Assembly (NCBI RefSeq): GCF_030689645.1
Contig: NZ_JAUYFU010000020.1
Location: 62,001-126,000 of the forward strand
DNA length: 64,000 nt
Origin: Humidesulfovibrio sp.
GTDB taxonomy: Bacteria; Desulfobacterota; Desulfovibrionia; Desulfovibrionales; Desulfovibrionaceae
Reading direction: 5' to 3'
The notes below the pieces were generated by a model. It was not told the DNA's origin and ran no database searches. It saw only the letters and a list, made by a program, of their open reading frames with translations. Positions within the stretch are counted from its first letter, which is position 1; the number at the start of each line of letters is the position of its first letter. Below, piece after piece: positions 1 to 64,000 of this stretch. Both the position numbers and the translations under genes were made by a program.

Positions 1-122
1 TGCTTCCACAAATCCAGGCCCAGCGCCCCAAGCACAGTGAGCTTGAGGGCGGCCACAACGGACAGCGCCAGCAGGACCTTAACGATCCTGGGGCTTATAG
101 CGAAGCGTGGCCATTTCATCAT
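1..122 (-). CDS. MotE-like flagellar chaperone/MgtE-N family protein, 5' fragment
   Basis: Partial gene leaving the window at its left edge. Read from 122 it opens with MMKWPRF and continues without a stop. About 40 residues are visible: a short basic head and one hydrophobic segment (VLLALSVVAALKLTVLGALG), then a tryptophan. A single N-terminal anchor directly after fliJ fits the MotE/MgtE-N-like proteins that follow fliJ in Desulfovibrio flagellar operons, where they act as periplasmic partners of the motor; that identity is inference from position and the anchor. The first 44 bases overlap the end of fliJ in another frame, indicating translational coupling. The first of two adjacent ATG codons was taken as start. 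Confidence 0.5.
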   Translation of the reverse strand, partial: MMKWPRFAISPRIVKVLLALSVVAALKLTVLGALGLDLWK

Positions 123-519
123 ACTCTTTCTGCTCTTCGAGGTTTTCTGCGACATGGTGTTTCCCGGCCTGCCGGTCCTTGAGTTTTTCCAGGAGTTTCT
201 TCTCCCGGGAGCGGAGCACGGCCTCTTGGCGACAGGATTGCAAAAACGAGGCCAGCCGCTCCAACTCAACCACTGCCGCAGCCACGTCGCGCTCCAGGGC
301 CTCGCGGTAGCGCATCCACAGCCAAATATCCGCCTGGGTCGCCGCATCGCCGAAGCCCTTGGCCAGGTGCGCTGCCAGCCTCGCCTCGATGTCGTCCAGG
401 GCCAGCTTCTGGGCGTCGTGGGCGGCCTTGGCCTTGGCCAGCGCCATGCGCGCCTGGTCCTCCAGCTGTCGCCGGTACTCCAGCACCTTTTCCAGGCGGA
501 ACACGAATGGTTTGGCCAT
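79..519 (-). CDS. fliJ: Flagellar export protein FliJ
   Basis: 146 residues. The N terminus MAKPFVFRLEKVL matches the usual FliJ opening (hydrophobic-aromatic stretch then LExVL). The rest is almost entirely charged helix with heptad-like repeats and no membrane segment, as expected for the two-helix coiled coil of FliJ, the cytoplasmic escort and gate-opener of the flagellar type III export ATPase. Length is typical (about 145-150). The family opening fixes the start at 519 although the ribosome site is weak; longer upstream reading is Gly/Pro/Arg-rich and looks non-coding. It overlaps the following motE-like gene, so both are probably the tail of a flagellar operon lying to the left. Confidence 0.75.
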   Translation of the reverse strand: MAKPFVFRLEKVLEYRRQLEDQARMALAKAKAAHDAQKLALDDIEARLAAHLAKGFGDAATQADIWLWMRYREALERDVAAAVVELERLASFLQSCRQEAVLRSREKKLLEKLKDRQAGKHHVAENLEEQKEYDEMATLRYKPQDR

Positions 520-647
520 GCCCGTAGATGCCACGATCCCAGGCCTGCGGCAAGGCCCCCGGCCCACGCCCGCCGTCAGGCCCAACGGCACCCCGTGCCA
601 ATCATTCAAAAGCCCGCCATGCGGCGGCAAAGGCGCGCCTGCTTGCG

Positions 648-682
648 CGGGAGCCCCTATGGGTGTACGGTCCGGGCTCCCG
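648..682. other. Inverted repeat in the fliJ/gph divergent gap
   Basis: Arms CGGGAGCCC (648-656) and GGGCTCCCG (674-682), nine perfect base pairs with a 17-base loop, lying 33 bases before the gph start. It could be an operator or an RNA hairpin in the gph leader. There is no T-run, so it does not look like a terminator. Confidence 0.4.
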
Positions 683-715
683 GAACGTCCACGCACAGCC
701 CCATGAGGACCCCCC

Positions 716-1423
716 ATGAGCACAGCCCCGCGCGCCATCATCTTTGACCTGGACGGCACCCTGCTGGACACCCTGACCGACCTGGCCGACTCAGGAAACG
801 CGGCCCTGGCCGCCCTTGGCCTGCCGCCGCACCCGGAAGACGCGTACCGCTATTTCGTGGGCCTCGGCATAGAGGAGCTGGTGCGCCGCATGCTGCCGGA
901 GCACCGCCGCGATCCAGCCACCACGCAGGAGGCCGTCGCGCTCACTTCGAAAGAATACAAGCGCCGTTGGAAGGACAAGACCCGGCCCTACGAGGGCATT
1001 CCGGAACTGCTGGAAAACCTGCGCCAGCGCGGCCTGCCCGTGTGCGTGCTTTCGAACAAGCCGCAAGTCTACACCGACCTCACCGTGCAGGAGTTCTTCC
1101 CGGGCTGGCCCTTCGCCTTTGTGCGCGGCGCCCGGCCCGAGGTGCCCAACAAACCGCACCCGGCGGGGGCATTGGCCCTGGCCAAAGACCTGAACCTGTC
1201 GCCCGGCTCCGTGCTCTTTGTGGGGGATACGGCCACGGACATGAGAACCGCGCATGGCGCGGGCATGTTGCCCGTGGGCGTCTTGTGGGGCTTCCGCGAC
1301 GAGGCCGAGCTCAACGACAACGGTGCGTTGCAGATCATTGCCCGGCCTGCGGAGCTGCTGGCCCTGCTGGACTCGCCCGCCTTGCTTGCGGGCCTTGCCC
1401 GCGCGGCCAAACCGGGAGCGTAG
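716..1423 (+). CDS. gph: Phosphoglycolate phosphatase-like HAD hydrolase
   Basis: 235 residues. HAD motif I FDLDGTLLDT is at residues 10-19 with both catalytic aspartates. Motif II is the Ser in VLSNKP, the motif III Lys is in VPNKPHP, and motif IV is GDTATDM. The order and the helical cap between motifs I and II are those of Gph/PGP-type phosphatases, which dephosphorylate 2-phosphoglycolate or related small phosphates in the cytosol. Substrate is assigned by family resemblance only; pyrophosphatase PpaX or another small-molecule HAD remains possible. An AGGA stands a few bases before the ATG. The sigma-54 activator gene starts 5 bases after the stop, so the two are likely co-transcribed. 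Confidence 0.75.
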   Translation: MSTAPRAIIFDLDGTLLDTLTDLADSGNAALAALGLPPHPEDAYRYFVGLGIEELVRRMLPEHRRDPATTQEAVALTSKEYKRRWKDKTRPYEGIPELLENLRQRGLPVCVLSNKPQVYTDLTVQEFFPGWPFAFVRGARPEVPNKPHPAGALALAKDLNLSPGSVLFVGDTATDMRTAHGAGMLPVGVLWGFRDEAELNDNGALQIIARPAELLALLDSPALLAGLARAAKPGA

Positions 1424-1428
1424 ACGCC

Positions 1429-3906
1429 ATGAACCTGCCCCGGCCCGCAAGCCCATGCCCCCTGCCCGGGGGCGCGGATCTGCTGAATGCGGTGAACGCG
1501 GGCGTGCTGGTGCTCAACCCGGACAACGGCGAGATCCTCTCGGCCAACGACCGCGCCCGGGGCATACTCTGCGCCGGGGGACAGCTTCCGACCCTGGGCA
1601 GCCTGTTCCCGCGCGGCGAGTTCCGTCTGGCTGACCTGCTGGAAGGCGTCAGCGGCGTGGAATGCCGGGTCTACGGGTCCCAGGGCCAGCCCGTGCCGGT
1701 GCTTCTCGCTTCGCGCCTGGTGGAGCGCCCCGACAGCCAGGCGAGGCTCATCCTCACCATCACTGACCTTTCCCTGCTGCGCCGGGCCGAGGCGCGCTAC
1801 CAGAGCTTCTTCGAAAACGTCATTGAGGGCGTTTTCCAGTCCACCAAAAGCGGCCGCTACCTCATGGTCAATCCAGGTCTTGCGAGCATTTTGGGCTTCG
1901 ACTCCCCTGAGGAGCTCATCGCCCACTTCAAGGATCTGCGCAGCCAGCTCTACGTGGACCCGGCGGACCGCGACACCCTCTTCCGCGTCCTGGGTGAGTC
2001 CGGGCAGATCAAGGGCTTTGAGACGCGCTTCATCTGCAAGGACGGCTCCACCCGCTGGATCTCCCTCACCGCGCGCGAGGTGCGTGACCCCACCACCGGC
2101 GAACTTCTGTACATCGAAGGCCTGAACATCGACATCACGGCGCGCAAAGAGGCCGAGCGCGCGCTGAAGGAGAGCGAGGAGAAATTCCGGCACACCTTCG
2201 ACCAGTCGCCCATCGGGGCCAGCATGGTCAGCCTGGACAACACCTTTATGCGCGCCAACGAGGCCTTCACCCGCATCACCGGCTACACCGAAGACGAGCT
2301 CAAGCGCATCACCTTCGACTCCATCACCCACCCGGACGAGCGCGGCGAAAGCCTGCGGCAGTACGACCGGGTCAAACGCGGCGAGATCGACTCCTGGGAG
2401 CAGGACAAGCGCTACATCCACAAGAACGGCCACGAGGTCTGGGTTCACCTTTCCGCCGGGCTGGTGCGCGACTCCTCCGGGCGGCCGCTGTACCTGCTGC
2501 CCATGGTGCAGGACATCAACCACCGGGTGGAGACCGAGCGGGCCATGCAGGCCATCCACGCCGAAAAGGAGCGCCTGCGCTCCGGCCTGGAGGCGGTGTT
2601 CCGCTCCATCCCCGACGCCATCGTCACCGTGGACACGAACATGCGCATCATCCAGACCAATCGCGCCCTCTCCGAGATCTGCTGCATCGGGGAGGAGCTG
2701 CGCCAAGGCAAGGATCTTGCCTGCGCCAGCGGCTCGTGCAAGCGGGGCTGCTTCACGGTGCTGCGCACCACCCTGGAGACCCGCAAGCCGGTGTTCGAGC
2801 ACCGCGTGGAATGCCAGTCTCGCGCGCCGGGCAAGGTGGTGGTCATCAACAGCTCGCCGCTCATCGACCAGGACAACAACTTCGCGGGAGCGGTGCTGGT
2901 CATCCGCGACATCACCCGCCTGGCGGACCTGGAGAAGCGCCTGACGGACCGCCACAGCCACCGGGGCATCGTGGGCAAAAGCAAGGTCATGCAGGACATC
3001 TACGCCGTGCTCGACCAGCTGTCCGACGTGGAGTCCACTGTGCTCATCACCGGCGAATCGGGCACGGGCAAGGAGCTCATCGCCGAGGCGCTGCACTACG
3101 GCGGCTCGCGCTCCAAGGGGCCGCTCATCAAGGTCAACTGCTCGGCCCTGTCCGAAAGCCTGCTGGAGAGCGAGCTCTTCGGCCACATGCGCGGGGCCTT
3201 CACAGGGGCCATCCGCGACAAGATAGGCCGCTTCGAGGCTGCGGAAAGCGGCACCATCTTTCTCGACGAAATCGGCGACATCTCTCCGCGCATCCAGTTG
3301 AACCTTCTGCGCGTGCTTGAGCGAAAGGAATTCGAGCGCGTGGGCGACTCCCGCACGAGAAAGGCCAACGTGCGCGTGCTGGCCGCAACCAACGTGGACC
3401 TCCTGGACAAGATCCGTCAGGGGCTCTTCCGCGAGGATCTCTATTACCGCCTCAAGGTCATGGTCATCCAGTTGCCGCCCCTGCGCGACCGCACGGAGGA
3501 CATTCCCCTGCTCATGGCCCACTTCATCAATCAGTTTCAGGCCAGCTTCGGCAAGCGCATCACCAAATGCTCGGACGAGGTCATGCGGCTGTTCATGACC
3601 TACCCCTGGCCGGGCAATGTGCGCGAGCTCAAGTACTCGCTGGAGCACGCCTGCATCCTCTGCCCCGGAGGCGAAATCGCCAGCGCGCACCTACCGGTGG
3701 ACCTGCTGCGCTTCGGAGAGGGGCACACCAGCCCGCGACTGACGAATCTGCCGACTCAGCGCCGGGTGGCTGGAACCGGTCTGACCCGCGACGACATCCA
3801 GCGGGCACTGGCCCATGCGGGCGACAACCGGACCAAGGCGGCGCGGCTTCTGGGCGTGGACCGGCGCACTTTGTATCGCAATATGGCGAAACATCAGATA
3901 GGCTGA
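1429..3906 (+). CDS. Multi-PAS sigma-54-dependent transcriptional activator
   Basis: 825 residues from the ATG at 1429. About four PAS-type sensory units fill residues 10-500; the last carries a cysteine cluster ([14 protein letters not shown]). Then comes an AAA+ domain with Walker A GESGTGKE, an intact GAFTGA sigma-54 contact loop near residue 589, Walker B TIFLDEIG and the arginine-finger stretch [10 protein letters not shown]. It ends in a Fis-type helix-turn-helix ([18 protein letters not shown]). No response-regulator receiver and no membrane segment, so it probably senses a cytoplasmic ligand or redox signal through PAS. It lies just upstream of a palindrome array and a consensus -24/-12 promoter leading into dctA-frd-fum, which makes that operon its most likely target (inference). 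Confidence 0.9.
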
Positions 3907-3927
3907 AAGCCCCCGACCTAGGCGGGA

Positions 3928-3987
3928 CGAAACATGTGGCGCCCCACACGTGTGGCGCCACATGTGTGGCATTCGCCACATGTTTCG
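3928..3987. promoter_or_regulatory. Array of inverted half-sites, candidate activator-binding enhancer
   Basis: Half-sites TGTGGC/GCCACA alternate in orientation: TGTGGC at 3935, CCCACA (one mismatch) at 3943, TGTGGC at 3951, GCCACA at 3957, TGTGGC at 3965 and GCCACA at 3975. The outermost arms extend to 14 matching bases, CGAAACATGTGGCG at 3928-3941 and its exact complement at 3974-3987. The array is centred about 140 bases before the -24 element of the dctA promoter, a normal enhancer distance for a bacterial enhancer-binding protein. Assignment to the adjacent activator is inference. Confidence 0.7.
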
Positions 3988-4089
3988 CAAAAAACGAGCA
4001 GTGGCGCTGCGAGCCTGTTAGAAACCCAACACCCCAGAAATAAATGCTTTTCTTTCAGCAAAGCTCCGAAAGTTGAACCAGGGCCGGAC

Positions 4090-4104
4090 TGGCACACCTA
4101 TTGC
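4090..4104 (+). promoter_or_regulatory. Sigma-54 promoter of the dctA-frd-fum operon
   Basis: TGGCAC, five bases, then TTGC is an exact match to the -24/-12 consensus, with ten bases between the invariant GG (4091-4092) and GC (4103-4104). A start of transcription near 4116 is predicted, about 150 bases before dctA. Confidence 0.85.
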
Positions 4105-4268
4105 TCAAACAGACCTTGCGCGCATACTCGGCATGGCCGAATTTTGAGAGGGGGCTCATGCCTGCCGAGGGCGCACGGGGGAAAGGCCGACAAGAGGCCG
4201 AAACGTAGCGGGGGGCCACGCCCCACGCACAACCACGTTCCGCTTTACGCGGTTCAAGGAGCAGGGGA

Positions 4269-5624
4269 ATGGCAGAAGCAGGGGTGAAGAAAGCATTTTA
4301 CAGGTCTTTGTACTTCCAGGTGATCATGGGCATCTGCATCGGCATCGCCCTCGGCGTGTTTTTCCCGGGCAAGGATGGCCTGGCCGCACAGATGAAGCCC
4401 TTTGGCGACGCCTTCATCAAGATGATCAAGATGATCATCGCTCCCATAATTTTCTGCACCGTCGTGGTGGGCATCGCCAAAATGGGCGACATGGGCAAGG
4501 TGGGCCGCGTGGGCCTGAAGGCCATGCTCTATTTCTGGACCATGACGCTCTTGGCCTTGGCCATCGGCCTGGTGGTTGTGAATTTTTACCAGCCCGGCGC
4601 GGGCATGAACCTCGACGTGTCCACCATGGACATGAGCGCGGTTGAAAAATACGCGGGCAGCGCCAAGAAGCTCTCCACCATCGACTTCATTCTGAACATC
4701 ATCCCCACCAACGTGGTGGACGCCTTCGCCAAGGGCGAAATCCTTCAGGTGCTGTTCTTCTCCATCTTCTTCGGCCTGGCGCTCTCCGCCCTGGGCGAAA
4801 AGGCCAAGACCGTCACCAAATTCATCGACGAGTTCGGCAAGGGCCTGTTCAAGGTCGTCCACTACATCATGTTCTTCGCGCCCATGGGCGCCTTCGGCGC
4901 CATGGCCTACGTGGTTGGCGCCCACGGCGTGAGCAGTCTCCAGCAGCTCATGTACCTCATGGCCGGCGTGTACACCACCTGCTTCCTGTTCATCTTCGTG
5001 GTGTTGTGGGCCGTCTGCCGCATGGCCGGCTTCAGCCTGTGGCGCTACCTCTGCTTCATCAAGGAGGAGATCCTGCTGGTGCTCGGCACCTCTTCTTCCG
5101 AGTCCGCCCTGCCGCGCATGATGGCCAAGATGGAAGTGGCCGGCTGCAACCGCTCCGTGGTTGGCCTTACCCTGCCCATGGGCTACTCCTTCAACCTTGA
5201 CGGCACCTGCATCTACCTGACCATGGCAGCGGTGTTTCTGGCCCAGGCCACCAACACCCCGCTGACCCTGAGCGACGAGCTTTACATGATGGGCATCCTG
5301 CTCCTCACCAGCAAGGGCGCAGCCGCAGTCACCGGCGGCGGATTCATCACCCTGGCCGCCACCCTGGGCTCCCTGCACACCATCCCCATCGCCTCCATCG
5401 CCGTGCTGCTGGGCGTCGACCGCTTCATGAGCGAGGCGCGCGCCATCACCAACCTCATCGGCAACGGCGTGGCCACCATCGTGGTCGCCAAGTGGGAAGG
5501 CGCGCTGGACACGGAAGCCATGAACAGGGCCTTCTCCGGCAAGAACGAACAGGCCGAGGATTCCCCGGAAGAAATCATCGACGGCGAAGCCGTCCCTGTT
5601 GTCATCCATGCTGACAAGGGCTAA
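4269..5624 (+). CDS. dctA: C4-dicarboxylate transporter DctA (DAACS family)
   Basis: 451 residues, the family's usual length. Hydrophobic segments run throughout; the serine-rich re-entrant signature [14 protein letters not shown] and the transport-core motif [14 protein letters not shown] are both present. Family members are sodium- or proton-coupled inner-membrane importers of fumarate, malate and succinate. An AAGGAG site stands 7 bases before the ATG. As first gene of an operon with fumarate reductase and fumarase, it would supply the substrate for the enzymes that follow. Closest alternative: a glutamate/aspartate carrier of the same superfamily; context favours dicarboxylates. Confidence 0.92.
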
Positions 5625-5662
5625 CGCCCTCTGATCCCAAGAACACAGTGCCTGGAGGATTT

Positions 5663-6322
5663 ATGTCTCTTTCCTCGACCGCCAACCACCCGACCCTGAA
5701 CGCGCGCCGCATGGACGGCGTTCTCGACTGGGCGCAGATGCTCTCCGGAGTCGGCCTCATCGCCTTCATGTGGGCGCACATGCTGCTGGTGGGCAGCGTG
5801 CTCTTAAGCCCGGCAATCATGAACGACATCGCCGAGTTCTTTGAAAAAAGCGGCATGGCCCAGGTGGGCGGCCCGCTCATCTTCCTGCTCTTCATGGCGC
5901 ACTTCGTCCTGGCCGCGCGCAAGATCCCCTTCCGCCTTGAAAACCAGAAGACCATCTGGGAGCACGCGAAGCTGCTGCACCACGCCGACACCTGGCTGTG
6001 GGTGGTGCAGGCCTCAACGGCCATGGTCATCCTCATCATGGGCGCCATCCACATGTGGGCCGTGCTCTCCGACCTGCCCATCGTGGCGCTGAAGTGCGCG
6101 GAGACCCTGCAAAAGAACAAGTGGTGGCTGGCGTTTTACCTGCTGCTGGCCCCGCTGGTCCACGTCCACCTCGGCATCGGCCTGTACCGCATCGCCGTGA
6201 AATGGGGATTTGCAGGCCGCGCCGAACGCAAGGGACTCAAACGCTTTGTTAATGTGCTGATCCTGGTCTCCGTTGGCATCAGCGTGCTGACGCTGTTCCG
6301 GTTCTGGTTCATGGAAGCCTAG
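5663..6322 (+). CDS. frdC: Fumarate reductase/succinate dehydrogenase cytochrome b subunit
   Basis: 219 residues from the ATG at 5663, chosen because GGAGGA precedes it by 5 bases; an upstream GTG at 5648 lies inside this site. Five hydrophobic segments carry histidines placed like the haem ligands of Wolinella-type di-haem FrdC (FMWAHM, HHADTWLW, MGAIHMWA, LVHVHLG). The subunit anchors the enzyme and passes electrons between menaquinol and the iron-sulfur subunit. The gene is 38 bases after dctA and 11 bases before frdA. Confidence 0.9.
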   Translation: MSLSSTANHPTLNARRMDGVLDWAQMLSGVGLIAFMWAHMLLVGSVLLSPAIMNDIAEFFEKSGMAQVGGPLIFLLFMAHFVLAARKIPFRLENQKTIWEHAKLLHHADTWLWVVQASTAMVILIMGAIHMWAVLSDLPIVALKCAETLQKNKWWLAFYLLLAPLVHVHLGIGLYRIAVKWGFAGRAERKGLKRFVNVLILVSVGISVLTLFRFWFMEA

Positions 6323-6333
6323 GGAGATACGGA

Positions 6334-8181
6334 ATGCAGACTATCTACACCGACGTACTCGTCATCGGCGCCGGCCTGGCCGGCGAACGCGCGGCCATCG
6401 AAGCCGCACAGGCGGGCTTCTCCGCCATCTGCTTGAGCCTTGTGCCATCGCGCCGTTCGCACTCCTCCGCCGCCATGGGCGGCATGCAGGCGGCCCTGGG
6501 CAACTGCGCCAAGGGCGACGGCGACTGCCCCGACGTGCACTTCTCCGACACGGTGAAGGGCTCTGACTGGGGCTGCGACCAGGAAGTGGCGCGCATGTTC
6601 GCCGACAACGCCCCCATTGAGATGCGCCGCCTGGCGCATTGGGGGGTGCCCTGGGGCCGCGTGGTTCCGGGCAAAGGCAGCTACTTCAAGGGCGGCAAGC
6701 TCTACGACAAGGAAGAGAAAGAGGAAAACCGCGGGCTCATAAATTCCCGCGACTTTGGCGGCACGGCCAAGTGGCGCACCTGCTACGTGTCCGACGGCAC
6801 GGGCCACAGCGTGCTCTACACAGTGGACAACGTCTGCGCCAAGCTGGGCGTCGAGGTCCACGACAAGACCGAAGCCATCTCCCTGATCCACGACGGCGCG
6901 ACCTGCTTCGGCGCTGTGGCCCGGTGCCTGCGCACGGGCGAGCTGCGCGTGTACCTGGCCAAGGCCTCGGTCATCGCCACTGGCGGCTTTGGCCGCATCT
7001 ACCCCGGCACCACCAACGCCGTCATCTGCGACGGCGGCGGACACATCACGGCGCTGAACACCGGCATCGTGCCCATGGGCAACATGGAGGCCGTGCAGTT
7101 CCACCCGACAGGCATCGTGCCCACGGAGATCCTGGTCACCGAGGGCTGCCGCGGCGACGGCGGCACGCTCCTCGACGTCAACGAAGAACGCTTCATGCAC
7201 GTGTACGAGCCTGAGAAGCAGGAGCTGGCCTCCCGCGACGTGGTGGCGCGCTGGATGACGCACCACATCCGCCAGGGCAAGGGCGTCAAGAGCCCCTATG
7301 GCGACCACCTCTGGCTGGACATCCGCCACCTGGGCGAGAAGCACATCACCGGCAAGCTGCGCGAAGTGTATGAGATCTGCACCTCGTTCCTCGGCGTGGA
7401 CCCCATCCACCAGCTCATCCCGGTCCGCCCCACCCATCACTACAGCATGGGCGGCGTGCGCACCAACAAGGACGGCGCGGCCTATGGCCTGGGAGGCCTG
7501 TTCAGCGTGGGCGAGGCCGCCTGCTGGGACATGCACGGCTTCAACCGCCTGGGCGGCAACTCCCTGGCCGAAACCGTCGTGGCCGGCGGCATCGTTGGCA
7601 AGAAGATCGCCGAGTTCCTGCAAGGAGCAGAGGTCACCTTCAACTCCGCCGTCATCGACGCCGAAGTGAAGAAGCAGCAGGAGCGCATCCAGAACGTCAT
7701 CCGCTGCAAGGCCGGGACCGAGAACGTCTACAAGGTCCGCGCCGCCATGCAGGACGCACTGTTCAAGGGGGCCAACATCTTCCGCACCAAGGAAGGGCTC
7801 ACCGAGTGCATCGCCACCCTGCAGGAAACCCTGGCGCGCGCGCGCAAGGTCGGCCTCAAGAGCAACGGCCTGGGCGTGAACCCGGAACTCTCCGCCGCCC
7901 TCAAGATCGAAGGCCAGGTCAAGATGGCCCTCATGCTCTCCTGCGGAGCGCTGAACCGCACCGAGTCCCGCGGGAGCCACAACCGCGAGGACTTCCCGGC
8001 CCGCAACGACCGCGACTGGCTGTCGCGCACTCTGGCCTACTGGAAAAGCGAAACGGACGACCTGCCCACCCTGAAGTACGAGGCCGCCACGCAGGTGTTC
8101 CACATCCCGCCCGGCGACCGCGGCTATGGCAAGAGCGAGATCATCAAGGCCGATGCTAAGGCCGAGAGCAAGGGGGAGTAG
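6334..8181 (+). CDS. frdA: Fumarate reductase/succinate dehydrogenase flavoprotein subunit
   Basis: 615 residues. An N-terminal FAD-binding GAGLAGERAA is followed by the covalent-FAD histidine region RRSHSSAAMGGMQ. Catalytic-region motifs include HPTGIVPTEILVTEGCRGDGG, here split for length: HPTGIVPTE and EGCRGDGG. HHYSMGGV and the FAD-domain NRLGGNSLAE complete the set. Size and subunit order C-A-B place it with menaquinone-linked fumarate reductases of Wolinella and Desulfovibrio. It catalyses fumarate to succinate, or the reverse, on the cytoplasmic face. The frdB start follows after 3 bases. Confidence 0.95.
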   Translation: MQTIYTDVLVIGAGLAGERAAIEAAQAGFSAICLSLVPSRRSHSSAAMGGMQAALGNCAKGDGDCPDVHFSDTVKGSDWGCDQEVARMFADNAPIEMRRLAHWGVPWGRVVPGKGSYFKGGKLYDKEEKEENRGLINSRDFGGTAKWRTCYVSDGTGHSVLYTVDNVCAKLGVEVHDKTEAISLIHDGATCFGAVARCLRTGELRVYLAKASVIATGGFGRIYPGTTNAVICDGGGHITALNTGIVPMGNMEAVQFHPTGIVPTEILVTEGCRGDGGTLLDVNEERFMHVYEPEKQELASRDVVARWMTHHIRQGKGVKSPYGDHLWLDIRHLGEKHITGKLREVYEICTSFLGVDPIHQLIPVRPTHHYSMGGVRTNKDGAAYGLGGLFSVGEAACWDMHGFNRLGGNSLAETVVAGGIVGKKIAEFLQGAEVTFNSAVIDAEVKKQQERIQNVIRCKAGTENVYKVRAAMQDALFKGANIFRTKEGLTECIATLQETLARARKVGLKSNGLGVNPELSAALKIEGQVKMALMLSCGALNRTESRGSHNREDFPARNDRDWLSRTLAYWKSETDDLPTLKYEAATQVFHIPPGDRGYGKSEIIKADAKAESKGE

Positions 8182-8184
8182 GGC

Positions 8185-8922
8185 ATGGCCAGATCGCTGA
8201 AATTCAACATCTTCCGGTACAACCCCCAGGACTCTGAATCCACCCCGCACATGGAGTCGTTCGTGCTGGAGGAGACGGACTCCATGACCTTGTTCATCGC
8301 CCTGAACCGCATCCGCGAGGAGCAGGACCCAAGCCTGCAGTTCGACTTCTGCTGCCGGGCCGGCATCTGCGGCTCCTGCGGCATGGTGATAAACGGCCGC
8401 CCGGGCCTGGCCTGCCACACCAAGACCAAGGACCTGCCAGCCGACATCACCCTCTTGCCCCTGCCGGTGTTCCAACTGGTGGGCGACCTCTCGGTGGACA
8501 CGGGCTCCTGGTTCCGCGAGCTCTACGACACGGTTGAGTCGTGGATCCACACCAAGAAGGTCTTCGACCCCGCCGCGCCCGAAGAGCGCATGGAAGACGA
8601 GGTGGCCGAGTCCATCTACGAACTTGACCGCTGCATCGAATGCGGCTGCTGCATTGCGGCCTGCGGCACCGCGCGCATGCGCCCCGACTTCCTGGGCGCC
8701 GCTGGCATCAACAAGGTGGGCCGCTTCCTCATCGACCCGCGCGACGAGCGCACCGAGCAGGACTACTACGAGATCATCGGCACCGACATGGGCATCTTCG
8801 GCTGCATGGGCCTGCTGGCCTGCGAGGACGTGTGCCCCAAGCACATGCCCCTGCAGAACCAGCTGGGCTTCCTGCGCCGCAAGATGGGCATCACCGCCCT
8901 CAAGAACTTCTTCGGGAAGTAG
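8185..8922 (+). CDS. frdB: Fumarate reductase/succinate dehydrogenase iron-sulfur subunit
   Basis: 245 residues. The [2Fe-2S] ligands are in CCRAGICGSCG with the later C of LACHTK. A [4Fe-4S] set follows in CIECGCCIAAC, and the [3Fe-4S] region is CMGLLACEDVCPKHMP. This is the electron wire between the quinone-reactive cytochrome b and the flavoprotein. It sits tightly between frdA (3-base gap) and the fumarase alpha gene (27-base gap). Confidence 0.95.
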   Translation: MARSLKFNIFRYNPQDSESTPHMESFVLEETDSMTLFIALNRIREEQDPSLQFDFCCRAGICGSCGMVINGRPGLACHTKTKDLPADITLLPLPVFQLVGDLSVDTGSWFRELYDTVESWIHTKKVFDPAAPEERMEDEVAESIYELDRCIECGCCIAACGTARMRPDFLGAAGINKVGRFLIDPRDERTEQDYYEIIGTDMGIFGCMGLLACEDVCPKHMPLQNQLGFLRRKMGITALKNFFGK

Positions 8923-8949
8923 CCGCAGGGCTTCGGGCAAGGAGACCAC

Positions 8950-9786
8950 ATGAAGGAAATCAAAGCGGCGGACATCTCGGCGGCCGTGGCGCGCATGTGC
9001 ATAAGCGCCAACACCAGGCTGCCCGACGATGTCCGCAGGAAATTCGAGGAAGGCCTGGCCAACGAGACCACGGCTGCCGGCAAGGAGATCTTCCGCCAGC
9101 TCATCGAGAATGCGGACCTCTCCTTCGACACCAAGCTGCCTCTGTGCCAGGACTGCGGTTTGGCCGTGTTCTATGTGGAGATGGGCGAGGAGGTCGTGGT
9201 TCCCGGCGGCATCAACAAGGCCATCAACGAGGGCATGGTCAAGGGCTATCAGGACGGCTTCCTGCGCAAAAGCTCCTGCGACCCGCTGACGCGAAAGAAC
9301 ACCGGCGACAACGGCCCGGCCATCATCCACATGGACATGGTGCCCGGAGACGGGCTCAAGATCAGCTACATGGCCAAGGGCGGCGGTTCTGAGAACATGA
9401 GCCGCGTGACCATGCTTTCCCCCAGCCAGGGCTGGGAGGGCATCAAGAAGTTCGTGGTGAACCGCGTGGCCGAGGCAGGGCCGAATCCCTGTCCGCCCAT
9501 CATCCTTGGCGTCGGCATCGGCGGCAATTTCGAGATCGCGCCCAAGATCGCCAAAAAAGCGCTCTTGCGTAAACTCGACGACACCCACCCGGACGCGAAA
9601 ATCGCCGAGATGGAGGCCGAACTCCTGGCGGCGGTGAACAAGCTCGGCATCGGGCCCATGGGCCTGGGCGGCAGCTACACCTGCCTGGCGGTGAAGATCG
9701 CCATGGCCCCCTGCCACATCGCCAGCCTGCCCCTGGCCGTCAACGTGCAGTGCCACAGCGCCCGGCACGAGGAGGCGGAGTTCTGA
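8950..9786 (+). CDS. Class I fumarate hydratase, alpha subunit
   Basis: 278 residues, matching the alpha half of two-subunit, oxygen-sensitive [4Fe-4S] fumarases (also related to L-tartrate dehydratase alpha). Cluster cysteines are likely in PLCQDCG (residues ~65-71), KSSCDP and GPNPCPP; the family stretch MAKGGGSENMS is present. It converts malate to fumarate, feeding the fumarate reductase encoded upstream. AAGGAG precedes the ATG. Its stop overlaps the start of the beta subunit (TGATG). Confidence 0.92.
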   Translation: MKEIKAADISAAVARMCISANTRLPDDVRRKFEEGLANETTAAGKEIFRQLIENADLSFDTKLPLCQDCGLAVFYVEMGEEVVVPGGINKAINEGMVKGYQDGFLRKSSCDPLTRKNTGDNGPAIIHMDMVPGDGLKISYMAKGGGSENMSRVTMLSPSQGWEGIKKFVVNRVAEAGPNPCPPIILGVGIGGNFEIAPKIAKKALLRKLDDTHPDAKIAEMEAELLAAVNKLGIGPMGLGGSYTCLAVKIAMAPCHIASLPLAVNVQCHSARHEEAEF

Positions 9787-10331
9787 TGCCCACTTACTCG
9801 CTGAACACCCCGCTTACGGATGCGGACATCGAAAAACTGCGCGCGGGCGACGTGGTGCTCTTGAACGGCATCATCTACTCTGGCCGCGACGCCGCACACA
9901 AAAAGCTGATGGAGCTTCTGGACAAGGGTGAACCCCTGCCCTTCGACCTCAAGGGAGCCTCCATCTACTACGTCGGCCCCTCCCCGGCGCCCCCGGGCCG
10001 CCCCATCGGGTCCGCCGGGCCGACGACCAGCTACCGCATGGACGCCTACGCCCCGCGCCTCATCGCGCTCGGCCTCAAGGCAACCATCGGCAAGGGCAAG
10101 CGCTCCGATGAGGTGAAGAAGGCCATGGCCGGGCACAAGGCCGTGTACTTCGGCGCCACCGGCGGAGCGGGCGCGCTTCTGTCCAAGTGCATCACCGCGT
10201 CCAAGGTCATCGCCTTTGACGAGCTTGGGCCGGAGGCCGTGCGCGAAATGACCGTGCAGGACTTCCCGCTGCTGGTCATCAACGACGCCTTTGGCGGAGA
10301 GTTGTACGCCAAGCCCAACCTCGAAGATTAG
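9786..10331 (+). CDS. Class I fumarate hydratase, beta subunit
   Basis: 181 residues, starting at the ATG that overlaps the alpha stop codon. The beta-type core is clear: LNGIIYSGRDAAHK near the start, YYVGPSPAPPGRPIGSAGPTT, and FGATGGAGALLSK. With the alpha subunit it forms fumarase. It closes the dct-frd-fum operon; a 297-base gap follows before hdrC. Confidence 0.92.
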   Translation: MPTYSLNTPLTDADIEKLRAGDVVLLNGIIYSGRDAAHKKLMELLDKGEPLPFDLKGASIYYVGPSPAPPGRPIGSAGPTTSYRMDAYAPRLIALGLKATIGKGKRSDEVKKAMAGHKAVYFGATGGAGALLSKCITASKVIAFDELGPEAVREMTVQDFPLLVINDAFGGELYAKPNLED

Positions 10332-10586
10332 CTTCAAGACTTCCGGGGAGGTCGACGCGTGGCGCTACCGCCGCCGACCTGCCTCCTGGCCCCCCGGTCG
10401 CCGCTGCTGGGCCGCCCCCAGCTGTCCCGGATCAGCAGGGACAAGCACCCAGCCGCAGGCAGACATGACGGCGCAGGAGACGCACCTGGGCGCGGGTGGA
10501 CGCAAGTCCGCCCGCGTCCTTGCTCTTATCCCCCCCCTTTGCTACGCTGAACTCTCCAGTCGGGATTTCCTCCCGCCTCCACCCAC

Positions 10587-10612
10587 GCAGAACCTGCATT
10601 GCCGGGTTCTGC
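10587..10612. promoter_or_regulatory. Inverted repeat before hdrC
   Basis: Arms GCAGAACC (10587-10594) and GGTTCTGC (10605-10612) flank a 10-base loop, ending 5 bases before the hdrC ribosome site. It could be an operator or an RNA element controlling the hdr-flx operon. A weak -35/-10 pair (TTGCTC, 16 bases, TACGCT) lies at 10520-10547. Nothing else convincing is seen in the gap. Confidence 0.4.
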
Positions 10613-10628
10613 CCCGAAGGAGCCGCCC

Positions 10629-11213
10629 ATGCAGAGCCCCCTGCAGGCCATCGACCTCACCACCAGCCGAGACCAGAGCTTTGTTGAGGACGTGGCGCGG
10701 GAGTCGGGCCAGGATCTCCGAAGCTGCTACCAGTGCGGCAACTGCACAGCAGGCTGCGCCTACACCATGAACTACGACATTCCCGTGCACCAGATCATGC
10801 GCTTGGTGCAGCTGGGCCTGCGGGACAAGGCGCTCTCCTGCCGGTCCATCTGGCTGTGCGCCACCTGCCAGGCCTGCACCACCCGCTGCCCCAACAACAT
10901 CGAGGTGGCCGTGGTCATGGACGTGCTGCGGCACATGGCTCGCCGGGCCGGGCACGCCCCTGAGCGGCTGGTCAAGACCTTCACCGACGGCTTCCTGGCA
11001 TCGGTGGCGCGGCATGGGCGTGTGTTCGAGGCCGGACTGGCAGCCTGCTTTGCCCTCAAATCCGGCAAGCCACTGCAAGACGCCGGGCTTGGCCCGGCCA
11101 TGCTCTCGCGCGGGAAGCTGGCCTTCCTGCCCCATGAGCCGGGCGGAAACGGCAAGGCCGAAGTGGCAGCAATCTTCCAACGCTTCTTGAAAGACCAGGA
11201 GAGCGGCAAATGA
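10629..11213 (+). CDS. hdrC: Heterodisulfide reductase-like subunit HdrC
   Basis: 194 residues from the ATG at 10629, preceded by GAAGGAG. Two [4Fe-4S] motifs are present, CYQCGNCTAGC near residue 35 and CATCQACTTRCP near residue 78. HdrC passes electrons between HdrA and the catalytic HdrB. It is the first gene of a tightly packed seven-gene operon; its stop overlaps the hdrB start by ATGA. Confidence 0.93.
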   Translation: MQSPLQAIDLTTSRDQSFVEDVARESGQDLRSCYQCGNCTAGCAYTMNYDIPVHQIMRLVQLGLRDKALSCRSIWLCATCQACTTRCPNNIEVAVVMDVLRHMARRAGHAPERLVKTFTDGFLASVARHGRVFEAGLAACFALKSGKPLQDAGLGPAMLSRGKLAFLPHEPGGNGKAEVAAIFQRFLKDQESGK

Positions 11214-12196
11214 GCGCGCCCTTGGGCTATTATCCCGGCTGCTCCCAAAGCGGCACTGCGGCCGAGTACGACATCTCCACCCGCGCCTGCTGCAAGGCCT
11301 TGGGCATCGAACTGGCCGACGTGCCGGACTGGACCTGCTGCGGCTCCACCCCGGCGCACACCGTGGACCACCACCTGGCCGGGGCCCTGTCCGCGCGCAA
11401 CCTGCTCCAGGCCCAGGCCGCTGGCTTTGACCGCGTCATCACGCCTTGTCCCAGCTGCTTGTCCGCCCTCAAAACCGCAGACGCCCATCTGGCCCACGAG
11501 ACCTATCGCGCCAAGGTGGAGCACCTGCTGGGCCGCCCCGGCCCCGGCCCAGTGAACTGCCAGAGCGTTCTCCAGGTGCTCTTCGAGCAGATCGGGCCAG
11601 GGGGCGTGAAGGCCAAGGTGACGCGGCCCCTTACGGGTCTGCGCGTGGCCCCGTACTACGGCTGCATCATGAACCGCCCGCCCGGGCTCATGAACTTTGA
11701 CGACCCGGAAAACCCCATGGCCATGGACGCGCTGCTTTCCGCCTGCGGGGCAGAGGTTGTGGACTTCCCCTTCAAGACAGAGTGCTGCGGCGCGGCCTTC
11801 GGCATGCCCAGACTCGACGTCATGCAGCGTCTTTCCGCTCGGATTCTGGACATGGCGCGGTCCTGCGGGGCCGACGCCATCGTGGTGGCCTGCCCTCTGT
11901 GCCAGATGAATCTGGATCTGCGCCGTGGCCAAGTGAACAGCGCTTCGGGGCAAGATATCACCATGCCTGTTCCTTACTTCACCCAGTTGCTGGGCCTGGC
12001 CCTCGGCCTGCCCGATGCGGACCTGGCCCTGGGCAAGCTGGTGCTGCCCCTGGCCCCGGCCCTGATCGCCGCGAAAGAGCGCGAGGCTCAGCGTGAAGCC
12101 CACCGCGAGGGCGAGCGCGCCGCGAAGGAAGCCGTCAAGGCCGGTCACAGGCCCGCCCCACAGCCTGTTTGCGAGGAGGACGCGCCATGCGCATAG
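11210..12196 (+). CDS. hdrB: Heterodisulfide reductase-like catalytic subunit HdrB
   Basis: 328 residues with two complete CCG domains: YYPGC, TCCGS, CPSC in the first half and YYGC, ECCGA, CPLC in the second. In methanogen HdrB these hold two non-cubane [4Fe-4S] clusters that cleave a disulfide. In sulfate reducers the acceptor disulfide is thought to be that of DsrC or a similar thiol protein (established for the family in general, not shown here). A charged tail of about 35 residues rich in Glu/Lys/Arg follows the second domain. Confidence 0.93.
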   Translation: MSAPLGYYPGCSQSGTAAEYDISTRACCKALGIELADVPDWTCCGSTPAHTVDHHLAGALSARNLLQAQAAGFDRVITPCPSCLSALKTADAHLAHETYRAKVEHLLGRPGPGPVNCQSVLQVLFEQIGPGGVKAKVTRPLTGLRVAPYYGCIMNRPPGLMNFDDPENPMAMDALLSACGAEVVDFPFKTECCGAAFGMPRLDVMQRLSARILDMARSCGADAIVVACPLCQMNLDLRRGQVNSASGQDITMPVPYFTQLLGLALGLPDADLALGKLVLPLAPALIAAKEREAQREAHREGERAAKEAVKAGHRPAPQPVCEEDAPCA

Positions 12197-14181
12197 GCGT
12201 CATGGTCTGCCACTGCGGCAACAACATCGCCGCCACCGTGGACTGCGAGGCCGTGGCCGCAGCAGCCCGCGAGTTTCCGGACGTGGTCTACGCCACTGAC
12301 CACATGTACGCCTGCTCCGATCCGGGCCAGAAGACCATCGAGCAGACCATCCGCGACCTGAAGCTCGACGGCGTTGTGGTGGCCTCCTGCTCGCCCCGCA
12401 TGCACGAGATGACCTTCCGCCGGGCCGTGGAGCGCGCCGGGCTGAACCGCTACATGTTCGAGATGGCCAACATCCGCGAGCATGTGGCCTGGATTTCCCT
12501 TGACCGCAAGCGCAACACCCAGAAAGCCACGGATCTGGTGCGCATGGCCGTTGAAAAGCTGCGCGTGGACCGGCCCCTGACCCCCAAGAGCTTCGACGTG
12601 CAGAAGCGCGTGCTCATCGTGGGCGGCGGCGTGGCCGGCATCCAGGCCGCGCTGGACTGCGCCGACGGCGGGCTGGACGTGCTGCTGGTGGAGCGCAAGG
12701 CCTCCATCGGCGGCATCATGAGCAAGCTCGACAAGACTTTTCCCACCATCGACTGCTCCGTGTGCGTGCTGGGCCCCAAGATGGTGGACGCGGGCCAAAA
12801 CCCACGCATCACCCTGCACACCTGCTCCGAGGTGGAGGAGGTGTCGGGCTATGTGGGCAATTTCGAGGTCAAGATCCGCAAGCGCACCACCTATGTGGAC
12901 TGGACAAAATGCACGGGCTGCGGCGCCTGCCAGGAGAAATGCCCCAGCAGGAAGGTGCCCGACGCTTTCAACGAGAACATCAGCCTGACCACGGCCATCA
13001 ACATTCCCTTTCCCCAGGCCATTCCCAAGCGCGCGACCATAAACGCCGCCCACTGCATCCGCCTCACCAAGGGCAAGTGCGGCGCCTGCGCCAAGATCTG
13101 CCCCACCGGGGCCATTGACTACGAGATGCAGGACGAGATCATCACCGAAAAGGTGGGAGCGATCATCGCTGCCACGGGCATCACGCTCTTCGACCACACC
13201 AGGCTGGGCGAATACGGGGCAGGGCGCTATCCGGACGTGGTCACCTCACTGGCCTATGAGCGCATGCTCTCGGCCTCCGGCCCAACCGCCGGGCACATCA
13301 AGCGCCCCAGCGACGGACGCGAGCCCAAGACCGTGGTGTTCATCTCCTGCGTGGGCAGCCGCGACCGCAGCGTTGACCGGCCTTACTGCTCCGGGTTCTG
13401 CTGCATGTACACGGCCAAGCAGGCCATCCTGACCCGCGACCACATCCCGGACTCCAAGGCCTTCGTGTTCTACATGGACATCCGCGCCAACGGGAAGGGC
13501 TACGAGGAGTTCGTGCGCCGCGCCCAGGAAGAATACGCAGTGGAGTACGTGCGTGGCCGCGTGGCCCACATATACCCCACTGCGGGCCCGGATGGCGGGC
13601 AGCTCATGGTGCGCGGGGCGGACACGCTTCTGGGCGCGCAGGTGGAGGTGGCGGCGGACCTGGTGGTGCTGGCAGTGGGCGCGGAGTCGTCTACGGGTGC
13701 GCCGGAGCTGGCGGAAAAACTGCACATTTCCTACGATCATTACGGCTTCTTCATGGAGAGTCACCCCAAGCTGCGCCCGGTTGAGACCAACACCGTGGGC
13801 ATCTTTTTGGCTGGCGCCTGCCAGGGACCGAAAGACATCCCGGCCAGCGTGGCCCAGGCCAGCGCAGCCGCAGGCAAGGTGCTGGCCCTGCTCTCCAAGG
13901 ACAAGCTTGAAAGCGATCCGCAGATCGCCCTGGTCCAGGCCATCCGCTGCATCGGCTGCGGCAAGTGCGAACGCACCTGCCCCTTCGGCGCCATCCGCAT
14001 GCGCGAGCTGCGCGACGGCTCCAAGCGCGCCGAAGTGGTGGAGACCGTGTGCCAGGGCTGCGGCATCTGCAGCGTCACCTGTCCCGTGCGGGCCATCCAG
14101 CTCCAGCACTTCACCGACTCGCAATTGCTCGCGGAGGTCAATGCCCTATGCAGGACATGGGACGAGACTACAGAATCATAG
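12187..14181 (+). CDS. hdrA: Heterodisulfide reductase-like bifurcating subunit HdrA
   Basis: 664 residues from the ATG at 12187 (GAGGAGG just upstream). The N terminus CHCGNN begins the HdrA N-domain. An FAD-binding VGGGVAGIQ lies near residue 145. The HdrA cysteine segment TIDCSVC follows, with cysteine where some relatives have selenocysteine. [4Fe-4S] motifs are CTGCGACQEKCP (~242) with CGACAKICP, and C-terminal CIGCGKCERTCP (~588) and CQGCGICSVTCP (~621). This subunit carries the flavin proposed to split electrons between ferredoxin and the HdrB disulfide. It overlaps hdrB and flxD. Confidence 0.95.
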   Translation: MRIGVMVCHCGNNIAATVDCEAVAAAAREFPDVVYATDHMYACSDPGQKTIEQTIRDLKLDGVVVASCSPRMHEMTFRRAVERAGLNRYMFEMANIREHVAWISLDRKRNTQKATDLVRMAVEKLRVDRPLTPKSFDVQKRVLIVGGGVAGIQAALDCADGGLDVLLVERKASIGGIMSKLDKTFPTIDCSVCVLGPKMVDAGQNPRITLHTCSEVEEVSGYVGNFEVKIRKRTTYVDWTKCTGCGACQEKCPSRKVPDAFNENISLTTAINIPFPQAIPKRATINAAHCIRLTKGKCGACAKICPTGAIDYEMQDEIITEKVGAIIAATGITLFDHTRLGEYGAGRYPDVVTSLAYERMLSASGPTAGHIKRPSDGREPKTVVFISCVGSRDRSVDRPYCSGFCCMYTAKQAILTRDHIPDSKAFVFYMDIRANGKGYEEFVRRAQEEYAVEYVRGRVAHIYPTAGPDGGQLMVRGADTLLGAQVEVAADLVVLAVGAESSTGAPELAEKLHISYDHYGFFMESHPKLRPVETNTVGIFLAGACQGPKDIPASVAQASAAAGKVLALLSKDKLESDPQIALVQAIRCIGCGKCERTCPFGAIRMRELRDGSKRAEVVETVCQGCGICSVTCPVRAIQLQHFTDSQLLAEVNALCRTWDETTES

Positions 14182-14765
14182 GTTTTCTGTGCAACTGGTG
14201 CTCCTACGGGGGCGCGGATGCGGCAGGCGTGGCGCGGTTCAGCCAACCCACCGACCTGCGGATCATCCGCGTGCCGTGCTCCGGCCGCGTGGACCCCATG
14301 TTCGTGGCCAAGGCGCTTTTGTCCGGGGCCGACGGCGTGCTGGTCTCCGGCTGCCACCCGCGCGACTGCCATTACACCGAGGGCAACCTCTACGCCCGCA
14401 GAAGGCTGGAGATGCTGCGGCGCTTCCTGCCCGTCCTGGGTGTGGACGAGGGCCGCTTCGAATACATCTGGGTCTCGGCGTCGGAGGGCTCGCGCTGGCG
14501 CGACATGGTGACCAAGTTCACGGACAAGATCCACCAGCTCGGCCCCATGCCGCGCATGACCGAGCCCGCCCGCACCCTGTGCGCGCTTGACGGCATGCTC
14601 GGCCAGTCCCTGGCCCAGCCGGACATGACCCAGCCGGGGCAGCCTGTTCTGCCGGACTGGAGCAAACCGGCGCCGCCTCTCACCCCAAGGGCCGACGCCA
14701 TGCTGTCCATGTCCGACATCGCGGGAATCGCCCCTGAAACCAAGGGGGACGGCAATGGCCGCTGA
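14148..14765 (+). CDS. flxD: MvhD/FlxD-type [2Fe-2S] electron-transfer subunit
   Basis: 205 residues. The core FLCNWCSYGGAD, RVPCSGRVDP and SGCHPRDCHY supplies the cysteines of the MvhD [2Fe-2S] fold; all are cysteine codons. The C-terminal 60 residues are Pro-rich and variable. The protein hands electrons from the FlxABC NADH-oxidising module to HdrA. The start at 14148 is preferred because GGAGG lies 11 bases before it; ATG 14157 is the alternative. It overlaps hdrA by 34 bases and flxC by 11. Confidence 0.88.
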   Translation: MQDMGRDYRIIGFLCNWCSYGGADAAGVARFSQPTDLRIIRVPCSGRVDPMFVAKALLSGADGVLVSGCHPRDCHYTEGNLYARRRLEMLRRFLPVLGVDEGRFEYIWVSASEGSRWRDMVTKFTDKIHQLGPMPRMTEPARTLCALDGMLGQSLAQPDMTQPGQPVLPDWSKPAPPLTPRADAMLSMSDIAGIAPETKGDGNGR

Positions 14766-15735
14766 CCAAGCCAAGGACGCCCGCCAGGCCGAACTGCGCG
14801 CTTCGGTCATATCCGAGCTGCCCAACGTGGATTTCGTGCTGGGCTACGCCAAGGGCTTCGACCCCCTGCACGCTACGCCGATCACGGTGCGGAGTGAAAA
14901 GGACGCGGCCCGGCTCATCTTCGACGCCACCTGCGTGCAGAACCTCACCACCGGACTATACGGCCTCAAGGGCAAGCGCATCGGCCTCGTGGTCAAGGGC
15001 TGCGACTCGCGCTCAGTGGTCCAGCTGCTGCAAGAGAAGCTGGTGGAGCGCAGCGAGCTGGTGATTTTCGGCATGCCCTGCGACGGCGTGCTGGATCTGG
15101 CCAAAATCCGCGTGCGCACGGACATCACCCAGGTGCGCGGGGCAGAGGTAACGGGCGAGGAAGTGCGCCTGCTGCTGCCCGACGGACCCAAGGTGCTGCC
15201 CCGGCGCGATGTGCTGGCCGACAAGTGCCTGCGCTGCCGCTACCCCAACCCCATAGTCTCCGACCACCTCATCGGCCAGGAGCTGACGCCCCAGGGGGCC
15301 GAGGACACCTACGCCGACCTGGACGGGTTCGAAAAGCTATCGCCCCAGGAACGCTTCGACTTCTGGAAGCGCCAGATGAGCCGCTGCATCCGCTGCTACG
15401 CCTGCCGCAATGCCTGCCCGCTATGCGTGTGCAAGCACGTTTGCCTGGCCGACAGCCGCGACCCCCACTGGCTTTCAGCCGAGGCCACCTTGCAGGAGAA
15501 ATGGCTGTTCCAGGTCATGCATGCCCTGCACCTGGCCGGGCGCTGCACCGAATGCGGCGAGTGCCAGCGCTCCTGCCCCATGGGCATCCCCATCCTGCTC
15601 CTCAAGCGCAAGATGAACCGCGAGCTCAAGGAGCTCTTCAATTACGAGGCCGGCGTGGACCCGGAAGCCGTGCCGCCGCTGCACACCTTCCTCATGGAGG
15701 AAGACAAGATCAAGGACCGGGGGCAGCTATGGTAG
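14755..15735 (+). CDS. flxC: Iron-sulfur subunit FlxC of the Flx-Hdr complex
   Basis: 326 residues. The N-terminal half resembles coenzyme F420 hydrogenase beta-type proteins (KGCDSRSVVQL, FGMPCDGVLDL). The C-terminal part has cysteine motifs CLRCRYP, CIRCYACRNACPLCVCKHVC and CTECGECQRSCPMG. It is expected to relay electrons between FlxA/FlxB and FlxD. The subunit letter is assigned from order and domain type relative to the described FlxABCD set, so it is less certain than membership of the complex. Confidence 0.8.
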   Translation: MAADQAKDARQAELRASVISELPNVDFVLGYAKGFDPLHATPITVRSEKDAARLIFDATCVQNLTTGLYGLKGKRIGLVVKGCDSRSVVQLLQEKLVERSELVIFGMPCDGVLDLAKIRVRTDITQVRGAEVTGEEVRLLLPDGPKVLPRRDVLADKCLRCRYPNPIVSDHLIGQELTPQGAEDTYADLDGFEKLSPQERFDFWKRQMSRCIRCYACRNACPLCVCKHVCLADSRDPHWLSAEATLQEKWLFQVMHALHLAGRCTECGECQRSCPMGIPILLLKRKMNRELKELFNYEAGVDPEAVPPLHTFLMEEDKIKDRGQLW

Positions 15736-16787
15736 CACGATTCCTGGCCACCGAAGCCCTGGCGGACATCGCCGCCGCCTGGGCGCGCGACCACCGCCTG
15801 CTGGCGCCCGTGCGCGAGGGAGCCGCCGTGCTCTACCGCCCGTGGGCCAAGGACATGCACCCCTTCCTGGGGCGGCCGCCCACGTCCTCGGCCAAAGAGG
15901 CGCTCTTGCCCCAAACCGAGAACCTGCTGACCTACACCTACCGCAAGGACCGCGATGACCTGACGCGCACCGAGGTGTTCCTGGCCGAGCCATTGCCGCA
16001 GGAGCCCACCCTGGTGCTGGGCTCGCGCCCATGCGACGCCAGGGGCCGCAAGCTCCTTGACCGCGTGTTCCTGGAGCGCGGCGTCAAGGACCCGCTGTAC
16101 GAGGCCCGGCGAAAAGCCACCCTGTTCGTCACCGTGGCCTGCGAGCGCCTGGAGAACACCTGCTTCTGTCACTGGACCGGCGGCGGACCCATGTCCGAGG
16201 AAGGCTCTGATGTGCTGCTCTTCGCGGTGAGCGGCGGGTTTGCGGCCAAGGCCATCACCGAGGCCGGGGAACAACTGCTCGCCCCCCTGCCCGAGGTCGG
16301 CCCGCAGGTTCAGGAAGAACTGGCGGCCAAGCTCGCCAGCCCGGTGGAGCCCGGACCCGCGCCCGACCTGTCCAAGGCCCCGGAGCGTTTTCTCAAGCTC
16401 TTCGGCGACATGGATTTCTGGATGGACCAGTCGGCGCGTTGCCTGTCCTGCGGTGTCTGCACCTACCTGTGCCCCACCTGCTCGTGCTTCAACATCACTG
16501 ATGAAAACAGCGGCATGAAGGGCAAGCGCCTGCGCACCTGGGACACCTGCATGAGCGCCCTGTACACGCTGGAAGGCAGCGGCCACAATCCGCGCGTGAG
16601 CCGGGCCCACAGGCTGCGCAACCGCGTGGGGCACAAGTTCTGCTACCACCCGCAGGAATTCCCGGCAGCGACAGCCCAGCCTGAGTTCTCCTGCACGGGC
16701 TGCGGGCGGTGCATCAAGTCCTGCCCCGTGTCCGTGGACATCCGCAGCATCGTCCTCGACATTCTGGAAAAAGGTGACAAGTCGTGA
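15729..16787 (+). CDS. flxB: Iron-sulfur subunit FlxB (hydrogenase/sulfur reductase beta-like)
   Basis: 352 residues from the ATG overlapping the flxC stop. An N-terminal globular part with GSRPCDARG and CERLENTCFC is followed by two ferredoxin motifs, CLSCGVCTYLCPTCSC (~residue 238) and CTGCGRCIKSCP near the C terminus. The layout is that of the iron-sulfur beta subunit of sulfhydrogenase-type enzymes, which partners an FNR-like flavoprotein. Its stop overlaps the flxA GTG start. Confidence 0.85.
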   Translation: MVARFLATEALADIAAAWARDHRLLAPVREGAAVLYRPWAKDMHPFLGRPPTSSAKEALLPQTENLLTYTYRKDRDDLTRTEVFLAEPLPQEPTLVLGSRPCDARGRKLLDRVFLERGVKDPLYEARRKATLFVTVACERLENTCFCHWTGGGPMSEEGSDVLLFAVSGGFAAKAITEAGEQLLAPLPEVGPQVQEELAAKLASPVEPGPAPDLSKAPERFLKLFGDMDFWMDQSARCLSCGVCTYLCPTCSCFNITDENSGMKGKRLRTWDTCMSALYTLEGSGHNPRVSRAHRLRNRVGHKFCYHPQEFPAATAQPEFSCTGCGRCIKSCPVSVDIRSIVLDILEKGDKS

Positions 16788-17614
16788 GCGCGAACCCCTA
16801 CATGCCGATGCTTGGCACCATCATCGAGACCTATGACGAAACCCCGGACGTCAAGACCTTCCGCGTGGTTCTGAAGGACGAGGCCGCCATGGCCGCCTTC
16901 CGCTTCCAGCCGGGACAGGTGGCGCAACTGTCCGTGTTCGGCACTGGGGAAAGCACCTTCGTCATCTGTTCGCCGCCCACCCGCATGGACTATCTCCAGT
17001 TCAGCGTCATGCGCGTGGGCGAGCTGACACACCGCCTGCACACCCTGCGCGAGGGCGACCCCATCGGCATCCGCGGGCCGCTGGGCAACCATTTCCCTCA
17101 CGCAGACATGAAGGGCAAGGACATCGTCTTCATCGGCGGCGGCCTGGGCCTGGCCCCCCTGCGCACCCTGCTGCTGTTCATGCTCGACAACCGCCAGGAC
17201 TACGGGAACATCACCCTCGTCTACGGAGGGCGCACCCCGGAGCATTTATGCTTCAAGGACGAGCTGAAAGAGTGGGCCGAGCGCGGCGACATGCGCGTGG
17301 AGCTCACCGTGGACACCCCGGACAAGGGCTGGACCCAGCGCACCGGCGTGGTTCCAGCCGTGCTCACGGACCTTGCCGTAAGCCCGAAGAACGCCGTTGC
17401 CGTGACCTGCGGCCCGCCCATCATGATCCGCTTCACCATCCAGGCCCTGGAGAAACTGGGCTTCACGGACGAGCAGATCGTCACCACCCTGGAGCGGCGC
17501 ATGAAGTGCGGCATAGGCCTGTGCGGCCGCTGCAACATCGGCGAAAAATTCGTGTGCGTGGACGGTCCGGTTTTCACGCAGGCCCAGTTAAAAAAACTCC
17601 CCCAGGAATTCTAA
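16784..17614 (+). CDS. flxA: NAD(P)H-oxidising flavoprotein FlxA
   Basis: 276 residues, GTG start overlapping the flxB stop. An FNR-like FAD domain (FRFQPGQVAQLSV) is followed by the NAD(P)-binding FIGGGLGLAPLRTLL and CGPPIMI, and a C-terminal [2Fe-2S] set CGIGLCGRCNIG with the later C in FVCVDG, as in dihydroorotate dehydrogenase electron-transfer proteins. It is the NADH entry point of the Flx-Hdr complex and the last gene of the operon. Confidence 0.9.
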   Translation: MSANPYMPMLGTIIETYDETPDVKTFRVVLKDEAAMAAFRFQPGQVAQLSVFGTGESTFVICSPPTRMDYLQFSVMRVGELTHRLHTLREGDPIGIRGPLGNHFPHADMKGKDIVFIGGGLGLAPLRTLLLFMLDNRQDYGNITLVYGGRTPEHLCFKDELKEWAERGDMRVELTVDTPDKGWTQRTGVVPAVLTDLAVSPKNAVAVTCGPPIMIRFTIQALEKLGFTDEQIVTTLERRMKCGIGLCGRCNIGEKFVCVDGPVFTQAQLKKLPQEF

Positions 17615-17727
17615 CCCCCTGAAAAATAAACTGCGCCCAGCACCCAGGGGGCATTGACATCTTGCCTGAAAAGCGTATTTGGCAATCATAGGCTTTTTCC
17701 TTCAACCAATTTGGGGAGGACACGCCA

Positions 17728-17748
17728 ATGGGTCAGTCATCTTCGTAA
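17728..17748 (+). other. Possible six-residue leader ORF
   Basis: ATG at 17728 encodes MGQSSS and stops at TAA. GGGGAGGA sits 7 bases before it, one of the better ribosome sites in the window. It may be a leader peptide or a chance occurrence. Confidence 0.25.
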
Positions 17749-18198
17749 CCGTCTGGGGAAGGCCAGCCGCCAACCAGCCCAGCCCGGCGCATTCGCGGCC
17801 CGGCAGGGAAGCTCCCAAAAAGACCCTTGCACAATGGCAAGACAAGTCTGGAGCGGCCCGGAACGAAAAAGACCACGGCGGCGCAAGGCCACACCGTTCC
17901 TGAAAGAGTTCACCAAGACGCCCCTTTCGGAGCTACAGGGGGCCGCCCGAGACAACCACCATGGCGCCAGGAACCAGGCGCATCTGCACAGGCAGAGGTG
18001 GACACGTAGGCATTAGAGGCCGAAAACCCCGTTGCCGGTCCATAAAGGCGCACAGAAGGCCAGGACCCGCACCGCAAGTCGACCAGGCTAGGCGAACCAC
18101 GCCCCGGCGCTGCGACCGGAAACGGACAAACGTGGAAAAAGCGTCACAGGCGTCGGCCCCCGCAAGGGAGTGCCGAGAAGAGCATATAAGAAGTTCAA

Positions 18199-18235
18199 AA
18201 GGCCGCTTCGGGAAACCGGGGCGGCCTTCTTCTTT
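18199..18235 (+). terminator. Rho-independent terminator without an upstream gene
   Basis: AAGGCCGC and GCGGCCTT arms close around a short loop containing ATTCGG-like bases and are followed by CTTCTTT. Very similar in arm and loop sequence to the hairpin after the cytochrome P460 gene (18917-18952). Confidence 0.7.
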
Positions 18236-18352
18236 CTCGCGCGCCGGCAGACCGGACTTGTTGCGGGGCAACCGGTCCACGTTGACAATCCCCGCTAATG
18301 GCGTAGTGGGATTATAGCCCCCCTGCCTACAACCATTGCGGAGGAACGCCCC

Positions 18353-18901
18353 ATGAAGAAATCACTCTCAACGCTCCTTTCCGCTGCCGGGCTGTGCGCC
18401 CTGCTGCTGCCTGTTGCCCTCATGGCCGCCGACATGACCAAAATGCAGACGGGCATGGGCCATGCTGCCGGAACCGGAATGTCCATGATGCAGGGAGCCG
18501 ACGGCATGTCCCTGATGATGCACATCACCAAAACCGACCCGTACATGAAATGGGACCTGATGCCCGGCACCACAAGGATGCGCCAGGGCATGGAGCCCCA
18601 CGGCGCCCTGCAGAACGTCTACGTGAACAAGCTGGCCCTGAAGGCCATCAAGGACAAGGCTGGCATGCTGCCCGACGGGGCCATCATCGTGAAGGAGAAT
18701 TACGCGCCCGACGGCAAGCTCGGCGCCATCACGGTCATGAGCAAGAAGAAGGGCTACAACCCCGAGGCTGGCGACTACATGTGGCTCAAGTACGGGCCGG
18801 ACATGAAGATTCAGGCCGAGGGCAAGGCCGCCCCCTGCATCAAGTGCCACACCAAGGCCAAGGACAACGATTACGTTATGCTCGCCCCCCTCAAGAAGTA
18901 A
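18353..18901 (+). CDS. Cytochrome P460-like secreted haem protein
   Basis: 182 residues. A signal peptide (MKKSLSTLLSAAGLCALLLPVALMA, split here as a basic head, hydrophobic core and AMA-type cut site) directs it to the periplasm; a Met-rich linker follows. The mature part ends with the haem-attachment motif CIKCH about 20 residues from the C terminus, and KENY with the preceding region fits the cytochrome P460/YfiT-like beta fold. Proposed roles for such proteins are hydroxylamine/NO oxidation or detoxification; none is established in this context. GGAGGAA precedes the ATG. Apparently monocistronic, with terminators on both sides. Confidence 0.75.
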   Translation: MKKSLSTLLSAAGLCALLLPVALMAADMTKMQTGMGHAAGTGMSMMQGADGMSLMMHITKTDPYMKWDLMPGTTRMRQGMEPHGALQNVYVNKLALKAIKDKAGMLPDGAIIVKENYAPDGKLGAITVMSKKKGYNPEAGDYMWLKYGPDMKIQAEGKAAPCIKCHTKAKDNDYVMLAPLKK

Positions 18902-18916
18902 CCGCTAGAGGACAGA

Positions 18917-18952
18917 ATCAAAGGCCGCCTCGGACAAACCGGGGCGGCCTTA
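18917..18952 (+). terminator. Terminator between cytochrome P460 and EF-hand genes
   Basis: AAAGGCCGCC pairs with GGGCGGCCTT around an 11-13 base loop, followed by ATT. It lies between convergent genes and could serve both strands, although the T-tract is short either way. Confidence 0.7.
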
Positions 18953-18974
18953 TTCGTTGCATCAGACCACGCGC

Positions 18975-19439
18975 CTACTGGAAGCGAAAGAGCACGAATT
19001 CGGAAGCCTTCAGGCTGCCGTCCTTGTCCGCATCGGCCCTGACATAGTCAGCCCTGTGCTTGCGGGCGAAGTACTCGTCCAGGTCCTCGCGGCTCACATA
19101 GCCGTCGCCGCTCAGATCCAACTCCCTCGCCTTGATCGCTCCCTGGCCTTCAAAGCCCTTGACGCCTGCCTTTTTCAACTCCTCCGGGGTGAGGATGCCA
19201 TCGCGGTTCAAGTCCACGTCTCCGACGCGGAAGGGCGTTGCATCCGCCCGCTGTTTCTTCGCATAGGCCAGAACCTCGTCCAGGGTCACGCGGCCATCGC
19301 TGTCGGTATCCACATGATGAAAGGCCGTTCCGCCTGTCTGCGCAGGGGGAATAATCTGGGCCTGGACCGGGACGGCGAAAAGGGCGCACAGAAGCGCGGC
19401 CAGGGTTGCCTTGAAAACGGATGGGGCATTGAGGCGCAT
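18975..19439 (-). CDS. Secreted EF-hand calcium-binding protein
   Basis: 154 residues. The N terminus has a signal peptide ending in VPVQAQ. Four EF-hand-type loops follow: DTDSDGRVTLDE, DVNRDGILTPEE (read here as DVNLNRDG-like, Asp/Asn ligands present), DLSGDGYVSRED and DADKDGSLKASE. Expected to bind Ca2+ in the periplasm; no enzymatic domain is visible. The gene is 26 bases after the nitroreductase gene on the same strand, so it may be the third gene of a nupC-nitroreductase-EF-hand transcript. Confidence 0.8.
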   Translation of the reverse strand: MRLNAPSVFKATLAALLCALFAVPVQAQIIPPAQTGGTAFHHVDTDSDGRVTLDEVLAYAKKQRADATPFRVGDVDLNRDGILTPEELKKAGVKGFEGQGAIKARELDLSGDGYVSREDLDEYFARKHRADYVRADADKDGSLKASEFVLFRFQ

Positions 19440-19465
19440 GGGGGGTGGTCTCCGGTATTTGATGG

Positions 19466-20257
19466 TTAGAGGAAGCGCACGGGCGGGCGTTTGCGCTCCG
19501 GCAGGCGCTTGAAGCCGTACTTGGGGCGGCCAAGCATCAGCGCCCCGTAAATCTTATGGCTTTCCGGAATGCACAGGGCCGAGGCTATGGACTTGCGCCG
19601 CCCGGCTGCGTGGGTGAACAGTCCGGCCCAGCAGGTGCCAAGGCCTAATGCGTGGGCCGCCATTTCGAAATGGCAGAGGGCGATGACGCAGTTGCTGGTG
19701 TTGTCCATGCCGCCTTTGGGCGCGTGGGCCACCACAAGCTGCGGCGCGCCGCGCAGAATCAGGTCCGTGCCCTGGTCCCAGGCCGTGAGGTAGGGCATGA
19801 AATACGGCAAGCGGCGAAGGGATTTGGCCGTCAGGTCCACCAGAAGCACCATGAGGTCCGGATCTTCCACCACGATCCAGTTCACAGGCTGGGTGTTCAC
19901 GCCCGAGGGCGCATAGCGCGCGGTGTCGATGCAGCGGCGCACCAGCTCGCGTTCCACGGGCTTGTCGCGGAAGCGCCGCACGCTGCGCCGGGAGCGCAGG
20001 AACTGTTCCGCAGCTTCGGGTGAAATGTTCAGCGTTTCATCGAGGGGAATCAGGTCCTGGGCATGCTTGCCCGCCAGGGAAAGCGCCCCGGTAGGGCACA
20101 CTGCGACGCAGTGGCCGCAGAGGATGCAGCGCTCGGCGGCGTCCGCCGCCACCACGGGGAACTTGTCGGCCCCGCGTGTGAGCAGAAAGGCCGGGCACTC
20201 GCTGATGCACAGGCCGTCCTTGTTGCAGAGGGAAAGATCGATGTCGATATGGGCCAT
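19466..20257 (-). CDS. Nitroreductase family protein with N-terminal 2x[4Fe-4S] ferredoxin domain
   Basis: 263 residues. An N-terminal ferredoxin region has CNKDGLCISECP and CILCGHCVAVCP (within residues 11-55), then the FMN-binding nitroreductase fold begins with RSRRSVRRFRDKPV and TARYAPSGVNTQPV. Such fusions are common in anaerobes and would pass ferredoxin electrons to an FMN for reduction of an unknown substrate. AAGGAGG precedes the ATG. It starts 24 bases after the permease gene. Confidence 0.9.
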   Translation of the reverse strand: MAHIDIDLSLCNKDGLCISECPAFLLTRGADKFPVVAADAAERCILCGHCVAVCPTGALSLAGKHAQDLIPLDETLNISPEAAEQFLRSRRSVRRFRDKPVERELVRRCIDTARYAPSGVNTQPVNWIVVEDPDLMVLLVDLTAKSLRRLPYFMPYLTAWDQGTDLILRGAPQLVVAHAPKGGMDNTSNCVIALCHFEMAAHALGLGTCWAGLFTHAAGRRKSIASALCIPESHKIYGALMLGRPKYGFKRLPERKRPPVRFL

Positions 20258-20281
20258 GGCGTCCTCCTTGCTCCCTCCCTT

Positions 20282-21526
20282 CTACATGCCTGCGATGATC
20301 CCCACAACTGTTCCGGTCATGAGCGAGGCCAGCACCCCGGCGATGAGGGCGCGCATGCTCATGGCCGTGATCTCGCCGCGGCGCTCCGGGCACAGGGTGC
20401 CAAGCCCGGCGATGAGTATCCCCATGCTGCCGAAATTGGCGAAGCTGCACATGGCGTAGGTGAGGATGAGCCGCGTGTGGGCGGAGAGCGCATCGGGCGG
20501 CAGGGCGGCCATGTCCATGAACGCCAGAAATTCATTCAGGATGATCTTGGTTCCGATGAGCGCGCCAGCCGTGTGGGCCTCGGCCCAGGGGACGCCGATG
20601 AGCCAGGCCACGGGCGAAAGCAGAACTCCCAGGCCTCGCTCCAGGGTCACGGGAGCGCCGGCGATGTCTGGGAACAAGCCCAGGCCCAGGTTCGCCAGTT
20701 TCACCACGGCCACGAACACGATGAGCATTGCCACGATGCTCCAGAAAAGCTGGAGGCCCTCCCAGGTGCCCTGGCACAGGGCGTCCACGCTGCCGGAAGC
20801 TCCCGACTTGGGCATCTCGCGTCCCAGGGTGGGGGCGTTGTCCTCGGGCAGCATCAGGGCGGCCACCAGAAGCGCCGCCGGGGCGTGGATGATGCTGGCC
20901 GTGAGGATGTGGCCGAGGGCGTCGGGCACCACAGGGGCAAGAACCGAGGCGTAGAGCATGAGCATGGTGCCCGCGATGCAGCTCAGACCTGTGGCCATGA
21001 GGGCGAACAGTTCGCTACGGGTCATGGTGGCGAGGTACGGGCGGATCAAAAGCGGCGACTCGATCATGCCGAGGAAAATGCAGCCCGCCGCGCCCACGCC
21101 AAGGGCTCCGCCAATGCCCATGGTCTTTTCGAGCAGAAGAGAAAACAGGCGCACCACCCGCTGCAGGATGCCCCAGTAGAAGAAAAGCGAGGAGAGCGCC
21201 GCGATGACTATGACCAGCGGCAGGGCCTGGAAGGCCAGACTGAAGCTGAGGGCCGGGTTGGCCGGGCTGAAGGGCGCAGGCCCGCCGCCCACAAAGCCGA
21301 AAACGAAGGCCGTGCCCGCGCGGGTTGCCGTCTCCGCAGCCTGCACAATGGAGTTCAGGCCCATGAACAGGGCCTTGAAGGCTGGCACCTTGAGCACCAG
21401 CCCCGCGATGACGAACTGCAGGCCCAGCCCGGCGGCGATCATGCGCCAGGGAACGTTGCGGCGATTCTCGCTCAAAAGCCAGGCGGCAAAGATAAGACAG
21501 AAAAGGCCCAAGGCGCTGTGGATCAT
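20282..21526 (-). CDS. Concentrative nucleoside transporter, NupC family
   Basis: 414 residues from the ATG at 21526, which has GGGAG 5 bases upstream. Hydrophobic throughout. CNT-like features include GVGAAGCIFLGMIESPLLIRP (read in two parts, GVGAAGCIF and ESPLLIRPYL), SELFALMATGLSCIAGT, GTKIILNEFLAF and CSFANFGSMGILIAGLG. The family imports nucleosides with Na+ or H+ across the inner membrane. It probably leads a minus-strand operon with the nitroreductase gene. Substrate is assigned by family only. Confidence 0.85.
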   Translation of the reverse strand: MIHSALGLFCLIFAAWLLSENRRNVPWRMIAAGLGLQFVIAGLVLKVPAFKALFMGLNSIVQAAETATRAGTAFVFGFVGGGPAPFSPANPALSFSLAFQALPLVIVIAALSSLFFYWGILQRVVRLFSLLLEKTMGIGGALGVGAAGCIFLGMIESPLLIRPYLATMTRSELFALMATGLSCIAGTMLMLYASVLAPVVPDALGHILTASIIHAPAALLVAALMLPEDNAPTLGREMPKSGASGSVDALCQGTWEGLQLFWSIVAMLIVFVAVVKLANLGLGLFPDIAGAPVTLERGLGVLLSPVAWLIGVPWAEAHTAGALIGTKIILNEFLAFMDMAALPPDALSAHTRLILTYAMCSFANFGSMGILIAGLGTLCPERRGEITAMSMRALIAGVLASLMTGTVVGIIAGM

Positions 21527-21676
21527 GAACACTCCCGTACGCTGCGTAATGCGGCATACATGCGTGATTTTCCGCCGTTTGTGAAGAGGCGGACCCGCTC
21601 GCCGTTGACCCTTGGCCCTGGCGCAGGTATTCGTCGCCAAGGCGACACGCATGCGGCGAACGCCAAAGGAGCCCAA

Positions 21677-22513
21677 GTGACCAATACCGAACCCGGCCTG
21701 CTGCGCACGAGCCTGCGCTTCACTTGGCAATGCCTGGGCCAGATCAGCCTGTTGCGCGCCAGCGTGCTCTGGCCTGTCCTTGGCATCACCCTGTTGTGCG
21801 TCGGCTTGGCGGCCTTCGGCGTCACCCAGCACCTGGAAAACCCGAAACAGGCGGGGGTCTACTCGCCGCGCCTGTTCGCCTTCCTGTTTCTCCCGGCGGA
21901 GTTCCTCATCTACGACCTCATCCTGGGCAACCCGGAGCCGCGCCTCACCCTCAAAAGGCTCTGGCTGGACTGGCGCTTCGCCCGCTCCGCCTGGGCCTGG
22001 CTCAAGGCCGGGCTCGCCGTCGCCCTGCCGGGGGCCGCGCTGATGCTCGTGCTCATAGGCATCACGGTCGGGTTCTCCAAGGGCGCCAAGCCTTCCCTGC
22101 CGCAGGCGGGCGTGCTCGTGGCGGGCATTCTGGTCATCCTCAGCGCGACGGCGTACCTGCTTTTCCGGTTCTTCTACCTGAGCCTGGCCGTTGCCCGGCG
22201 CGAGCAAGAGCCCATGCGCACGGCCTTCCGCGAGACCAAAGGCCACTTGTGGCGAATCAGCTGGATGCTCTTCTGGCCTTACACGGCCATTCTGGGCGCA
22301 AGCATCGCCATGGAGCTTGTGGGGCCGCTCCTGGAACGCGAGATGGGGTTTGTGGGCCTCGCGCCCTGGTTCCTGCTGGACGCCTGCCTCACCGGATTTC
22401 TGTGCTGCCTGTCCGCTGCGGTGATGGCCTTCTCGTACCAGCGGCTGGGGCTTGAGGATTCGCCATCGTCCGGCCAGGATGCGGCGATGCCACAGCCCCC
22501 CCAGCACCCGTAA
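21677..22513 (+). CDS. Multi-spanning membrane protein of unknown function
   Basis: 278 residues from the GTG at 21677, with AAAGGAG 6 bases before it. About six hydrophobic segments are visible, including WPVLGITLLCVGLAAFGV, ALPGAALMLVLIGI and AGVLVAGILVILSATAYLL, with an Arg/Lys-rich cytoplasmic loop (RREQEPMRTAFRETKGH) and a Pro/Gln-rich C-terminal tail. I do not recognise a family. It is transcribed divergently from the nucleoside permease and stands alone. Confidence 0.65.
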   Translation: MTNTEPGLLRTSLRFTWQCLGQISLLRASVLWPVLGITLLCVGLAAFGVTQHLENPKQAGVYSPRLFAFLFLPAEFLIYDLILGNPEPRLTLKRLWLDWRFARSAWAWLKAGLAVALPGAALMLVLIGITVGFSKGAKPSLPQAGVLVAGILVILSATAYLLFRFFYLSLAVARREQEPMRTAFRETKGHLWRISWMLFWPYTAILGASIAMELVGPLLEREMGFVGLAPWFLLDACLTGFLCCLSAAVMAFSYQRLGLEDSPSSGQDAAMPQPPQHP

Positions 22514-22611
22514 GGGGACGCTGGAGGCTGTAGCCGCTTTGTTTGGCGCGCGCCTGCGGAAATCTTTCGGCTGTCGGCACGTTCGTCTTGGCCGAAAAAT
22601 ATGCCAAGCCC

Positions 22612-22654
22612 AAAAAAGAGCGGGCCGCCCGGCGAGGGGTTCACCGGACGGCCC
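22612..22654 (-). terminator. Rho-independent terminator of the 189-residue protein gene
   Basis: On the minus strand an 11-bp stem (arms at 22622-22632 and 22644-22654, one mismatch) is followed by a run of six T. It lies 31 bases after the stop of the minus-strand gene. Confidence 0.8.
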
Positions 22655-22685
22655 TTGGGGCATATATGGGGAAAGACGTTACTGC

Positions 22686-23255
22686 TTAGGCAACAAGAGT
22701 CTGTCCGTGTGAAATCTCCCTGCGCACGTCCTCAAGATCAATGACCACCGGGTCGATCATGCTGTGGCCGCCGCGTTCGCCCCAGGAATAGTCAGTGGCG
22801 AACTGGCCGTCGTACCGCACGTCATCCACGATGTAGAAGCCGTCCTCCTTGAGCAGGCGGTCCCAGCGGTGGACGAAGAACTCGAACTTGCTGGGGTCGA
22901 AGTCCGACACATTGGCCCAATGCCAGGTCAGGGAGCAGACCTCGTCATCATAGCCCATGAGGGCCAGGTAGCGCGCCTTGCTGTCCAGGTACATGCGGCG
23001 GCGCAGCAACACCGCAGCCTCCTTGATGGGCGCCGGGTCGAAGGAAATCTGTCGTCCGTCCGCCATTACCTCCACCATGGACTCGTCGCCGAGCTTCATG
23101 CCGCAGGTGCAGGTGTTGCCCTTGCGCCACCACTCCAGATACTTGCTCTTGTATATGCTGCGGCCCTCTTCGCGGATCTTCTGAGCGGTGGCCGAGGAGA
23201 CGGGGTGAAGGGCCAGATCGCAGCAACGGCCGGAGATGGTCAGGTTGAGATCCAT
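22686..23255 (-). CDS. Unknown soluble protein under a sigma-54 promoter
   Basis: 189 residues from the ATG at 23255, with GGAGGA 6 bases upstream. No signal peptide or membrane segment. It is mixed alpha/beta-looking, with cysteines at RCCD and NTCTCGMK and many aromatic/acidic residues (WHWANVSDFD, FFVHRWDRLL, YIVDDVRYDG). I do not recognise the family. It has its own -24/-12 promoter and terminator and is divergent from a sigma-54 activator, so it is very probably the dedicated target of that activator. The cysteine pairs could bind metal; this is speculation. Confidence 0.75.
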   Translation of the reverse strand: MDLNLTISGRCCDLALHPVSSATAQKIREEGRSIYKSKYLEWWRKGNTCTCGMKLGDESMVEVMADGRQISFDPAPIKEAAVLLRRRMYLDSKARYLALMGYDDEVCSLTWHWANVSDFDPSKFEFFVHRWDRLLKEDGFYIVDDVRYDGQFATDYSWGERGGHSMIDPVVIDLEDVRREISHGQTLVA

Positions 23256-23327
23256 GTGCGTCCTCCAGAGTGTTGAGTGCCGACTTGAGGGGGCGTTCAG
23301 TTGCGCCCGGTATTTGCCTGGATAAAA

Positions 23328-23343
23328 GCAAGTCCTGGGCCAA
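23328..23343 (-). promoter_or_regulatory. Sigma-54 promoter of the 189-residue protein gene
   Basis: On the minus strand TGGCCC, five bases, TTGC matches the -24/-12 consensus at all but one position, with ten bases between GG and GC. Predicted start near 23316, giving a leader of about 60 bases. Confidence 0.75.
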
Positions 23344-23403
23344 TCGCGTATCTGTTCGAATTTAAAGTGATTGTTTGCGCAGACGCGAAAAGCCATTTCC
23401 CGA

Positions 23404-23422
23404 CGGACGAATTTTGCGTCCG
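23404..23422. promoter_or_regulatory. Palindrome upstream of the sigma-54 promoter, candidate activator site
   Basis: CGGACGAATTTTGCGTCCG, an imperfect palindrome, lies about 63 bases upstream of the -24 element on the minus strand and 77 bases before the activator start. The same sequence (reverse complement, two differences) recurs at 24892-24910. Confidence 0.65.
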
Positions 23423-23498
23423 CCCCTCTTGACCTGCGCCCCTGGCGGAGGCAGATTCGAAACCAAGAGGCAGGCTCCAGGCCTCCGGAGGAACCACA

Positions 23499-24872
23499 GT
23501 GCATCACCCCCTGGGCAAACCCTTCCCATGCACCTCGCTCTGTTCGTTCATCATGGATTCCGTGGCCGACGGAATCTTCACCGTGGACCGCGAGTGGAAT
23601 ATAATTTTCTTCAGCCAAAGCGCCTCGGACATCGTCGGAATGAGCGCGGAGGCCGCCGTGGGCCGCAAGTGCTGGGAGGTCTTCCGCACCGAGGGCTGCA
23701 ACGAGCAGTGCGTGCTCAAGCAGTGCATCGCAGAGGACCGCAAGATCGTGGGCCGCGTCATGATTGTTGAGCGCGAGGACGGCACGCAAGTGGCGGTGAG
23801 CGTGAGCGCCGCGCCCCTCAAGGACCAGGCGGGCAACGTCATCGGCGGGGTGGAAAGCTTCCGCGACCTCTCCACGGCCCCAGGCAAGCGCAGCGTCGGC
23901 AAGCTGCCCAAGGGCTTCTATTCCCGCGATCCGGGCATGGCGGAGATCCTGCGCATTCTGCCTCAGGTGGCGGAAAGCGAGGCCACAGTGCTGCTCCTGG
24001 GAGAATCCGGCACGGGCAAGGAATTCTTCGCCCGCGCCATCCACGACCTTTCCCCGCGCCACAAGGGGCCCTTTGTGGCCGTGAACTGCGGCGCCCTGCC
24101 CGAGCATCTCATGGAGTCGGAGCTCTTCGGCTACAAGGCCGGAGCCTTCACCGACGCCCGGCGCGACAAGCCGGGCCGCTTCCAACTGGCCGATGGCGGC
24201 ACCATCCTCCTCGACGAGATAGGCGATCTGCCCCTGCCCCTGCAGGCCAAGATCCTGCGTGTGCTGCAGGAGCGCGTGTTCGAGCCCCTGGGCGGAGTCA
24301 CGGGCGTAGCGGCGGACGTGCGGGTCATTGCCGCCACCAACCGCGACCTGGAGCGCATGGTGACAGAAGGCGGCTTCCGCCAAGACCTATATTTCCGCCT
24401 CAACGTGGTGCGCATGACCCTGCCCCCGCTGCGCGAACGTCGGGGCGACATTCCCCCCCTGGTGGACGCCTCCCTCAAGCGCCGCAGCCTCACCGGCGGC
24501 AAAGACATTGAGGGGCTCTCGCAGGAGGCCATGCGCCTGCTCATGGCGCACCCCTTTCCGGGCAACATCCGCGAATTGGAAAACATCCTGGAATACGCCT
24601 GCATCCTCTGCCCCGGCGGACTCATTCAGGTGGAGCATCTGCCTGCGGACGTGCGCACCTGCGAGCATCCCGGCCCGCGACCGGCAGGATCCACCGCTCC
24701 CATGACCATGGAGGAGATCCGCCACCAGGCCGCAGTGGAGGCCGTGGAGCGCAACGGCGGCAACAGGAACGCCGCCTGCCGCGAACTGGGCATATCCAAG
24801 GACACACTGCGGCGCATCCTCAACCGGGCCGAGGACAATCCGCTGGACGTATCTAATCAGGTCTGGACCTAG
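23499..24872 (+). CDS. PAS-domain sigma-54 activator with GAFTDA loop
   Basis: 457 residues. The GTG at 23499 was chosen because GGAGGA precedes it by 6 bases. One PAS domain (residues ~15-125) contains a cysteine set [20 protein letters not shown] of the kind seen in redox/metal-sensing PAS domains. The AAA+ domain has Walker A GESGTGKE, but the sigma-54 contact loop reads GAFTDA (residues 215-220) instead of GAFTGA. Walker B is TILLDEIG. A Fis-type HTH ends the protein ([20 protein letters not shown]). It is divergent from the unknown 189-residue gene and flanked by matching palindromes. Confidence 0.9.
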
Positions 24873-24891
24873 GGAAAGCGGGAAGGGGAAA

Positions 24892-24940
24892 CGGACGCAG
24901 ATTTCGTCCGCCCGGGGGCAAAAAACGCATAATTCGTCCG
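24892..24940. promoter_or_regulatory. Second palindrome plus half-site downstream of the activator gene
   Basis: CGGACGCAGATTTCGTCCG at 24892-24910 and a half-match ending ATTCGTCCG at 24925-24940 repeat the site upstream of the activator. They sit between two convergent stop codons, an unusual place for an operator; they may act at a distance or assist termination. Confidence 0.5.
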
Positions 24941-24999
24941 TGGGTGAAAACCGTCAGCCGGGCGACAGCGCTCTTTCGAAACAATTCCAAAAAAATCTG

Positions 25000-26667
25000 T
25001 CAGGGCAAGGGCGCGGCGGCAAGCGGCATCCGCCAGCCGGAGCCGAAACTGCGCCAGGCCACCTTGATGCCGGGCGCGGCCTGCCTGCGCTTGAACTCGG
25101 CCCCCTTCACCAGGGCGCACACGCGGGCCACGGTGGCCGCGTCGAATCCGGCGGCCATGATCTCGGCTGCGGTCTTGTCCTTCTCCACGTGCAGGGCCAG
25201 GATGGCGTCCAGCACCTCGTAGGGCGGCAGGGAGTCCTGGTCCTTCTGGCCGGGCTTCAGCTCCGCCGACGGGGCCTTGTCCATGATGGCCTGGGGAATG
25301 GCACGACCTTTAAGCGCGTTGATGTGCCGGGCCAAGGCGTAGACCTGGGTCTTGGGCAGGTCGCTGATGACCGCGAACCCGCCGCTCATGTCGCCATAGA
25401 TGGTGCAGTAGCCCACGGCCAGCTCGCTCTTGTTGCCTGTGGTCAAAAGCAGCGCGCCCGTCTTGTTGGAAAGGGCCATGAGCAGGTTGCCCCGGATGCG
25501 CGACTGGATGTTCTCTTCCGTGGTGTCCTGCGGCAGGCCAGCAAAACTCTCGGCCAGGGCTGTGTTAAAGGCTTGCATCAACGGTGCGATGGGGATGGTG
25601 CGGGTTTCCATGCCCAGGTTCCGCGCCAGCTCCAGGGAGTCGTCCACGCTGCCCCGGCTTGACCAGGGCGAGGGCATGAGCACGCCCAGAACATTTTGCG
25701 GCCCGATGGCTTCCGCAGCCACAGCAGCAACCACTGCGGAATCGATGCCGCCGGAAAGGCCCAAAAGCGCCTTCTTGAACCCGCACTTGGAAAGATAGTC
25801 CCGCGTTCCCAGCACCAGCGCCCGCCAGGTCTCAGCCGGGGCCGAAAGGTCGTCTGTTGGCAAAACCTGGGGCCTGGCGCCGGAAAGATCCGCCACCAGC
25901 ACGTCTTCCTCAAACCCGGCGGCTCGCGCCAGCAGAGTCCCATCAGGACCGAAGAGGGCGCTGCGGCCGTCGAACACCAGCTCGTCGTTGCCGCCCGCCT
26001 GGTTGCAATAGGCCAGGGGAAGGCCGTGTTTTTTGGCGATGGACGAGAGCATGTCCTGGCGCACGGACTGTTTGCGCAGGCTGAAGGGTGAGGCGGAAAG
26101 ATTGATGAGCGCCGAGGCGCCGGCGGCCACGGCTGCCTCCACGGGATCCACAGGGTACAGGCGGTGGGGCCAGTAGTCCTTGTCGTTCCAGAGGTCCTCG
26201 CAAATGGTCACCGCCAGCCTCATGCCCCGGTATTCCACCACGCCCGCCCCGTTCGAGGCGTCCCCGGACTCGAAATAGCGCGCCTCGTCGAACACGTCGT
26301 AGGTAGGCAGCAAGGACTTGCGCACGCTCAAGCGCACGGTTCCGTCCTCGCACCACAGGGCCGCGTTGTAGAGCCCCTTGCCCAGGCCCGAGGCGTTGAC
26401 CTCCGGGCAGCCCAGCACCAGGGCCGGGCCAGCGGGATGCCTGGCGTGCAGGCGCGCTGCCAGGGCCTCGGCCTCGGCGCGGGCGGCGCACGCAAAGCCA
26501 GCATACAGCAGCATGTCGCGGGGGGGGTAGCCGGTAAGGGCCAGTTCCGGGGTGATGCACAACTCGGCTCCGAGAGCCACGGCGCGGTCAAAGGCCGCCT
26601 CCACGCGCGCGGCGTTGCCGCGCAGGTCGCCCACCTTGGGGTTCAGCTGGAGCAGGCCGATGCGCAC
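25000..26667 (-). CDS. nadE: Glutamine-dependent NAD+ synthetase
   Basis: 555 residues. The N-terminal nitrilase-type amidase domain has the Glu in TPELALTGYPP, the Lys in VRKSLLP and the nucleophile Cys in VTICEDLW. The C-terminal synthetase domain has the PP-loop LSGGIDSAVVAAVA, and NLMALSNKTGALLLTTGNKSE (given in parts: RIRGNLLMALSNK, TTGNKSELAVGY). It amidates deamido-NAD using glutamine and ATP in the last step of NAD synthesis. Full length for the family. It is upstream of the glycosyltransferase gene on the opposite reading order: the glycosyltransferase stops 16 bases before nadE starts. Confidence 0.95.
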   Translation of the reverse strand: MRIGLLQLNPKVGDLRGNAARVEAAFDRAVALGAELCITPELALTGYPPRDMLLYAGFACAARAEAEALAARLHARHPAGPALVLGCPEVNASGLGKGLYNAALWCEDGTVRLSVRKSLLPTYDVFDEARYFESGDASNGAGVVEYRGMRLAVTICEDLWNDKDYWPHRLYPVDPVEAAVAAGASALINLSASPFSLRKQSVRQDMLSSIAKKHGLPLAYCNQAGGNDELVFDGRSALFGPDGTLLARAAGFEEDVLVADLSGARPQVLPTDDLSAPAETWRALVLGTRDYLSKCGFKKALLGLSGGIDSAVVAAVAAEAIGPQNVLGVLMPSPWSSRGSVDDSLELARNLGMETRTIPIAPLMQAFNTALAESFAGLPQDTTEENIQSRIRGNLLMALSNKTGALLLTTGNKSELAVGYCTIYGDMSGGFAVISDLPKTQVYALARHINALKGRAIPQAIMDKAPSAELKPGQKDQDSLPPYEVLDAILALHVEKDKTAAEIMAAGFDAATVARVCALVKGAEFKRRQAAPGIKVAWRSFGSGWRMPLAAAPLP

Positions 26668-26683
26668 GAAATCTCCTTGCGGA

Positions 26684-27700
26684 CTACTGGCAGGAGCCCG
26701 GCGCGGCGGAGTCCGGGCTGCGGCTGGTGACGATCTCGCGCACCTTGTAAGGCGTGGCCCCGGAAACAGCGTCGTGGGTGTTCACCAGCACCTCCAGGAT
26801 CAGGCCGGTGCTCATGAAGCCCAGGGACGAAAGGTAGAGCAGCACGGATCCGAGGAACGGCGGACGCGTGCCCATATGCTCGCCGAAAACGAATTTGTCG
26901 AAGAACATCCAGCACATGAGCAGGCTGGCCGTCATGAACAGCCACAGGCTGATGCGGCCAAAGAGATACACGGGCCGCTGCTTGTAGGAGTTCTGAAACC
27001 ACAGAAGCACGATGTCGAACAAGACGTCCACGCTGCGGCCAATGCCGTAGTGGCTCTTGCCGGCAAAGCGCGGGGGCGCGCTGGTGGGCACCTCGCATAC
27101 GGCGCCGCCCTGGCCGTAGACCAGGGCCGGAATGAGCCGGTGCTGGCCCTCACGCAGCTTGAGCCCGCGGGCTACCTCGCCTTTGATTGCCGACAGGCCG
27201 CCCATGTCGTGGATGTCGCATTTGCTGGTGGCGCGCATGAGATAGTTGGCGACGAGGCTGGGAATGCGGCGCAGCATAAGGGATTCCTGGCGGCGCTGGC
27301 GCATGCCCTTCACCAGGTCGTATCCCTCGCGGATCTTTTCGATGAGGCTCGGAACTTCCTCGGGCGGGTGCTGCAGATCGCCGTCCATGATGACCACGTA
27401 GCGGCCGCAGGAGTGCTGGATGCCGGCATAGATGGCCGTGCACTGGCCCCGGTTGCGCGCCAGAAACACGCCCACCAGGTTCGGGTCCGTGGCGGAGAGC
27501 TCGCGGATGATCTCCGGCGTCTTGTCCGTGCTGCCGTCGTTCACCAGAATGATCTCGTGGCTGACGCCCATGCCGACAAGGACGGCGCTCATGCGGCGAT
27601 GAAACTCGCGCACGCAGAGTTCCTCGTTGTGCATGGGGGTGACGATGCTCACCTCCACGGGAAATTCGCCCGGGGCGTTGGTAGCGGCAGATGCGTGCAT
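26684..27700 (-). CDS. Polyprenyl-phosphate glycosyltransferase, GT2 (GtrB/ArnC-like)
   Basis: 338 residues from the ATG at 27700 (AAGGAA upstream). A GT-A domain has VEVSIVTPMHNEE, the acidic motif MDGDLQHPPEE and LVNDGSTD. Two C-terminal hydrophobic segments follow (SLWLFMTASLLMCWMFF and LGSVLLYLSSLGFMSTGLIL). This architecture transfers a sugar to undecaprenyl phosphate on the inner face of the membrane. It follows the ChbG/HpnK-type deacetylase gene by 37 bases, suggesting a shared role in envelope glycolipid or glycan modification. Confidence 0.88.
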   Translation of the reverse strand: MHASAATNAPGEFPVEVSIVTPMHNEELCVREFHRRMSAVLVGMGVSHEIILVNDGSTDKTPEIIRELSATDPNLVGVFLARNRGQCTAIYAGIQHSCGRYVVIMDGDLQHPPEEVPSLIEKIREGYDLVKGMRQRRQESLMLRRIPSLVANYLMRATSKCDIHDMGGLSAIKGEVARGLKLREGQHRLIPALVYGQGGAVCEVPTSAPPRFAGKSHYGIGRSVDVLFDIVLLWFQNSYKQRPVYLFGRISLWLFMTASLLMCWMFFDKFVFGEHMGTRPPFLGSVLLYLSSLGFMSTGLILEVLVNTHDAVSGATPYKVREIVTSRSPDSAAPGSCQ

Positions 27701-27737
27701 TGGTGTTCCTTGGTTCTCTGGAAATTTCCGGCCCGGT

Positions 27738-28604
27738 TCAGGGCCGCGGGGTCCGGGTGGATGGATCGAGCTGGCCGTAGTGGACCAGCAGGGCGCCGGC
27801 TTCCTTGAGCACGCCCCCCCAGCCCTTGGCGGCCAGGGCGTCGCGCTCGGCCACCCACTGCCCGGCGATGCGCATGGGGCCGTATTCCGGCGGCAGAGGA
27901 CCGTCCGTGTCAACCGGAGCGCCAGGGTGGCACACCACCTCCAGCACATCGGGGCGCACCCGCTTCATATACTCGGCGAGGCGGCTCGGCAACAACTCCG
28001 CGCCCTGGTCGGCCACGCCGAACACGCTGTGGGGATGGGCCACGCCCGCCGCGCCAGGCAGTTGATGCAGCAGGGCGAAGGTGGTCAAAATGCGCGCGCG
28101 CAGAGCGCCCTTGTCAAAGCGCGCAAGCTCCACACGCTCCACGGGTCTGCGCACCCAGCCGATGCCGAAGCGCGCGGCCACGCGGCTGGCGGCCTCGAAA
28201 AGCCCTGGCCAGACATGGATGTGCTTTTCCGAGTCCAGGTGCGTTGGCGCGACGCCTAGCTCAAAGGCCCGCTCCACCTGGCGGGTCCACTCGCGCTCCA
28301 CGTCCGTGATGCTGAAGGCGCGGGAAAGATAGCGTTTGAAGAGTGCGGTGTAGTCGCCCAGAAACAGGCCGTCTGCGCGAACAAGGCCGGGGATTTCTCG
28401 CGCCGGGCTTTCGGGCCTGCCGCGCAGAATGTTCAGGTGCACTCCCACGCCGATGGGGCCGGAAAGCCGGGCCGCGGCCTTGGCGTCCGGGCCGTTCACC
28501 AAAAGCGTGGACGAGGTGACGCGGGAGAGCCCGGCAAGGTCCTCCACAGCTCGCCGCACCGCAGGGTGCAGCCCAAGATCATCCACATTCACCACGACAA
28601 ACAT
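27738..28604 (-). CDS. ChbG/HpnK-family carbohydrate deacetylase
   Basis: 288 residues. The N terminus VVVNVDDLGLHPAV carries the metal-binding aspartates; further family positions are GVHLNILRGRP and THLDSEKHIHVWP (metal histidines). YdjC/ChbG/HpnK proteins deacetylate amino sugars such as diacetylchitobiose or hopanoid-linked N-acetylglucosamine. Pairing with a GtrB-like glycosyltransferase and absence of visible hopanoid or chitin genes leaves the substrate open. Confidence 0.85.
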   Translation of the reverse strand: MFVVVNVDDLGLHPAVRRAVEDLAGLSRVTSSTLLVNGPDAKAAARLSGPIGVGVHLNILRGRPESPAREIPGLVRADGLFLGDYTALFKRYLSRAFSITDVEREWTRQVERAFELGVAPTHLDSEKHIHVWPGLFEAASRVAARFGIGWVRRPVERVELARFDKGALRARILTTFALLHQLPGAAGVAHPHSVFGVADQGAELLPSRLAEYMKRVRPDVLEVVCHPGAPVDTDGPLPPEYGPMRIAGQWVAERDALAAKGWGGVLKEAGALLVHYGQLDPSTRTPRP

Positions 28605-28803
28605 AGGGGTATGGTACCCCCTGGCGGCCCGAAGGTAAAGCAGCCCCCGCCAGGATCCGTGCCGAATTTCCTTCGGAGCCTGACGGACAGAGGCTTTACG
28701 GCATTTTTCTCTGGCAAACTCTTGCGCCCTGGGATAGAAGCAAACAAATTAGAGATCACACCGCAGGGACAGCCTTGCCCCAGCGGAGAACAGGAGGAAT
28801 CGC

Positions 28804-29454
28804 ATGCTCATCGAGAACTGGATGACCAAAGAGGTCATCACCGGCACGCCGGAAATGTCCATGATGAAGGCGTCCAAGATCATGAAGGAGAAGGGCGTCG
28901 GCCGGCTGCCCATCGTCGACGAAGCCGGGGTGCTCATGGGCTTGGTGTCCGACCGCGACATCAAGGAAGCCTCGCCTTCCAAGGCCACCACCCTCGACAT
29001 GCATGAGCTTTACTACCTGCTCTCCGAGGTGAAGCTCAAGGACATCATGACCAAGAAGGTCGTGACCATCAAAAAGGGCGAAACCGTCGAGCGCGCCGCC
29101 CAGCTCATGCTTGAAAGCAACATCGGCGGCATGCCGGTGGTGGACGACCAGAACAAGGTCGTGGGCATGGTGACGGACTCCGACATCTTCAAGGTGCTGG
29201 TGCGCATCACCGGCGTCATGGAAGGCGGAGTGCAGATTGGCGTTCGGCTGCCCAACGAGCCGGGCGGCCTTGTGCCAGTGCTTGATTTTCTGAAGGACAA
29301 CGGGGCGCGGCTCATGAGCCTGCTCACGTCCTGCGAGCCCGCCGATGTGGGCATGCGCGACGTGTTCCTGCGCATCCGCGACATGGACAAGACGGCCATG
29401 AACGCGCTCAAGGCCGAGATGCACAAGAAGTTCGAAGTGGTTTACTGGGTCTAA
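28804..29454 (+). CDS. CBS-pair protein with C-terminal ACT-like domain
   Basis: 216 residues. Two CBS domains (residues 1-60 and 75-135) contain MTKEVITGTPEMS, GRLPIVDEAGVLMGLVSDRDI, DIMTKKVVTI and GGMPVVDDQNKVVGMVTDSDI (each a CBS half). A C-terminal ACT-like part (GVRLPNEPGGLVPVLDFLKDN) follows. Related to AcuB-like proteins; adenine-nucleotide sensing is the general CBS role, target unknown. AGGAGG precedes the ATG. A paralogue with the same layout is encoded at 60673-61350. Confidence 0.88.
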   Translation: MLIENWMTKEVITGTPEMSMMKASKIMKEKGVGRLPIVDEAGVLMGLVSDRDIKEASPSKATTLDMHELYYLLSEVKLKDIMTKKVVTIKKGETVERAAQLMLESNIGGMPVVDDQNKVVGMVTDSDIFKVLVRITGVMEGGVQIGVRLPNEPGGLVPVLDFLKDNGARLMSLLTSCEPADVGMRDVFLRIRDMDKTAMNALKAEMHKKFEVVYWV

Positions 29455-29492
29455 CCCCGGTAAGGATTTCGGGACAGGGGGTTTACCCTTGG

Positions 29493-29526
29493 GGCCGGGG
29501 GGTGCAGCTCCCGGCCTTTTTTTGTT
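29493..29526 (+). terminator. Terminator after the CBS-ACT gene
   Basis: GGCCGGGGG and TCCCGGCC arms around a 6-7 base loop, followed by seven T. It also separates this gene from the convergent sigma-54 response regulator gene. Confidence 0.85.
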
Positions 29527-29542
29527 TTTGGGGCGGTGTCTG

Positions 29543-31045
29543 TTACTCCGCCATCAGCCCATAGCCCTTCAGCTTGCGGTACAGCGAGCTGCGGTCCAGG
29601 CCCACGGCCTCGGCCAACTTGCTCACGTTGCCGCTGAACTCGCGCAGCTTGGCCTCCAGGAACTTGGCCTCAAAGGCCGCGCGGGCCTCCTTCAGGTCCA
29701 GCGGCCCGGCTGGAAAGCTGTCGGGCATGAGCCCATCGGCCAGATCGTCGTCGTCGTCCGACACGGAAACCGAGGGCGCGGAAGCGCTGGAGGTCAAGGT
29801 GGGCGCTAGCGCGGACGCCTGTGCTGCACAGTGCGGGAGCGCTCCGCCATCCGAGGCGGAAATCCGGCACTGGGTCAGGATCTCCGGCGGCAGCTTGTCG
29901 GCGGTGACGGGTCGGCCATTCATGATGATGAGCATGCGCTCCACGAAATTTTTCAATTCGCGCACGTTGCCCGGCCAGGGGTAGCTGGCCAGCAGCTCCA
30001 GGGTCTGCGGACCGAAGAGCGCGCGTTTGCACCCGCCCCGGCGCACCAGTTGGTCCACAAAGTCCTCGATGAGCAGCGGAATGTCGCTGGCGCGCTCTCG
30101 CAGGGGCGGCACGGTGAGCGGAAACACCTTGAGCCGATAGTACAAGTCCTCGCGGAAATTGCCCGCGCGGATCTCCGCTGCCAGATCCTTGTTGGTGGCG
30201 GCGATGACCCGAACATCCACGGTGATGGTCTTGCGCCCCCCAACGTGCTCGAAGCGCTGCTCCTGCAGGATGCGCAGAATCTTCGCCTGGGTCTTGAGGC
30301 TCATGTCGCCGATCTCGTCGAGAAACAGCGTGCCCTTGTGGGCAAGCTCGAACTTGCCGATCTGGGCCTTGTCCGCGCCGGTGAAGGCGCCTTTCTCGTG
30401 ACCGAACAATTCGCTCTCGATGAGTTCTTCCGGGATGGCGGCGCAGTTGACGGCCACCAAGGGCTGGCTGGCGCGGCGGCTTTGGGCGTGCAGCAGCCGC
30501 GCGGCGATCTCCTTGCCCGTGCCGTTCTCGCCGGTGATGAGCACCCAGGCGTCGGTGGGGGCCACCTGGCCGATCATTCCCTTCAGCTCGCGGATCGCCG
30601 GGCTTTCGCCCGTGAGGGTGACCTTCTGGTCGCCCAGGGACTGCCGCAAGGCCAGATTCTCCTGCTTCAAGAGCGAGAACTCCAAGGCCTTGCTGGCGGT
30701 CAGCAGCACCTTTTCCAGCGAAAGCGGCTTTTCGATGAAGTCAAAGGCCCCGTTCTTGAGGGCCGTCACCGCAGTCTCAATGGTTCCATGTCCAGAAATC
30801 ATGATCACGGGCAAATCGGGCCGCTCTTCCTTGATGCGAGCCAGCACGGACAAACCGTCCTGTCCGGGCAGCCAGATGTCCAGGAACACCAGGTCAACGG
30901 CCTCGCCGGACTCAAGGTGCTCAAGCCCGGCCTCGCCGCTTTCGGCCTCGGCCACGGCAAAACCCTCGTCCTCCAAAATGCCCTTGAGGGAAAAGCGGAT
31001 GCCGGACTCATCGTCCACCACCAGCACGCGTCCAGGCGCGGTCAT
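29543..31045 (-). CDS. Sigma-54-dependent response regulator (NtrX-like)
   Basis: 500 residues. An N-terminal receiver domain has the phospho-acceptor Asp in VFLDIWLPG and the conserved Lys in FIEKPLS. The AAA+ domain has GENGTGKE, an intact GAFTGADK, TLFLDEIGDM and FREDLYYRL. The C-terminal Fis-type HTH is GNVSKLAEAVGLDRSSLYRKL. A Ser/Ala/Asp-rich linker separates the last two. No cognate histidine kinase is adjacent; the gene overlaps the HD-GYP response-regulator gene by 4 bases, so the two are translated together. Confidence 0.9.
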   Translation of the reverse strand: MTAPGRVLVVDDESGIRFSLKGILEDEGFAVAEAESGEAGLEHLESGEAVDLVFLDIWLPGQDGLSVLARIKEERPDLPVIMISGHGTIETAVTALKNGAFDFIEKPLSLEKVLLTASKALEFSLLKQENLALRQSLGDQKVTLTGESPAIRELKGMIGQVAPTDAWVLITGENGTGKEIAARLLHAQSRRASQPLVAVNCAAIPEELIESELFGHEKGAFTGADKAQIGKFELAHKGTLFLDEIGDMSLKTQAKILRILQEQRFEHVGGRKTITVDVRVIAATNKDLAAEIRAGNFREDLYYRLKVFPLTVPPLRERASDIPLLIEDFVDQLVRRGGCKRALFGPQTLELLASYPWPGNVRELKNFVERMLIIMNGRPVTADKLPPEILTQCRISASDGGALPHCAAQASALAPTLTSSASAPSVSVSDDDDDLADGLMPDSFPAGPLDLKEARAAFEAKFLEAKLREFSGNVSKLAEAVGLDRSSLYRKLKGYGLMAE

Positions 31046-32481
31046 GCGATCTCCTCTGCTGTCGTATCTGCGGTCGCCGCCACGCCCTGGCCGACCTCCT
31101 CAAAAAGATAGCCATCATCAACCAGGGCCAAGCAGGCGTCGACGGCCTCGGCGTCATACAGGGTCCCCCGCCCGGCGCGGATCTCATCCAGCGCCGATGG
31201 CAACCCAAGAGCCGCGCGGTAAGGCCGGTGCGAACTCATGGCCTCCACGACGTCTGCCACAGCCAGGATGCGCGCCTCCAGGCAGATGTCCTGGCCCTTG
31301 AGGCCGCCGGGATAGCCGGAGCCGTCCAGGCGTTCGTGGTGCTCAAGCACGACGCGGGCCACGGGCCAGGGAAACTTCACCTCGTGCAGGATCTCGAAGC
31401 CCACCTCAGGATGGGAGCGCATAAGAGCCATCTCCAGGTGCGACAGTTTCGCCGGCTTGGAGAGAATCTCTGCAGGCACATAGACCTTGCCCACGTCGTG
31501 CAGGGTGCCTGCCATCTCCAGCCCTTCCAGGGCGTCCTCGGAAAAGCCCATGCTGCGGCCAATGGCGCAGGCCAGCCGGGCCACGCGCTGCTGGTGCCCC
31601 GCAGTGTATGGGTCGCGCTTTTCGGCCATGCTTGCCAGGGCCCGCACGGTTTGGCGAAAGGTGGCCCGCAGTTCGGCAATGCTGGTGCGCAGATCAGCCT
31701 CGGCCCGTTTGCGCAGGGCCATGTTGCGAATCACCAGCACGCGGCCCTGCAGCCCTGCGCGGCCATTGCCGCGGCCCGGCGCATAGAGCGGCGACACGGA
31801 CAGGGCCACCGGCACGTCCTCTCCGTCCAGAGTCACCAGGACCATATCTTCGCACAGGGGGGGGCCGCCTTGCGGCACGCACAGCTCCTCAAGATTCTCA
31901 ACCGGCTCACCGGTGATCCCGTCCTGAATGCTGAACAGCCTGCGCCAGTCCTGGCCCACGGCCTCGGCCACATGCAGGCCAAGCAACTGCCCGCCAGAGG
32001 CGTTCATATAGGTGACGTGGCCGTTTCTGTCCGTGGAAAGCACGGTCTCGGACAGGCTCCCAAGGGTGGTGGACAGCAGGTGTTCGCTCTGCTTGAGCCG
32101 CGCTTCGGCCTCGAACTTCACCAAGGCCATCTCAATGCCCACAGAGAGCTCATGGTCCTCGAACGGTTTTGTCAGAAAGCCTGCGGGCGCGGTTTCCTTG
32201 GCGCGCTCAAGAGTGGACTCATCGCTTGCGGCAGTGAGGTATATAACCGGAAGGCAGTGGCGCTGCATCAGTTCGCGAGCTGTGTCGATGCCGTCCAGGG
32301 GGCCGGACAGCAACACGTCCATGAGCACCAGGTCCGGGTTGCAGGACTCGGTCAGCCGCAGGGCCTCGGCTCCGCTGGACGCGCGCCCGACAACCTCGAA
32401 GCCCAGGCGCGAGAGCCGGGCCTGGATGTCCAGGGCGACGATGGCCTCATCCTCGACCACAAGTATTCTGCCTTTGCTCAT
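31042..32481 (-). CDS. Response regulator with PAS and HD-GYP c-di-GMP phosphodiesterase domains
   Basis: 479 residues from the ATG at 32481 (GGAGG upstream). Receiver domain: acidic DEAI pair, phospho-acceptor Asp in LVLMDVLL, and Lys in LTKPFEDHE. A PAS region (GHVTYMNASGGQLLG) follows. The HD-GYP domain has the HD pair in TLHDVGKVYVP and HHERLDGSGYPGG, the full HHExxDGxGYP signature of active cyclic-di-GMP hydrolases. It probably links a phosphorelay to c-di-GMP turnover. Confidence 0.92.
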   Translation of the reverse strand: MSKGRILVVEDEAIVALDIQARLSRLGFEVVGRASSGAEALRLTESCNPDLVLMDVLLSGPLDGIDTARELMQRHCLPVIYLTAASDESTLERAKETAPAGFLTKPFEDHELSVGIEMALVKFEAEARLKQSEHLLSTTLGSLSETVLSTDRNGHVTYMNASGGQLLGLHVAEAVGQDWRRLFSIQDGITGEPVENLEELCVPQGGPPLCEDMVLVTLDGEDVPVALSVSPLYAPGRGNGRAGLQGRVLVIRNMALRKRAEADLRTSIAELRATFRQTVRALASMAEKRDPYTAGHQQRVARLACAIGRSMGFSEDALEGLEMAGTLHDVGKVYVPAEILSKPAKLSHLEMALMRSHPEVGFEILHEVKFPWPVARVVLEHHERLDGSGYPGGLKGQDICLEARILAVADVVEAMSSHRPYRAALGLPSALDEIRAGRGTLYDAEAVDACLALVDDGYLFEEVGQGVAATADTTAEEIA

Positions 32482-32500
32482 GTTCGCCTCCGCCACAAGC

Positions 32501-33433
32501 CTACGCTGCCGCAACCGAGGCTTCAAGGGCCTGGAGCAGGGAGGGATACCGAAAACGGTAGCCTGCGGCCAGCAACCGCGCGGGAATTGCGTTCACGCCT
32601 GAAAGCAGCACTTCCTCGGCCATCTGGCCCAGCAGCAGCTTAAGGGCGAAGGCGGGAGCGGGCAGGAACGCCGGCCGGTGAAGGGCGCGCCCCAGGGCGC
32701 GGGCAAAGCCCCGCGAATCCACGGACTCTGGCGCGGAAAGATTGAAGGGCCCGGAAAGCCCAGGAGTCTGGATCAGGAAAGCAATGGCCCCCACCTCGTC
32801 GTCCAGATGGATGAAGGGAAGCATCTGCTTGCCGCCCCCCAGCGGCCCGCCCAAGCCCAGGCGGAAGATCGGCAGCATCTTTTCAAGGGCTCCGCCGGGG
32901 CCAAGCACCATGCTGGTGCGGATAACGACTCGACGCACGCCAAGGGCTTCGGCTCCCAGTGTGGAGGCCTCCCAACCCATGGCCACCCGTGACAAGAAGT
33001 TGTCTCCCGGCCCGGCGGATTCGTCAACGGCCTCCACGCCGCGCGCGCCATAATAGCCCACGGCAGAGGCCTGCACCAGCATGGCCGGAGGCGCTTTAGC
33101 CTGGGCGATGGCGTCCATCACCGCGGCCCCTGCGGAAAGGCGGCTGGCTTCGATGCGTTGCTTGACCTCCGGGGTCCAGCGTCCGGCGGCGATGTTCTCA
33201 CCCGCGAGATTCACAATGGACGTGTCCGGGGTGATGAATTCCGCCCAGCCCGTGCCGGTGCTGCCATCAAAGGGCGCGCCGATGATACGCCCCGCAGGCC
33301 CGCCAGAGCCCAGCTGGGCCGCCACCTTTGCCGGGCGACGCGAGGGCACGACGACCTCATGCCCCTGGGCCGCCAGGAGCCGGGTCAGCGCCGAACCGAT
33401 GAAGCCAGTGCCGCCAAGGATGATTATACGCAT
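32501..33433 (-). CDS. TIGR01777/YfcH-type NAD(P)-dependent epimerase-like protein
   Basis: 310 residues from the ATG at 33433. The N-terminal Rossmann motif GGTGFIGSALTRLL, the VNLAGENIAAGRW segment and SAVGYYGARG are characteristic of this extended-SDR branch (YfcH, and the SulA/SDR39U1 relatives). Soluble. The substrate is unknown for the family. It stands 19 bases before the HD-GYP gene on the same strand and may share its transcript. Confidence 0.88.
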   Translation of the reverse strand: MRIIILGGTGFIGSALTRLLAAQGHEVVVPSRRPAKVAAQLGSGGPAGRIIGAPFDGSTGTGWAEFITPDTSIVNLAGENIAAGRWTPEVKQRIEASRLSAGAAVMDAIAQAKAPPAMLVQASAVGYYGARGVEAVDESAGPGDNFLSRVAMGWEASTLGAEALGVRRVVIRTSMVLGPGGALEKMLPIFRLGLGGPLGGGKQMLPFIHLDDEVGAIAFLIQTPGLSGPFNLSAPESVDSRGFARALGRALHRPAFLPAPAFALKLLLGQMAEEVLLSGVNAIPARLLAAGYRFRYPSLLQALEASVAAA

Positions 33434-33666
33434 ACAAGTTTTTATACGCACAATCCGCAGCAAGGGCAAGAGAGTGGGGGGAGTTTCAATTCTGCGGCAC
33501 GAACGCAAGGTCCACGAGCAGGCCTGACGGATAAAAACAGAAGGCCCGAAGCCCCTTCTGCATATTAGACAGGCGCGCGCAAATACCGTACAAGGCTATC
33601 GCCCTCCCGGGCATATATCGCCAACGCCGGGGCAACCCGAACCACCCCGACACGCGGACGAGGAAC

Positions 33667-35475
33667 ATGACAGAGACTCAATACATCAGGAATTTCAGCA
33701 TCATCGCGCATATCGACCACGGCAAGTCAACCCTTGCCGACCGCATCCTGGAAATCACCGGGGTGGTCTCCGCGCGTGACCAAAAGGCCCAGTACCTGGA
33801 CAAGATGGATCTTGAGCGCGAACGCGGCATCACCATCAAGGCCCAGGCAGTGCGCATCCCGTACACCGCCAGGGACGGGAAGAAATACATCCTGAACCTC
33901 ATCGACACGCCGGGCCACGTGGACTTCTCCTACGAAGTCTCGCGTTCGCTGGCCGCCTGCGAAGGCGCGCTCTTGGTGGTCGACGCCTCGCAGGGCGTGG
34001 AGGCCCAGACCCTGGCCAACGTCTATCTTGCGCTGGACAACAACCTTGAAGTCGTGCCGGTGCTGAACAAGATCGACCTGCCCAGCGCCGAGCCCGAGCG
34101 TGTTTCCCGCGAGATCGAGGAAGTCATCGGGCTGGACTGCACCGATCCCGCCATGGTGAGCGCCAAGAGCGGCCTGGGCGTGGCCGACTTGATCGAACGC
34201 GTCATCACCCACCTGCCGCCGCCTCAGGGCGATGCCGACGCTCCCCTCAAGGCGCTTATTTTCGACTCCTGGTACGACACCTACCTGGGCGTCATCGTGC
34301 TGTTCCGCGTGCTGGACGGCACCCTCAAGAAGGGCGAGAAAATCCGCATCTTCTCCTCGGGCAAGGAATTCGAGGTTATGAAGCTCGGCGTGTTCAGCCC
34401 GGAGAGCGTCGAGATGCCGGACTTCGGCCCCGGCGAGGTGGGCTTTCTGTGCGCCAACATGAAGGAGCTTTCCGACGCTCCGGTGGGCGATACCATCACC
34501 AAGGCAGCCAATCCGACCAAGACGCCTTTTCCCGGTTTCAAAAAGGTCAAGCCCATGGTTTTCTCGGGCCTGTACCCTGTGGAGCCCAACGAATACGAGA
34601 TGCTCAAGGTTGCGCTGGAAAAGCTCCAGCTCAACGACGCTGCCTTCAGCTTCGAGCCCGAGACATCCAAGGCCCTGGGCTTCGGCTTCCGCTGCGGCTT
34701 CCTGGGGCTTCTGCACATCGAGATCGTTCAGGAGCGCCTGGAGCGCGAATTCCAGGCCCGGCTCATCACCACCGCGCCCTCGGTCATCTACACAGTGGAG
34801 ACCACGGACGGCCGCAAGCTGACCATCGACAACCCGAGCCTGCTGCCCGACCCGAGCAACATCGCGGCCCTGTACGAGCCCTTCGCCAAGGTGGAGATTC
34901 ACGTTCCCAACGACTTCGTGGGCAACGTGCTCGGCCTGTGCGAGGAAAAGCGCGGCATCCAGAAAGACATGAAGTACCTGACCGCCAGCCGCGTGGTCAT
35001 CACCTACGAAATGCCCTTTGCCGAAATCATGTACGACTTCTTCGACAAGCTGAAGTCCTCCACCAAAGGCTACGCCTCCCTCGACTACGAGATCATCGAC
35101 TACCGCCAGTCCGACCTGGTGCGCCTCGACATCCTCATCAACTCCGAAGCGGTGGACGCCTTCTCGGTCATCGTGCACCGGCAGAGCGCTTACCCCTTTG
35201 GCCGCAGTCTGGCGGAAAAGCTCAAGAAGAGCATCCCCAAGCAGATGTTCGAGGTCATCATCCAGGCCGCCATCGGCAACAAGATCATAGCCAAGGAGCG
35301 TGTGGCTCCCTTCCGCAAGGACGTCATCGCCAAGTGCTACGGCGGCGACATCACCAGAAAGCGCAAGCTTCTGGAAAAGCAGAAGGAAGGCAAGCGCCGC
35401 ATGCGCCGCATGGGCAACGTGGAGATCCCCCAGGAAGCCTTCCTGGCCGTGCTTAAGGCCGGCAGCGACGACTAG
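33667..35475 (+). CDS. lepA: Elongation factor 4 (LepA) GTPase
   Basis: 602 residues, full length. G motifs are AHIDHGKST (G1), RGIT (G2), DTPGH (G3) and NKIDLP (G4). The LepA-specific C-terminal basic region [20 protein letters not shown] is present (20 residues). It back-translocates or remodels stalled ribosomes at the membrane/cytosol. lepB follows 63 bases later, the widespread lepA-lepB pairing. Confidence 0.97.
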
Positions 35476-35538
35476 CCCCGCCGCACCATCCGCGACGAGA
35501 ACAACCGCGCGACCCCCAGCCGCGCCAAAGGAACACGC

Positions 35539-36258
35539 ATGAATCCCAGATGGCTCAAGACCCTCAAGGAATATATCGAAGCCCTGCTGGTGGCCGTTGT
35601 TCTGGCCCTCATCATCCGGGCCTTCGTGGTCCAGGCTTTCAAGATCCCCACGGGCTCCATGCTTGAGACCCTGCAGATCGGCGACCAGCTGCTGGTGAGC
35701 AAGTTCCACTACGGCCTGAAGCTGCCCTTCTCCGACAAGATTCTGGTGCCCGTGTACGAGCCCGCGCGCGGCGACGTCATCGTGTTTGAATACCCCTTCA
35801 ACGAGAAGCTGGACGCCAACCGCCCGCAGCTCAAGGACGTGGACTTCGTCAAGCGCATTGTGGCCCTCCCGGGCGACACCATCGAAATCCGCGGCAAAGA
35901 GGTCTTCGTCAACGACAAGCTCGTCACCGGACCCTACGTCCAGCATGTGCGCGAGGACATCGAGCCGAGCCCGCTGCCCGAAGGCCACCCCCCCATCACC
36001 ATCGACCCCAAGTCCTACTTCGACCACTGTGAAGACACCACGAGCACCTGCCGCGCCAAGCGCGACTGGATGCCCAAGATCACCGTGCCCGAGGGCCAGT
36101 ACTTCACCATGGGCGACAACCGCGACGAATCCTTCGACTCCCGCTTCTGGGGTTTTGTGACCCGCGAGAGCATCAAGGGCAAGGCCATGGTCATCTACTG
36201 GTCCTGGACCGGCCCCTCGAACATCCGCTGGGAGCGCCTGGGCAAGATGATCCACTAG
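35539..36258 (+). CDS. lepB: Signal peptidase I
   Basis: 239 residues. A single N-terminal membrane segment (ALLVAVVLALIIRAFVV) leads into the catalytic Ser motif PTGSMLETL; the general-base Lys is in KRIVALPGD, and the conserved box GDNRDESFDSR closes the catalytic domain. It cleaves signal peptides of exported proteins on the periplasmic face. Confidence 0.95.
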   Translation: MNPRWLKTLKEYIEALLVAVVLALIIRAFVVQAFKIPTGSMLETLQIGDQLLVSKFHYGLKLPFSDKILVPVYEPARGDVIVFEYPFNEKLDANRPQLKDVDFVKRIVALPGDTIEIRGKEVFVNDKLVTGPYVQHVREDIEPSPLPEGHPPITIDPKSYFDHCEDTTSTCRAKRDWMPKITVPEGQYFTMGDNRDESFDSRFWGFVTRESIKGKAMVIYWSWTGPSNIRWERLGKMIH

Positions 36259-36292
36259 CGCACGGGCGCCGCCAAGGCCTGAGGCCAGCATA

Positions 36293-37129
36293 ATGAGCGA
36301 ACGCGCGCGCGCCTCCCTGCTGTTGGCCGCGACGGCCCTCATCTGGAGTTCCGGGGGGCTGGCCATCAAGCTGGTCAGCCTGCACCCCATGGCGCTCACC
36401 GGGGTGCGCAGCGCGCTTTCGGCCCTGACCCTGGCGCTCATCTTCCGCAAGAATCTCAGCTTCGCCTTCACCCCGGCGCGGGCCTGCGCGGCCATAAGCT
36501 ACGCCGGGCTGCTCATCTCCAATGTGGCCGCCACCAAGATGACCACATCGGCCAACGCCATCCTCCTGGCCTACACCGCGCCGGTGTACGTGGCCTTGCT
36601 CGCACCGCGCCTGCTGGGCGAAAAGACGCGCCCTTCCGACTGGCTGTTCATCGCCGCCGTGCTCGCGGGCATGGTGCTGTTTTTCCTCGACCAGCTCTCG
36701 GCTCAGGGGCTGCTAGGCAATTTTGTGGCCGTGGGCTCCGGCCTGTGCTACGCGGCCTTCACCCTGTCCATGCGCGCGCAGAAGGACGCCTCTCCTGTTG
36801 AGTCCGTGCTCCTGGGCCACGGCCTTACGGCCCTCGTGGGCCTGCCCTTCCTGATCCACGGACTGCCCAGCGCGGAAGGCTGGCTGGGCCTGCTCTACCT
36901 GGGCGTGCTGCAGCAGGGCGTGTCGCTGGCGCTCTATGTCTGGTGCATCAAGCGCCTGGGCGCGCTGGAGGCCATCCTCATCATGACCCTCGAGCCCATC
37001 CTGAATCCCGTCTGGGTGGCGCTGGGGGTGGGCGAGTTGCCCGGCCCGTGGGCGACGATCGGCGGGCTGGTGGTGCTTGGTGCCGTGACCCTGCGCAGCG
37101 GGCTTCAGGCCCGGTCCGCCACGCAATAG
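36293..37129 (+). CDS. EamA/DMT-family transporter
   Basis: 278 residues with about ten hydrophobic segments and the duplicated five-helix layout of EamA proteins (first half starting LLLAATALIWSSGGLAIKL, second half at LLGNFVAVGSGLCYAAF). These inner-membrane carriers typically export amino acids or other metabolites; the substrate here is unknown. It starts 34 bases after lepB and is probably part of the same transcript. Confidence 0.85.
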   Translation: MSERARASLLLAATALIWSSGGLAIKLVSLHPMALTGVRSALSALTLALIFRKNLSFAFTPARACAAISYAGLLISNVAATKMTTSANAILLAYTAPVYVALLAPRLLGEKTRPSDWLFIAAVLAGMVLFFLDQLSAQGLLGNFVAVGSGLCYAAFTLSMRAQKDASPVESVLLGHGLTALVGLPFLIHGLPSAEGWLGLLYLGVLQQGVSLALYVWCIKRLGALEAILIMTLEPILNPVWVALGVGELPGPWATIGGLVVLGAVTLRSGLQARSATQ

Positions 37130-37212
37130 GCCGGAAGCACGACGGAAAGCACTGGGCAAAGGGCTTCAAATCGCATACGCTCTATGCAAAGCCACACGCC
37201 AAGGAGCCCCCC

Positions 37213-38754
37213 GTGATCGCCAAAGTCCGCACCGCCGCATTGCTCGGCATTGAGGCCGTGCCCGTCGCACTGGAAGTTGACCTGGCGCGTTCGGGAATGC
37301 CTGCCTTCACCTTGGTTGGCCTGGCGGAGGGAGCTGTGCGCGAGGCCAAGGAGCGCGTGCTCTCGGCGCTGAAAAACGCCGGCCACCGCCTGCCGCCCTC
37401 GCGCATAACAGTGAACCTGGCTCCTGCCGACCTGCGCAAGGAAGGCAGCGGCTACGACCTGCCCCTGGCCCTGTGCCTGCTGGGCGCGGCGGAAGTCATC
37501 GACGCGGAGCGGCTGGAAGGCTGGTTCCTGGCCGGAGAGCTGTCCCTGGACGGAAACCTCGGCCCGGTGCCGGGCATCCTGCCACTGGCCATAATGGCCC
37601 GGGACCAGGGCGCGCGCGGACTCATCGTGCCTGCGGAAAACGCCGCCGAGGCCGCTGTGGTGCAGGGCCTCTGCGTGTACGGGGCGCGCAGCCTGGCCGA
37701 GGCCGTGGGCATCGTCACCGGCGAGCTGACGCCGGAGCCCGCGACTGTGGACGTGGACGCCCTGTGGGCCGGGCAGGCCGCCTTCGATGGCGACTTCTCC
37801 GAGGTCAAGGGCCAGGACCACGCCAAGCGCGCCATAGAAATCGCCGCCGCAGGCGGTCATAATCTGCTTTTCGTCGGCCCTCCGGGCAGCGGCAAGACCA
37901 TGCTGGCCCAGCGCATCCCTACCGTGCTGCCCCCGCTGACCTTCGACGAGGCCCTGGAAGTAACCAAGATATATTCCGTGGCAGGCATGCTGGAGCGCGA
38001 CGCAGCGCTCATCGTGCGCCGTCCCTTCCGACCACCGCACCACACCATTTCCGACGCCGGGCTCATCGGCGGGGGGGCCAACCCCAGGCCGGGCGAAGTC
38101 TCCCTGGCGCACCGGGGCGTGCTCTTTCTCGACGAGCTGCCTGAGTTCAAGAAGCATGTGCTGGAGGTGCTGCGCCAGCCGCTGGAAGACGGGCGGGTGA
38201 CCATTTCCCGCGCCGCGCTCTCCCTCACCTACCCCTCGGACTTCATGCTCATCGCGTCCATGAATCCCTGCCCCTGCGGTTACCTCACCGACGAACGACA
38301 CGAGTGCTCCTGCCAGCCGCTCGCCATTGGGCGGTACCGCTCGCGCATCTCCGGCCCGCTCATGGACCGCATCGATTTGCAGGTGGAGGTGCCCGCCGTG
38401 CCCTACGAGGATCTGAAAGCCCCGCGCGGCAACCGCGATTCCGCCACCATGCGCGCAGGCATCCTCAAGGTGCGCGCCATGCAGGCGGAGCGCTACCAGG
38501 GCCAGCGCATCCGTCTCAACGCCGACCTCACCGGAGCGGCGCTGGAGCGCTGGTGCGCCGTGGGCGCTGCTGAGCAACAGTTTTTGGAACAGGCCGTGCG
38601 CAAACTCGGCCTCTCGGCGCGGGCGTATACGCGGGTGCTGCGCATCGCCCGCACCATCGCGGACATGGAGGAGGCGGAGACCCTCGGCATCGGGCACCTG
38701 GCCGAAGCCATCAACTTCCGCACCATGGACCGCGTGAACCAGCCGCAAGGGTGA
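37213..38754 (+). CDS. comM: ComM/YifB-family Mg-chelatase-like AAA+ ATPase
   Basis: 513 residues from the GTG at 37213, chosen because AAGGAG precedes it by 6 bases; more upstream reading is not family-like. An N-terminal Lon-protease-like fold (LVGLAEGAVREAKERV) is followed by Walker A GPPGSGKTMLAQ, Walker B VLFLDELPEF and the zinc-type CPCGYLTDERHECSC. ComM is a helicase for branch migration in natural transformation. The last 18 codons and stop are duplicated 540 bases downstream. Confidence 0.93.
   Translation: MIAKVRTAALLGIEAVPVALEVDLARSGMPAFTLVGLAEGAVREAKERVLSALKNAGHRLPPSRITVNLAPADLRKEGSGYDLPLALCLLGAAEVIDAERLEGWFLAGELSLDGNLGPVPGILPLAIMARDQGARGLIVPAENAAEAAVVQGLCVYGARSLAEAVGIVTGELTPEPATVDVDALWAGQAAFDGDFSEVKGQDHAKRAIEIAAAGGHNLLFVGPPGSGKTMLAQRIPTVLPPLTFDEALEVTKIYSVAGMLERDAALIVRRPFRPPHHTISDAGLIGGGANPRPGEVSLAHRGVLFLDELPEFKKHVLEVLRQPLEDGRVTISRAALSLTYPSDFMLIASMNPCPCGYLTDERHECSCQPLAIGRYRSRISGPLMDRIDLQVEVPAVPYEDLKAPRGNRDSATMRAGILKVRAMQAERYQGQRIRLNADLTGAALERWCAVGAAEQQFLEQAVRKLGLSARAYTRVLRIARTIADMEEAETLGIGHLAEAINFRTMDRVNQPQG
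38693..38754 (+). repeat. Direct repeat copy 1, 3' end of comM
   Basis: The final 62 bases of comM through its TGA. Bases 38699-38754 (56) are identical to 39239-39294, and one mismatch extends the match to 38693. Identity stops exactly at the stop codon. Confidence 0.95.
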
Positions 38755-38764
38755 TGGGGGGGGC

Positions 38765-39211
38765 ATGTCACGCCCACGAGTTCGCATTTTCTGCGATTAT
38801 TCGGCAACTGGCATTTGGGACTATCCCCTCTATCCCAGCGATGATGACGACCAGGATTGGTACCCCTACTTCAGAACAGACGTGGACACGGCTCATGAGC
38901 CTGACCGGTTCATTCTAAGGGACCTCGCCCTGTGGAACGAACGATGGGAGGCCGTATTCCAGGCTTGGGTTGACACCGCGCTATACAATGAAGGTACTTT
39001 TGACTGCTCCCTCTTTGACCCCGACGCCTTCACCGCTGAGGGGTTTCGATTGGCGTACGAGTTAAAGTGCAATCACCCTGACTGGGAGGTAGTTTATATT
39101 GACGAAGTTGCATACGAAAGGAATATCGCATCCAAGCAAAAGGAGCGGCGCTCGTTCACCTATGAAATTAGCCTTGGTGACAACGGCGAAATGGTGCTGC
39201 GGGAACTGTGA
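38765..39211 (+). CDS. Unknown acidic 148-residue protein carried between comM 3'-end repeats
   Basis: 148 residues, strongly acidic (DDDDQD, many Glu/Asp), rich in Trp/Tyr, no membrane segment, no cysteine-metal motif. I do not recognise it; small acidic cargo proteins of this type are sometimes antitoxin/immunity proteins, but nothing proves that here. It starts 10 bases after comM behind a run of eight G, which may serve as a ribosome site. My counts of four 60-base lines across it give about 50 percent GC against about 68 percent in comM, indicating transfer. Confidence 0.65.
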   Translation: MSRPRVRIFCDYSATGIWDYPLYPSDDDDQDWYPYFRTDVDTAHEPDRFILRDLALWNERWEAVFQAWVDTALYNEGTFDCSLFDPDAFTAEGFRLAYELKCNHPDWEVVYIDEVAYERNIASKQKERRSFTYEISLGDNGEMVLREL

Positions 39212-39232
39212 CAGACGCTGATGCCCGCCTAT

Positions 39233-39294
39233 GGCACTTGGCCGAAGCCATCAACTTCCGCACCATGGACCGCGTGAACCAGCCGCAAGGGTGA
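39233..39294 (+). repeat. Direct repeat copy 2, orphan comM 3' end
   Basis: Second copy of the last 18 codons and stop of comM, with no gene in front of it in frame. It marks the right edge of the inserted segment; copies are exactly 540 bases apart. Confidence 0.95.
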
Positions 39295-39434
39295 AGGCCC
39301 AGCAATTCCCCTTCGCATGGGGAGATTGCAGTGTGCTGGCGATGCGCAACGCGCAAGCCAACCAAGGCTCTCTCATTACTACGCTAGGTTACAAAACATT
39401 TTCGAACTGTACAAATCCTCCTGCGCGTAGGGGA

Positions 39435-39463
39435 TTGTTTTACGAATCGAGCCGTGCTACCCT
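39435..39463 (+). promoter_or_regulatory. Possible promoter of the cytochrome b/HdrD-like pair
   Basis: TTGTTT, 17 bases, TACCCT, about 56 bases before the GTG start. Weak match to the sigma-70 consensus. The surrounding 39295-39518 is lower in GC than its neighbours and holds no gene that I can support. Confidence 0.35.
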
Positions 39464-39518
39464 CCGGGCGTATCCAAAACAGCTTCAGCCAGGCCACCCT
39501 TGAGCGCCGGGAGGAATC

Positions 39519-40172
39519 GTGTTCGCCCTGTACGATCTGGCCGCCGGGCCGCTTTTCGCCTTTTCTCTTTCGGTTTTCGTGCTTGGCATGGGCTGGCGCG
39601 TGCTGCGCTTCCTGCTGCTGGCGAAACGCGCGGACCCCGCAGCCCTCAAGGGCTTCCGCCTGGTTTGGGCGATAAAATCCATTTTCCGCTGGCTCGTGCC
39701 CGCCAATATCACCGCGCGCGAAAACCCCCTGCCCACCGTTGCTGGCTTCGTGTTCCACCTGGGGCTCCTGGCCACGGCGCTGTTCCTCCAGGCCCACGTC
39801 ATCCTGTGGGACCAGGCCTGGGACATCTCCTGGTGGACCCTGCCGGACGAAGTCGCCGATTATTTGGCCTTCGCCTGCCTGGGGGCCGGAGCATACCTCA
39901 TCCTCCGCAGGCTGGCCGCGCCCCAGGTGCGCGCCCTCACGGGGCCCAGCGACTGGCTCGTGCTCTTTCTTTCCCTTGCGCCTGTGCTTAGCGGCGTGCT
40001 GGCCTATCACCAGTGGGGCGACTACGACACCATCATCGCCCTGCACGTGCTGGCGGCAGACCTGCTGCTGCTGATCGCGCCCTTCACCAAGCTTTCCCAC
40101 GTGGTATTGTTCTTCGTGTCCCGCGCCGTAACCGGCAGCGACTTCGGCAAGCGCAACGTCGGCGCCTGGTAG
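39519..40172 (+). CDS. Membrane cytochrome b, HmcE/TmcC/DsrM (nitrate reductase gamma) type
   Basis: 217 residues from the GTG at 39519, preceded by GGGAGGA. Five hydrophobic segments. Histidines placed as haem b ligands occur in AGFVFHLGLL, FLQAHVILW, VLAYHQWG and IIALHVLAA, with a further KLSHVV. The protein would exchange electrons with menaquinone and pass them to the HdrD-like partner encoded 14 bases downstream. Order cytochrome b then HdrD-like matches hmcE-hmcF; no cytochrome c or Trp-rich subunit of a Tmc or Hmc complex is nearby. Confidence 0.82.
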   Translation: MFALYDLAAGPLFAFSLSVFVLGMGWRVLRFLLLAKRADPAALKGFRLVWAIKSIFRWLVPANITARENPLPTVAGFVFHLGLLATALFLQAHVILWDQAWDISWWTLPDEVADYLAFACLGAGAYLILRRLAAPQVRALTGPSDWLVLFLSLAPVLSGVLAYHQWGDYDTIIALHVLAADLLLLIAPFTKLSHVVLFFVSRAVTGSDFGKRNVGAW

Positions 40173-40186
40173 CCAAGGAAGCAATC

Positions 40187-41425
40187 ATGACCCTCGACAT
40201 CCCCAAGCTGAAACAAGCCCTGAATTCCCGCAACGGCGCGCGCCTGCGCATGTGGCTGGACATCTGCGCCCATTGTGGCCTGTGCGCCCAGGGCTGCCAT
40301 TTCTACCAGTCCGACCCACGGCCCGAGCACGTGCCCGCCCACCGCATGAAGCCCATGGCCGAGATGCTGCGCAAGAAGGGCGAGGTGAACGAAGAGTTCA
40401 TGCAGTGGCTGGTGGACACCGTGTACGGCACCTGCACCATGTGCCAACGCTGCACCATGTTTTGCCCTTATGGCATCGGCATCGCGTTCATCGTGCGCGC
40501 CACCCGCGCCCTTGCCGTCAGCCAAGGGCTTACGCCGCCGGGCCTGGCCTCGGGCCTGCAGAACGCGCTGGACGTGGGCAACAACCTTGGCATCACGGAC
40601 GAGGAATACCGCGAGACCATCGAGTGGCAGCTTGAGGAATTGCAGGAGGAGATGCCGAACGCGGTTGCGCCCATCGACAAGAAGGGCGCGGAGGTGCTCG
40701 TCACCTTCCACCCGCGCGACATCAAATTCTACCCGCAGAACCTGTACGGCTACCTGAAGCTCTACAACGCGGCAGGGCTCGACTTCACCTTGGCGGGCAG
40801 CAAGGGCTGGGATTCGACGAACATCGGGCTTTTCGCCGGGGACGACCCGGCTGCGGCAGAACTGTGCGGACGCGTGGTTGCCGCAGGCGAGAACCTGGGG
40901 GTGCGAACCATCCTCACCGCCGAGTGAGGGCACTCCATCCGCGCCCTCAAGTTTGAGGGACCGAACTGGCTGAAACGAGACTTCCCCTTCGAGGTCATGG
41001 CTCCCATGAAGATGTGGGCCGACCTGCTGCGCCAGGGGCGGCTCAAGCTTAAACAAGGCTTCCACAAAGAGTCCGTGACCTTTCAGGACTCGTGCAACTT
41101 TATCCGCAACGCCGGGCATTTCGAGGACTCGCGCCTGCTCATGCGCCATGTGGCAGCAGACTTCCGCGAGATGCACCCAAACGGCGTGCATACCTATTGC
41201 TGCGGCTCCGGCGGCGGGCACGGGCTCATGAGCGAGTACAAGCAGAAGCGCCTGGCCACGGCCAAGGCCAAGGCCGAGGCCATCCGCGCCACCGGGGCTG
41301 ATGTCACTGTTGTGGCCTGCCACAACTGCGAGGACGGCATCCGCGACGGTCTCAAGGCCCACGAGGTGCCCTCGCAGGTGCATCTGTTCAGCAACTATCT
41401 TGCCGAGGCCGTGGACCTGGATTAG
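40187..41425 (+). CDS. HdrD/HmcF/TmcB-like iron-sulfur protein read through UGA, probable selenoprotein
   Basis: 412 residues if TGA 40925-40927 is read as amino acid 247. AAGGAAG precedes the ATG. Two [4Fe-4S] motifs, CAHCGLCAQGC (from residue 27) and CTMCQRCTMFCP (from 83), are followed by a CCG domain: DSCNFIRN, YCCGSGG, CHNCEDG. The UGA falls in the motif E-X-G-H-S, where relatives are expected to have cysteine near the active iron-sulfur centre. Frame, codon use and homology continue without change for 166 codons beyond it, and a hairpin with GU in its loop lies at bacterial SECIS distance. The protein would take electrons from the cytochrome b and reduce a cytoplasmic disulfide or similar acceptor. 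Confidence 0.82.
40925..40959 (+). promoter_or_regulatory. UGA codon and candidate bacterial SECIS hairpin
   Basis: After TGA (40925-40927), CCCTC (40944-40948) pairs with GAGGG (40955-40959); loop AAGTTT contains GT at 40951-40952, 24 bases after the UGA, within the 16-37 base range usual for bacterial SECIS elements. Two A-T pairs could shrink the loop further. A competing helix TGAGGGC/GCCCTCA is also possible. Confidence 0.6.
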
Positions 41426-41682
41426 GGCGGCGGTCCCTGTCCCTAACGGGGCGGCCGTCCACTCCGTTTTGGGATTTTCACTCAGGAAATTCCCCTTTAC
41501 CCCTTTACATTTCAGGCGCAAAAACATACTGAGCCCTGTTGGCGCGCCTATGCTAACCCCAGTATTAATACAACAAATGGCGACGTCGCATCCAGCTATT
41601 CACACTGGCTGTTCGTTCTTTCGGCGAACACCAGTGATGTTCTGCACACATCACCCGAGTAATACGTATCCTGGGGGGGCTT
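41426..41682 (+). other. Gap before chemoreceptor gene with a hairpin
   Basis: 257 bases, less GC-rich than average. An inverted repeat at 41603-41635 (CACTGG-TGTTCG arms, one bulged base) could be an operator or a stop signal. No clear promoter is seen. Confidence 0.4.
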
Positions 41683-44004
41683 ATGCCGCGCATTAAAAGT
41701 CTTGGAACAGTACTCATTCTGTCTGTTACACTTATAGTGGCTTTGACAATTTTGGGAATCGTCTTCTACGTCTCAAAATCCTCGTACAATGTCAGCCTGC
41801 ACTTGCAACAGCAGTCCATGGAGCAACTCTCCACAGCTACGCGATTGTCCCTGGACAAGTTTACCTCCAGCACAGAAACTCTTGTAGACTCCCTGGCGGC
41901 GCAGAAGGCCCTACGAGAAGCCTTCGAAGGCGACCCCAAGCGCGCGAAAGAACGCCTGCGTGAATACATCACGATCAACAAGGAGTACTGGGCCCTGTTC
42001 CTCTTTGACGCCCAGGGCGTCATCATTGCGGGGTACAACGCCAAAGGTGAGGATCTGGCCGGACAGAGCCGGGCCGACCACGACTACGTCAAGTCAATTC
42101 TGGGTGGGCAAGACAACTACTTCTCCAAGGAAATCATAAAGGCCAAGAGCGGCGACGGCGACATTTTCATCTTCTCCGTGGCGCGGAGCATCAAGAGCGC
42201 AGAGGGCAAGGTGCTGGGCGGCGTGGGCGCATTCCCCAAGTGGGAGACCTTCACCACAGCTTTCATCGACCCGCCCCGCTTCGGCAAACGCGGCTACGGC
42301 TTCATGCTCGACGCCCAAGGCCGCTTAATCGCCCACGCCATGGACAAGGCGCTTATACTCAAGGACATGCGTGAGCATGAGTTCATTCGCAAAGCTCTGG
42401 AGCTGAAAAACGGCTCACTCTTCTATGACTGGAAGGGCGAGCAGAAAATCCTTACAGTATCCACCGATCCGAAAACCGGATGGGTGCTGTGCATGAGCGC
42501 CTACGTGGACGAAATGACCCAGGCGGCACGCACTCAGCGGAACATCCTTCTGGGCATCGGCGCCTTGGCCGTGCTGCTCTTGTGCGGCGGCATCGCCTTC
42601 GTGGTGCGCAAGCTTGTGGTCACCCCCGTGAAGGACATCCAAAGCTTCACCGAGGCTATAACTGCTGGCGACTTTAAGGCCGAGCTGGACTCGGACTTCC
42701 ACTACGAGATGGCGGGCATGGCCCACAACATCAAGGGCATGGTGGCCGAGATAAAGACCAAGCTCGGTTTCTCCCAGGGAGTGCTGGACGGCATACCCAC
42801 CCCGTGCGGCATCGTGGGCCCGGACTTCAAGATGCTCTGGTGCAACCAGCAGGTCTGCGACTTCCTGGAAAGACCCAAGAAACCCTCGGCGTACGTGGGC
42901 ATGAAATCCGGTGAATTTTACTGGAGCGATCCCAACCGCGAGACCATGTCCGACAAAGCGATCCGCAGCAACTCTCCCATGAAGGGTAAGGTGGTCTGGA
43001 GCGGTGCGAGCGGAAAGCAGAAGCACGTTGATGTGTCCACCACCCCGTTCTACGATCTTGACGGGCACCTGCTCGGATCCATCTCGTTCTGGTCCGACAT
43101 AACCGTAATCATGGATAACCAGGCGAAGATCGAGAAACAGAACGAAAGCATCGCCCAGGCGGCCATTGCGGCCAACGCCGTGAGCGATCAGGTGGCCTCG
43201 GCGTCAGAAGAGCTGGCCGCACAGATCGAGCAGTCCAGCAAGGGGTCCGACGAACAGCGCGCGCGTACCACCGAGGCCGCAACGGCCATGGAGGAGATGA
43301 ACTCCACCGTCATGGAGGTGGCCAGAAGCGCCGGCAACGCCGCGGACCTGGCGGAAAAGGCAAAGCACAAGGCGCAGCAGGGCTCGGACCTGGTGGACAA
43401 GGTGGTGTCGACCATCAGCGGCGTGGAGCGCCAGGCCACAATTCTGAAGGATGACATGACCGAACTGGGCAAGCAGGCCGAGGGCATCGGCCATGTCATG
43501 AATGTCATTTCCGATATTGCCGACCAGACCAATCTGCTGGCTCTGAACGCCGCCATTGAGGCAGCCAGAGCTGGTGACGCCGGACGCGGCTTCGCCGTGG
43601 TGGCCGACGAGGTGCGCAAGTTGGCCGAGAAGACCATGAACGCCACCCGCGAAGTGGGCGAGGCCATCCGGGGCATCCAGGAAAGCGCCCGCAAGAACAT
43701 CCACAACACCGAGAGCACGGGCCTGGCTGTCCAGGCCAGCACGGAACTGGCCCACGAGTCTGGCGAGGCCTTGCGCGAAATTGTGGGCATGGTGGACCAG
43801 ACTGCGGACCATGTGCGCGGCATCGCCACGGCCAGCGAACAGCAGTCCGCCGCCAGCGAGGAGATCAGCCGCTCCACCGAGGAGATCAACCGCATCGCCT
43901 CGGAAACCGCCGAGGCCATGCTCCAGTCCGGCCAGGCCGTAGGCGATCTGGCGCGCCTGGCCTCTGAACTCAAGGGAATCATAAACACCATGAACCACGG
44001 CTAG
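41683..44004 (+). CDS. Methyl-accepting chemotaxis protein with dCache, HAMP and PAS domains
   Basis: 773 residues. First membrane segment [19 protein letters not shown], a large periplasmic sensor (residues ~35-285) with dCache-like repeats ([29 protein letters not shown]), second membrane segment near 290-310, HAMP, a PAS domain (~365-480, [15 protein letters not shown]) and the signalling hairpin with [20 protein letters not shown] (20 residues). A run of G serves as ribosome site. It signals to CheA/CheW; ligand unknown. Confidence 0.92.
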
Positions 44005-44054
44005 ACGCGCCGCACACCCAGCCACGGCTGCGTTCATACACGGAGCAAGGCAAC

Positions 44055-44091
44055 AAAAAAGGGAGGGGCCTGACGGCGCGCCTCCCTTTTT
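44055..44091. terminator. Bidirectional terminator between the chemoreceptor genes
   Basis: AAAAAAGGGAGG pairs with CCTCCCTTTTT around a 14-base interior, giving a T-tract on both strands between convergent genes. Confidence 0.9.
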
Positions 44092-44116
44092 CGCGTTGCG
44101 ACTGGTGTGGAGTGTT

Positions 44117-45847
44117 CTAGCGCAGGCCCTTGGACTGCAGGAACCCGCTGTACTTCTTGTCCGTGCCCATGATGTGCTTCACCAGCCAGTCTTTAAGGAA
44201 GCGCATGATGTCCATGGTCACCTTGGCCTGGCCGCTCTTGAGTCCGGCTTCGAAGTCCAGCACCTGCTGCACCAGCTTGGCGTGGAGCTCCTTGTGGGCC
44301 GCCGTTTCCGGGTAGCCGTAACGCTCGAAGTACTCCTCCTCCTGGCCGAAGTGCTTCACCGTGTATTCCTTGAGCCGCTCCACAACGCCCGCCAGCACGG
44401 CGTCTGACTTGCGCGCGCGCATGCCCGCGTGCAGCTCGTTGATGAGTCCGAGCAGCACCTTGTGCTGTTCGTCGATGAGCCGGATGCCCACGGAGAGATC
44501 ATCGGTCCAGGTCATAAGCTGCTCGCTGGAGGTGACGCCGGTGAGCTTGCCGCTGGCCATGGCCTGGATGATGGAATCCAGTTCCTCGGCCAAGCCGGAG
44601 ATCTCGACCACGACGCGGGTGGAGCTTTCCACGCTTTGCGCGGTTTGCCGCGCCACTTGGTTCACCTCGGCCACGCTGCGGTTGATTTCCTCGCTCGTGG
44701 CGGACTGCTCCTCGCTGGCGGTGGCGATGGAGGCCACCTCAAGGGCCGTCTGCTGCACGATGCTCACGATCTCCTCCATGGCCTGGCCGGAAGCTTCCGC
44801 CAGGCGGGAGCTTTCCACGATGTCGCCAGCAGCCTCGTCCACGGCAAGCACGTTCTCGCGGGCGCGGTCCTGAATGTTGCGCACGGAGTCGCCCACCTGC
44901 TTGGTTGCGGTCATGGTCTTCTCGGCCAGCTTGCGCACTTCGTCGGCAACCACGGCGAAGCCGCGTCCGGCGTCGCCCGCGCGGGCCGCCTCGATGGCGG
45001 CGTTCAGAGCCAGCAGATTGGTCTGGTCGGCAATGTCTGAAATGACGCCCAGCACCTGCCCGATGCCCTCGGCCTGGTTGCCCAGGGTGGTCATGGTGTC
45101 CTTCAGGGTCAGAATGCGCTCCTTCACGCGGCCGATGCTGCCCACGGCCTCTCGCACGCCGCGCGCCCCGGCCTGGGCGTTGCCCTTGGAGCGCTCCGCG
45201 CTCTCCGCCGCGCTGCCGGTATTGCGGGCGATTTCGAGGATGGCCTCGTTCATCTGCTCCATGGCCGTAGTGGTGCTCTCCACTCGTTCGCGCTGCACCA
45301 TCACGTCCTTGCCGACGTGGTCCATATTTTCGTTCAGCTCGCGCACGGCGCCGAAAATTCGCGTGGCGGCCTCGCCGGCCTTCCGGGAAGCAGCATTCAT
45401 GTTCTCCAGCAGCTCGCGCACGTTGGCCTCCGCGCTCCGGCTTTCGCCCAGGGCGCGCTCCACCTCGGCGGAGTGGCGCTCGGCCTCGGCCTCCTTGTCG
45501 CGGGCGGCCTTCACAGCCCCGGCCAAGTGCTCGACCATCCGGCACAGGCTGTCGCGCAGCTCTGCGTACTCCACCGGCATTTCGCCGCCCGGACAGGCTG
45601 CGTCCTTGCCTGCTGCGACCTCTCGGGAATAGTCGCGCAGGAGCATGAGGGGCCGCATCATCTGGGAATGCACGGTCCATAGCAAAAACGCCCCGCCAAG
45701 CGCGGCCACGCTGAAGAACAGGGTATGCAGCAAATGCGAGGAGTCCGTCAGCATGCTGTATGCAAAGGACGCCGCGCCGCCGCAAACCAGCACCAGCGAC
45801 GAGGCGACGAGGCGGGTTTGTACTCTTGAGGTCTGATTAGTGGACAT
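44117..45847 (-). CDS. Chemoreceptor with C-terminal bacteriohemerythrin domain (DcrH-like)
   Basis: 576 residues. Two membrane segments lie close together (residues ~15-60) with only a tiny periplasmic loop, so there is no external sensor. A HAMP/linker and the signalling domain ([17 protein letters not shown]) follow. Residues ~450-576 form a hemerythrin domain: [37 protein letters not shown] and HIMGTDKKY give the His/Glu/Asp ligands of the di-iron site. It would sense O2 in the cytoplasm, as described for DcrH of Desulfovibrio. AAGGAG precedes the ATG. Confidence 0.93.
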
Positions 45848-46192
45848 GCGCTACTCCTTGCGAGGGGATATAAAGCTGAGGGGGGAAAGCTTCGCCTGAC
45901 CGCGAGGGTGCTAGGAAACCAATGCCGACGCACGCTGCCAGGAGTTATTACCATTTCGGCTTTTCATGCACAACCCATTAGACACCATAGATCTTTGCGG
46001 GATAAAATCCGGCGAAGCCAGGAGGACTTCCCTCTTTGCGATCCGGCCAGAGCTGTGACCGTCTCCAGCGGCACACCGCAGGCAGACGGGCTGCTCCGTT
46101 CCTGCTCTGAAGCCGCGCCCCGCCGCCAAGGACCTCCCTCGGTTATCCGAGGGCGCGTTGACGGGGGCTTTGCCCCTGCGTAGTATTGCCCT
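45848..46192. other. Divergent gap before the CDF transporter
   Basis: 345 bases. At its right end are a hairpin-forming palindrome CCCTCGG-TTAT-CCGAGGG (46136-46153) and a promoter for the CDF gene. Its left part should hold the hemerythrin-chemoreceptor promoter, which I could not locate. No gene seen. Confidence 0.5.
46158..46186 (+). promoter_or_regulatory. Sigma-70 promoter of the CDF transporter gene
   Basis: TTGACG, 17 bases, TAGTAT. The spacer contains a small palindrome GGGGC-TTT-GCCCC (46164-46176). The predicted start of transcription falls about 7 bases after the -10, which is the A of the ATG at 46193, so the message may be leaderless. Confidence 0.6.
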
Positions 46193-47659
46193 ATGCACGA
46201 CACCATCGCCTGTCCAGACGCCCAGGCTCAGCACGAAAAACGCAAAGCCGCCCTGTCGTCGGTGTTTGCGGCCTTGGCCCTTACGGCCATGAAGCTGGCG
46301 GTGGGCATCTCCTCCGGCAGCCTGGGCATCCTGTCAGAGGCCGCCCACAGCGGACTGGACCTGGTGGCGGCGGGCGTCACCCTTTTCGCCGTGCGGCTTT
46401 CGGCCATGCCTGCGGACCGCAAGCATCCCTTCGGCCACGGCAAGGTGGAAAACCTCTCCGCCCTGGCGGAAACCCTGCTCTTGCTCGGAACCTGCGTGTG
46501 GATCGTGGTGGAGGCCGTGGACCGCCTGCTGCACCCCAAGCCCGTGGAGGCGACCCTTTGGGCCGTGGGTGTCATGGTGGTGTCCATCGCCGTGGACTAC
46601 TCGCGCTCGCGCATGCTCTTGGCTGTGGCGAAAAAGCACAACAGCCAGGCCCTGGAGGCCGATGCCCTGCATTTCTCCACCGACATCTGGTCCTCGCTGG
46701 TGGTGTTGGCTGGCCTGGGCGCCCTGGCCCTGGCCGATCAGTTCGACCAAGCCTCACCCCTGGTTCCCTGGCTGCATCGGGCCGACTCCCTGGCTGCCCT
46801 CGCCGTCAGCGGCATCGTGCTCTGGGTGTCCATCCGCCTGGGCCGCCAGGCCATCGACGTGCTGCTGGACTCCGGCGTGCAGGAAGCCCAGGACGGCATC
46901 GAGCGGGCTGTGGCCGCCGTGCCCGGCGTGCTCTCCATCCGCCGCGTGCGCGTGCGCCAAAGCGGCCCGGCCAGCTTTGTGGACATGCTGCTCGGCGTGC
47001 GCGCAGGCATGGGAATGGAGGACGCCCACGAGGTGGTGCGCCACGCCAGGGCTGCAGTCCAGTCCGTGCTGCCGGAAGCCGACGTGCTCACCGAGCTGCG
47101 TCCGCAGGAGGACGGCCCGGCAGGCTTTCTGGACCGCGCGCGCGACCTGGCCAACACCTTTGACGTGGGCGTGCATGACATGGACCTGCGCAAGATAGAC
47201 GGCGTGCTGCACCTGAACCTGCACGCCGAGGTGCCGGAAGGGCTCTCCCTGGCCGAGGCCCACCGGCGCATCAGCGAGATGGAAACCGCCCTCAGGGCCG
47301 AGCTTGGCCCCAGGGGCCGGGTGGTGACGCACATTGAGCCCTACGGGGCGCACCCCGAACCTACTGAAGATGATCCCGAAAGCACCGAAACCCTGCGCCA
47401 GGCCATTGCCGAGGTGGTGGAGGAGACCCCCGGAGTGTGCGACATGCATGGGCTCACGCTCCTGCGCTCCGGCGCGCGGCTGTCCGCCTCGTTCCACTGC
47501 CGCATGCACCCTGGAACGCCAATCACCCTGGCCCACGAGCGCACCAACGCCCTGGAGGCGGCCCTGCGCACGCGCCTGCCCCAACTGGTGCGCGTCACCA
47601 TCCATGTGGAGCCGGACAATACAGGCATGGCGATCCTCGACCCCGGTCTCCCGGCCTGA
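46193..47659 (+). CDS. Cation diffusion facilitator with three C-terminal cytoplasmic domains
   Basis: 488 residues, far longer than the usual ~300. The transmembrane part shows CDF features: SEAAHSGLDLVA (metal-site His/Asp), HPFGHGKVENL and DALHFSTDIWSS. After residue ~225 there are three successive ferredoxin-like repeats: VRVRQSGPASFVDMLLGV, LRKIDGVLHLNLHAEV, and LTLLRSGARLSASFHCRM, each followed by a helix and a closing strand with H(V/I)EP in the last two. CDF proteins export Zn2+, Fe2+ or Mn2+ by proton antiport and dimerise through this domain. No ribosome site is visible. Confidence 0.88.
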   Translation: MHDTIACPDAQAQHEKRKAALSSVFAALALTAMKLAVGISSGSLGILSEAAHSGLDLVAAGVTLFAVRLSAMPADRKHPFGHGKVENLSALAETLLLLGTCVWIVVEAVDRLLHPKPVEATLWAVGVMVVSIAVDYSRSRMLLAVAKKHNSQALEADALHFSTDIWSSLVVLAGLGALALADQFDQASPLVPWLHRADSLAALAVSGIVLWVSIRLGRQAIDVLLDSGVQEAQDGIERAVAAVPGVLSIRRVRVRQSGPASFVDMLLGVRAGMGMEDAHEVVRHARAAVQSVLPEADVLTELRPQEDGPAGFLDRARDLANTFDVGVHDMDLRKIDGVLHLNLHAEVPEGLSLAEAHRRISEMETALRAELGPRGRVVTHIEPYGAHPEPTEDDPESTETLRQAIAEVVEETPGVCDMHGLTLLRSGARLSASFHCRMHPGTPITLAHERTNALEAALRTRLPQLVRVTIHVEPDNTGMAILDPGLPA

Positions 47660-47695
47660 GACCTCAAGGCCTGCAGCACCCTCCAGGTGCCAATG

Positions 47696-47724
47696 TTGAC
47701 AGCCACGCGCCTCCAGGCTAGCAT
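47696..47724 (+). promoter_or_regulatory. Sigma-70 promoter of the metE transcript
   Basis: TTGACA, 17 bases, TAGCAT, placing the RNA start near 47731, just before the riboswitch. Confidence 0.65.
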
Positions 47725-47739
47725 TCTATAGTTATAAAT

Positions 47740-47900
47740 TCGCCAGAAGGACATCGAGTAACGGAAGACGGTGCAAATCCGTCGCAGACGCGCTGCTGTA
47801 ACCGGGAAACGTGCCCGCCGCGCCCACTGAACCGTCCAGGTTCGGGAAGAGCGTGGCCCTATGGCCGGGGAGTGGTCTCCGCCCGGAAGCCAGAAGACGA
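47740..47900 (+). promoter_or_regulatory. Cobalamin (B12) riboswitch
   Basis: Conserved core blocks are readable in order: GGAAGACGGTGCAAATCCG from 47763, GCTGCTGTAACCGGG near 47792-47806, and the B12-box-like AGCCAGAAGACG near 47888-47899. It lies in the 340-base leader of metE. Family knowledge: adenosyl- or methylcobalamin binding turns expression off, so the B12-independent enzyme is made only when the cofactor is scarce. A GC-rich hairpin (near 47951-47973) after it may be the switching element. Confidence 0.9.
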
Positions 47901-48066
47901 CTCGACACAGAACCATGACGCAGGCCTCGCGACCAGGGCCGGAGAATCATGGGCGCGCCTCCCCTGGCGCGTCTTCCGCTGGGTGCCGCCAGCATTTCCC
48001 CGCCCCCTCGCGTCTAGCGCCCGCGCCATTTTCTGTGGTCCTGGCCAAACGACCGGAGGTTCTCAC

Positions 48067-50409
48067 ATGCTGACACACACTCTGGGCTTTCCCCGCATGG
48101 GCAAGGCCCGCGAACTCAAGAGCGCGCTGGAAGCGTTCTGGGCAGACGACCCGACACGCGAACCGGGCCGCGAACCGAGCAGGACGGTCCTGCTGGAAAC
48201 CGCCCGCGCTCTGCGCCTGCGCCACTGGGCCGCACAAGTCCAGGCGGGCATCGACATCGTGCCCGTGGGCGACTTCTCCCTCTACGACCACATGCTGGAC
48301 ATGGCCGTGCGCCTTGGCCTGACTCCGAAACGCTTCGCTGATTCCAGCGGAGCTAAGCCCTCGGACCCGCTTGATTTGTATTTCCAGATGGCCCGCGGCG
48401 GCTCGGATACGGACCGCGCAGCCATGGAGATGACCAAGTGGTTCGACACAAACTACCATTACCTGGTGCCGGAGCTCTCCCGCGCCCAGGCCTTCGCTCC
48501 AGACGCCAGCGACCTCCTGGGGCAGTTGTCCGACGCCCAGGCCGCAGGCTTCCGCACCAAGGTGGTGCTGCCAGGCCCCTGCACCTTCCTGCACTTGAGC
48601 AAATCCGTCGATCCCGGCTTTGACAGGTTCGAACTTTTGCCAGCCCTGACTGAGGCTTATGCGCAGATTGTCGGCCAGCTTGCCGCCCACCACACGGGCG
48701 GAGCCGACTGGCTCCAGCTGGACGAGCCGGTGCTGGCCCTGGACCTGCCGGCGCACCTGCCCCGCAAGTTCCGCGCGGCCATCTCCCGGCTCATCCAGGC
48801 CGCAAAACCGGCCAAGGTCATGCTGGGCACCTACTTCGGCGCCGTGGCTCACAATGCAGACGTGTACTCCGGCCTGGAGCTGGGCGCCCTGCACCTGGAC
48901 CTTGTACGTGCGCCGGAGCAGCTGGGTGGGATATTCGCTCACCTTGCGCCGGGCACGGCCCTGTCCGTAGGCGTCGTGGACGGCCGCAACGTCTGGAGGG
49001 TGGACGCAGGCCGCGCCCTGGCCCTGGTTGACCATGCCGTCGGCGTGCTGGGTGAGCAACGCGTCATGGTTGCCCCGTCCTGCTCGCTCCTGCACTGTCC
49101 GGTGGATCTGGACGGCGAGACCGCCCTCAATTCCGAGGTGCGCCAGTGGATGGCCTTTGCCCTGCAAAAATGCGACGAGGTGCGCAAGCTGGCCGACTGT
49201 GCGGGCGGCCTGGACCGCAGCCGCGGCCTATCCTGTGCGGACTGGCTGGCGGACAACCTGGCCATTCTGACGGCGCGGCGCAAAAGCCCGCTGCTCAACA
49301 ACCCGGACGTGCACAGCCGCATGGCCGCGATAACGCAGGACCAGCTCTCCCGCGTCCTTCCCTACCCGGAGCGCGCCGTTCTGCAACACGAGGCCCTGGG
49401 CCTGCCGCTCTTGCCAACCACCACCATCGGCTCCTTCCCGCAAACCAAGGAAGTGCGCCAAGCCCGCGCCAAGCTCAAAAAGGGCGGGATTCCGCCGGAG
49501 GCCTACAAGACCTTCATGGAGGACACCATCCGCGAGGTCGTGGCCGTGCAGGAGCGCCTTGGCCTGGACATGCTGGTGCATGGCGAGCCCGAGCGCAACG
49601 ACATGGTGGAGTATTTCGGTGAGCAGCTGGCCGGGTTCTGCTTTACCCAAAACGGCTGGGTGCAAAGCTACGGCTCCCGATGCGTCAAGCCCCCGGTCAT
49701 TTTCGGCGACGTGAGCCGCCCAGGGCCAATGACCGTTGAGTGGTCGCGCTTCGCCCAGGCCCTGACGCAAAAACCGATGAAGGGCATGCTCACCGGACCG
49801 GTGACGATCCTTTGCTGGAGCTTCGTGCGCGATGACCAACCCCGCGAGGACACCTGCAGACAAATAGCCCTGGCCCTGCGCGACGAGGTGACCGACCTTG
49901 AAGCCGCAGGCATTCGGGCCATTCAGATAGACGAACCCGCCCTGCGGGAGGGCCTGCCCCTGCGGCGCGCCGCCTGGGACGCCTATCTCCGCTGGGCCAC
50001 GGATGCCTTCCGTCTGGCCGTGGGCGCGGCGCGTCCGGAAACGCAGATCCACACCCACATGTGCTACTGCGAGTTCAATGAGATCGTGGACTGGATCGCG
50101 CGGCTCGACGCCGACGTCATCAGCATTGAGGCCAGCCGCAGCCGCATGGAGTTACTTGAAGCATTTCGCCGCTTCAAGTATCCTAACGAAATAGGCCCCG
50201 GCGTTTACGACATCCACAGCCCGCGAGTGCCCGGCGTTACGGAGATGCTGGGCCTTTTGCGCCGCGCCGCCGAGGTCATCCCAGCGCAGCGTCTTTGGGT
50301 GAACCCGGACTGCGGGCTCAAGACCCGCGCCTGGCCCGAGACCCTGACCAGTCTGGCGAACATGGTCGAGGCCGCAGCCATCGCCCGCAAGGAGCTGGCC
50401 CAGGCATAA
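48067..50409 (+). CDS. metE: Cobalamin-independent methionine synthase
   Basis: 780 residues from the ATG at 48067 (GGAGG 7 bases upstream). Two-barrel MetE: N-terminal LGFPRMGKAREL and C-terminal TTTIGSFPQTKEVR, HGEPERNDMVEYFGE. Zinc ligands are recognisable: His664 and Cys666 in HMCYC, the Glu in SIEASRS (about 688) and Cys749 in NPDCG, with the same spacing as in E. coli MetE. It methylates homocysteine from methyltetrahydrofolate polyglutamate. Control by the B12 riboswitch implies that the cell also has a B12-dependent enzyme or B12 supply. Confidence 0.97.
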   Translation: MLTHTLGFPRMGKARELKSALEAFWADDPTREPGREPSRTVLLETARALRLRHWAAQVQAGIDIVPVGDFSLYDHMLDMAVRLGLTPKRFADSSGAKPSDPLDLYFQMARGGSDTDRAAMEMTKWFDTNYHYLVPELSRAQAFAPDASDLLGQLSDAQAAGFRTKVVLPGPCTFLHLSKSVDPGFDRFELLPALTEAYAQIVGQLAAHHTGGADWLQLDEPVLALDLPAHLPRKFRAAISRLIQAAKPAKVMLGTYFGAVAHNADVYSGLELGALHLDLVRAPEQLGGIFAHLAPGTALSVGVVDGRNVWRVDAGRALALVDHAVGVLGEQRVMVAPSCSLLHCPVDLDGETALNSEVRQWMAFALQKCDEVRKLADCAGGLDRSRGLSCADWLADNLAILTARRKSPLLNNPDVHSRMAAITQDQLSRVLPYPERAVLQHEALGLPLLPTTTIGSFPQTKEVRQARAKLKKGGIPPEAYKTFMEDTIREVVAVQERLGLDMLVHGEPERNDMVEYFGEQLAGFCFTQNGWVQSYGSRCVKPPVIFGDVSRPGPMTVEWSRFAQALTQKPMKGMLTGPVTILCWSFVRDDQPREDTCRQIALALRDEVTDLEAAGIRAIQIDEPALREGLPLRRAAWDAYLRWATDAFRLAVGAARPETQIHTHMCYCEFNEIVDWIARLDADVISIEASRSRMELLEAFRRFKYPNEIGPGVYDIHSPRVPGVTEMLGLLRRAAEVIPAQRLWVNPDCGLKTRAWPETLTSLANMVEAAAIARKELAQA

Positions 50410-50476
50410 TCGAAAACCACACCCGGCGCGGGCATCCCCGCAAGTCGCCCGCGCCGGGACTACGAGCGGAGGCCCC

Positions 50477-51490
50477 ATGCCCGACACCTTGTCCATCCTC
50501 GCCCTGCTGCCCCATTTCGGACTGGCCCCTGGCCGTGTGGCCCCGGAACATGCGTTGCCCGGCAGCCCGGAACGCTCCATCGAACGCTTTGCCGTGGATG
50601 ACGACCAGGGCCGCACCTGGATGCTGGAGCGCATCCCGCCGGAACAGGCCCTCCGGCGCGAAGCGCTGGGAAACCTGCTGGCGGACCTGTCGCGGAATCC
50701 GGCCTTAGCGCCGCTCATCCCGGCTTACAGGCCCGTGGCCCTCGCTGCGGATGGCCAGACAGAAGGGGAAACCGCCGCGATGCGCTTCGTGTTGCGCTCG
50801 GACGAGGCACCCCACGCGGGGTGCTGGATGCTTTCGCCCTTTGTGGCCGGGCCGGAACTGCCCCGGCCCAGCTATCTGGACGACGACTGGCGCGGCGAGG
50901 CCATGGGGCGCGCAATTCTGGCCCTGCAGCGCGCAGGCCAGGCCCTGCCGACCCTGCTGGCGGCTCCGCAGGCCGCCCTGGCCTCCTTCCGCGACGAACT
51001 CTTCGCCGCCGTGGCTCGCCACAAGCCGCAACTGCTGGCAAGGCTGAACCCTGTGCGCGAAGCCCTCAGTGAACTTGCCGCAGTGCTCAAGGCCGTACCC
51101 AGCGCCCTGGCCCACGGCGACCTGCACCCCCTCAACGTCATCTGGGGCGCGGACGCCGCGCGGCCCCTCCGGGCGCTCATCGACTGGGAATTCGCAGGCG
51201 CGCGGCCCCGGCTGTACGACGCGGCCAACTGCATCGGCTGCGCAGGTTTCGAGCACCCCTCCGGGCTGGTGCGGGGCTTTGTCACCGGGCTGGTGCGCGA
51301 ACTGCGCGCAGGCGGCATGCCAGGGCCGGAGCTGGGGCTCCTGCCCCTGTTCGTGCTGGTCACGCGCCTGGGCTGGCTTTCGGAATGGCTGCGCACAAAG
51401 GACGCCGAGCTCCTGAACATGGAACTGGACTATCTGGACATCCTGCTGGACGAGCAGGAGAATCTGGCAGAACTCTGGTGCGAGGGGTAG
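50477..51490 (+). CDS. APH-family phosphotransferase
   Basis: 337 residues. The catalytic motif ALAHGDLHPLNVIW and the metal-binding LIDWEFAGARPRLYDAA define the aminoglycoside phosphotransferase/choline kinase/homoserine kinase II fold. It is 67 bases after metE on the same strand with no terminator between, so it may share the riboswitch-controlled transcript; a small-molecule substrate near methionine metabolism (for example methylthioribose- or homoserine-type) is possible but unproven. Convergent with aroC, whose stop is 3 bases away. Confidence 0.75.
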   Translation: MPDTLSILALLPHFGLAPGRVAPEHALPGSPERSIERFAVDDDQGRTWMLERIPPEQALRREALGNLLADLSRNPALAPLIPAYRPVALAADGQTEGETAAMRFVLRSDEAPHAGCWMLSPFVAGPELPRPSYLDDDWRGEAMGRAILALQRAGQALPTLLAAPQAALASFRDELFAAVARHKPQLLARLNPVREALSELAAVLKAVPSALAHGDLHPLNVIWGADAARPLRALIDWEFAGARPRLYDAANCIGCAGFEHPSGLVRGFVTGLVRELRAGGMPGPELGLLPLFVLVTRLGWLSEWLRTKDAELLNMELDYLDILLDEQENLAELWCEG

Positions 51491-51493
51491 GGC

Positions 51494-52552
51494 CTAGCGG
51501 CCCACCCGGCGCTGCAGCAGAACAAAATCCGCCAGGGTCAGCAGGGTCATGGCCTTGAGCACCGGCACGATGCGCGGAATGGCGCAGATGTCGTGCCGCC
51601 CGGCTATGGTGATGCTCGCCGCCTCGCCCTTGCTGTTCACTGTCTGCTGCACGCGCGATATGGACGGGATGGGCTTCACCCCCACGCGCAGAATGATCTC
51701 CTGGCCGCTGGCCATGCCGCCCAGAATTCCCCCGGCGTTGTTGGACAAAAATCCGCCCGGCGTCATGGGGTCGTTGTTCTCGCTGCCCGTGAGCCGCGCG
51801 GCGGCGAAGCCCGCGCCAACCTCAACGCCCTTCACCGCGCCCACGCCCATGAGGGCATAGGCCAGGCGCGCGTCCAGCTTGTCGAACACCGGCTCGCCAA
51901 GGCCCGCAGGAACGCCGCTCACGCGAATCTCCACCACGCCGCCCAGGGTGTCGCCAGCGCCTTTCACGGCGCGCACGCGCTCTTCCCAAATGGGTACGAT
52001 GTCCCCATCGGCGCTGAAATATGGCCGCCCCAAAGCACCCGAGAAATCGCGCTCCCTGGCCTCGATGCCGCCCAGCTCCACAGTGGCGGCGCACGCCTCG
52101 ATGCCTTGGGTGCGCAGAAACTCCTGGGCGATGGCCCCGCCCGCCACGCGGGACACTGTCTCCCGGCCTGAAGAGCGCCCCCCGCCACGGTAGTCGCGCA
52201 GGCCGAATTTGGCGTCATAGCCCAGATCCGCGTGGCCGGGCCGGTACACGTCCATGATGGCCGAGTAGTCGCGGGAGCGCTGGTCCTCGTTCATTATGAT
52301 GAAGCCGATGGGCGTGCCCGTTGTCCTGCCCTCGAACACGCCGGAGAGCAGGCGCACGGCGTCGGACTCCTTGCGCGCCGTGGCGGCGAGGCCTCCCTGG
52401 CCGGGCTTGCGGCGGTCCAGCTCCTGCTGGATGATCTCCTCGCTCATGGGCAGGCCCGGCGGGCAGCCGTCCAGCACGCCGCCAAGGCCCGCGCCGTGGG
52501 ACTCGCCAAATGTGGTAAGGCGAAACAGGGTGCCGAAGGTGTTGCCGCTCAT
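51494..52552 (-). CDS. aroC: Chorismate synthase
   Basis: 352 residues. All signature stretches are present: GESHGAGLGGVLDGCPPG (residues 16-33), YRPGHADLGYDAKFG-like core with DYRGGGRSSGRET, and the flavin-site end GRHDICAIPRIVPV. It makes chorismate from EPSP using reduced FMN, last step of the shikimate pathway. It is the last gene of a minus-strand run beginning at aroK and containing the GAK system; the HprK-like gene ends 19 bases before it. Confidence 0.96.
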   Translation of the reverse strand: MSGNTFGTLFRLTTFGESHGAGLGGVLDGCPPGLPMSEEIIQQELDRRKPGQGGLAATARKESDAVRLLSGVFEGRTTGTPIGFIIMNEDQRSRDYSAIMDVYRPGHADLGYDAKFGLRDYRGGGRSSGRETVSRVAGGAIAQEFLRTQGIEACAATVELGGIEARERDFSGALGRPYFSADGDIVPIWEERVRAVKGAGDTLGGVVEIRVSGVPAGLGEPVFDKLDARLAYALMGVGAVKGVEVGAGFAAARLTGSENNDPMTPGGFLSNNAGGILGGMASGQEIILRVGVKPIPSISRVQQTVNSKGEAASITIAGRHDICAIPRIVPVLKAMTLLTLADFVLLQRRVGR

Positions 52553-52571
52553 GTTCCCGTCCTTGTGCTTA

Positions 52572-53753
52572 CTATTCTTCCAAAAGTTTCAGGCAGGCCG
52601 TTGTCCCAGCCTCGAAGTCCGAACCGCCGAAAAGCTCCAGCACCGGTACGCCGGAAAGGGCTTCCAGGCACTCACTAGCCGTAAGCCGCGCGGTCTCAAG
52701 GGCCTGCGGCAGATAAAACGCGCCGGGCGGCTTGCGGAAAGCCTCCAGCAGATCCGGGCGGCTCGCCAGGTCCACGCGCCGGGCCTGCATGGGGCCGCCG
52801 CCGTGCCGCCAGTTGAGCACCGCCAAACCGGACAGGGGCGCGGCCAGCCGGAACCGCGAACCCTTCGCGTTTTTCATGGACGTTGCGGCGTCCGCCAACT
52901 CGTCCGCAGCGCCAAAGCACTCGCCGATGACCGCGTCGAATTTGTCTTCTACCGCATACAGGGCCGCAGGGGGCAGGGCCGCATAGGCGCGGCGCAGGCC
53001 GGGCGGCAGGGCGCAAGCCAGCAGCGGGGCCAGGTCCGGGTTGCCGAGGGCCGTGCCGGGGTTCAGCCGCGGGTGTTTGGGAATGCCGTGCAGCACGGGA
53101 CGGGCCTGTGTTTTCGGCTCCACAAGCACCCGGTCGTTGCTCAAGAAATCGCAGCCCTGCGCCACCAGATGCAAGGCCAGGGTGCTTTTCCCCATGCCCG
53201 CGAACCCGCACAGGGCGAGCCCCAGCGCGCCTTTCACCACGCCGCTTGCGTGGCCGAGGATCCAGCCCTGCGCCACGCGGCGCTCCATGTACCGGGCGCA
53301 AAGAAAATTCACCAGCTGGTTGCGGTTCTGCGCGCACGGCCCAACGGCGATGTTGACGCTTCCGCTGGCGCTCTGGCCGTCTGCGTGCCCGAAGACAAAG
53401 AGCATGCCTGTGGCCTGCTTGCGCACCACGCGCCCCCCGCCGGCCGCTAAACCTAAGCCTGCCAGATCGGCGCAACGTTCCTTGTCCGGCTTCTTGCCCG
53501 GCAGATGAGGCCGCACGGCCAGCTCCACCGGAGGCGTCTCCGCAGGCCCGTCCAGAAACAGGAAGTCCAGGTTAGCCCCACCGGAGTCCTCGACGATAAA
53601 AGGCGCGAAGTAGCGGCGCAGGTCGTCGATGATGGCGGCGGAATTGGAGCGCACAGAGAGGGTCAGCTCCTCCAGGCGCAGGCGCAGGCCAAAAGGCGCT
53701 GCTGCGCGCCCGGACAACTGCCGGGCCAGATCTTCAAAAGGAGGCGCGCTCAC
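52572..53753 (-). CDS. HprK-related kinase B (GAK system)
   Basis: 393 residues. The C-terminal two thirds resemble HPr kinase: Walker A GFAGMGKSTLALHL near residue 190, followed by FLSNDRVLV, the counterpart of the HprK second acidic motif. The N-terminal part is a less conserved domain. No HPr or PTS gene is nearby, so a different phospho-acceptor is likely. GAK stands for the recurring grasp, amphi-Trp, kinase gene set described in TIGRFAM models; its function is unknown. It overlaps the ATP-grasp gene by 4 bases. Confidence 0.82.
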   Translation of the reverse strand: MSAPPFEDLARQLSGRAAAPFGLRLRLEELTLSVRSNSAAIIDDLRRYFAPFIVEDSGGANLDFLFLDGPAETPPVELAVRPHLPGKKPDKERCADLAGLGLAAGGGRVVRKQATGMLFVFGHADGQSASGSVNIAVGPCAQNRNQLVNFLCARYMERRVAQGWILGHASGVVKGALGLALCGFAGMGKSTLALHLVAQGCDFLSNDRVLVEPKTQARPVLHGIPKHPRLNPGTALGNPDLAPLLACALPPGLRRAYAALPPAALYAVEDKFDAVIGECFGAADELADAATSMKNAKGSRFRLAAPLSGLAVLNWRHGGGPMQARRVDLASRPDLLEAFRKPPGAFYLPQALETARLTASECLEALSGVPVLELFGGSDFEAGTTACLKLLEE

Positions 53754-54667
53754 CGGCCCAGCTCCGCCAGGGCGTGGGCCGTGAAGGCCTGGGCCACACC
53801 AATGCCGCGCGCGGCCATGAGCCCCCGGAAGCCGCCAAAGGCTGATACCTCAAAAATAAACGGCCCGTCTGCGGTCAGGGCCACATCCACGCAGGTGAAG
53901 TCCAGGCCGAACAGCGCTCCGGCGCGCTGCGCCAGGTCGATGATCTCCTGCGGGGGGTCGAAGGGGGCGTAGCGACCGCCCGTGGCTGTGCTGGTGCTCC
54001 ACCCAGCCTCGCCGGTGATGGAGCCCGGCTGCTGGCGCCGGGCATAAGTGCCCAGGTACTCGCCCCCCAGAAAACATATCCCAAGATCCTGCCCGCGCAG
54101 GTCGAGGGCCTTCTGAATGTACATCACCGTGTTCTGTGCGCGGAAGCCCTCCAGCGCGCGCGCGAGTTCGCTGGGGTCCAGGGCCTCGGCGTCGATGAGC
54201 GCCATGCCGCGGGCCTTGGAGGTGAACAGGGGCTTGAGCACGGCCCGGCCATAGGCGCGCAGGGCGTCCAGGGCCTGGGCCGGGTCTTCGGTTATGGTGG
54301 TGGGCGGCAGGGGCATGCCAGCGCCTGCCAGGGTCACAGTGCAGGCGAGCCGGTCCACCAGCCGCAGGATCAGCGAAGGGTCGGAAAAGCAGCGCACACC
54401 GCGCGCGGCGGGAATGCGCAGCATCTCCAGCCGGTCGATCATCTGCGGAGAGTAGCCCTTTGCGACCTTCTTGATGCACAGGGCGTCCAGGCCGCAAAGG
54501 TCCACGGCGTTGCCGTGCTGGTCCGGGCAGACGAGCGCGCCCGCGTCAAGATCCAGCCGCGCCCGGTCCAGGTCCACCAGAAGGCGCTCCCCGGTGGCCC
54601 GGCCCACTGCGTCGGCCAGGGCCTCGGATGACCAGGCCCCGTGGATTCCCACCACTGCTATGCGCAT
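53750..54667 (-). CDS. RimK-like ATP-grasp ligase (GAK system)
   Basis: 305 residues. ATP-grasp features: SDPSLILRLVDRLACT (linker before the grasp), VLKPLFTSKARGM (ATP-binding Lys), and the metal-binding FTCVDVALTADGPFIFEVSAFGG with Asp/Glu ligands (given across the C-terminal 50 residues). Enzymes of this group join an amino acid or peptide to a carboxylate through an acyl-phosphate; the substrate here is unknown. It starts 20 bases after the PhoU/APH gene. Confidence 0.82.
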   Translation of the reverse strand: MRIAVVGIHGAWSSEALADAVGRATGERLLVDLDRARLDLDAGALVCPDQHGNAVDLCGLDALCIKKVAKGYSPQMIDRLEMLRIPAARGVRCFSDPSLILRLVDRLACTVTLAGAGMPLPPTTITEDPAQALDALRAYGRAVLKPLFTSKARGMALIDAEALDPSELARALEGFRAQNTVMYIQKALDLRGQDLGICFLGGEYLGTYARRQQPGSITGEAGWSTSTATGGRYAPFDPPQEIIDLAQRAGALFGLDFTCVDVALTADGPFIFEVSAFGGFRGLMAARGIGVAQAFTAHALAELGR

Positions 54668-54687
54668 TACCTGCCTTCCTCCCCGGC

Positions 54688-56343
54688 CTAGTAGAACAGG
54701 ATGGGCCTGGGCAGACGGTAGTCCTCCCAGGGCTTGCCCTGGTGGGCCGCCAGGCCTTCCATGAGATAATGGGCGCGCAGGAACATTTCCCGTGCAAAGT
54801 CGTAGTTGAGTTCGAAGCGCGTGCTGGTGGTGAGGGAGCGCGCAAGCCCCAAGGCCAGCCGGGCCTGCCAGGCGCCGTCGCCAATGTCGTCGGCGAAATC
54901 GCGCGAGTAGTCGTAGAATGAGGCGATCATGTGGTTGATGCGCCGCCGCAGGCCCGGCTCGAAGATGGGCATGCGGAAGAAGGAGACGAGAAACACCGAG
55001 GTGTCCTGGATGAAGTCGCCTCGGCGGGTGCGGTGCAGGTCCACGTAGTGCATGCGCGGCGCGGCCTGATCGAACACGATGTTGTTGGCGTTGAAGTCGC
55101 CATGCAGCAGCACGGTCATGGGCGCGCGCAGGCAGGCCTCAATGTCGCAGCACTGGGCGATGAGCTCGTCGGTGCTGGGAATGGCCACCGGGCCAAGGGT
55201 GCGCGCCGGGCGGAAGAAGTCCGGGTGCACGTGGCGCACGGCCGCCATGCGGTCCTTGAGCTGGCCCATGGCGCCCAGCGGAGCCTCGCCCATTTCCAGG
55301 GTGGAGCGCCAGATGTCGCCAACGGTCTGCTCGAACACGAAGATGGCGTCCTCAAGGATGTCCTCGCTGGCGGTGAGCACCACCTCGGTCCAGGTGCAGC
55401 CGGGCAAGAACTCCACCAGCATGGAGGCGCTGTCGCCCTCCTCGTGGTAGCTGAAGATGCGCGGCCCGGTGCCCGGCGAGACCCGTGCCCAAAGCTCCAG
55501 ATTCTCGCGCTCGCGGCGGATCTTCTTGATGTTGCCTTCCTTGAAGATGCCGCCCTGGGTCGGGTCGAGGGGCGCGCCGGCCTGCGCCTCCCTGGTGCTC
55601 ACCCGTCCGATGCGGCAGCCGGAGCGGGTGCCCCAGATGGAGCGGAAGTCGATGTCGTCCAGATCGCCCTCGAAGCCGGTCTTGGAGAGGGTTTGCTGCA
55701 GGGCTTGGAACTGCTCGATCTTGATCTTCTCGCCGATGACGGAGAAGAGCAGGGCCTCGCCGATGTTCAGAAGCGAGTCGCCGATGCGCTCCAGATAGCG
55801 GAAGAGGAAGATGGCCGTGACGCCGTTCTGCACGTCGCGCCCCTGGCGCAGCTCCTCCATCAGCGCGTCGAATGCCTCCTTGTACAGGCGGTCCAGATCG
55901 AACTCCGCCCGGCAGATGCCCAAGGCCCCGTTGACGTCGGCCCGCGAGCGTACTTCAAGAATGCGCGAAAGCCCTTCCTGGATGATGTCGAACAACGGGC
56001 CGGGATTCTGGCGCACCAGCACCGAGAGGTCCTTCAGGTAGCGCATCTGCCCTGCGATGTTTACGCAATAGTCGGCAATGCGCTCCAGGTTGGCGGAAAT
56101 GATCTGCAAACCGCGGATGCGGTCGATGTCGCGCTTGGACAGGCCGCGCCCGCTGTGAATGCGGGAGTAGCACTTGTCCTCCACGATGTCCTTCAGGTTG
56201 TCGATGTAGCCGTCGCGGGAGACCACCTTGTCGTAGCCCGCGTGGGTGGGCGCGGACACGAAGGCGCGGGTCTCGCTCATCTGGCTGGTGACTTCGAGCA
56301 CCAGGAAGCGGAAATTCTCCTCCAAACCCTCAAGGCCGTTCAT
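54688..56343 (-). CDS. PhoU-domain/APH-kinase fusion (GAK system)
   Basis: 551 residues. The first ~210 resemble PhoU: two three-helix repeats with RIHSGRGLSKRDIDRIRGL and RYLERIGDSLLNIGEALLF. A linker leads into an APH-type kinase fold with VLLHGDFNANNIVFDQ (catalytic Asp) and the metal Asp in HYVDLHRTRRGDF. A fusion of a phosphate-signalling helical domain with a small-molecule kinase is unusual. It begins 1 base after the amphi-Trp gene. Confidence 0.85.
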   Translation of the reverse strand: MNGLEGLEENFRFLVLEVTSQMSETRAFVSAPTHAGYDKVVSRDGYIDNLKDIVEDKCYSRIHSGRGLSKRDIDRIRGLQIISANLERIADYCVNIAGQMRYLKDLSVLVRQNPGPLFDIIQEGLSRILEVRSRADVNGALGICRAEFDLDRLYKEAFDALMEELRQGRDVQNGVTAIFLFRYLERIGDSLLNIGEALLFSVIGEKIKIEQFQALQQTLSKTGFEGDLDDIDFRSIWGTRSGCRIGRVSTREAQAGAPLDPTQGGIFKEGNIKKIRRERENLELWARVSPGTGPRIFSYHEEGDSASMLVEFLPGCTWTEVVLTASEDILEDAIFVFEQTVGDIWRSTLEMGEAPLGAMGQLKDRMAAVRHVHPDFFRPARTLGPVAIPSTDELIAQCCDIEACLRAPMTVLLHGDFNANNIVFDQAAPRMHYVDLHRTRRGDFIQDTSVFLVSFFRMPIFEPGLRRRINHMIASFYDYSRDFADDIGDGAWQARLALGLARSLTTSTRFELNYDFAREMFLRAHYLMEGLAAHQGKPWEDYRLPRPILFY

Positions 56344-56344
56344 G

Positions 56345-56617
56345 TCAGGCCTCGATCTTCAGGGTTTCTCCGGCCTTGGGCGCGTCGTCTTCCGGGCAGC
56401 GCCAGGCGATGGTCAGCGCCAGCCGGCCAGAGCCGCCGCGCTTCCTTGCCTTCACGGTGAAGGTCAAAAGCTCCGCAGGCTGGAGCACGAACTCCTCCTG
56501 CCCGGCGGCCACCACCAGACGGCCCTTGCGCAAGCCCTCCATGACGGCTTCCAGATACTTGCGGATGCTCTCTGCATCCTGCATGGATTCAAACACGAAC
56601 TTCTGGTCGTAGCCCAT
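56345..56617 (-). CDS. Amphi-Trp domain protein (GAK system)
   Basis: 90 residues: an N-terminal helix MQDAESIRKYLEAVMEGLRKG, then beta strands VVAAGQEEFVLQPAE and LLTFTVKARKR and the closing tryptophan strand LALTIAWRCP. The amphi-Trp name comes from an amphipathic strand with Trp; these small proteins accompany GAK clusters and may bind or present a substrate. Cytoplasmic. Confidence 0.8.
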   Translation of the reverse strand: MGYDQKFVFESMQDAESIRKYLEAVMEGLRKGRLVVAAGQEEFVLQPAELLTFTVKARKRGGSGRLALTIAWRCPEDDAPKAGETLKIEA

Positions 56618-56637
56618 GTGGCCCCCTTCTCCCCTGC

Positions 56638-57798
56638 CTAGCCGTCAAGCCGGGCGCTGTATTCCTCAATGACCCGCGCGCGGTCCATGTCCGCCACGAT
56701 GAGCTTCTTGCCGATGGACAGATCGTCCCAGGCTGGCTGCAGCCCGATTTCACGCCGGGCTTTGTTTGGATCGGTCCCGCTGCGCACTGGCAGGGTTTTT
56801 TCGCCCATGTGGGTGTCGTCGCCCATGAACACCAGCATGCGGCGCTCGCCGTTGCCGCGCCGCCGGTTCTTCTCGTACAGCACCGAGATGAGAAACTCCG
56901 TGTAGCGCTGTGACTGCGGGTTCCACACCTCGTAGCCGTCCACGTCGTAGCTGGCCAGCAGTATGGGCCAGAACTGCTCCGGGTGGGGGATGACCACCCC
57001 GCCGCCGATGCCGCGCACCTCTTCAATAAATTCCGTGGTGCGGTAAAAATACGTGAGCGGGAACTGCGTCTTGACCACAGCCTTGACCTCTTTCAGGAAC
57101 ACCTGCACGCGGTTTGCCGCCGCATCGCCCAGCAGCGGGCGCAGGCCGTCCACAAAGTTGCGCACCAACTTGTTCTTGATGGCGTCCACCGACATGTCGC
57201 CCGCATGTCGTTCCAGCAGGGCCTCAAGCTTCAGGCAGCAGATGCGCGCCAAGGCCACCACTGTCTCGTCCGAGCCTGACTCCTTGGCCGCATGGGCCAG
57301 GCGCTCCTCGTCGGGTTTCGTCACCGTGGTCAGATAGTCGATGAGCTGGCTGGAGCGGTAGGCGTGGGTGTGGGCCAGCATGCTCTTCAGCACATGGGCG
57401 TCCCGCAGTTTCTCCGTGCGGAAGTGCAGCAAAAGCTGCACCTTTTGGTTGAACCCGCGCGAGTAGCAGTCCACCTCCACCCCGGTGTATGGCCCGTACT
57501 CCATAAGTACGTTGTGCTGGGTGGGAATGATGAGGCTTTTGCGCATGGCCGGGTAGCTGGCCTCGATGCGTTGCTTGATGAGCGGCAGGGGCACATGCTC
57601 CGGGTGCCAGTGCACGGCCAGCACAGAGTCCTGGGCGGGCTGCACCGCGCCGGGGGTAAGGATGCGCCTCTCAGCCTCGGCGTCCAGGCTGGTGTCGACA
57701 AGGGCGGCGAAGAGCCGTTCGTCGAACTCCGTCACGTCCGCAGTGAGGGTTTCCGGGGCCGGGGCCTCCGCAGGCTGGCGATGCTGTTCGCGTTTCAT
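56638..57798 (-). CDS. Conserved unknown protein in the GAK operon
   Basis: 386 residues, soluble, no signal. Recognisable stretches are VLMEYGPYTGVEVDCYSR, a helical middle (residues 150-250) rich in Lys/Glu, GVVIPHPEQFWP, and VFMGDDTHMGEKTLPVR near the C terminus. I do not recognise a superfamily. Tight spacing (20 bases before the amphi-Trp gene, 39 after the XXXCH gene) makes it part of the GAK set. Confidence 0.75.
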   Translation of the reverse strand: MKREQHRQPAEAPAPETLTADVTEFDERLFAALVDTSLDAEAERRILTPGAVQPAQDSVLAVHWHPEHVPLPLIKQRIEASYPAMRKSLIIPTQHNVLMEYGPYTGVEVDCYSRGFNQKVQLLLHFRTEKLRDAHVLKSMLAHTHAYRSSQLIDYLTTVTKPDEERLAHAAKESGSDETVVALARICCLKLEALLERHAGDMSVDAIKNKLVRNFVDGLRPLLGDAAANRVQVFLKEVKAVVKTQFPLTYFYRTTEFIEEVRGIGGGVVIPHPEQFWPILLASYDVDGYEVWNPQSQRYTEFLISVLYEKNRRRGNGERRMLVFMGDDTHMGEKTLPVRSGTDPNKARREIGLQPAWDDLSIGKKLIVADMDRARVIEEYSARLDG

Positions 57799-57837
57799 CC
57801 GTGCTCCTTGCCCGCCGGATGCGGCAGGGCGAAAATA

Positions 57838-58506
57838 TCACCGAAACTGGGCGTGACAGGCGGACTTGCGGCGCTCCAGGCGCGCAAGCACCTCGGAAAA
57901 CGCCGCCGCGTCGCGGGCGCTCACGGCCCGGCGCAGGGCGCGTGCATCCTCAAGATAAGCCGAGTTGGCCTGCCTGAGCTCTGCGGCTTCCGGCCCGCCT
58001 GCGCCCTTGAGGGGCTGGGCCGTTTCAGCCATGGACTCGCCCAAGGCCAAAAAAGACTCCACAACGTCCTGGGCAGGCATGCGGCCTTCCTCCGCAGCCT
58101 TGCGCAAGGCCTTGTAGTCCGCCTGCAGGGCCTTCTTGAGCTGACGGTACTTCTCTCGCCCGCGGGCTGCGGCGTCCGCCGCCTTGGGATCGCCCTGGGC
58201 CTTGGCGGGTGCCTGGGCGTGAACTGTTGCCGCCGGACTGGAAATCGTGCCCGCCACATGCTTCTTCGTGGGCACGCGCAGCTCGGGGCCGCCCTTGGCC
58301 TTGAGCTTGAGCGTGAAGCCTTGGCCCGCGCCATCGGCGGCGGCCACCAGCACCAGCTTGCGCAGCTCCCCGTCCCGTCCGCTTGCCGGCAGTCCCGCCA
58401 GTTCGCCGGACTGTGGTGCGCCGGACTCCAGCGCGTCGGCCAGGGCGCGCAGAAAACGCGGCAGATCGGCGGCATCAAGATCCGTCTCAAGCTTCCAGGA
58501 GCTCAT
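57838..58506 (-). CDS. XXXCH-family protein (GAK system)
   Basis: 222 residues. A short N-terminal beta part resembling the amphi-Trp fold (MSSWKLETDLDAADLPRFLRALADAL, Trp at residue 4) is followed by a Lys/Pro linker and a four-helix-like C-terminal part ending KSACHAQFR. The terminal Cys-His without the first cysteine is the XXXCH signature of this GAK-associated family, reminiscent of a cytochrome c prime CXXCH that has lost a cysteine. No signal peptide, so covalent haem attachment is not expected. Confidence 0.82.
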   Translation of the reverse strand: MSSWKLETDLDAADLPRFLRALADALESGAPQSGELAGLPASGRDGELRKLVLVAAADGAGQGFTLKLKAKGGPELRVPTKKHVAGTISSPAATVHAQAPAKAQGDPKAADAAARGREKYRQLKKALQADYKALRKAAEEGRMPAQDVVESFLALGESMAETAQPLKGAGGPEAAELRQANSAYLEDARALRRAVSARDAAAFSEVLARLERRKSACHAQFR

Positions 58507-58560
58507 GCGCCCTCCCTTCTTCTCCAGCTCTTTCGCTTGGCTTTTGCCGCATTTGCCATG

Positions 58561-59124
58561 CTACGAGATTCGGCCCCGCCCGGCAACCGTCCGGCGGATG
58601 CCGCCCAGGCGCTCGATCTCGACCAGGGCCAGCTCCACCAGCTCCGGCAGGGGCGCTTCAGCCGGGAGCACCACATGGGCGCAGGAAAGGTACAGCGCGC
58701 CGCGCTCGGCCAGCACCTGGCTCACCTCGTCCACCACGCCGCCCCCGGTGAGGGTGGGCCGCTGGGCCTCCAAAGGGTTGCGCAGCAGCCGCCCGGCCAG
58801 AACCTCGGGCGAGGCCTTGAGATAGAGCACGATGCCTTTTTCCAGCAAGTCGCGGTTCTCCTGCCGCAGCACGATGCCGCCGCCGCAGGAAACCACCTGC
58901 CCGGAGAACACCGCAACCTCTGCCAGGGCGATGCTTTCTGCCTCGCGGAAGGATTCCCAGCCGCCCGCGTCCACCAGCTCGGCCACGCTGCGGCCTGTGC
59001 GCAGGCGCACGCGGCGGTCCGTGTCCACAAAGGGCCGTTTGAGCCGGGCCGCCAGCTTGCGGCCCAGGGTGGTCTTGCCGCTTGCGCGCGCGCCGATGAG
59101 GTAAATATTCCGCTCGCCCGACAT
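58561..59124 (-). CDS. aroK: Shikimate kinase
   Basis: 187 residues from the ATG at 59124 (AAGGAT upstream). Walker A GARASGKTTLGRKLA, the shikimate-binding FVDTDRRV, FREAES and VSCGGGIVL, and a lid with RPTLTG are all in place. It phosphorylates shikimate in the aromatic pathway. It heads the minus-strand run that passes through the GAK genes and ends with aroC. Confidence 0.9.
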   Translation of the reverse strand: MSGERNIYLIGARASGKTTLGRKLAARLKRPFVDTDRRVRLRTGRSVAELVDAGGWESFREAESIALAEVAVFSGQVVSCGGGIVLRQENRDLLEKGIVLYLKASPEVLAGRLLRNPLEAQRPTLTGGGVVDEVSQVLAERGALYLSCAHVVLPAEAPLPELVELALVEIERLGGIRRTVAGRGRIS

Positions 59125-59329
59125 GATCCTTGGCCCCCTCTTTCGCCTGTGATGTGCCATGGACCATAGGACAAATTCACGCCGGAGACAAACGCCATCG
59201 GCATCGCAGGCTGGCTGCTGCTGCCGGAATCCTGCGGGGTCTGCTCCGACCTTGCATATAGGGCCGCTTGCGACTAGACTGCGCCCCTCCTGGGCGCTCG
59301 AAGCCCCATCCCACACTCAAGGAACATCA

Positions 59330-60343
59330 ATGAAAACCGCCATCTTTGGATTCTCCGGCTCCGGCAAGACCGACATGTTCGCCGCCCTTGCGGGCGAAAA
59401 GGCCGCCGTGGCCGGAAACCGCGCCATGGTCAAAGTGCCCGAGCCGCGCCTGGACCCGCTCATCAAGCTCTTCAACCCCAAGAAGATCACCCTGAGCGAA
59501 ATCGAGTACCTGGACGTGCCTGGCGGCGGCGGCAAGGGCCACGGCCTGGGCGAGCGCGTGCTGAACGACATCCGCCCCTATGACTGCCTGCTGTGCACCC
59601 TCGACGCCTTTACCGGCCTTTCCGACCCGAAGCAGCAGTACGGCGCGGTGGAGGCCGACCTCCTGGTCAGCGATCTGGCCGTCATTGAGAAGCGCCAGGA
59701 GCGCATGGCCAGCGACAAGAAGAAGAACAAGGACCTTGTCGACAACAAGGAAGAGGAATGCTTGGCCAAGGCTCGCGCCCTGCTGGAGGACGAAAAGCCC
59801 CTGCGCGTGGACCCCGCCCTGTGCGACGAGCCCTCCATGCGCGGCTACCGCTTCCTCACCGCCAAGCCCATCCTCTACGTTTGGAACGTGGCTGAAACCG
59901 CCATGGACTCCTTTGAAGTGCCCGCCGACGGCCTGGGCCAGATGCACATGAGCGTTTCCGCCCGCCTGGAGCGCGAACTGGCAGCCATCGGCGACCCCGA
60001 GGAGCGCGCCATGTTCCTCACCGACCTGGGCCTCACGGAAAGCGCCCTCGACAAGGTCATCTCGCGCACCTACAAGCTCCTGGGCCTCATGAGCTTCCTC
60101 ACCGCAGGCGACAAGGAAGTGCGCTCCTGGCCCGTGCGCGTGGGCTCAACCGCCCCGGAATCCGCCGGCGTCATCCACACCGACTTCCAGAAGGGCTTCA
60201 TCCGCGCAGAGGTCATCGGCTATCAGGACTTCCTCAAGGCCGGCGACTTCAAAAAAGCCAAGGAGCTGGGCCTTGCCCGCCTGGAAGGCAAGGATTATAT
60301 CGTACAGGATGGCGACATCATCGAATTCCGCTTCAACGTGTAG
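59330..60343 (+). CDS. YchF/Obg-like GTP-binding protein, shortened paralogue
   Basis: 337 residues, shorter than canonical YchF (about 363). The G1 motif is GFSGSGKTD rather than GLPNVGKS. G3 is LDVPGGG and the adenine/guanine-recognition motif is WNVAET, the N-x-x-E type seen in YchF instead of NKxD. A coiled-coil-like charged section (residues ~115-160) precedes a TGS-like C-terminal part (DFQKGFIRAEVIGYQDFLKA) ending VQDGDIIEFRFNV. Probably an ATP/GTP-dependent ribosome- or stress-related protein. It is followed by a ferredoxin gene after 27 bases. Confidence 0.85.
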   Translation: MKTAIFGFSGSGKTDMFAALAGEKAAVAGNRAMVKVPEPRLDPLIKLFNPKKITLSEIEYLDVPGGGGKGHGLGERVLNDIRPYDCLLCTLDAFTGLSDPKQQYGAVEADLLVSDLAVIEKRQERMASDKKKNKDLVDNKEEECLAKARALLEDEKPLRVDPALCDEPSMRGYRFLTAKPILYVWNVAETAMDSFEVPADGLGQMHMSVSARLERELAAIGDPEERAMFLTDLGLTESALDKVISRTYKLLGLMSFLTAGDKEVRSWPVRVGSTAPESAGVIHTDFQKGFIRAEVIGYQDFLKAGDFKKAKELGLARLEGKDYIVQDGDIIEFRFNV

Positions 60344-60370
60344 CGCGCCATCCCACAAGGGAGGTCCACC

Positions 60371-60592
60371 ATGCCTGACCAGAACCTGCACGAGGTGCTC
60401 ATAGACCTCTCGCGCTGCAACGCCTGCTCCGGCTGCTCCGAAATCTGCCCGGAAATCTTCGGGTGGGATGCGGACCTGGAACGGCCCTACCTGACCCGGT
60501 CCATGGCCACGCACGACGAGGTGCGGGAAGCCATCGCGCTGTGTCCCAAGCGCTGCATCACCGCTGAGGGCTGGGAAGAAGAAGACTATTAG
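60371..60592 (+). CDS. Small ferredoxin, single [4Fe-4S]
   Basis: 73 residues. CNACSGCSEICPE (residues 15-27) supplies three ligands and the C in ALCPKRC the fourth; one motif instead of two indicates a mono-cluster ferredoxin. A highly acidic tail GWEEEDY is typical of such electron carriers. GGGAGG precedes the ATG. Partner enzyme unknown. Confidence 0.9.
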   Translation: MPDQNLHEVLIDLSRCNACSGCSEICPEIFGWDADLERPYLTRSMATHDEVREAIALCPKRCITAEGWEEEDY

Positions 60593-60619
60593 AACCGCGC
60601 ATGAAGAGAATCATTTCTG

Positions 60620-60640
60620 AGGGGGGAATCATTCCCCCCC
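60620..60640. terminator. Hairpin between convergent ferredoxin and CBS-ACT genes
   Basis: GGGGGGAAT and ATTCCCCCC separated by one base. No T-run follows on either strand, so it may be a weak terminator. Confidence 0.5.
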
Positions 60641-60672
60641 GAAACAAATAGCTTTTGTCCCCTTTCTCTGGC

Positions 60673-61350
60673 CTAGCCTTCAAGCAGGGTGGTGCGGCCG
60701 TCTTCCACGAAGAACAACAGGGTGTAACGACTTTTCATTGTGGCGATGAGGCTGTCCATGCTGTGCTCCCCCAGGTCTGCTATACGCACGTAAGCGTTGC
60801 GGAAGCCTGGGTCCGCATGGTCGTGGGAGGTGAACACGCTGGCGAAGCGCACGCCCTCGCCGCGCAGGAACTCAAGCATCGCGGCGAGCGGGCCGGCCTT
60901 GGCCTCAAGGCGCAGGGCGATCTGCGGGCCGCCGCGCTGCACGCCTGAAGCGGTGCAGAGGAAACGGAACACGTCGGCCACGGTGATGATGCCCACCAGC
61001 CGCCCGGCTTCATCCACCACCGGCAGGCCGCCGAACTTGTGGCGCATGAGGATGCTGGCCACCAGGTCCACTGGAGTGGTGGGCGAAACGGTCATGGGTT
61101 CGGGGGTCATGATGTCGGCGGCGCGCAGGCTGTCCAGGCTGCCTCCGGTGGCGGCGTCGCCGGGGAGATATTTGGAGGGCATGGCATCGCGTATGTCGCG
61201 GTCGGAAACGATTCCTGTGAGGCGGCCCTGTTCATCGATGACCGGAAATTGACGCACTTTCTTGGTGCGCATGATTTCTGCGGCATCGACGACGGTTGTC
61301 TTAAGCCCAAGCGTAATGACGTTCTTGGTCATCCAGTCGCGTACGAGCAT
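60673..61350 (-). CDS. CBS-pair protein with C-terminal ACT-like domain (paralogue)
   Basis: 225 residues from the ATG at 61350, chosen because AGGAGG precedes it by 8 bases. Same layout as the protein at 28804: WMTKNVITL, RQFPVIDEQGRLTGIVSDRDI, MTPEPMTVSPTTPVDL, GGLPVVDEAGRLVGIITVADV, then an ACT-like section (ALRLEAKAGPLAAMLEFLRG). The insert between the CBS halves is longer. Adenine-nucleotide sensing is likely; the target is unknown. Confidence 0.88.
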   Translation of the reverse strand: MLVRDWMTKNVITLGLKTTVVDAAEIMRTKKVRQFPVIDEQGRLTGIVSDRDIRDAMPSKYLPGDAATGGSLDSLRAADIMTPEPMTVSPTTPVDLVASILMRHKFGGLPVVDEAGRLVGIITVADVFRFLCTASGVQRGGPQIALRLEAKAGPLAAMLEFLRGEGVRFASVFTSHDHADPGFRNAYVRIADLGEHSMDSLIATMKSRYTLLFFVEDGRTTLLEG

Positions 61351-61457
61351 AGGCGTGGCCTCCTGGGGGGTGCTGTATGCGTTTACAATACCTGTACAGT
61401 CGGAAATGTCAAAGGGCTGCAGCGGGGTGAATCCCGGCTGCTCCATGGTTGGCTCCC

Positions 61458-62450
61458 CTAGCGCTGCGGCGTGATCCGCGTTTCCTGCTGGTGCCAGGCC
61501 CAGGCCGTGGCGATGATTTCGCGGATATCGGAAAACTGCGGCCTCCAGCCGAGCACTTCACGGGCTTTTGATGCATCCCCCACCAGGCGCGGCGAGTCCC
61601 CAGGGCGGCGCGGAGCTTGGCGCACGCGGATGTCGCGCCCGGTGACTTCTCGGGCGGCTTCTACAATTTCGCGCACGGAATGCCCCTGGCCGTTGCCCAG
61701 GTTGATGGGCCCGGAGGCACCGCCGTTTTGAAGATGCCGCAGTGCCGCGATGTGCGCATCGGCAAGATCCTGAACGTGGATGTAGTCGCGGATGGCGGTG
61801 CCGTCTGGCGTTGGGTAGTCGTCACCGAAAATGTCCAGATGTTCGCGTTGGCCCAGGGCCACTTGCAGCACAAGGGGGATGAGGTGCGTCTCTGGATTGT
61901 GGCGTTCGCCCACCTCGGCCTCAGGGTCGGCTCCGGCGGCGTTGAAGTAGCGCAGGGCCACGTAGTTCAGGTCTCCGGCCTGCGCCAGGTCTTGCATGAT
62001 GCCCTCAATCATGAGCTTGCTTTTGGCGTAAGGGGAAATAGGGCCGCAGGGATGCGCCTCCGACAGCGGCACGTCGAAGGGCGGGCCATACACCGCGCAG
62101 GAGGAGGAGAAAACCAGGTTCTTGACATCATGGCGGCGCATGGCTGCCAGGAGCGCGATGGTTCCAGCCACGTTGTTCTGATAGTAGAGCAGGGGCTTGC
62201 GCACGCTTTCGCTCACCTGGCTGGCGGCGGCGAAGTGGACCACGGTGTCGATGTTGCGGCTGCTGAACAGCCGGTCCAGGGTCACGGGGTCGCACACGTC
62301 GCCTTGGATGAAGGCGCCCCAGCGTGCGAAGTCGCGGTGCCCGGTGGCGAGATTGTCGAGTACAGTTGTTTCAAGGCCTGCGGAGTTGAGCCGCTTGGCC
62401 GTATGCGCGCCTATGTATCCGGCTCCGCCGGTAACGAGTATTTGTCCCAT
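61458..62450 (-). CDS. galE: UDP-glucose 4-epimerase
   Basis: 330 residues. NAD-binding TGGAGYIGAHTAKRL at the start, the catalytic Ser/Tyr/Lys set SSSCAVYG and YAKSK, and GTAIRDYIHVQDLADAH are present. It interconverts UDP-glucose and UDP-galactose for envelope polysaccharides. The CBS-ACT gene lies downstream after 107 bases; a UGT-type glycosyltransferase gene is 61 bases upstream on the same strand, which fits polysaccharide or glycolipid synthesis. Confidence 0.92.
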   Translation of the reverse strand: MGQILVTGGAGYIGAHTAKRLNSAGLETTVLDNLATGHRDFARWGAFIQGDVCDPVTLDRLFSSRNIDTVVHFAAASQVSESVRKPLLYYQNNVAGTIALLAAMRRHDVKNLVFSSSCAVYGPPFDVPLSEAHPCGPISPYAKSKLMIEGIMQDLAQAGDLNYVALRYFNAAGADPEAEVGERHNPETHLIPLVLQVALGQREHLDIFGDDYPTPDGTAIRDYIHVQDLADAHIAALRHLQNGGASGPINLGNGQGHSVREIVEAAREVTGRDIRVRQAPRRPGDSPRLVGDASKAREVLGWRPQFSDIREIIATAWAWHQQETRITPQR

Positions 62451-62511
62451 GATGAGAGGTTAGCAGGAAGAGGCGGCGCATGGCAAGGGCTGCGACATAT
62501 GCCCCTGCCCA

Positions 62512-63777
62512 TCAAGAATTTCGCAACCCCAGGGTCTCGATGCGTTCCGCCGCCTCCTTGACGCCGCTGCCGGAGCGGCACAGCGCAGCGCAATGGGCGC
62601 AACGCGTGGCCGTCTCGGCTGAGTTCAGGAGCCTGTCGATGGCAGCAGCTGCGCGCACGGCCTGGAAGCGACTGGGGGGCAGCACTTCGGCTACTCCAAG
62701 GCGCTTAAGAATGTCGGCATTGTCCGGTTGGTCGAGGCTGAAGGGGGTGACCAGCTGGGGCACACCGGCTCGCAGGCACCGGGCGGCAGTGCCCACCCCG
62801 CCATGGTGGATCACCAGAGCCGCATGCTTCAACAGCCAGCTGAAGGGCGCATACGTTGTGTGAATCACTCCGCTTGGCAGCCGGGTCGGGATCTGATCCC
62901 GGGCGGGGGTTACCAGCAAGGCCCGACGGCCCAGCAGCCGGGCAGCCTCCGCCGCCTGTGCGAAGAGCTCCTTGGCGTGCTGCATGGCTGTTCCCGCCGT
63001 TACCACCAACGGCGGTGTTCCGTTTTCAACAAAGGCGCGCAGCTCGGCATCGGGCTCGCCGCCGCCCTCCTGCCACACGAAATCAGTTGTCACCGACGCT
63101 GGCGGCCAGTCTTCCTGTCGCTTGGCGAACCAGCCAGGAAACAGGCAGAGCGTGAGGTGTGGCGAGTGCAGCCAATTGCGCATGATGTCGCGCACTGGGG
63201 TGAGGCCCAATTCCGCGCGCAGGGTGTTAAGGGGCTCCGCCACCACGGGGTCCACCACGCGCCGGAACAGCAGGTCCAGAATCCAGCGCCGGAGCGGTCG
63301 CGGCAGGATGCGCAAATCCGGCAGGCCGGGCAGCACCGGGGGGGAATCCAGGCTGTGGATGGCTGCTGGCTGCAGGTGCACCGTTGCCAGGGGAATGCCC
63401 AGGCGTTCCGATGCCAGGCGCGCGCCGAAGGCCAGGTAGCTGGAGGCCAGCACAAGGCCCTGCCTGGGCTGCGCTGCAATGAGATCATAGAGCGGCCGCA
63501 TGGCCGGAAGTGTGACGGACTGCATGAGGAAGCGGTAGCTGTGGCGGTGGTCCCACAGACGCGGGTCCGCAGTCAGCTTGGCGTACCGTTCGGCATTGCC
63601 GAAGGGGATGAACCCGACCCCCGCCGCCTCCACTGTTGGCTGGAAAAGCGCGTTGGCGATTATCGTTGGGCGGTGTCCCCTGTCCTGCAGGGCTCGTGCG
63701 AGGCCGATGAAGGGGTGCACATCGCCGGCGCTGCCGAAGGTCGGCATAAGAATGGTCAGTGGGGGGCCGTTAATCAT
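62512..63777 (-). CDS. UGT/MGT-type glycosyltransferase (GT1 family)
   Basis: 421 residues from the ATG at 63777 with GGAG 7 bases upstream. N-terminal ILMPTFGSAGDVHPFIGLARALQDRGH (in two parts, ending at the acceptor-domain helix) and the nucleotide-sugar motif AALVIHHGGVGTAARCLRAGVPQLVTP are the GT1 sterol/macrolide glucosyltransferase signature. Expected to glycosylate a lipid or small hydrophobic acceptor with a UDP-sugar. It precedes galE in the same direction. Confidence 0.88.
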   Translation of the reverse strand: MINGPPLTILMPTFGSAGDVHPFIGLARALQDRGHRPTIIANALFQPTVEAAGVGFIPFGNAERYAKLTADPRLWDHRHSYRFLMQSVTLPAMRPLYDLIAAQPRQGLVLASSYLAFGARLASERLGIPLATVHLQPAAIHSLDSPPVLPGLPDLRILPRPLRRWILDLLFRRVVDPVVAEPLNTLRAELGLTPVRDIMRNWLHSPHLTLCLFPGWFAKRQEDWPPASVTTDFVWQEGGGEPDAELRAFVENGTPPLVVTAGTAMQHAKELFAQAAEAARLLGRRALLVTPARDQIPTRLPSGVIHTTYAPFSWLLKHAALVIHHGGVGTAARCLRAGVPQLVTPFSLDQPDNADILKRLGVAEVLPPSRFQAVRAAAAIDRLLNSAETATRCAHCAALCRSGSGVKEAAERIETLGLRNS

Positions 63778-63846
63778 GCGTGTCTCCAAAAAATTGGCTC
63801 CTGCCGACTACTCCCCTGGCCGAAGTTGCAGGCAGGCCAGCGCGCG

Positions 63847-63880
63847 AAAAAAAAGGGGGACGCCCCGAAGGACGTCCCCC
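63847..63880 (-). terminator. Rho-independent terminator of the right-edge gene
   Basis: On the minus strand an 8-bp stem GGGGGACG/CGTCCCCC (arms 63873-63880 and 63855-63862) with a 10-base loop is followed by eight T. It lies 28 bases after the stop codon of the partial gene. Confidence 0.92.
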
Positions 63881-63908
63881 CAAGTGGACTTGAAGATGGT
63901 CAGGTCAA

Positions 63909-64000
63909 TTACATGGCAGAGCCGGAAGCGGCTTTCTGCATCTTGACTTCAACCTTCTCGGTCAGACCAGCGTAGTACTTGCGCAGGATGACCAGGCACT
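63909..64000 (-). CDS. 3' end of an unidentified gene
   Basis: Only the last 30 codons are in the window: a helix-like LVILRKYYAGLTEKVEVKM followed by QKAASGSAM and TAA. It is followed by a strong terminator, so it is the last gene of its transcript and probably well expressed. Too little is visible to name it. Confidence 0.6.
   Translation of the reverse strand, partial: CLVILRKYYAGLTEKVEVKMQKAASGSAM

Follow-up and report, generated by a model that had tools for sequence, protein, structure and literature searches.

Organisation of the locus

The locus examined here raises the question of what a dense cluster of inverted hexamers does between the gene for a sigma-54 activator and a sigma-54 promoter, and whether it represents the site through which this activator controls the downstream genes for C4-dicarboxylate uptake and fumarate respiration. 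The cluster lies in a 64,000-nucleotide stretch of Humidesulfovibrio sp. DNA, referred to below as the window, to which the following features were assigned.

1429..3906, + strand: activator (bEBP) gene, encoding PAS, AAA+ with GAFTGA and C-terminal Fis-type HTH domains (Pfam, alignment; start codon predicted)
3928..3941, + strand: left outer arm of a 14-base exact inverted repeat, with 7 flanking bases specific to this genome
3935-3940: half-site 1, TGTGGC
3943-3948: half-site 2, CCCACA, one mismatch
3951-3956: half-site 3, TGTGGC
3957-3962: half-site 4, GCCACA
3965-3970: half-site 5, TGTGGC
3975-3980: half-site 6, GCCACA
3935..3948, unstranded: dyad I, TGTGGC-N2-CCCACA
3951..3962, unstranded: dyad II, TGTGGC-N0-GCCACA; spacer 0 in 13/13 arrays compared
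3965..3980, unstranded: dyad III, TGTGGC-N4-GCCACA (TGT-N10-ACA geometry); spacer 4 in 11/13 arrays
3974..3987, + strand: right outer arm of the 14-base exact inverted repeat
3988..4089, unstranded: linker between array and promoter, 50% G+C as against 65% for the window; putative loop
4090..4104, + strand: sigma-54 promoter TGGCACACCTATTGC (-24/-12), a perfect TGGCAC-N5-TTGC
4116..4116, + strand: expected transcription start, predicted from the -24/-12 spacing
4269..5624, + strand: dctA, C4-dicarboxylate transporter (Pfam SDF; NCBIfam DctA 623 bits, cut-off 513)
5663..6322, + strand: frdC, fumarate reductase/succinate dehydrogenase cytochrome b subunit (Pfam)
6334..8181, + strand: frdA, flavoprotein subunit (Pfam)
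8185..8922, + strand: frdB, iron-sulfur subunit (Pfam)
8950..9786, + strand: fumA, fumarase alpha part (Pfam Fumerase)
9780..10331, + strand: fumB, fumarase beta part (Pfam Fumerase_C; start uncertain)

The six TGTGGC/GCCACA half-sites span 46 bases (positions 3935-3980). The sequence-only reading, which had described six half-sites framed by 14-base exact outer arms, was right as to their positions, but just five of the six are exact, the one at 3943-3948 carrying a single mismatch, and while the arms are exact in the window, relatives do not share their 7-base extensions beyond the half-sites. The perfect TGGCAC-N5-TTGC element that it had placed about 100 bases after the array is indeed present, 109 bp past the half-sites, and the centre of dyad II is 134 bp from the -24 element, so that specific sites precede a -24/-12 promoter by roughly 100 bp or more, as is characteristic of an enhancer. 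The 15-mer pattern TGGCAC-N5-TTGC was found 15 times genome-wide as compared to once for a reversed control pattern. The genes after the promoter are ordered dctA-frdCAB-fumAB and are followed at 10599-14178 by hdrC/hdrB/hdrA-like genes, in the same order in congeners, which possibly provide an electron-transfer link to fumarate reduction. An IHF-like site considered in the linker agreed at just 7/9 positions and was dropped.

The activator

The product of the upstream gene matches the AAA+ sigma-54 interaction domain and a Fis-type HTH (Pfam PF00158, PF25601 and PF02954) and carries the GAFTGA motif, which is present in 8/8 aligned proteins (alignment A2, L016 left out); its earlier identification as a sigma-54 activator with an intact GAFTGA loop is thereby borne out by both the translation and the orthologue alignment. 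A low-confidence AlphaFold model (mean pLDDT 57.7, unused for fold search) suggests four PAS-like units followed by the AAA+ and HTH domains. Pfam returned no Response_reg match for a receiver domain, and no GAF domain, PAS domains being present instead. Among the NCBIfam equivalog matches listed, the best being PrdR, NifA, AtoC and NorR, the protein is below cut-off in every case (NorR 306.7 as against 476 bits; NifA 344.4 as against 528.85 bits), and since it also has no receiver domain it is none of NorR, NifA and DctD. Five cysteines (C421, C422, C440, C444 and C465) in the last PAS-like unit are invariant in eight aligned orthologues; they lie within residues 421-465 (bases about 2680-2815), and it may be speculated that this cluster is a redox element or metal sensor.

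The C-terminal recognition helix of array-linked activators reads R(R/K)TLYRN in 34/34 cases, whereas in all 11 related activators examined from array-free genomes the residue following TLYR or TFYR is K or R, these 11 being a choice among weaker matches (E<=1e-150, <600 bits) in 43 genomes. The recognition helix thus separates array-linked activators from their paralogues at the level of protein sequence.

Conservation of the array with the activator

The activator has orthologues, at 76-88% identity, in 13 of the 14 congeners examined (G001-G014). The region that follows the gene is readable in 11 of these, the exceptions being G002, in which it is masked as N, and G007, where a contig end interrupts it, and in all 11 the array is followed by TGGCAY-N5-TTGC, an arrangement also found in G019, which belongs to another genus (g6). 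In G007 the array is retained where the frd contig begins, and the TGGCACGGCAAATGC after it differs by one base from the pattern used. In this genome dctA has shrunk to a 120-residue open frame joining its two ends (L176 8580-8942), with the array and near-consensus promoter persisting before frdC. A footprint alignment of 12 regions, including that of the window, showed identities of 83% for the array and 92% for the promoter, as compared to 48% for the linker and 53% for the leader. The distance from array centre to -24 across 13 genomes is 134-135 bp in five and 120-124 bp in eight.

The remaining congener, G003, is of the same genus and retains synteny, but has none of activator, array, promoter and dctA, and a phosphatase-like neighbour gene stands directly before frdC; no TGTGGC, GCCACA, TGGGGC or GCCCCA was found in the 480-base gap. 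Its fumA and part of hdrA are 84-93% identical to those of the window (L249 8455-9588), whereas frdC and frdA are just 54% and 71% identical, so that the frd block may have been replaced, possibly when activator and array were lost.

A profile based on sequence only was built from 13 arrays, 12 from genus g1 and that of G019 from g6, several of which have degenerate half-sites; four loci were omitted from the alignment, L009 since its activator is cut by a contig end, L017 for masking as N, L019 because its array lies elsewhere and L021 on account of a contig end. The alignment gave a half-site consensus of TGTGGCG, with GGC most rigid. Within the family (288 genomes) the profile matched at E<=0.001 in 26 genomes, while in 24 genomes of other families of the same order no match below E 0.04 was found. 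Activator orthologues above 600 bits are encoded by 35 genomes of five genera, and profile matches were obtained in 25 of these 35 as compared to 1 of the 253 genomes without an orthologue (Fisher p 7e-27); with g1 and g6 left out, the counts are 11/20 and 1/252 (Fisher p 1.6e-13). These p-values ignore phylogenetic relatedness, and as the genomes are related the counts do not represent independent events. The ten misses comprise the masked G002 and nine diverged arrays (seven in g51, one each in G183 and G071) seen on inspection before a sigma-54 site, and therefore all 34 readable genomes possess the array in some form. The weakest are those of G285 and G294 (g51), each with three half-site matches, one of them exact. 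The adjoining promoters fit the pattern in 33 of the 34, that of G007 being the exception. The array is kept with, and only with, its putative cognate activator, as expected of an enhancer.

The search of relatives for half-sites beside sigma-54 promoters that the sequence-only reading had proposed was thus productive, arrays preceding the promoter in 34/34 readable genomes, and a lack of repeat conservation at the same gene order, which it had named as evidence against itself, was looked for and was not what we found. A less strict pattern, GTGGCGCCACNNNNGTGGC allowing one mismatch, matched many sites by chance in other genomes and was discarded, a weak profile match in G164 (E 9e-4), with neither a promoter nor operon genes in the 4 kb stretch containing it, was treated as chance, and no match to the intergenic region was found in a plasmid collection.

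The array accompanies the promoter

Position alone cannot tell which gene the array serves, as activator, array, promoter and operon adjoin one another in most genomes. Five genomes split the activator from the array. About 4.6 kb separates the activator from array-promoter-dctA-frd-fum in G023, and about 5 kb separates it from array and promoter in G185; the array precedes the second of two dctA genes in G188; in G183 it precedes frdC, a dctA separating it from the activator; and in G071 the activator is located on another contig while the array and TGGCACAAACCTTGC stand before frdC. In these arrangements the array follows the target promoter rather than the 3′ end of the activator gene.

Further targets are indicated by duplicated arrays. 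In G008 the first array precedes a DASS-type transporter gene and a second array with promoter precedes frdC, and G019 harbours a second array and sigma-54 promoter before a malic enzyme gene (L177 6147-7704), which on this sequence evidence is a predicted second regulon member in that genus. In G287 and G294 (g51) the contig stops short of the next gene, the target being outside the readable DNA. The target genes share one theme, namely C4-dicarboxylate uptake and conversion. The DASS-family gene of G008 (L175 2918-4522) occupies the place of dctA behind array and promoter, and a start resembling it lies behind array and promoter in G001 and G004.

Architecture of the array

In genus g1 the array consists of three successive dyads, 15-17 bp apart from centre to centre. 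Centre distances of 16.0/16.0 were found in 9/13 arrays, with the window (15/16), G001 (17/16), G011 (17/15.5) and G019 (16/18) as exceptions, and a fixed 16 bp spacing was dropped as a rule as 4/13 arrays deviate. The spacers within dyads are mostly 0,0,4 or 4,0,4 in the genus: that of the first dyad is 0, 2 or 4 among the 13 arrays and that of the last, where it departs from 4, is 3 in G011 and 0 in G019. The spacers of 2, 0 and 4 bases, to which significance had been attached as a set, differ between species, and other genera order their half-sites otherwise, so that these values do not make up a fixed code. While three dyads are present in the 13 arrays, genera g10 and g51 have five or six half-sites in other orders, mostly at 0, 10, 20, 26-31 and 42-43 in g10, with a g51 layout of > 0, < 10, < 22, > 30, < 42, < 55. 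The number of half-sites thus stays near six while their arrangement varies. Helical phasing pooled over 32 arrays is above random, and holds for g51, g10 regular and the g1 layout 4-2-0-2-4, but it fails for the g1 layout 0-4-0-2-4, G019 and G023, for which reason it is not claimed as a general rule.

Function of the array

Judged from these sequence comparisons, the array probably serves the adjacent activator as its upstream activating sequence (enhancer), driving dctA-frdCAB-fumAB, a reading to which we assign a probability of about 0.87. The module of activator, array, sigma-54 promoter and fumarate operon proposed from the window is strongly supported by conservation, by the breaks in synteny, by the concerted absence in G003 and by covariation of the HTH. 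Within-dyad spacings of 0, 2, 3 or 4 count against an enhancer, as they are unusual for a rigid HTH dimer, and so do the layouts in which helical phasing fails and the degeneracy of several g51 arrays.

Were the array bound by another regulator, of Crp/Fnr type or a repressor, acting together with the adjacent activator, the spacing of dyad III would find a ready explanation, as it equals that of Crp-type and TGT-N10-ACA sites, the Crp/Fnr-type geometry being TGTG-N8-CACA. Dyad II, with its spacer of 0, departs from that spacing in all 13 arrays, however, and no Crp/Fnr gene was seen within the operon; the presence of the array tracks the adjacent activator across genomes, both being absent from G003, and array-linked activators have a distinct recognition helix in common. 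Such a regulator is therefore considered unlikely. The repeats could also act as nucleic-acid structure, that is as a terminator, an attenuator hairpin or an extruded cruciform, the last of which had been suggested by the sequence-only reading. The array of the window does fold as RNA at -42.4 kcal/mol (z -6), and the arrays of relatives fold better than their shuffles (z -1.1 to -9.0), as would any array of inverted repeats, but neither a terminator-like site with a T tract (0 found) nor an Rfam match was detected. Among 234 half-site pairs in the 13 arrays, 208 are unchanged and 26 have changed on one side, with no case of change on both; the 26 one-sided as against 0 compensatory changes argue against a cruciform or RNA stem, and are the pattern that the sequences of independent protein-contact sites, rather than of a maintained stem, would be expected to show. 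The arm extensions occur in the window only, the predicted folds of relatives differ, some half-sites have no partner in g10 and g51, and the array is not at the 3′ end of the activator gene in five genomes. With all substitutions one-sided, the arms not conserved and unpaired half-sites in other genera, the extruded structure is not supported, and a structural role of any kind appears very improbable.

A dispersed palindromic element of the REP/BIME kind can hardly account for the array, palindromic and intergenic though it is, and nor can a common hexamer that clusters by chance. TGTGGC is common, but its 60 occurrences in the window compare with 55 expected and do not amount to over-representation; exact half-sites elsewhere in the window cluster in groups of two at most, and in 300 simulated 64 kb windows there were never more than three in 46 bp, as compared to the five exact half-sites observed. 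REP/BIME elements occur in many copies, whereas the profile finds a single locus at E<=1 in the window's own genome (G000), and in the operon loci inspected the array adjoins a sigma-54 promoter.

For the array as an enhancer, a mechanism may be proposed. Enhancer-binding proteins bind upstream sites, form an AAA+ ring and remodel sigma-54 polymerase across a DNA loop. By analogy, the Fis-type HTH domains of the activator would bind the six TGTGGC half-sites, and a signal received by the PAS domains, perhaps a C4-dicarboxylate or the redox state, would cause the AAA+ domains to assemble at the array as a higher-order ring, presumably a hexamer; the cooperative oligomer loading suggested by the sequence-only reading is likewise a proposal. 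This ring may contact the promoter by looping of the linker of approximately 110 bp, and the use of ATP would open the promoter and switch on dctA-frdCAB-fumAB. Whether the enhancer also serves as a loading template, in which each of the six HTHs in an AAA+ ring is matched by one of the six half-sites, is more doubtful; tentatively, such a template might extend over some 46-60 bp without a fixed dimer geometry, and lineages could then conceivably keep about six half-sites and the promoter distance while rewiring order and spacing (> < > < > < in g1; > < < > < < in g51). Should this be true, the arrays would represent a natural series for learning the grammar of bacterial enhancers.

Comparison with known systems

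Sigma-54-dependent activation of the C4-dicarboxylate transporter gene dctA is known from DctB/DctD, and the system described here resembles it in placing a C4-dicarboxylate transporter gene under putative sigma-54 control. DctD is a response regulator, however, whereas the activator of the window is without a receiver domain and no partner kinase was identified, and the operon of the window additionally encodes fumarate reductase and fumarase. The upstream activator sequence of NifA is TGT-N10-ACA; the dyads with a spacer of 4 share this geometry, and the activator shares the Fis-type HTH, but the dyads with a spacer of 0 do not fit the motif and the predicted target is fumarate respiration. 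The class of regulator is shared with the one-component activators of Desulfovibrio vulgaris, a related sulfate reducer, of which 6/15 are described as having PAS domains and some as having motifs with TGT/ACA half-sites 9, 11 or 12 bp apart (Kazakov et al. 2015, PMC4641369); the main text of that paper contains no fumarate, dctA, fumarase, succinate or TGTGGC. No description of the present regulator or array was found in the main text of open-licence PMC papers, and it would therefore appear that, although mechanisms of this kind are known, the activator and its unusually dense site have not been described in that literature. An unnamed subfamily of activators in the Desulfovibrionaceae gains from the analysis a probable target on the DNA and a probable regulon, concerned with the uptake of C4-dicarboxylates and with fumarate respiration. 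A very dense sigma-54 enhancer is also made available in more than 30 naturally varying forms, accompanied by a matching change of the recognition helix, as tests of ring loading on DNA.

A further parallel is that with NorR of Escherichia coli, for which three sites upstream of the norVW sigma-54 promoter are described as scaffolding a higher-order oligomer, all three being needed (PMC2941729, PMC8899819). Both cases, as far as these accounts of NorR extend, involve a sigma-54 activator with several adjacent sites upstream of a sigma-54 promoter. They differ in that NorR senses NO through a GAF domain, where the activator of the window has PAS domains, and in that the array packs its half-sites into 46-60 bp with inner spacers of 0-4, and adopts non-dyad layouts elsewhere. 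The best reading of this analogy is that the array would work like the three-site enhancer of NorR, as a compact version of it composed of six half-sites.

Follow-up and report, generated by a model that had tools for sequence, protein, structure and literature searches.

Tmc is believed to link cytochromes of the periplasm with DsrC in the cytoplasm by transferring electrons from the former to the latter; reduction of DsrC by Tmc has been predicted, the CCG domain of TmcB being seen as the point of contact (PMC10553843). Tmc operons without TmcA have been published for Seep-SRB1 (PMC10553843). Selenocysteine (Sec) in HdrD-type proteins has been described before: an Fe-S oxidoreductase-like selenoprotein with the motif UGH (GlpC, PTHR43551) appears in published compilations (PMC13188914; PMC1794560), and HdrD4 and HdrF2 of Desulfobacterium autotrophicum are known to contain Sec (PMC2702500). 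Thus, selenium at an E-x-G-H site, which an initial sequence-only reading of the locus described here had considered a notable variation, is no novelty in itself. A literature search found no paper tying selenocysteine to TmcB or HmcF, and the literature found does not settle which residue of TmcB, HmcF or DsrK performs the DsrC chemistry. The kind of selenoprotein reported here is therefore already known, whereas its membrane-complex branch is apparently new.

The window, i.e. the whole stretch of Humidesulfovibrio DNA analysed (64,000 nucleotides), contains the following features:

39519..40172, + strand: TmcC/HmcE/NarI-like membrane anchor subunit, 217 aa, GTG start
40187..41425, + strand: predicted selenoprotein gene, TmcB/HmcF/HdrD-like iron-sulfur subunit, 412 aa, Sec = residue 247
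40256..40477, + strand: two [4Fe-4S] ferredoxin motifs, C27/C30/C33/C37 and C83/C86/C89/C93
40679..40972, + strand: putative degenerate first CCG domain, cluster ligands gone except position 247 (phmmer alignment with 9ojn_A, HdrB/EtfD fold matches, column survey)
40925..40927, + strand: in-frame UGA, predicted selenocysteine codon 247, motif TAE-U-GHS
40944..40959, + strand: bacterial SECIS-like hairpin CCCTCA-AGTT-TGAGGG
41075..41332, + strand: second CCG domain, its five cluster cysteines all retained (C303, C338, C339, C378 and C381)

The frame 40187-41425 consists of 246 codons, the TGA (40925-40927), 165 further codons and a TAG (41423-41425). These coordinates and codon counts had been given exactly by the sequence-only reading, and the C-terminal motifs DSC, YCCG and CHNC were found after the UGA as claimed there. 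Standard ORF calling cuts the gene in two, as had been foreseen; mechanical calling gives 40013-40927 and 40997-41425, a start codon being available at 40997. The ferredoxin part matches Pfam Fer4_8 (residues 24-97), its cysteine columns being invariant, and the second CCG domain (PF02754, residues 297-382) is the sole CCG domain detected by Pfam.

Among the NCBIfam models, HmcF (NF045711) gave the best match with 341 bits against a cut-off of 750, TmcB (NF045724) gave 311 bits (cut-off 735) and DsrK (NF045796) 197-206 bits (cut-off 400). Filing the protein as TmcB, HmcF or DsrK was rejected, since it scores below all three cut-offs. Of the HdrD/HmcF/TmcB-like identity proposed initially, the superfamily was retained: judged by sequence comparison, the Sec protein is a member of the HmcF/TmcB/DsrK superfamily, yet belongs to a separate clade. 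The genome's own TmcB is ~32% identical and carries Cys where the Sec protein has Sec. Domain order and type of anchor are shared with the Tmc complex, as is, in other genera, the type of cytochrome. HmcF, ~39% identical, shares TECGH at the Sec column, but the Hmc operon is absent around the Sec gene. DsrK of DsrMKJOP has the ECGH column and most cluster ligands in common with the Sec protein, whereas the true DsrK of the genome (715 bits) is encoded elsewhere. HdrD4 and HdrF2 of D. autotrophicum, likened here by their published description, are likewise HdrD-type proteins with Sec from a sulfate-reducing bacterium, but their gene context differs from that of the Sec gene.

The anchor encoded immediately before the Sec gene scored 225 bits with NCBIfam TmcC, just under the cut-off of 240, and 191 bits with HmcE, and it matched Pfam PF02665. 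An anchor homologue is located directly upstream of the Sec gene at 14/14 clade loci examined and at 9 more distant ones. In members of other genera (G054, G077, G095, G097 and G337), a gene for a TmcA-like tetraheme cytochrome (4 CxxCH) precedes the anchor; two cytochromes tested reached 88 and 96 bits with the TmcA model (cut-off 114). No TmcA-like gene adjoins the anchor/Sec pair in the genus of the window, Humidesulfovibrio, and, in contrast to Tmc, the Sec-gene loci showed no other conserved neighbouring gene, such as one for TmcD. Given this unit, the Sec protein is very likely a subunit of a Tmc-like complex. One genome (G107) encodes an additional Sec paralogue (contig C10, L088:5079-6257), which is 41% identical, is sister to a Cys protein of G423 and is followed downstream by a TmcA-like cytochrome. 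The register of its SECIS stem is shifted by one base.

GlpC has Sec in the U-G-H of an HdrD-type protein of Desulfobacterota, and U-G-H is also found in the Sec protein. Since fold and E-U-G-H site are alike and the UGH motif is listed in reviews, the Sec protein might be a plain member of this published family which needs no separate description. A second, more distant HdrD-like EUGH family (NTEUGHE) is moreover widespread in the same order (L043-L046, L049, L052-L054). We regard such a membership as possible, but rather unlikely. The clade is nearer to HmcF/TmcB than to the second UGH family (37-40% identity with HmcF, ~31-36% over a shorter stretch with the UGH family), and on the tree the two Sec families are separated by Cys proteins. 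The gene context differs as well: GlpC is reported with hdrA, frhD, frhG and frhA in some Deltaproteobacteria, whereas the Sec gene is grouped with a TmcC-like anchor gene in a unit of two genes, or of three where, in other genomes, a TmcA-like cytochrome is added. No hdrA-frhD-frhG-frhA genes were seen beside the Sec locus, the published GlpC members being compared by description. A separate branch, tied to a membrane complex, is accordingly the reading preferred here.

Members of the second EUGH family sometimes have a Cys copy in tandem (G027, G009), so that a single genome holds a natural pair of Sec and Cys forms. In G039, an HdrB-like gene (L045:5327-6235) was observed near a gene of this family, which suggests that the family works with soluble Hdr proteins.

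Orthologues of the Sec protein were detected at an E-value of 1e-100 in 18/348 genomes of the order, mostly metagenome assemblies, and in 7/59 genera. Every one contains a TGA inside; the orthologues are 61-85% identical and carry TAEUGHS, or a motif close to it, at the equivalent place. No Cys-containing orthologue of the clade was found in the 348 genomes at this threshold, and no plasmid homologue of the Sec protein at 1e-40. Within the genus, dN/dS downstream of the UGA is ~0.10-0.16 (dN 0.05-0.08, dS 0.40-0.51 among congeners), which indicates purifying selection; values of distant pairs for the part before the UGA were left out, as they were spoilt by an indel. In G011, a fragment of an orthologue at a contig end (L071, JANXYI010000407.1) contains the conserved TGA but also a TAG at codon 53, which probably stems from an error of the draft assembly.

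A wider search of the phylum retrieved relatives of 39-45% identity, of which some have TGA and some TGC/TGT at the codon equivalent to 247. Sec and Cys even occur within one genus (TGA in G393, TGC in G356 and G428). The tree, read without a direction of change, contains at least 4 Sec/Cys changes on well-supported branches, and four to five changes were obtained for a second sample (25 Sec and 19 Cys rows).

The hairpin starts 17 nt downstream of the UGA, and its loop G is 24 nt after the UGA. The sequence-only reading had placed a hairpin just after the UGA, where it is indeed present, with a stem one pair longer than noted at that time. In the clade, 6 distinct rows have A-U and 6 have G-C as the closing pair, the change on its U/C side being a silent one (TTT/TTC), and one row has the outer C-G swapped to G-C; covariation is thus limited to mainly one pair. 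Pairing was lost when the register was slid by one to three columns. The hairpin was found in all Sec genes. Folding of the same interval gave a mean of -13.5 kcal/mol for Sec genes versus -7.4 kcal/mol for Cys genes, of which a few fold well too (U-test p 4e-9, to be taken only as a guide because the sequences are related).

Of selA, selB, selC and selD, named in the sequence-only reading as the genes to look for, three were found: selB (374 bits), selC (tRNA-Sec, anticodon TCA) and selD (318 bits), the last of which also contains an in-frame TGA. selA is present in a single copy (596 bits), but is interrupted by an in-frame TAG (AKSGAV*REVGATN; L093:1277-1279, G000 contig C60) at a codon that specifies Leu in four congeners. 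Either the base is wrong or Sec synthesis is truly damaged in this strain; if the TAG is real, the strain could not make Sec, which would count against the Sec reading. The TAG is restricted to this assembly, selA being uninterrupted in the other clade members sampled except for the incomplete genome G011, in which selA was not found.

With the conserved TGA, the Cys column in homologues (see below), the hairpin and selB, selC and selD, the initial proposal of a probable selenocysteine was strengthened: the UGA at codon 247 almost certainly encodes selenocysteine, and the product is a predicted selenoprotein. In several genomes the Sec gene terminates in TGA and no homologous extension follows, so UGA is also a normal stop there and serves as an internal control; UGA as a reassigned codon was rejected on this ground.

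Read-through of UGA is known in bacteria. The codon could therefore be read as Trp or Cys, or it could be a deliberate stop which gives a truncated subunit and, from the start codon at 40997, a separate C-terminal protein. We consider both very improbable, because the UGA coincides exactly with the Cys column, a hairpin and sel genes are present, related clades exchange Sec and Cys, and UGA is the true terminal stop of the same gene in several genomes. A sequencing or assembly error (TGC or TGT misread at 40925-40927, as the sequence-only reading had itself considered) or a decaying pseudogene, which the draft state of the assemblies and the stop in selA of the same genome might suggest, was rejected as having a negligible chance, since the identical TGA is conserved in 18 assemblies, dN/dS downstream of it is ~0.10-0.16 and all cluster cysteines downstream are retained.

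Returning to Sec at residue 247, this column contains Cys or Sec only in 18/18 alignment rows, which include the genome's own HmcF, TmcB and DsrK and other relatives. The motifs are TECGH in HmcF, GECGH in TmcB and GECGH in DsrK; hence, the cysteine expected at E-X-G-H is indeed carried by these homologues. In the same alignment, the second CCG domain has five invariant cysteines, except for one position in DsrK. Those of the first CCG domain are otherwise lost, and P176, D209 and S250 are found near their places. In a phmmer alignment with Mycobacterium EtfD (9ojn_A), E-U-G-H falls on T-C-P-H-C. The predicted structure model, which is of low confidence over the ferredoxin part, matches EtfD (VIA Z 24.9) and HdrB (VIA Z 17-18), both with a tandem CCG fold. 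Since hhalign of the clade versus HdrB from a related genome aligned the second CCG domain alone, and weakly, the register of the first domain is based on the EtfD alignment and the fold matches. According to this alignment and the model, U247 is predicted to take the place of the first cysteine of a CxxC in a domain which otherwise no longer holds a cluster, and it appears as the sole surviving cysteine position of the degenerate first CCG domain. EtfD and HdrB-type proteins (5odc_B, 9ojn) share the tandem CCG fold with the Sec protein, but they retain the cysteines of the first CCG domain, whereas the Sec protein retains position 247 alone.

As a rule, Sec replaces redox-active cysteines. 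For this reason, its recurrence at column 247 points to the catalytic site of TmcB, HmcF and DsrK, and residue 247, the one cysteine kept by all relatives, is probably catalytic as judged from the alignment. The Sec column would thereby indicate where catalysis takes place in three complexes central to sulfate respiration, which makes it directly open to a test by mutation.

Taken as a whole, the data are best explained by a selenoprotein which in all likelihood is the cytoplasmic Fe-S subunit of a Tmc/Hmc-like membrane complex. SelB, tRNA-Sec and the downstream hairpin would decode UGA 247 as selenocysteine, and the product would act as the cytoplasmic iron-sulfur subunit with the anchor supplied by the preceding gene. 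Electrons are presumed to enter from the membrane side, in other genera by way of a TmcA-like cytochrome c3, and would then travel via the anchor and both ferredoxin clusters before reaching the cluster held by the second CCG domain. The selenol of U247, facing this cluster, could help to open a disulfide or trisulfide in some partner protein of the cytoplasm; a role as thiol-disulfide catalyst beside the second-domain cluster is fairly probable. DsrC is the best guess for this partner, a tentative choice with slightly less than even chances. Compared with a thiol, a selenol might open the disulfide or trisulfide of DsrC, or of a similar partner, at a higher rate or at lower potential. Wider in scope, and in our view an even bet, is the proposal that Desulfovibrionales and some other Desulfobacterota run a dedicated seleno-Tmc (TmcA-like, TmcC-like and Sec-TmcB-like subunits) beside the ordinary Tmc, Hmc and Dsr complexes, and that the repeated Sec/Cys exchange marks the lone Cys of TmcB, HmcF and DsrK as a catalytic thiol and not as a structural residue or mere cluster ligand.

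Elsewhere in the window, a cobalamin riboswitch (Rfam RF00174, 66 bits) was detected at 47763-47898, just upstream of a large ORF (47872-50409), which reads like the cobalamin-independent methionine synthase MetE.
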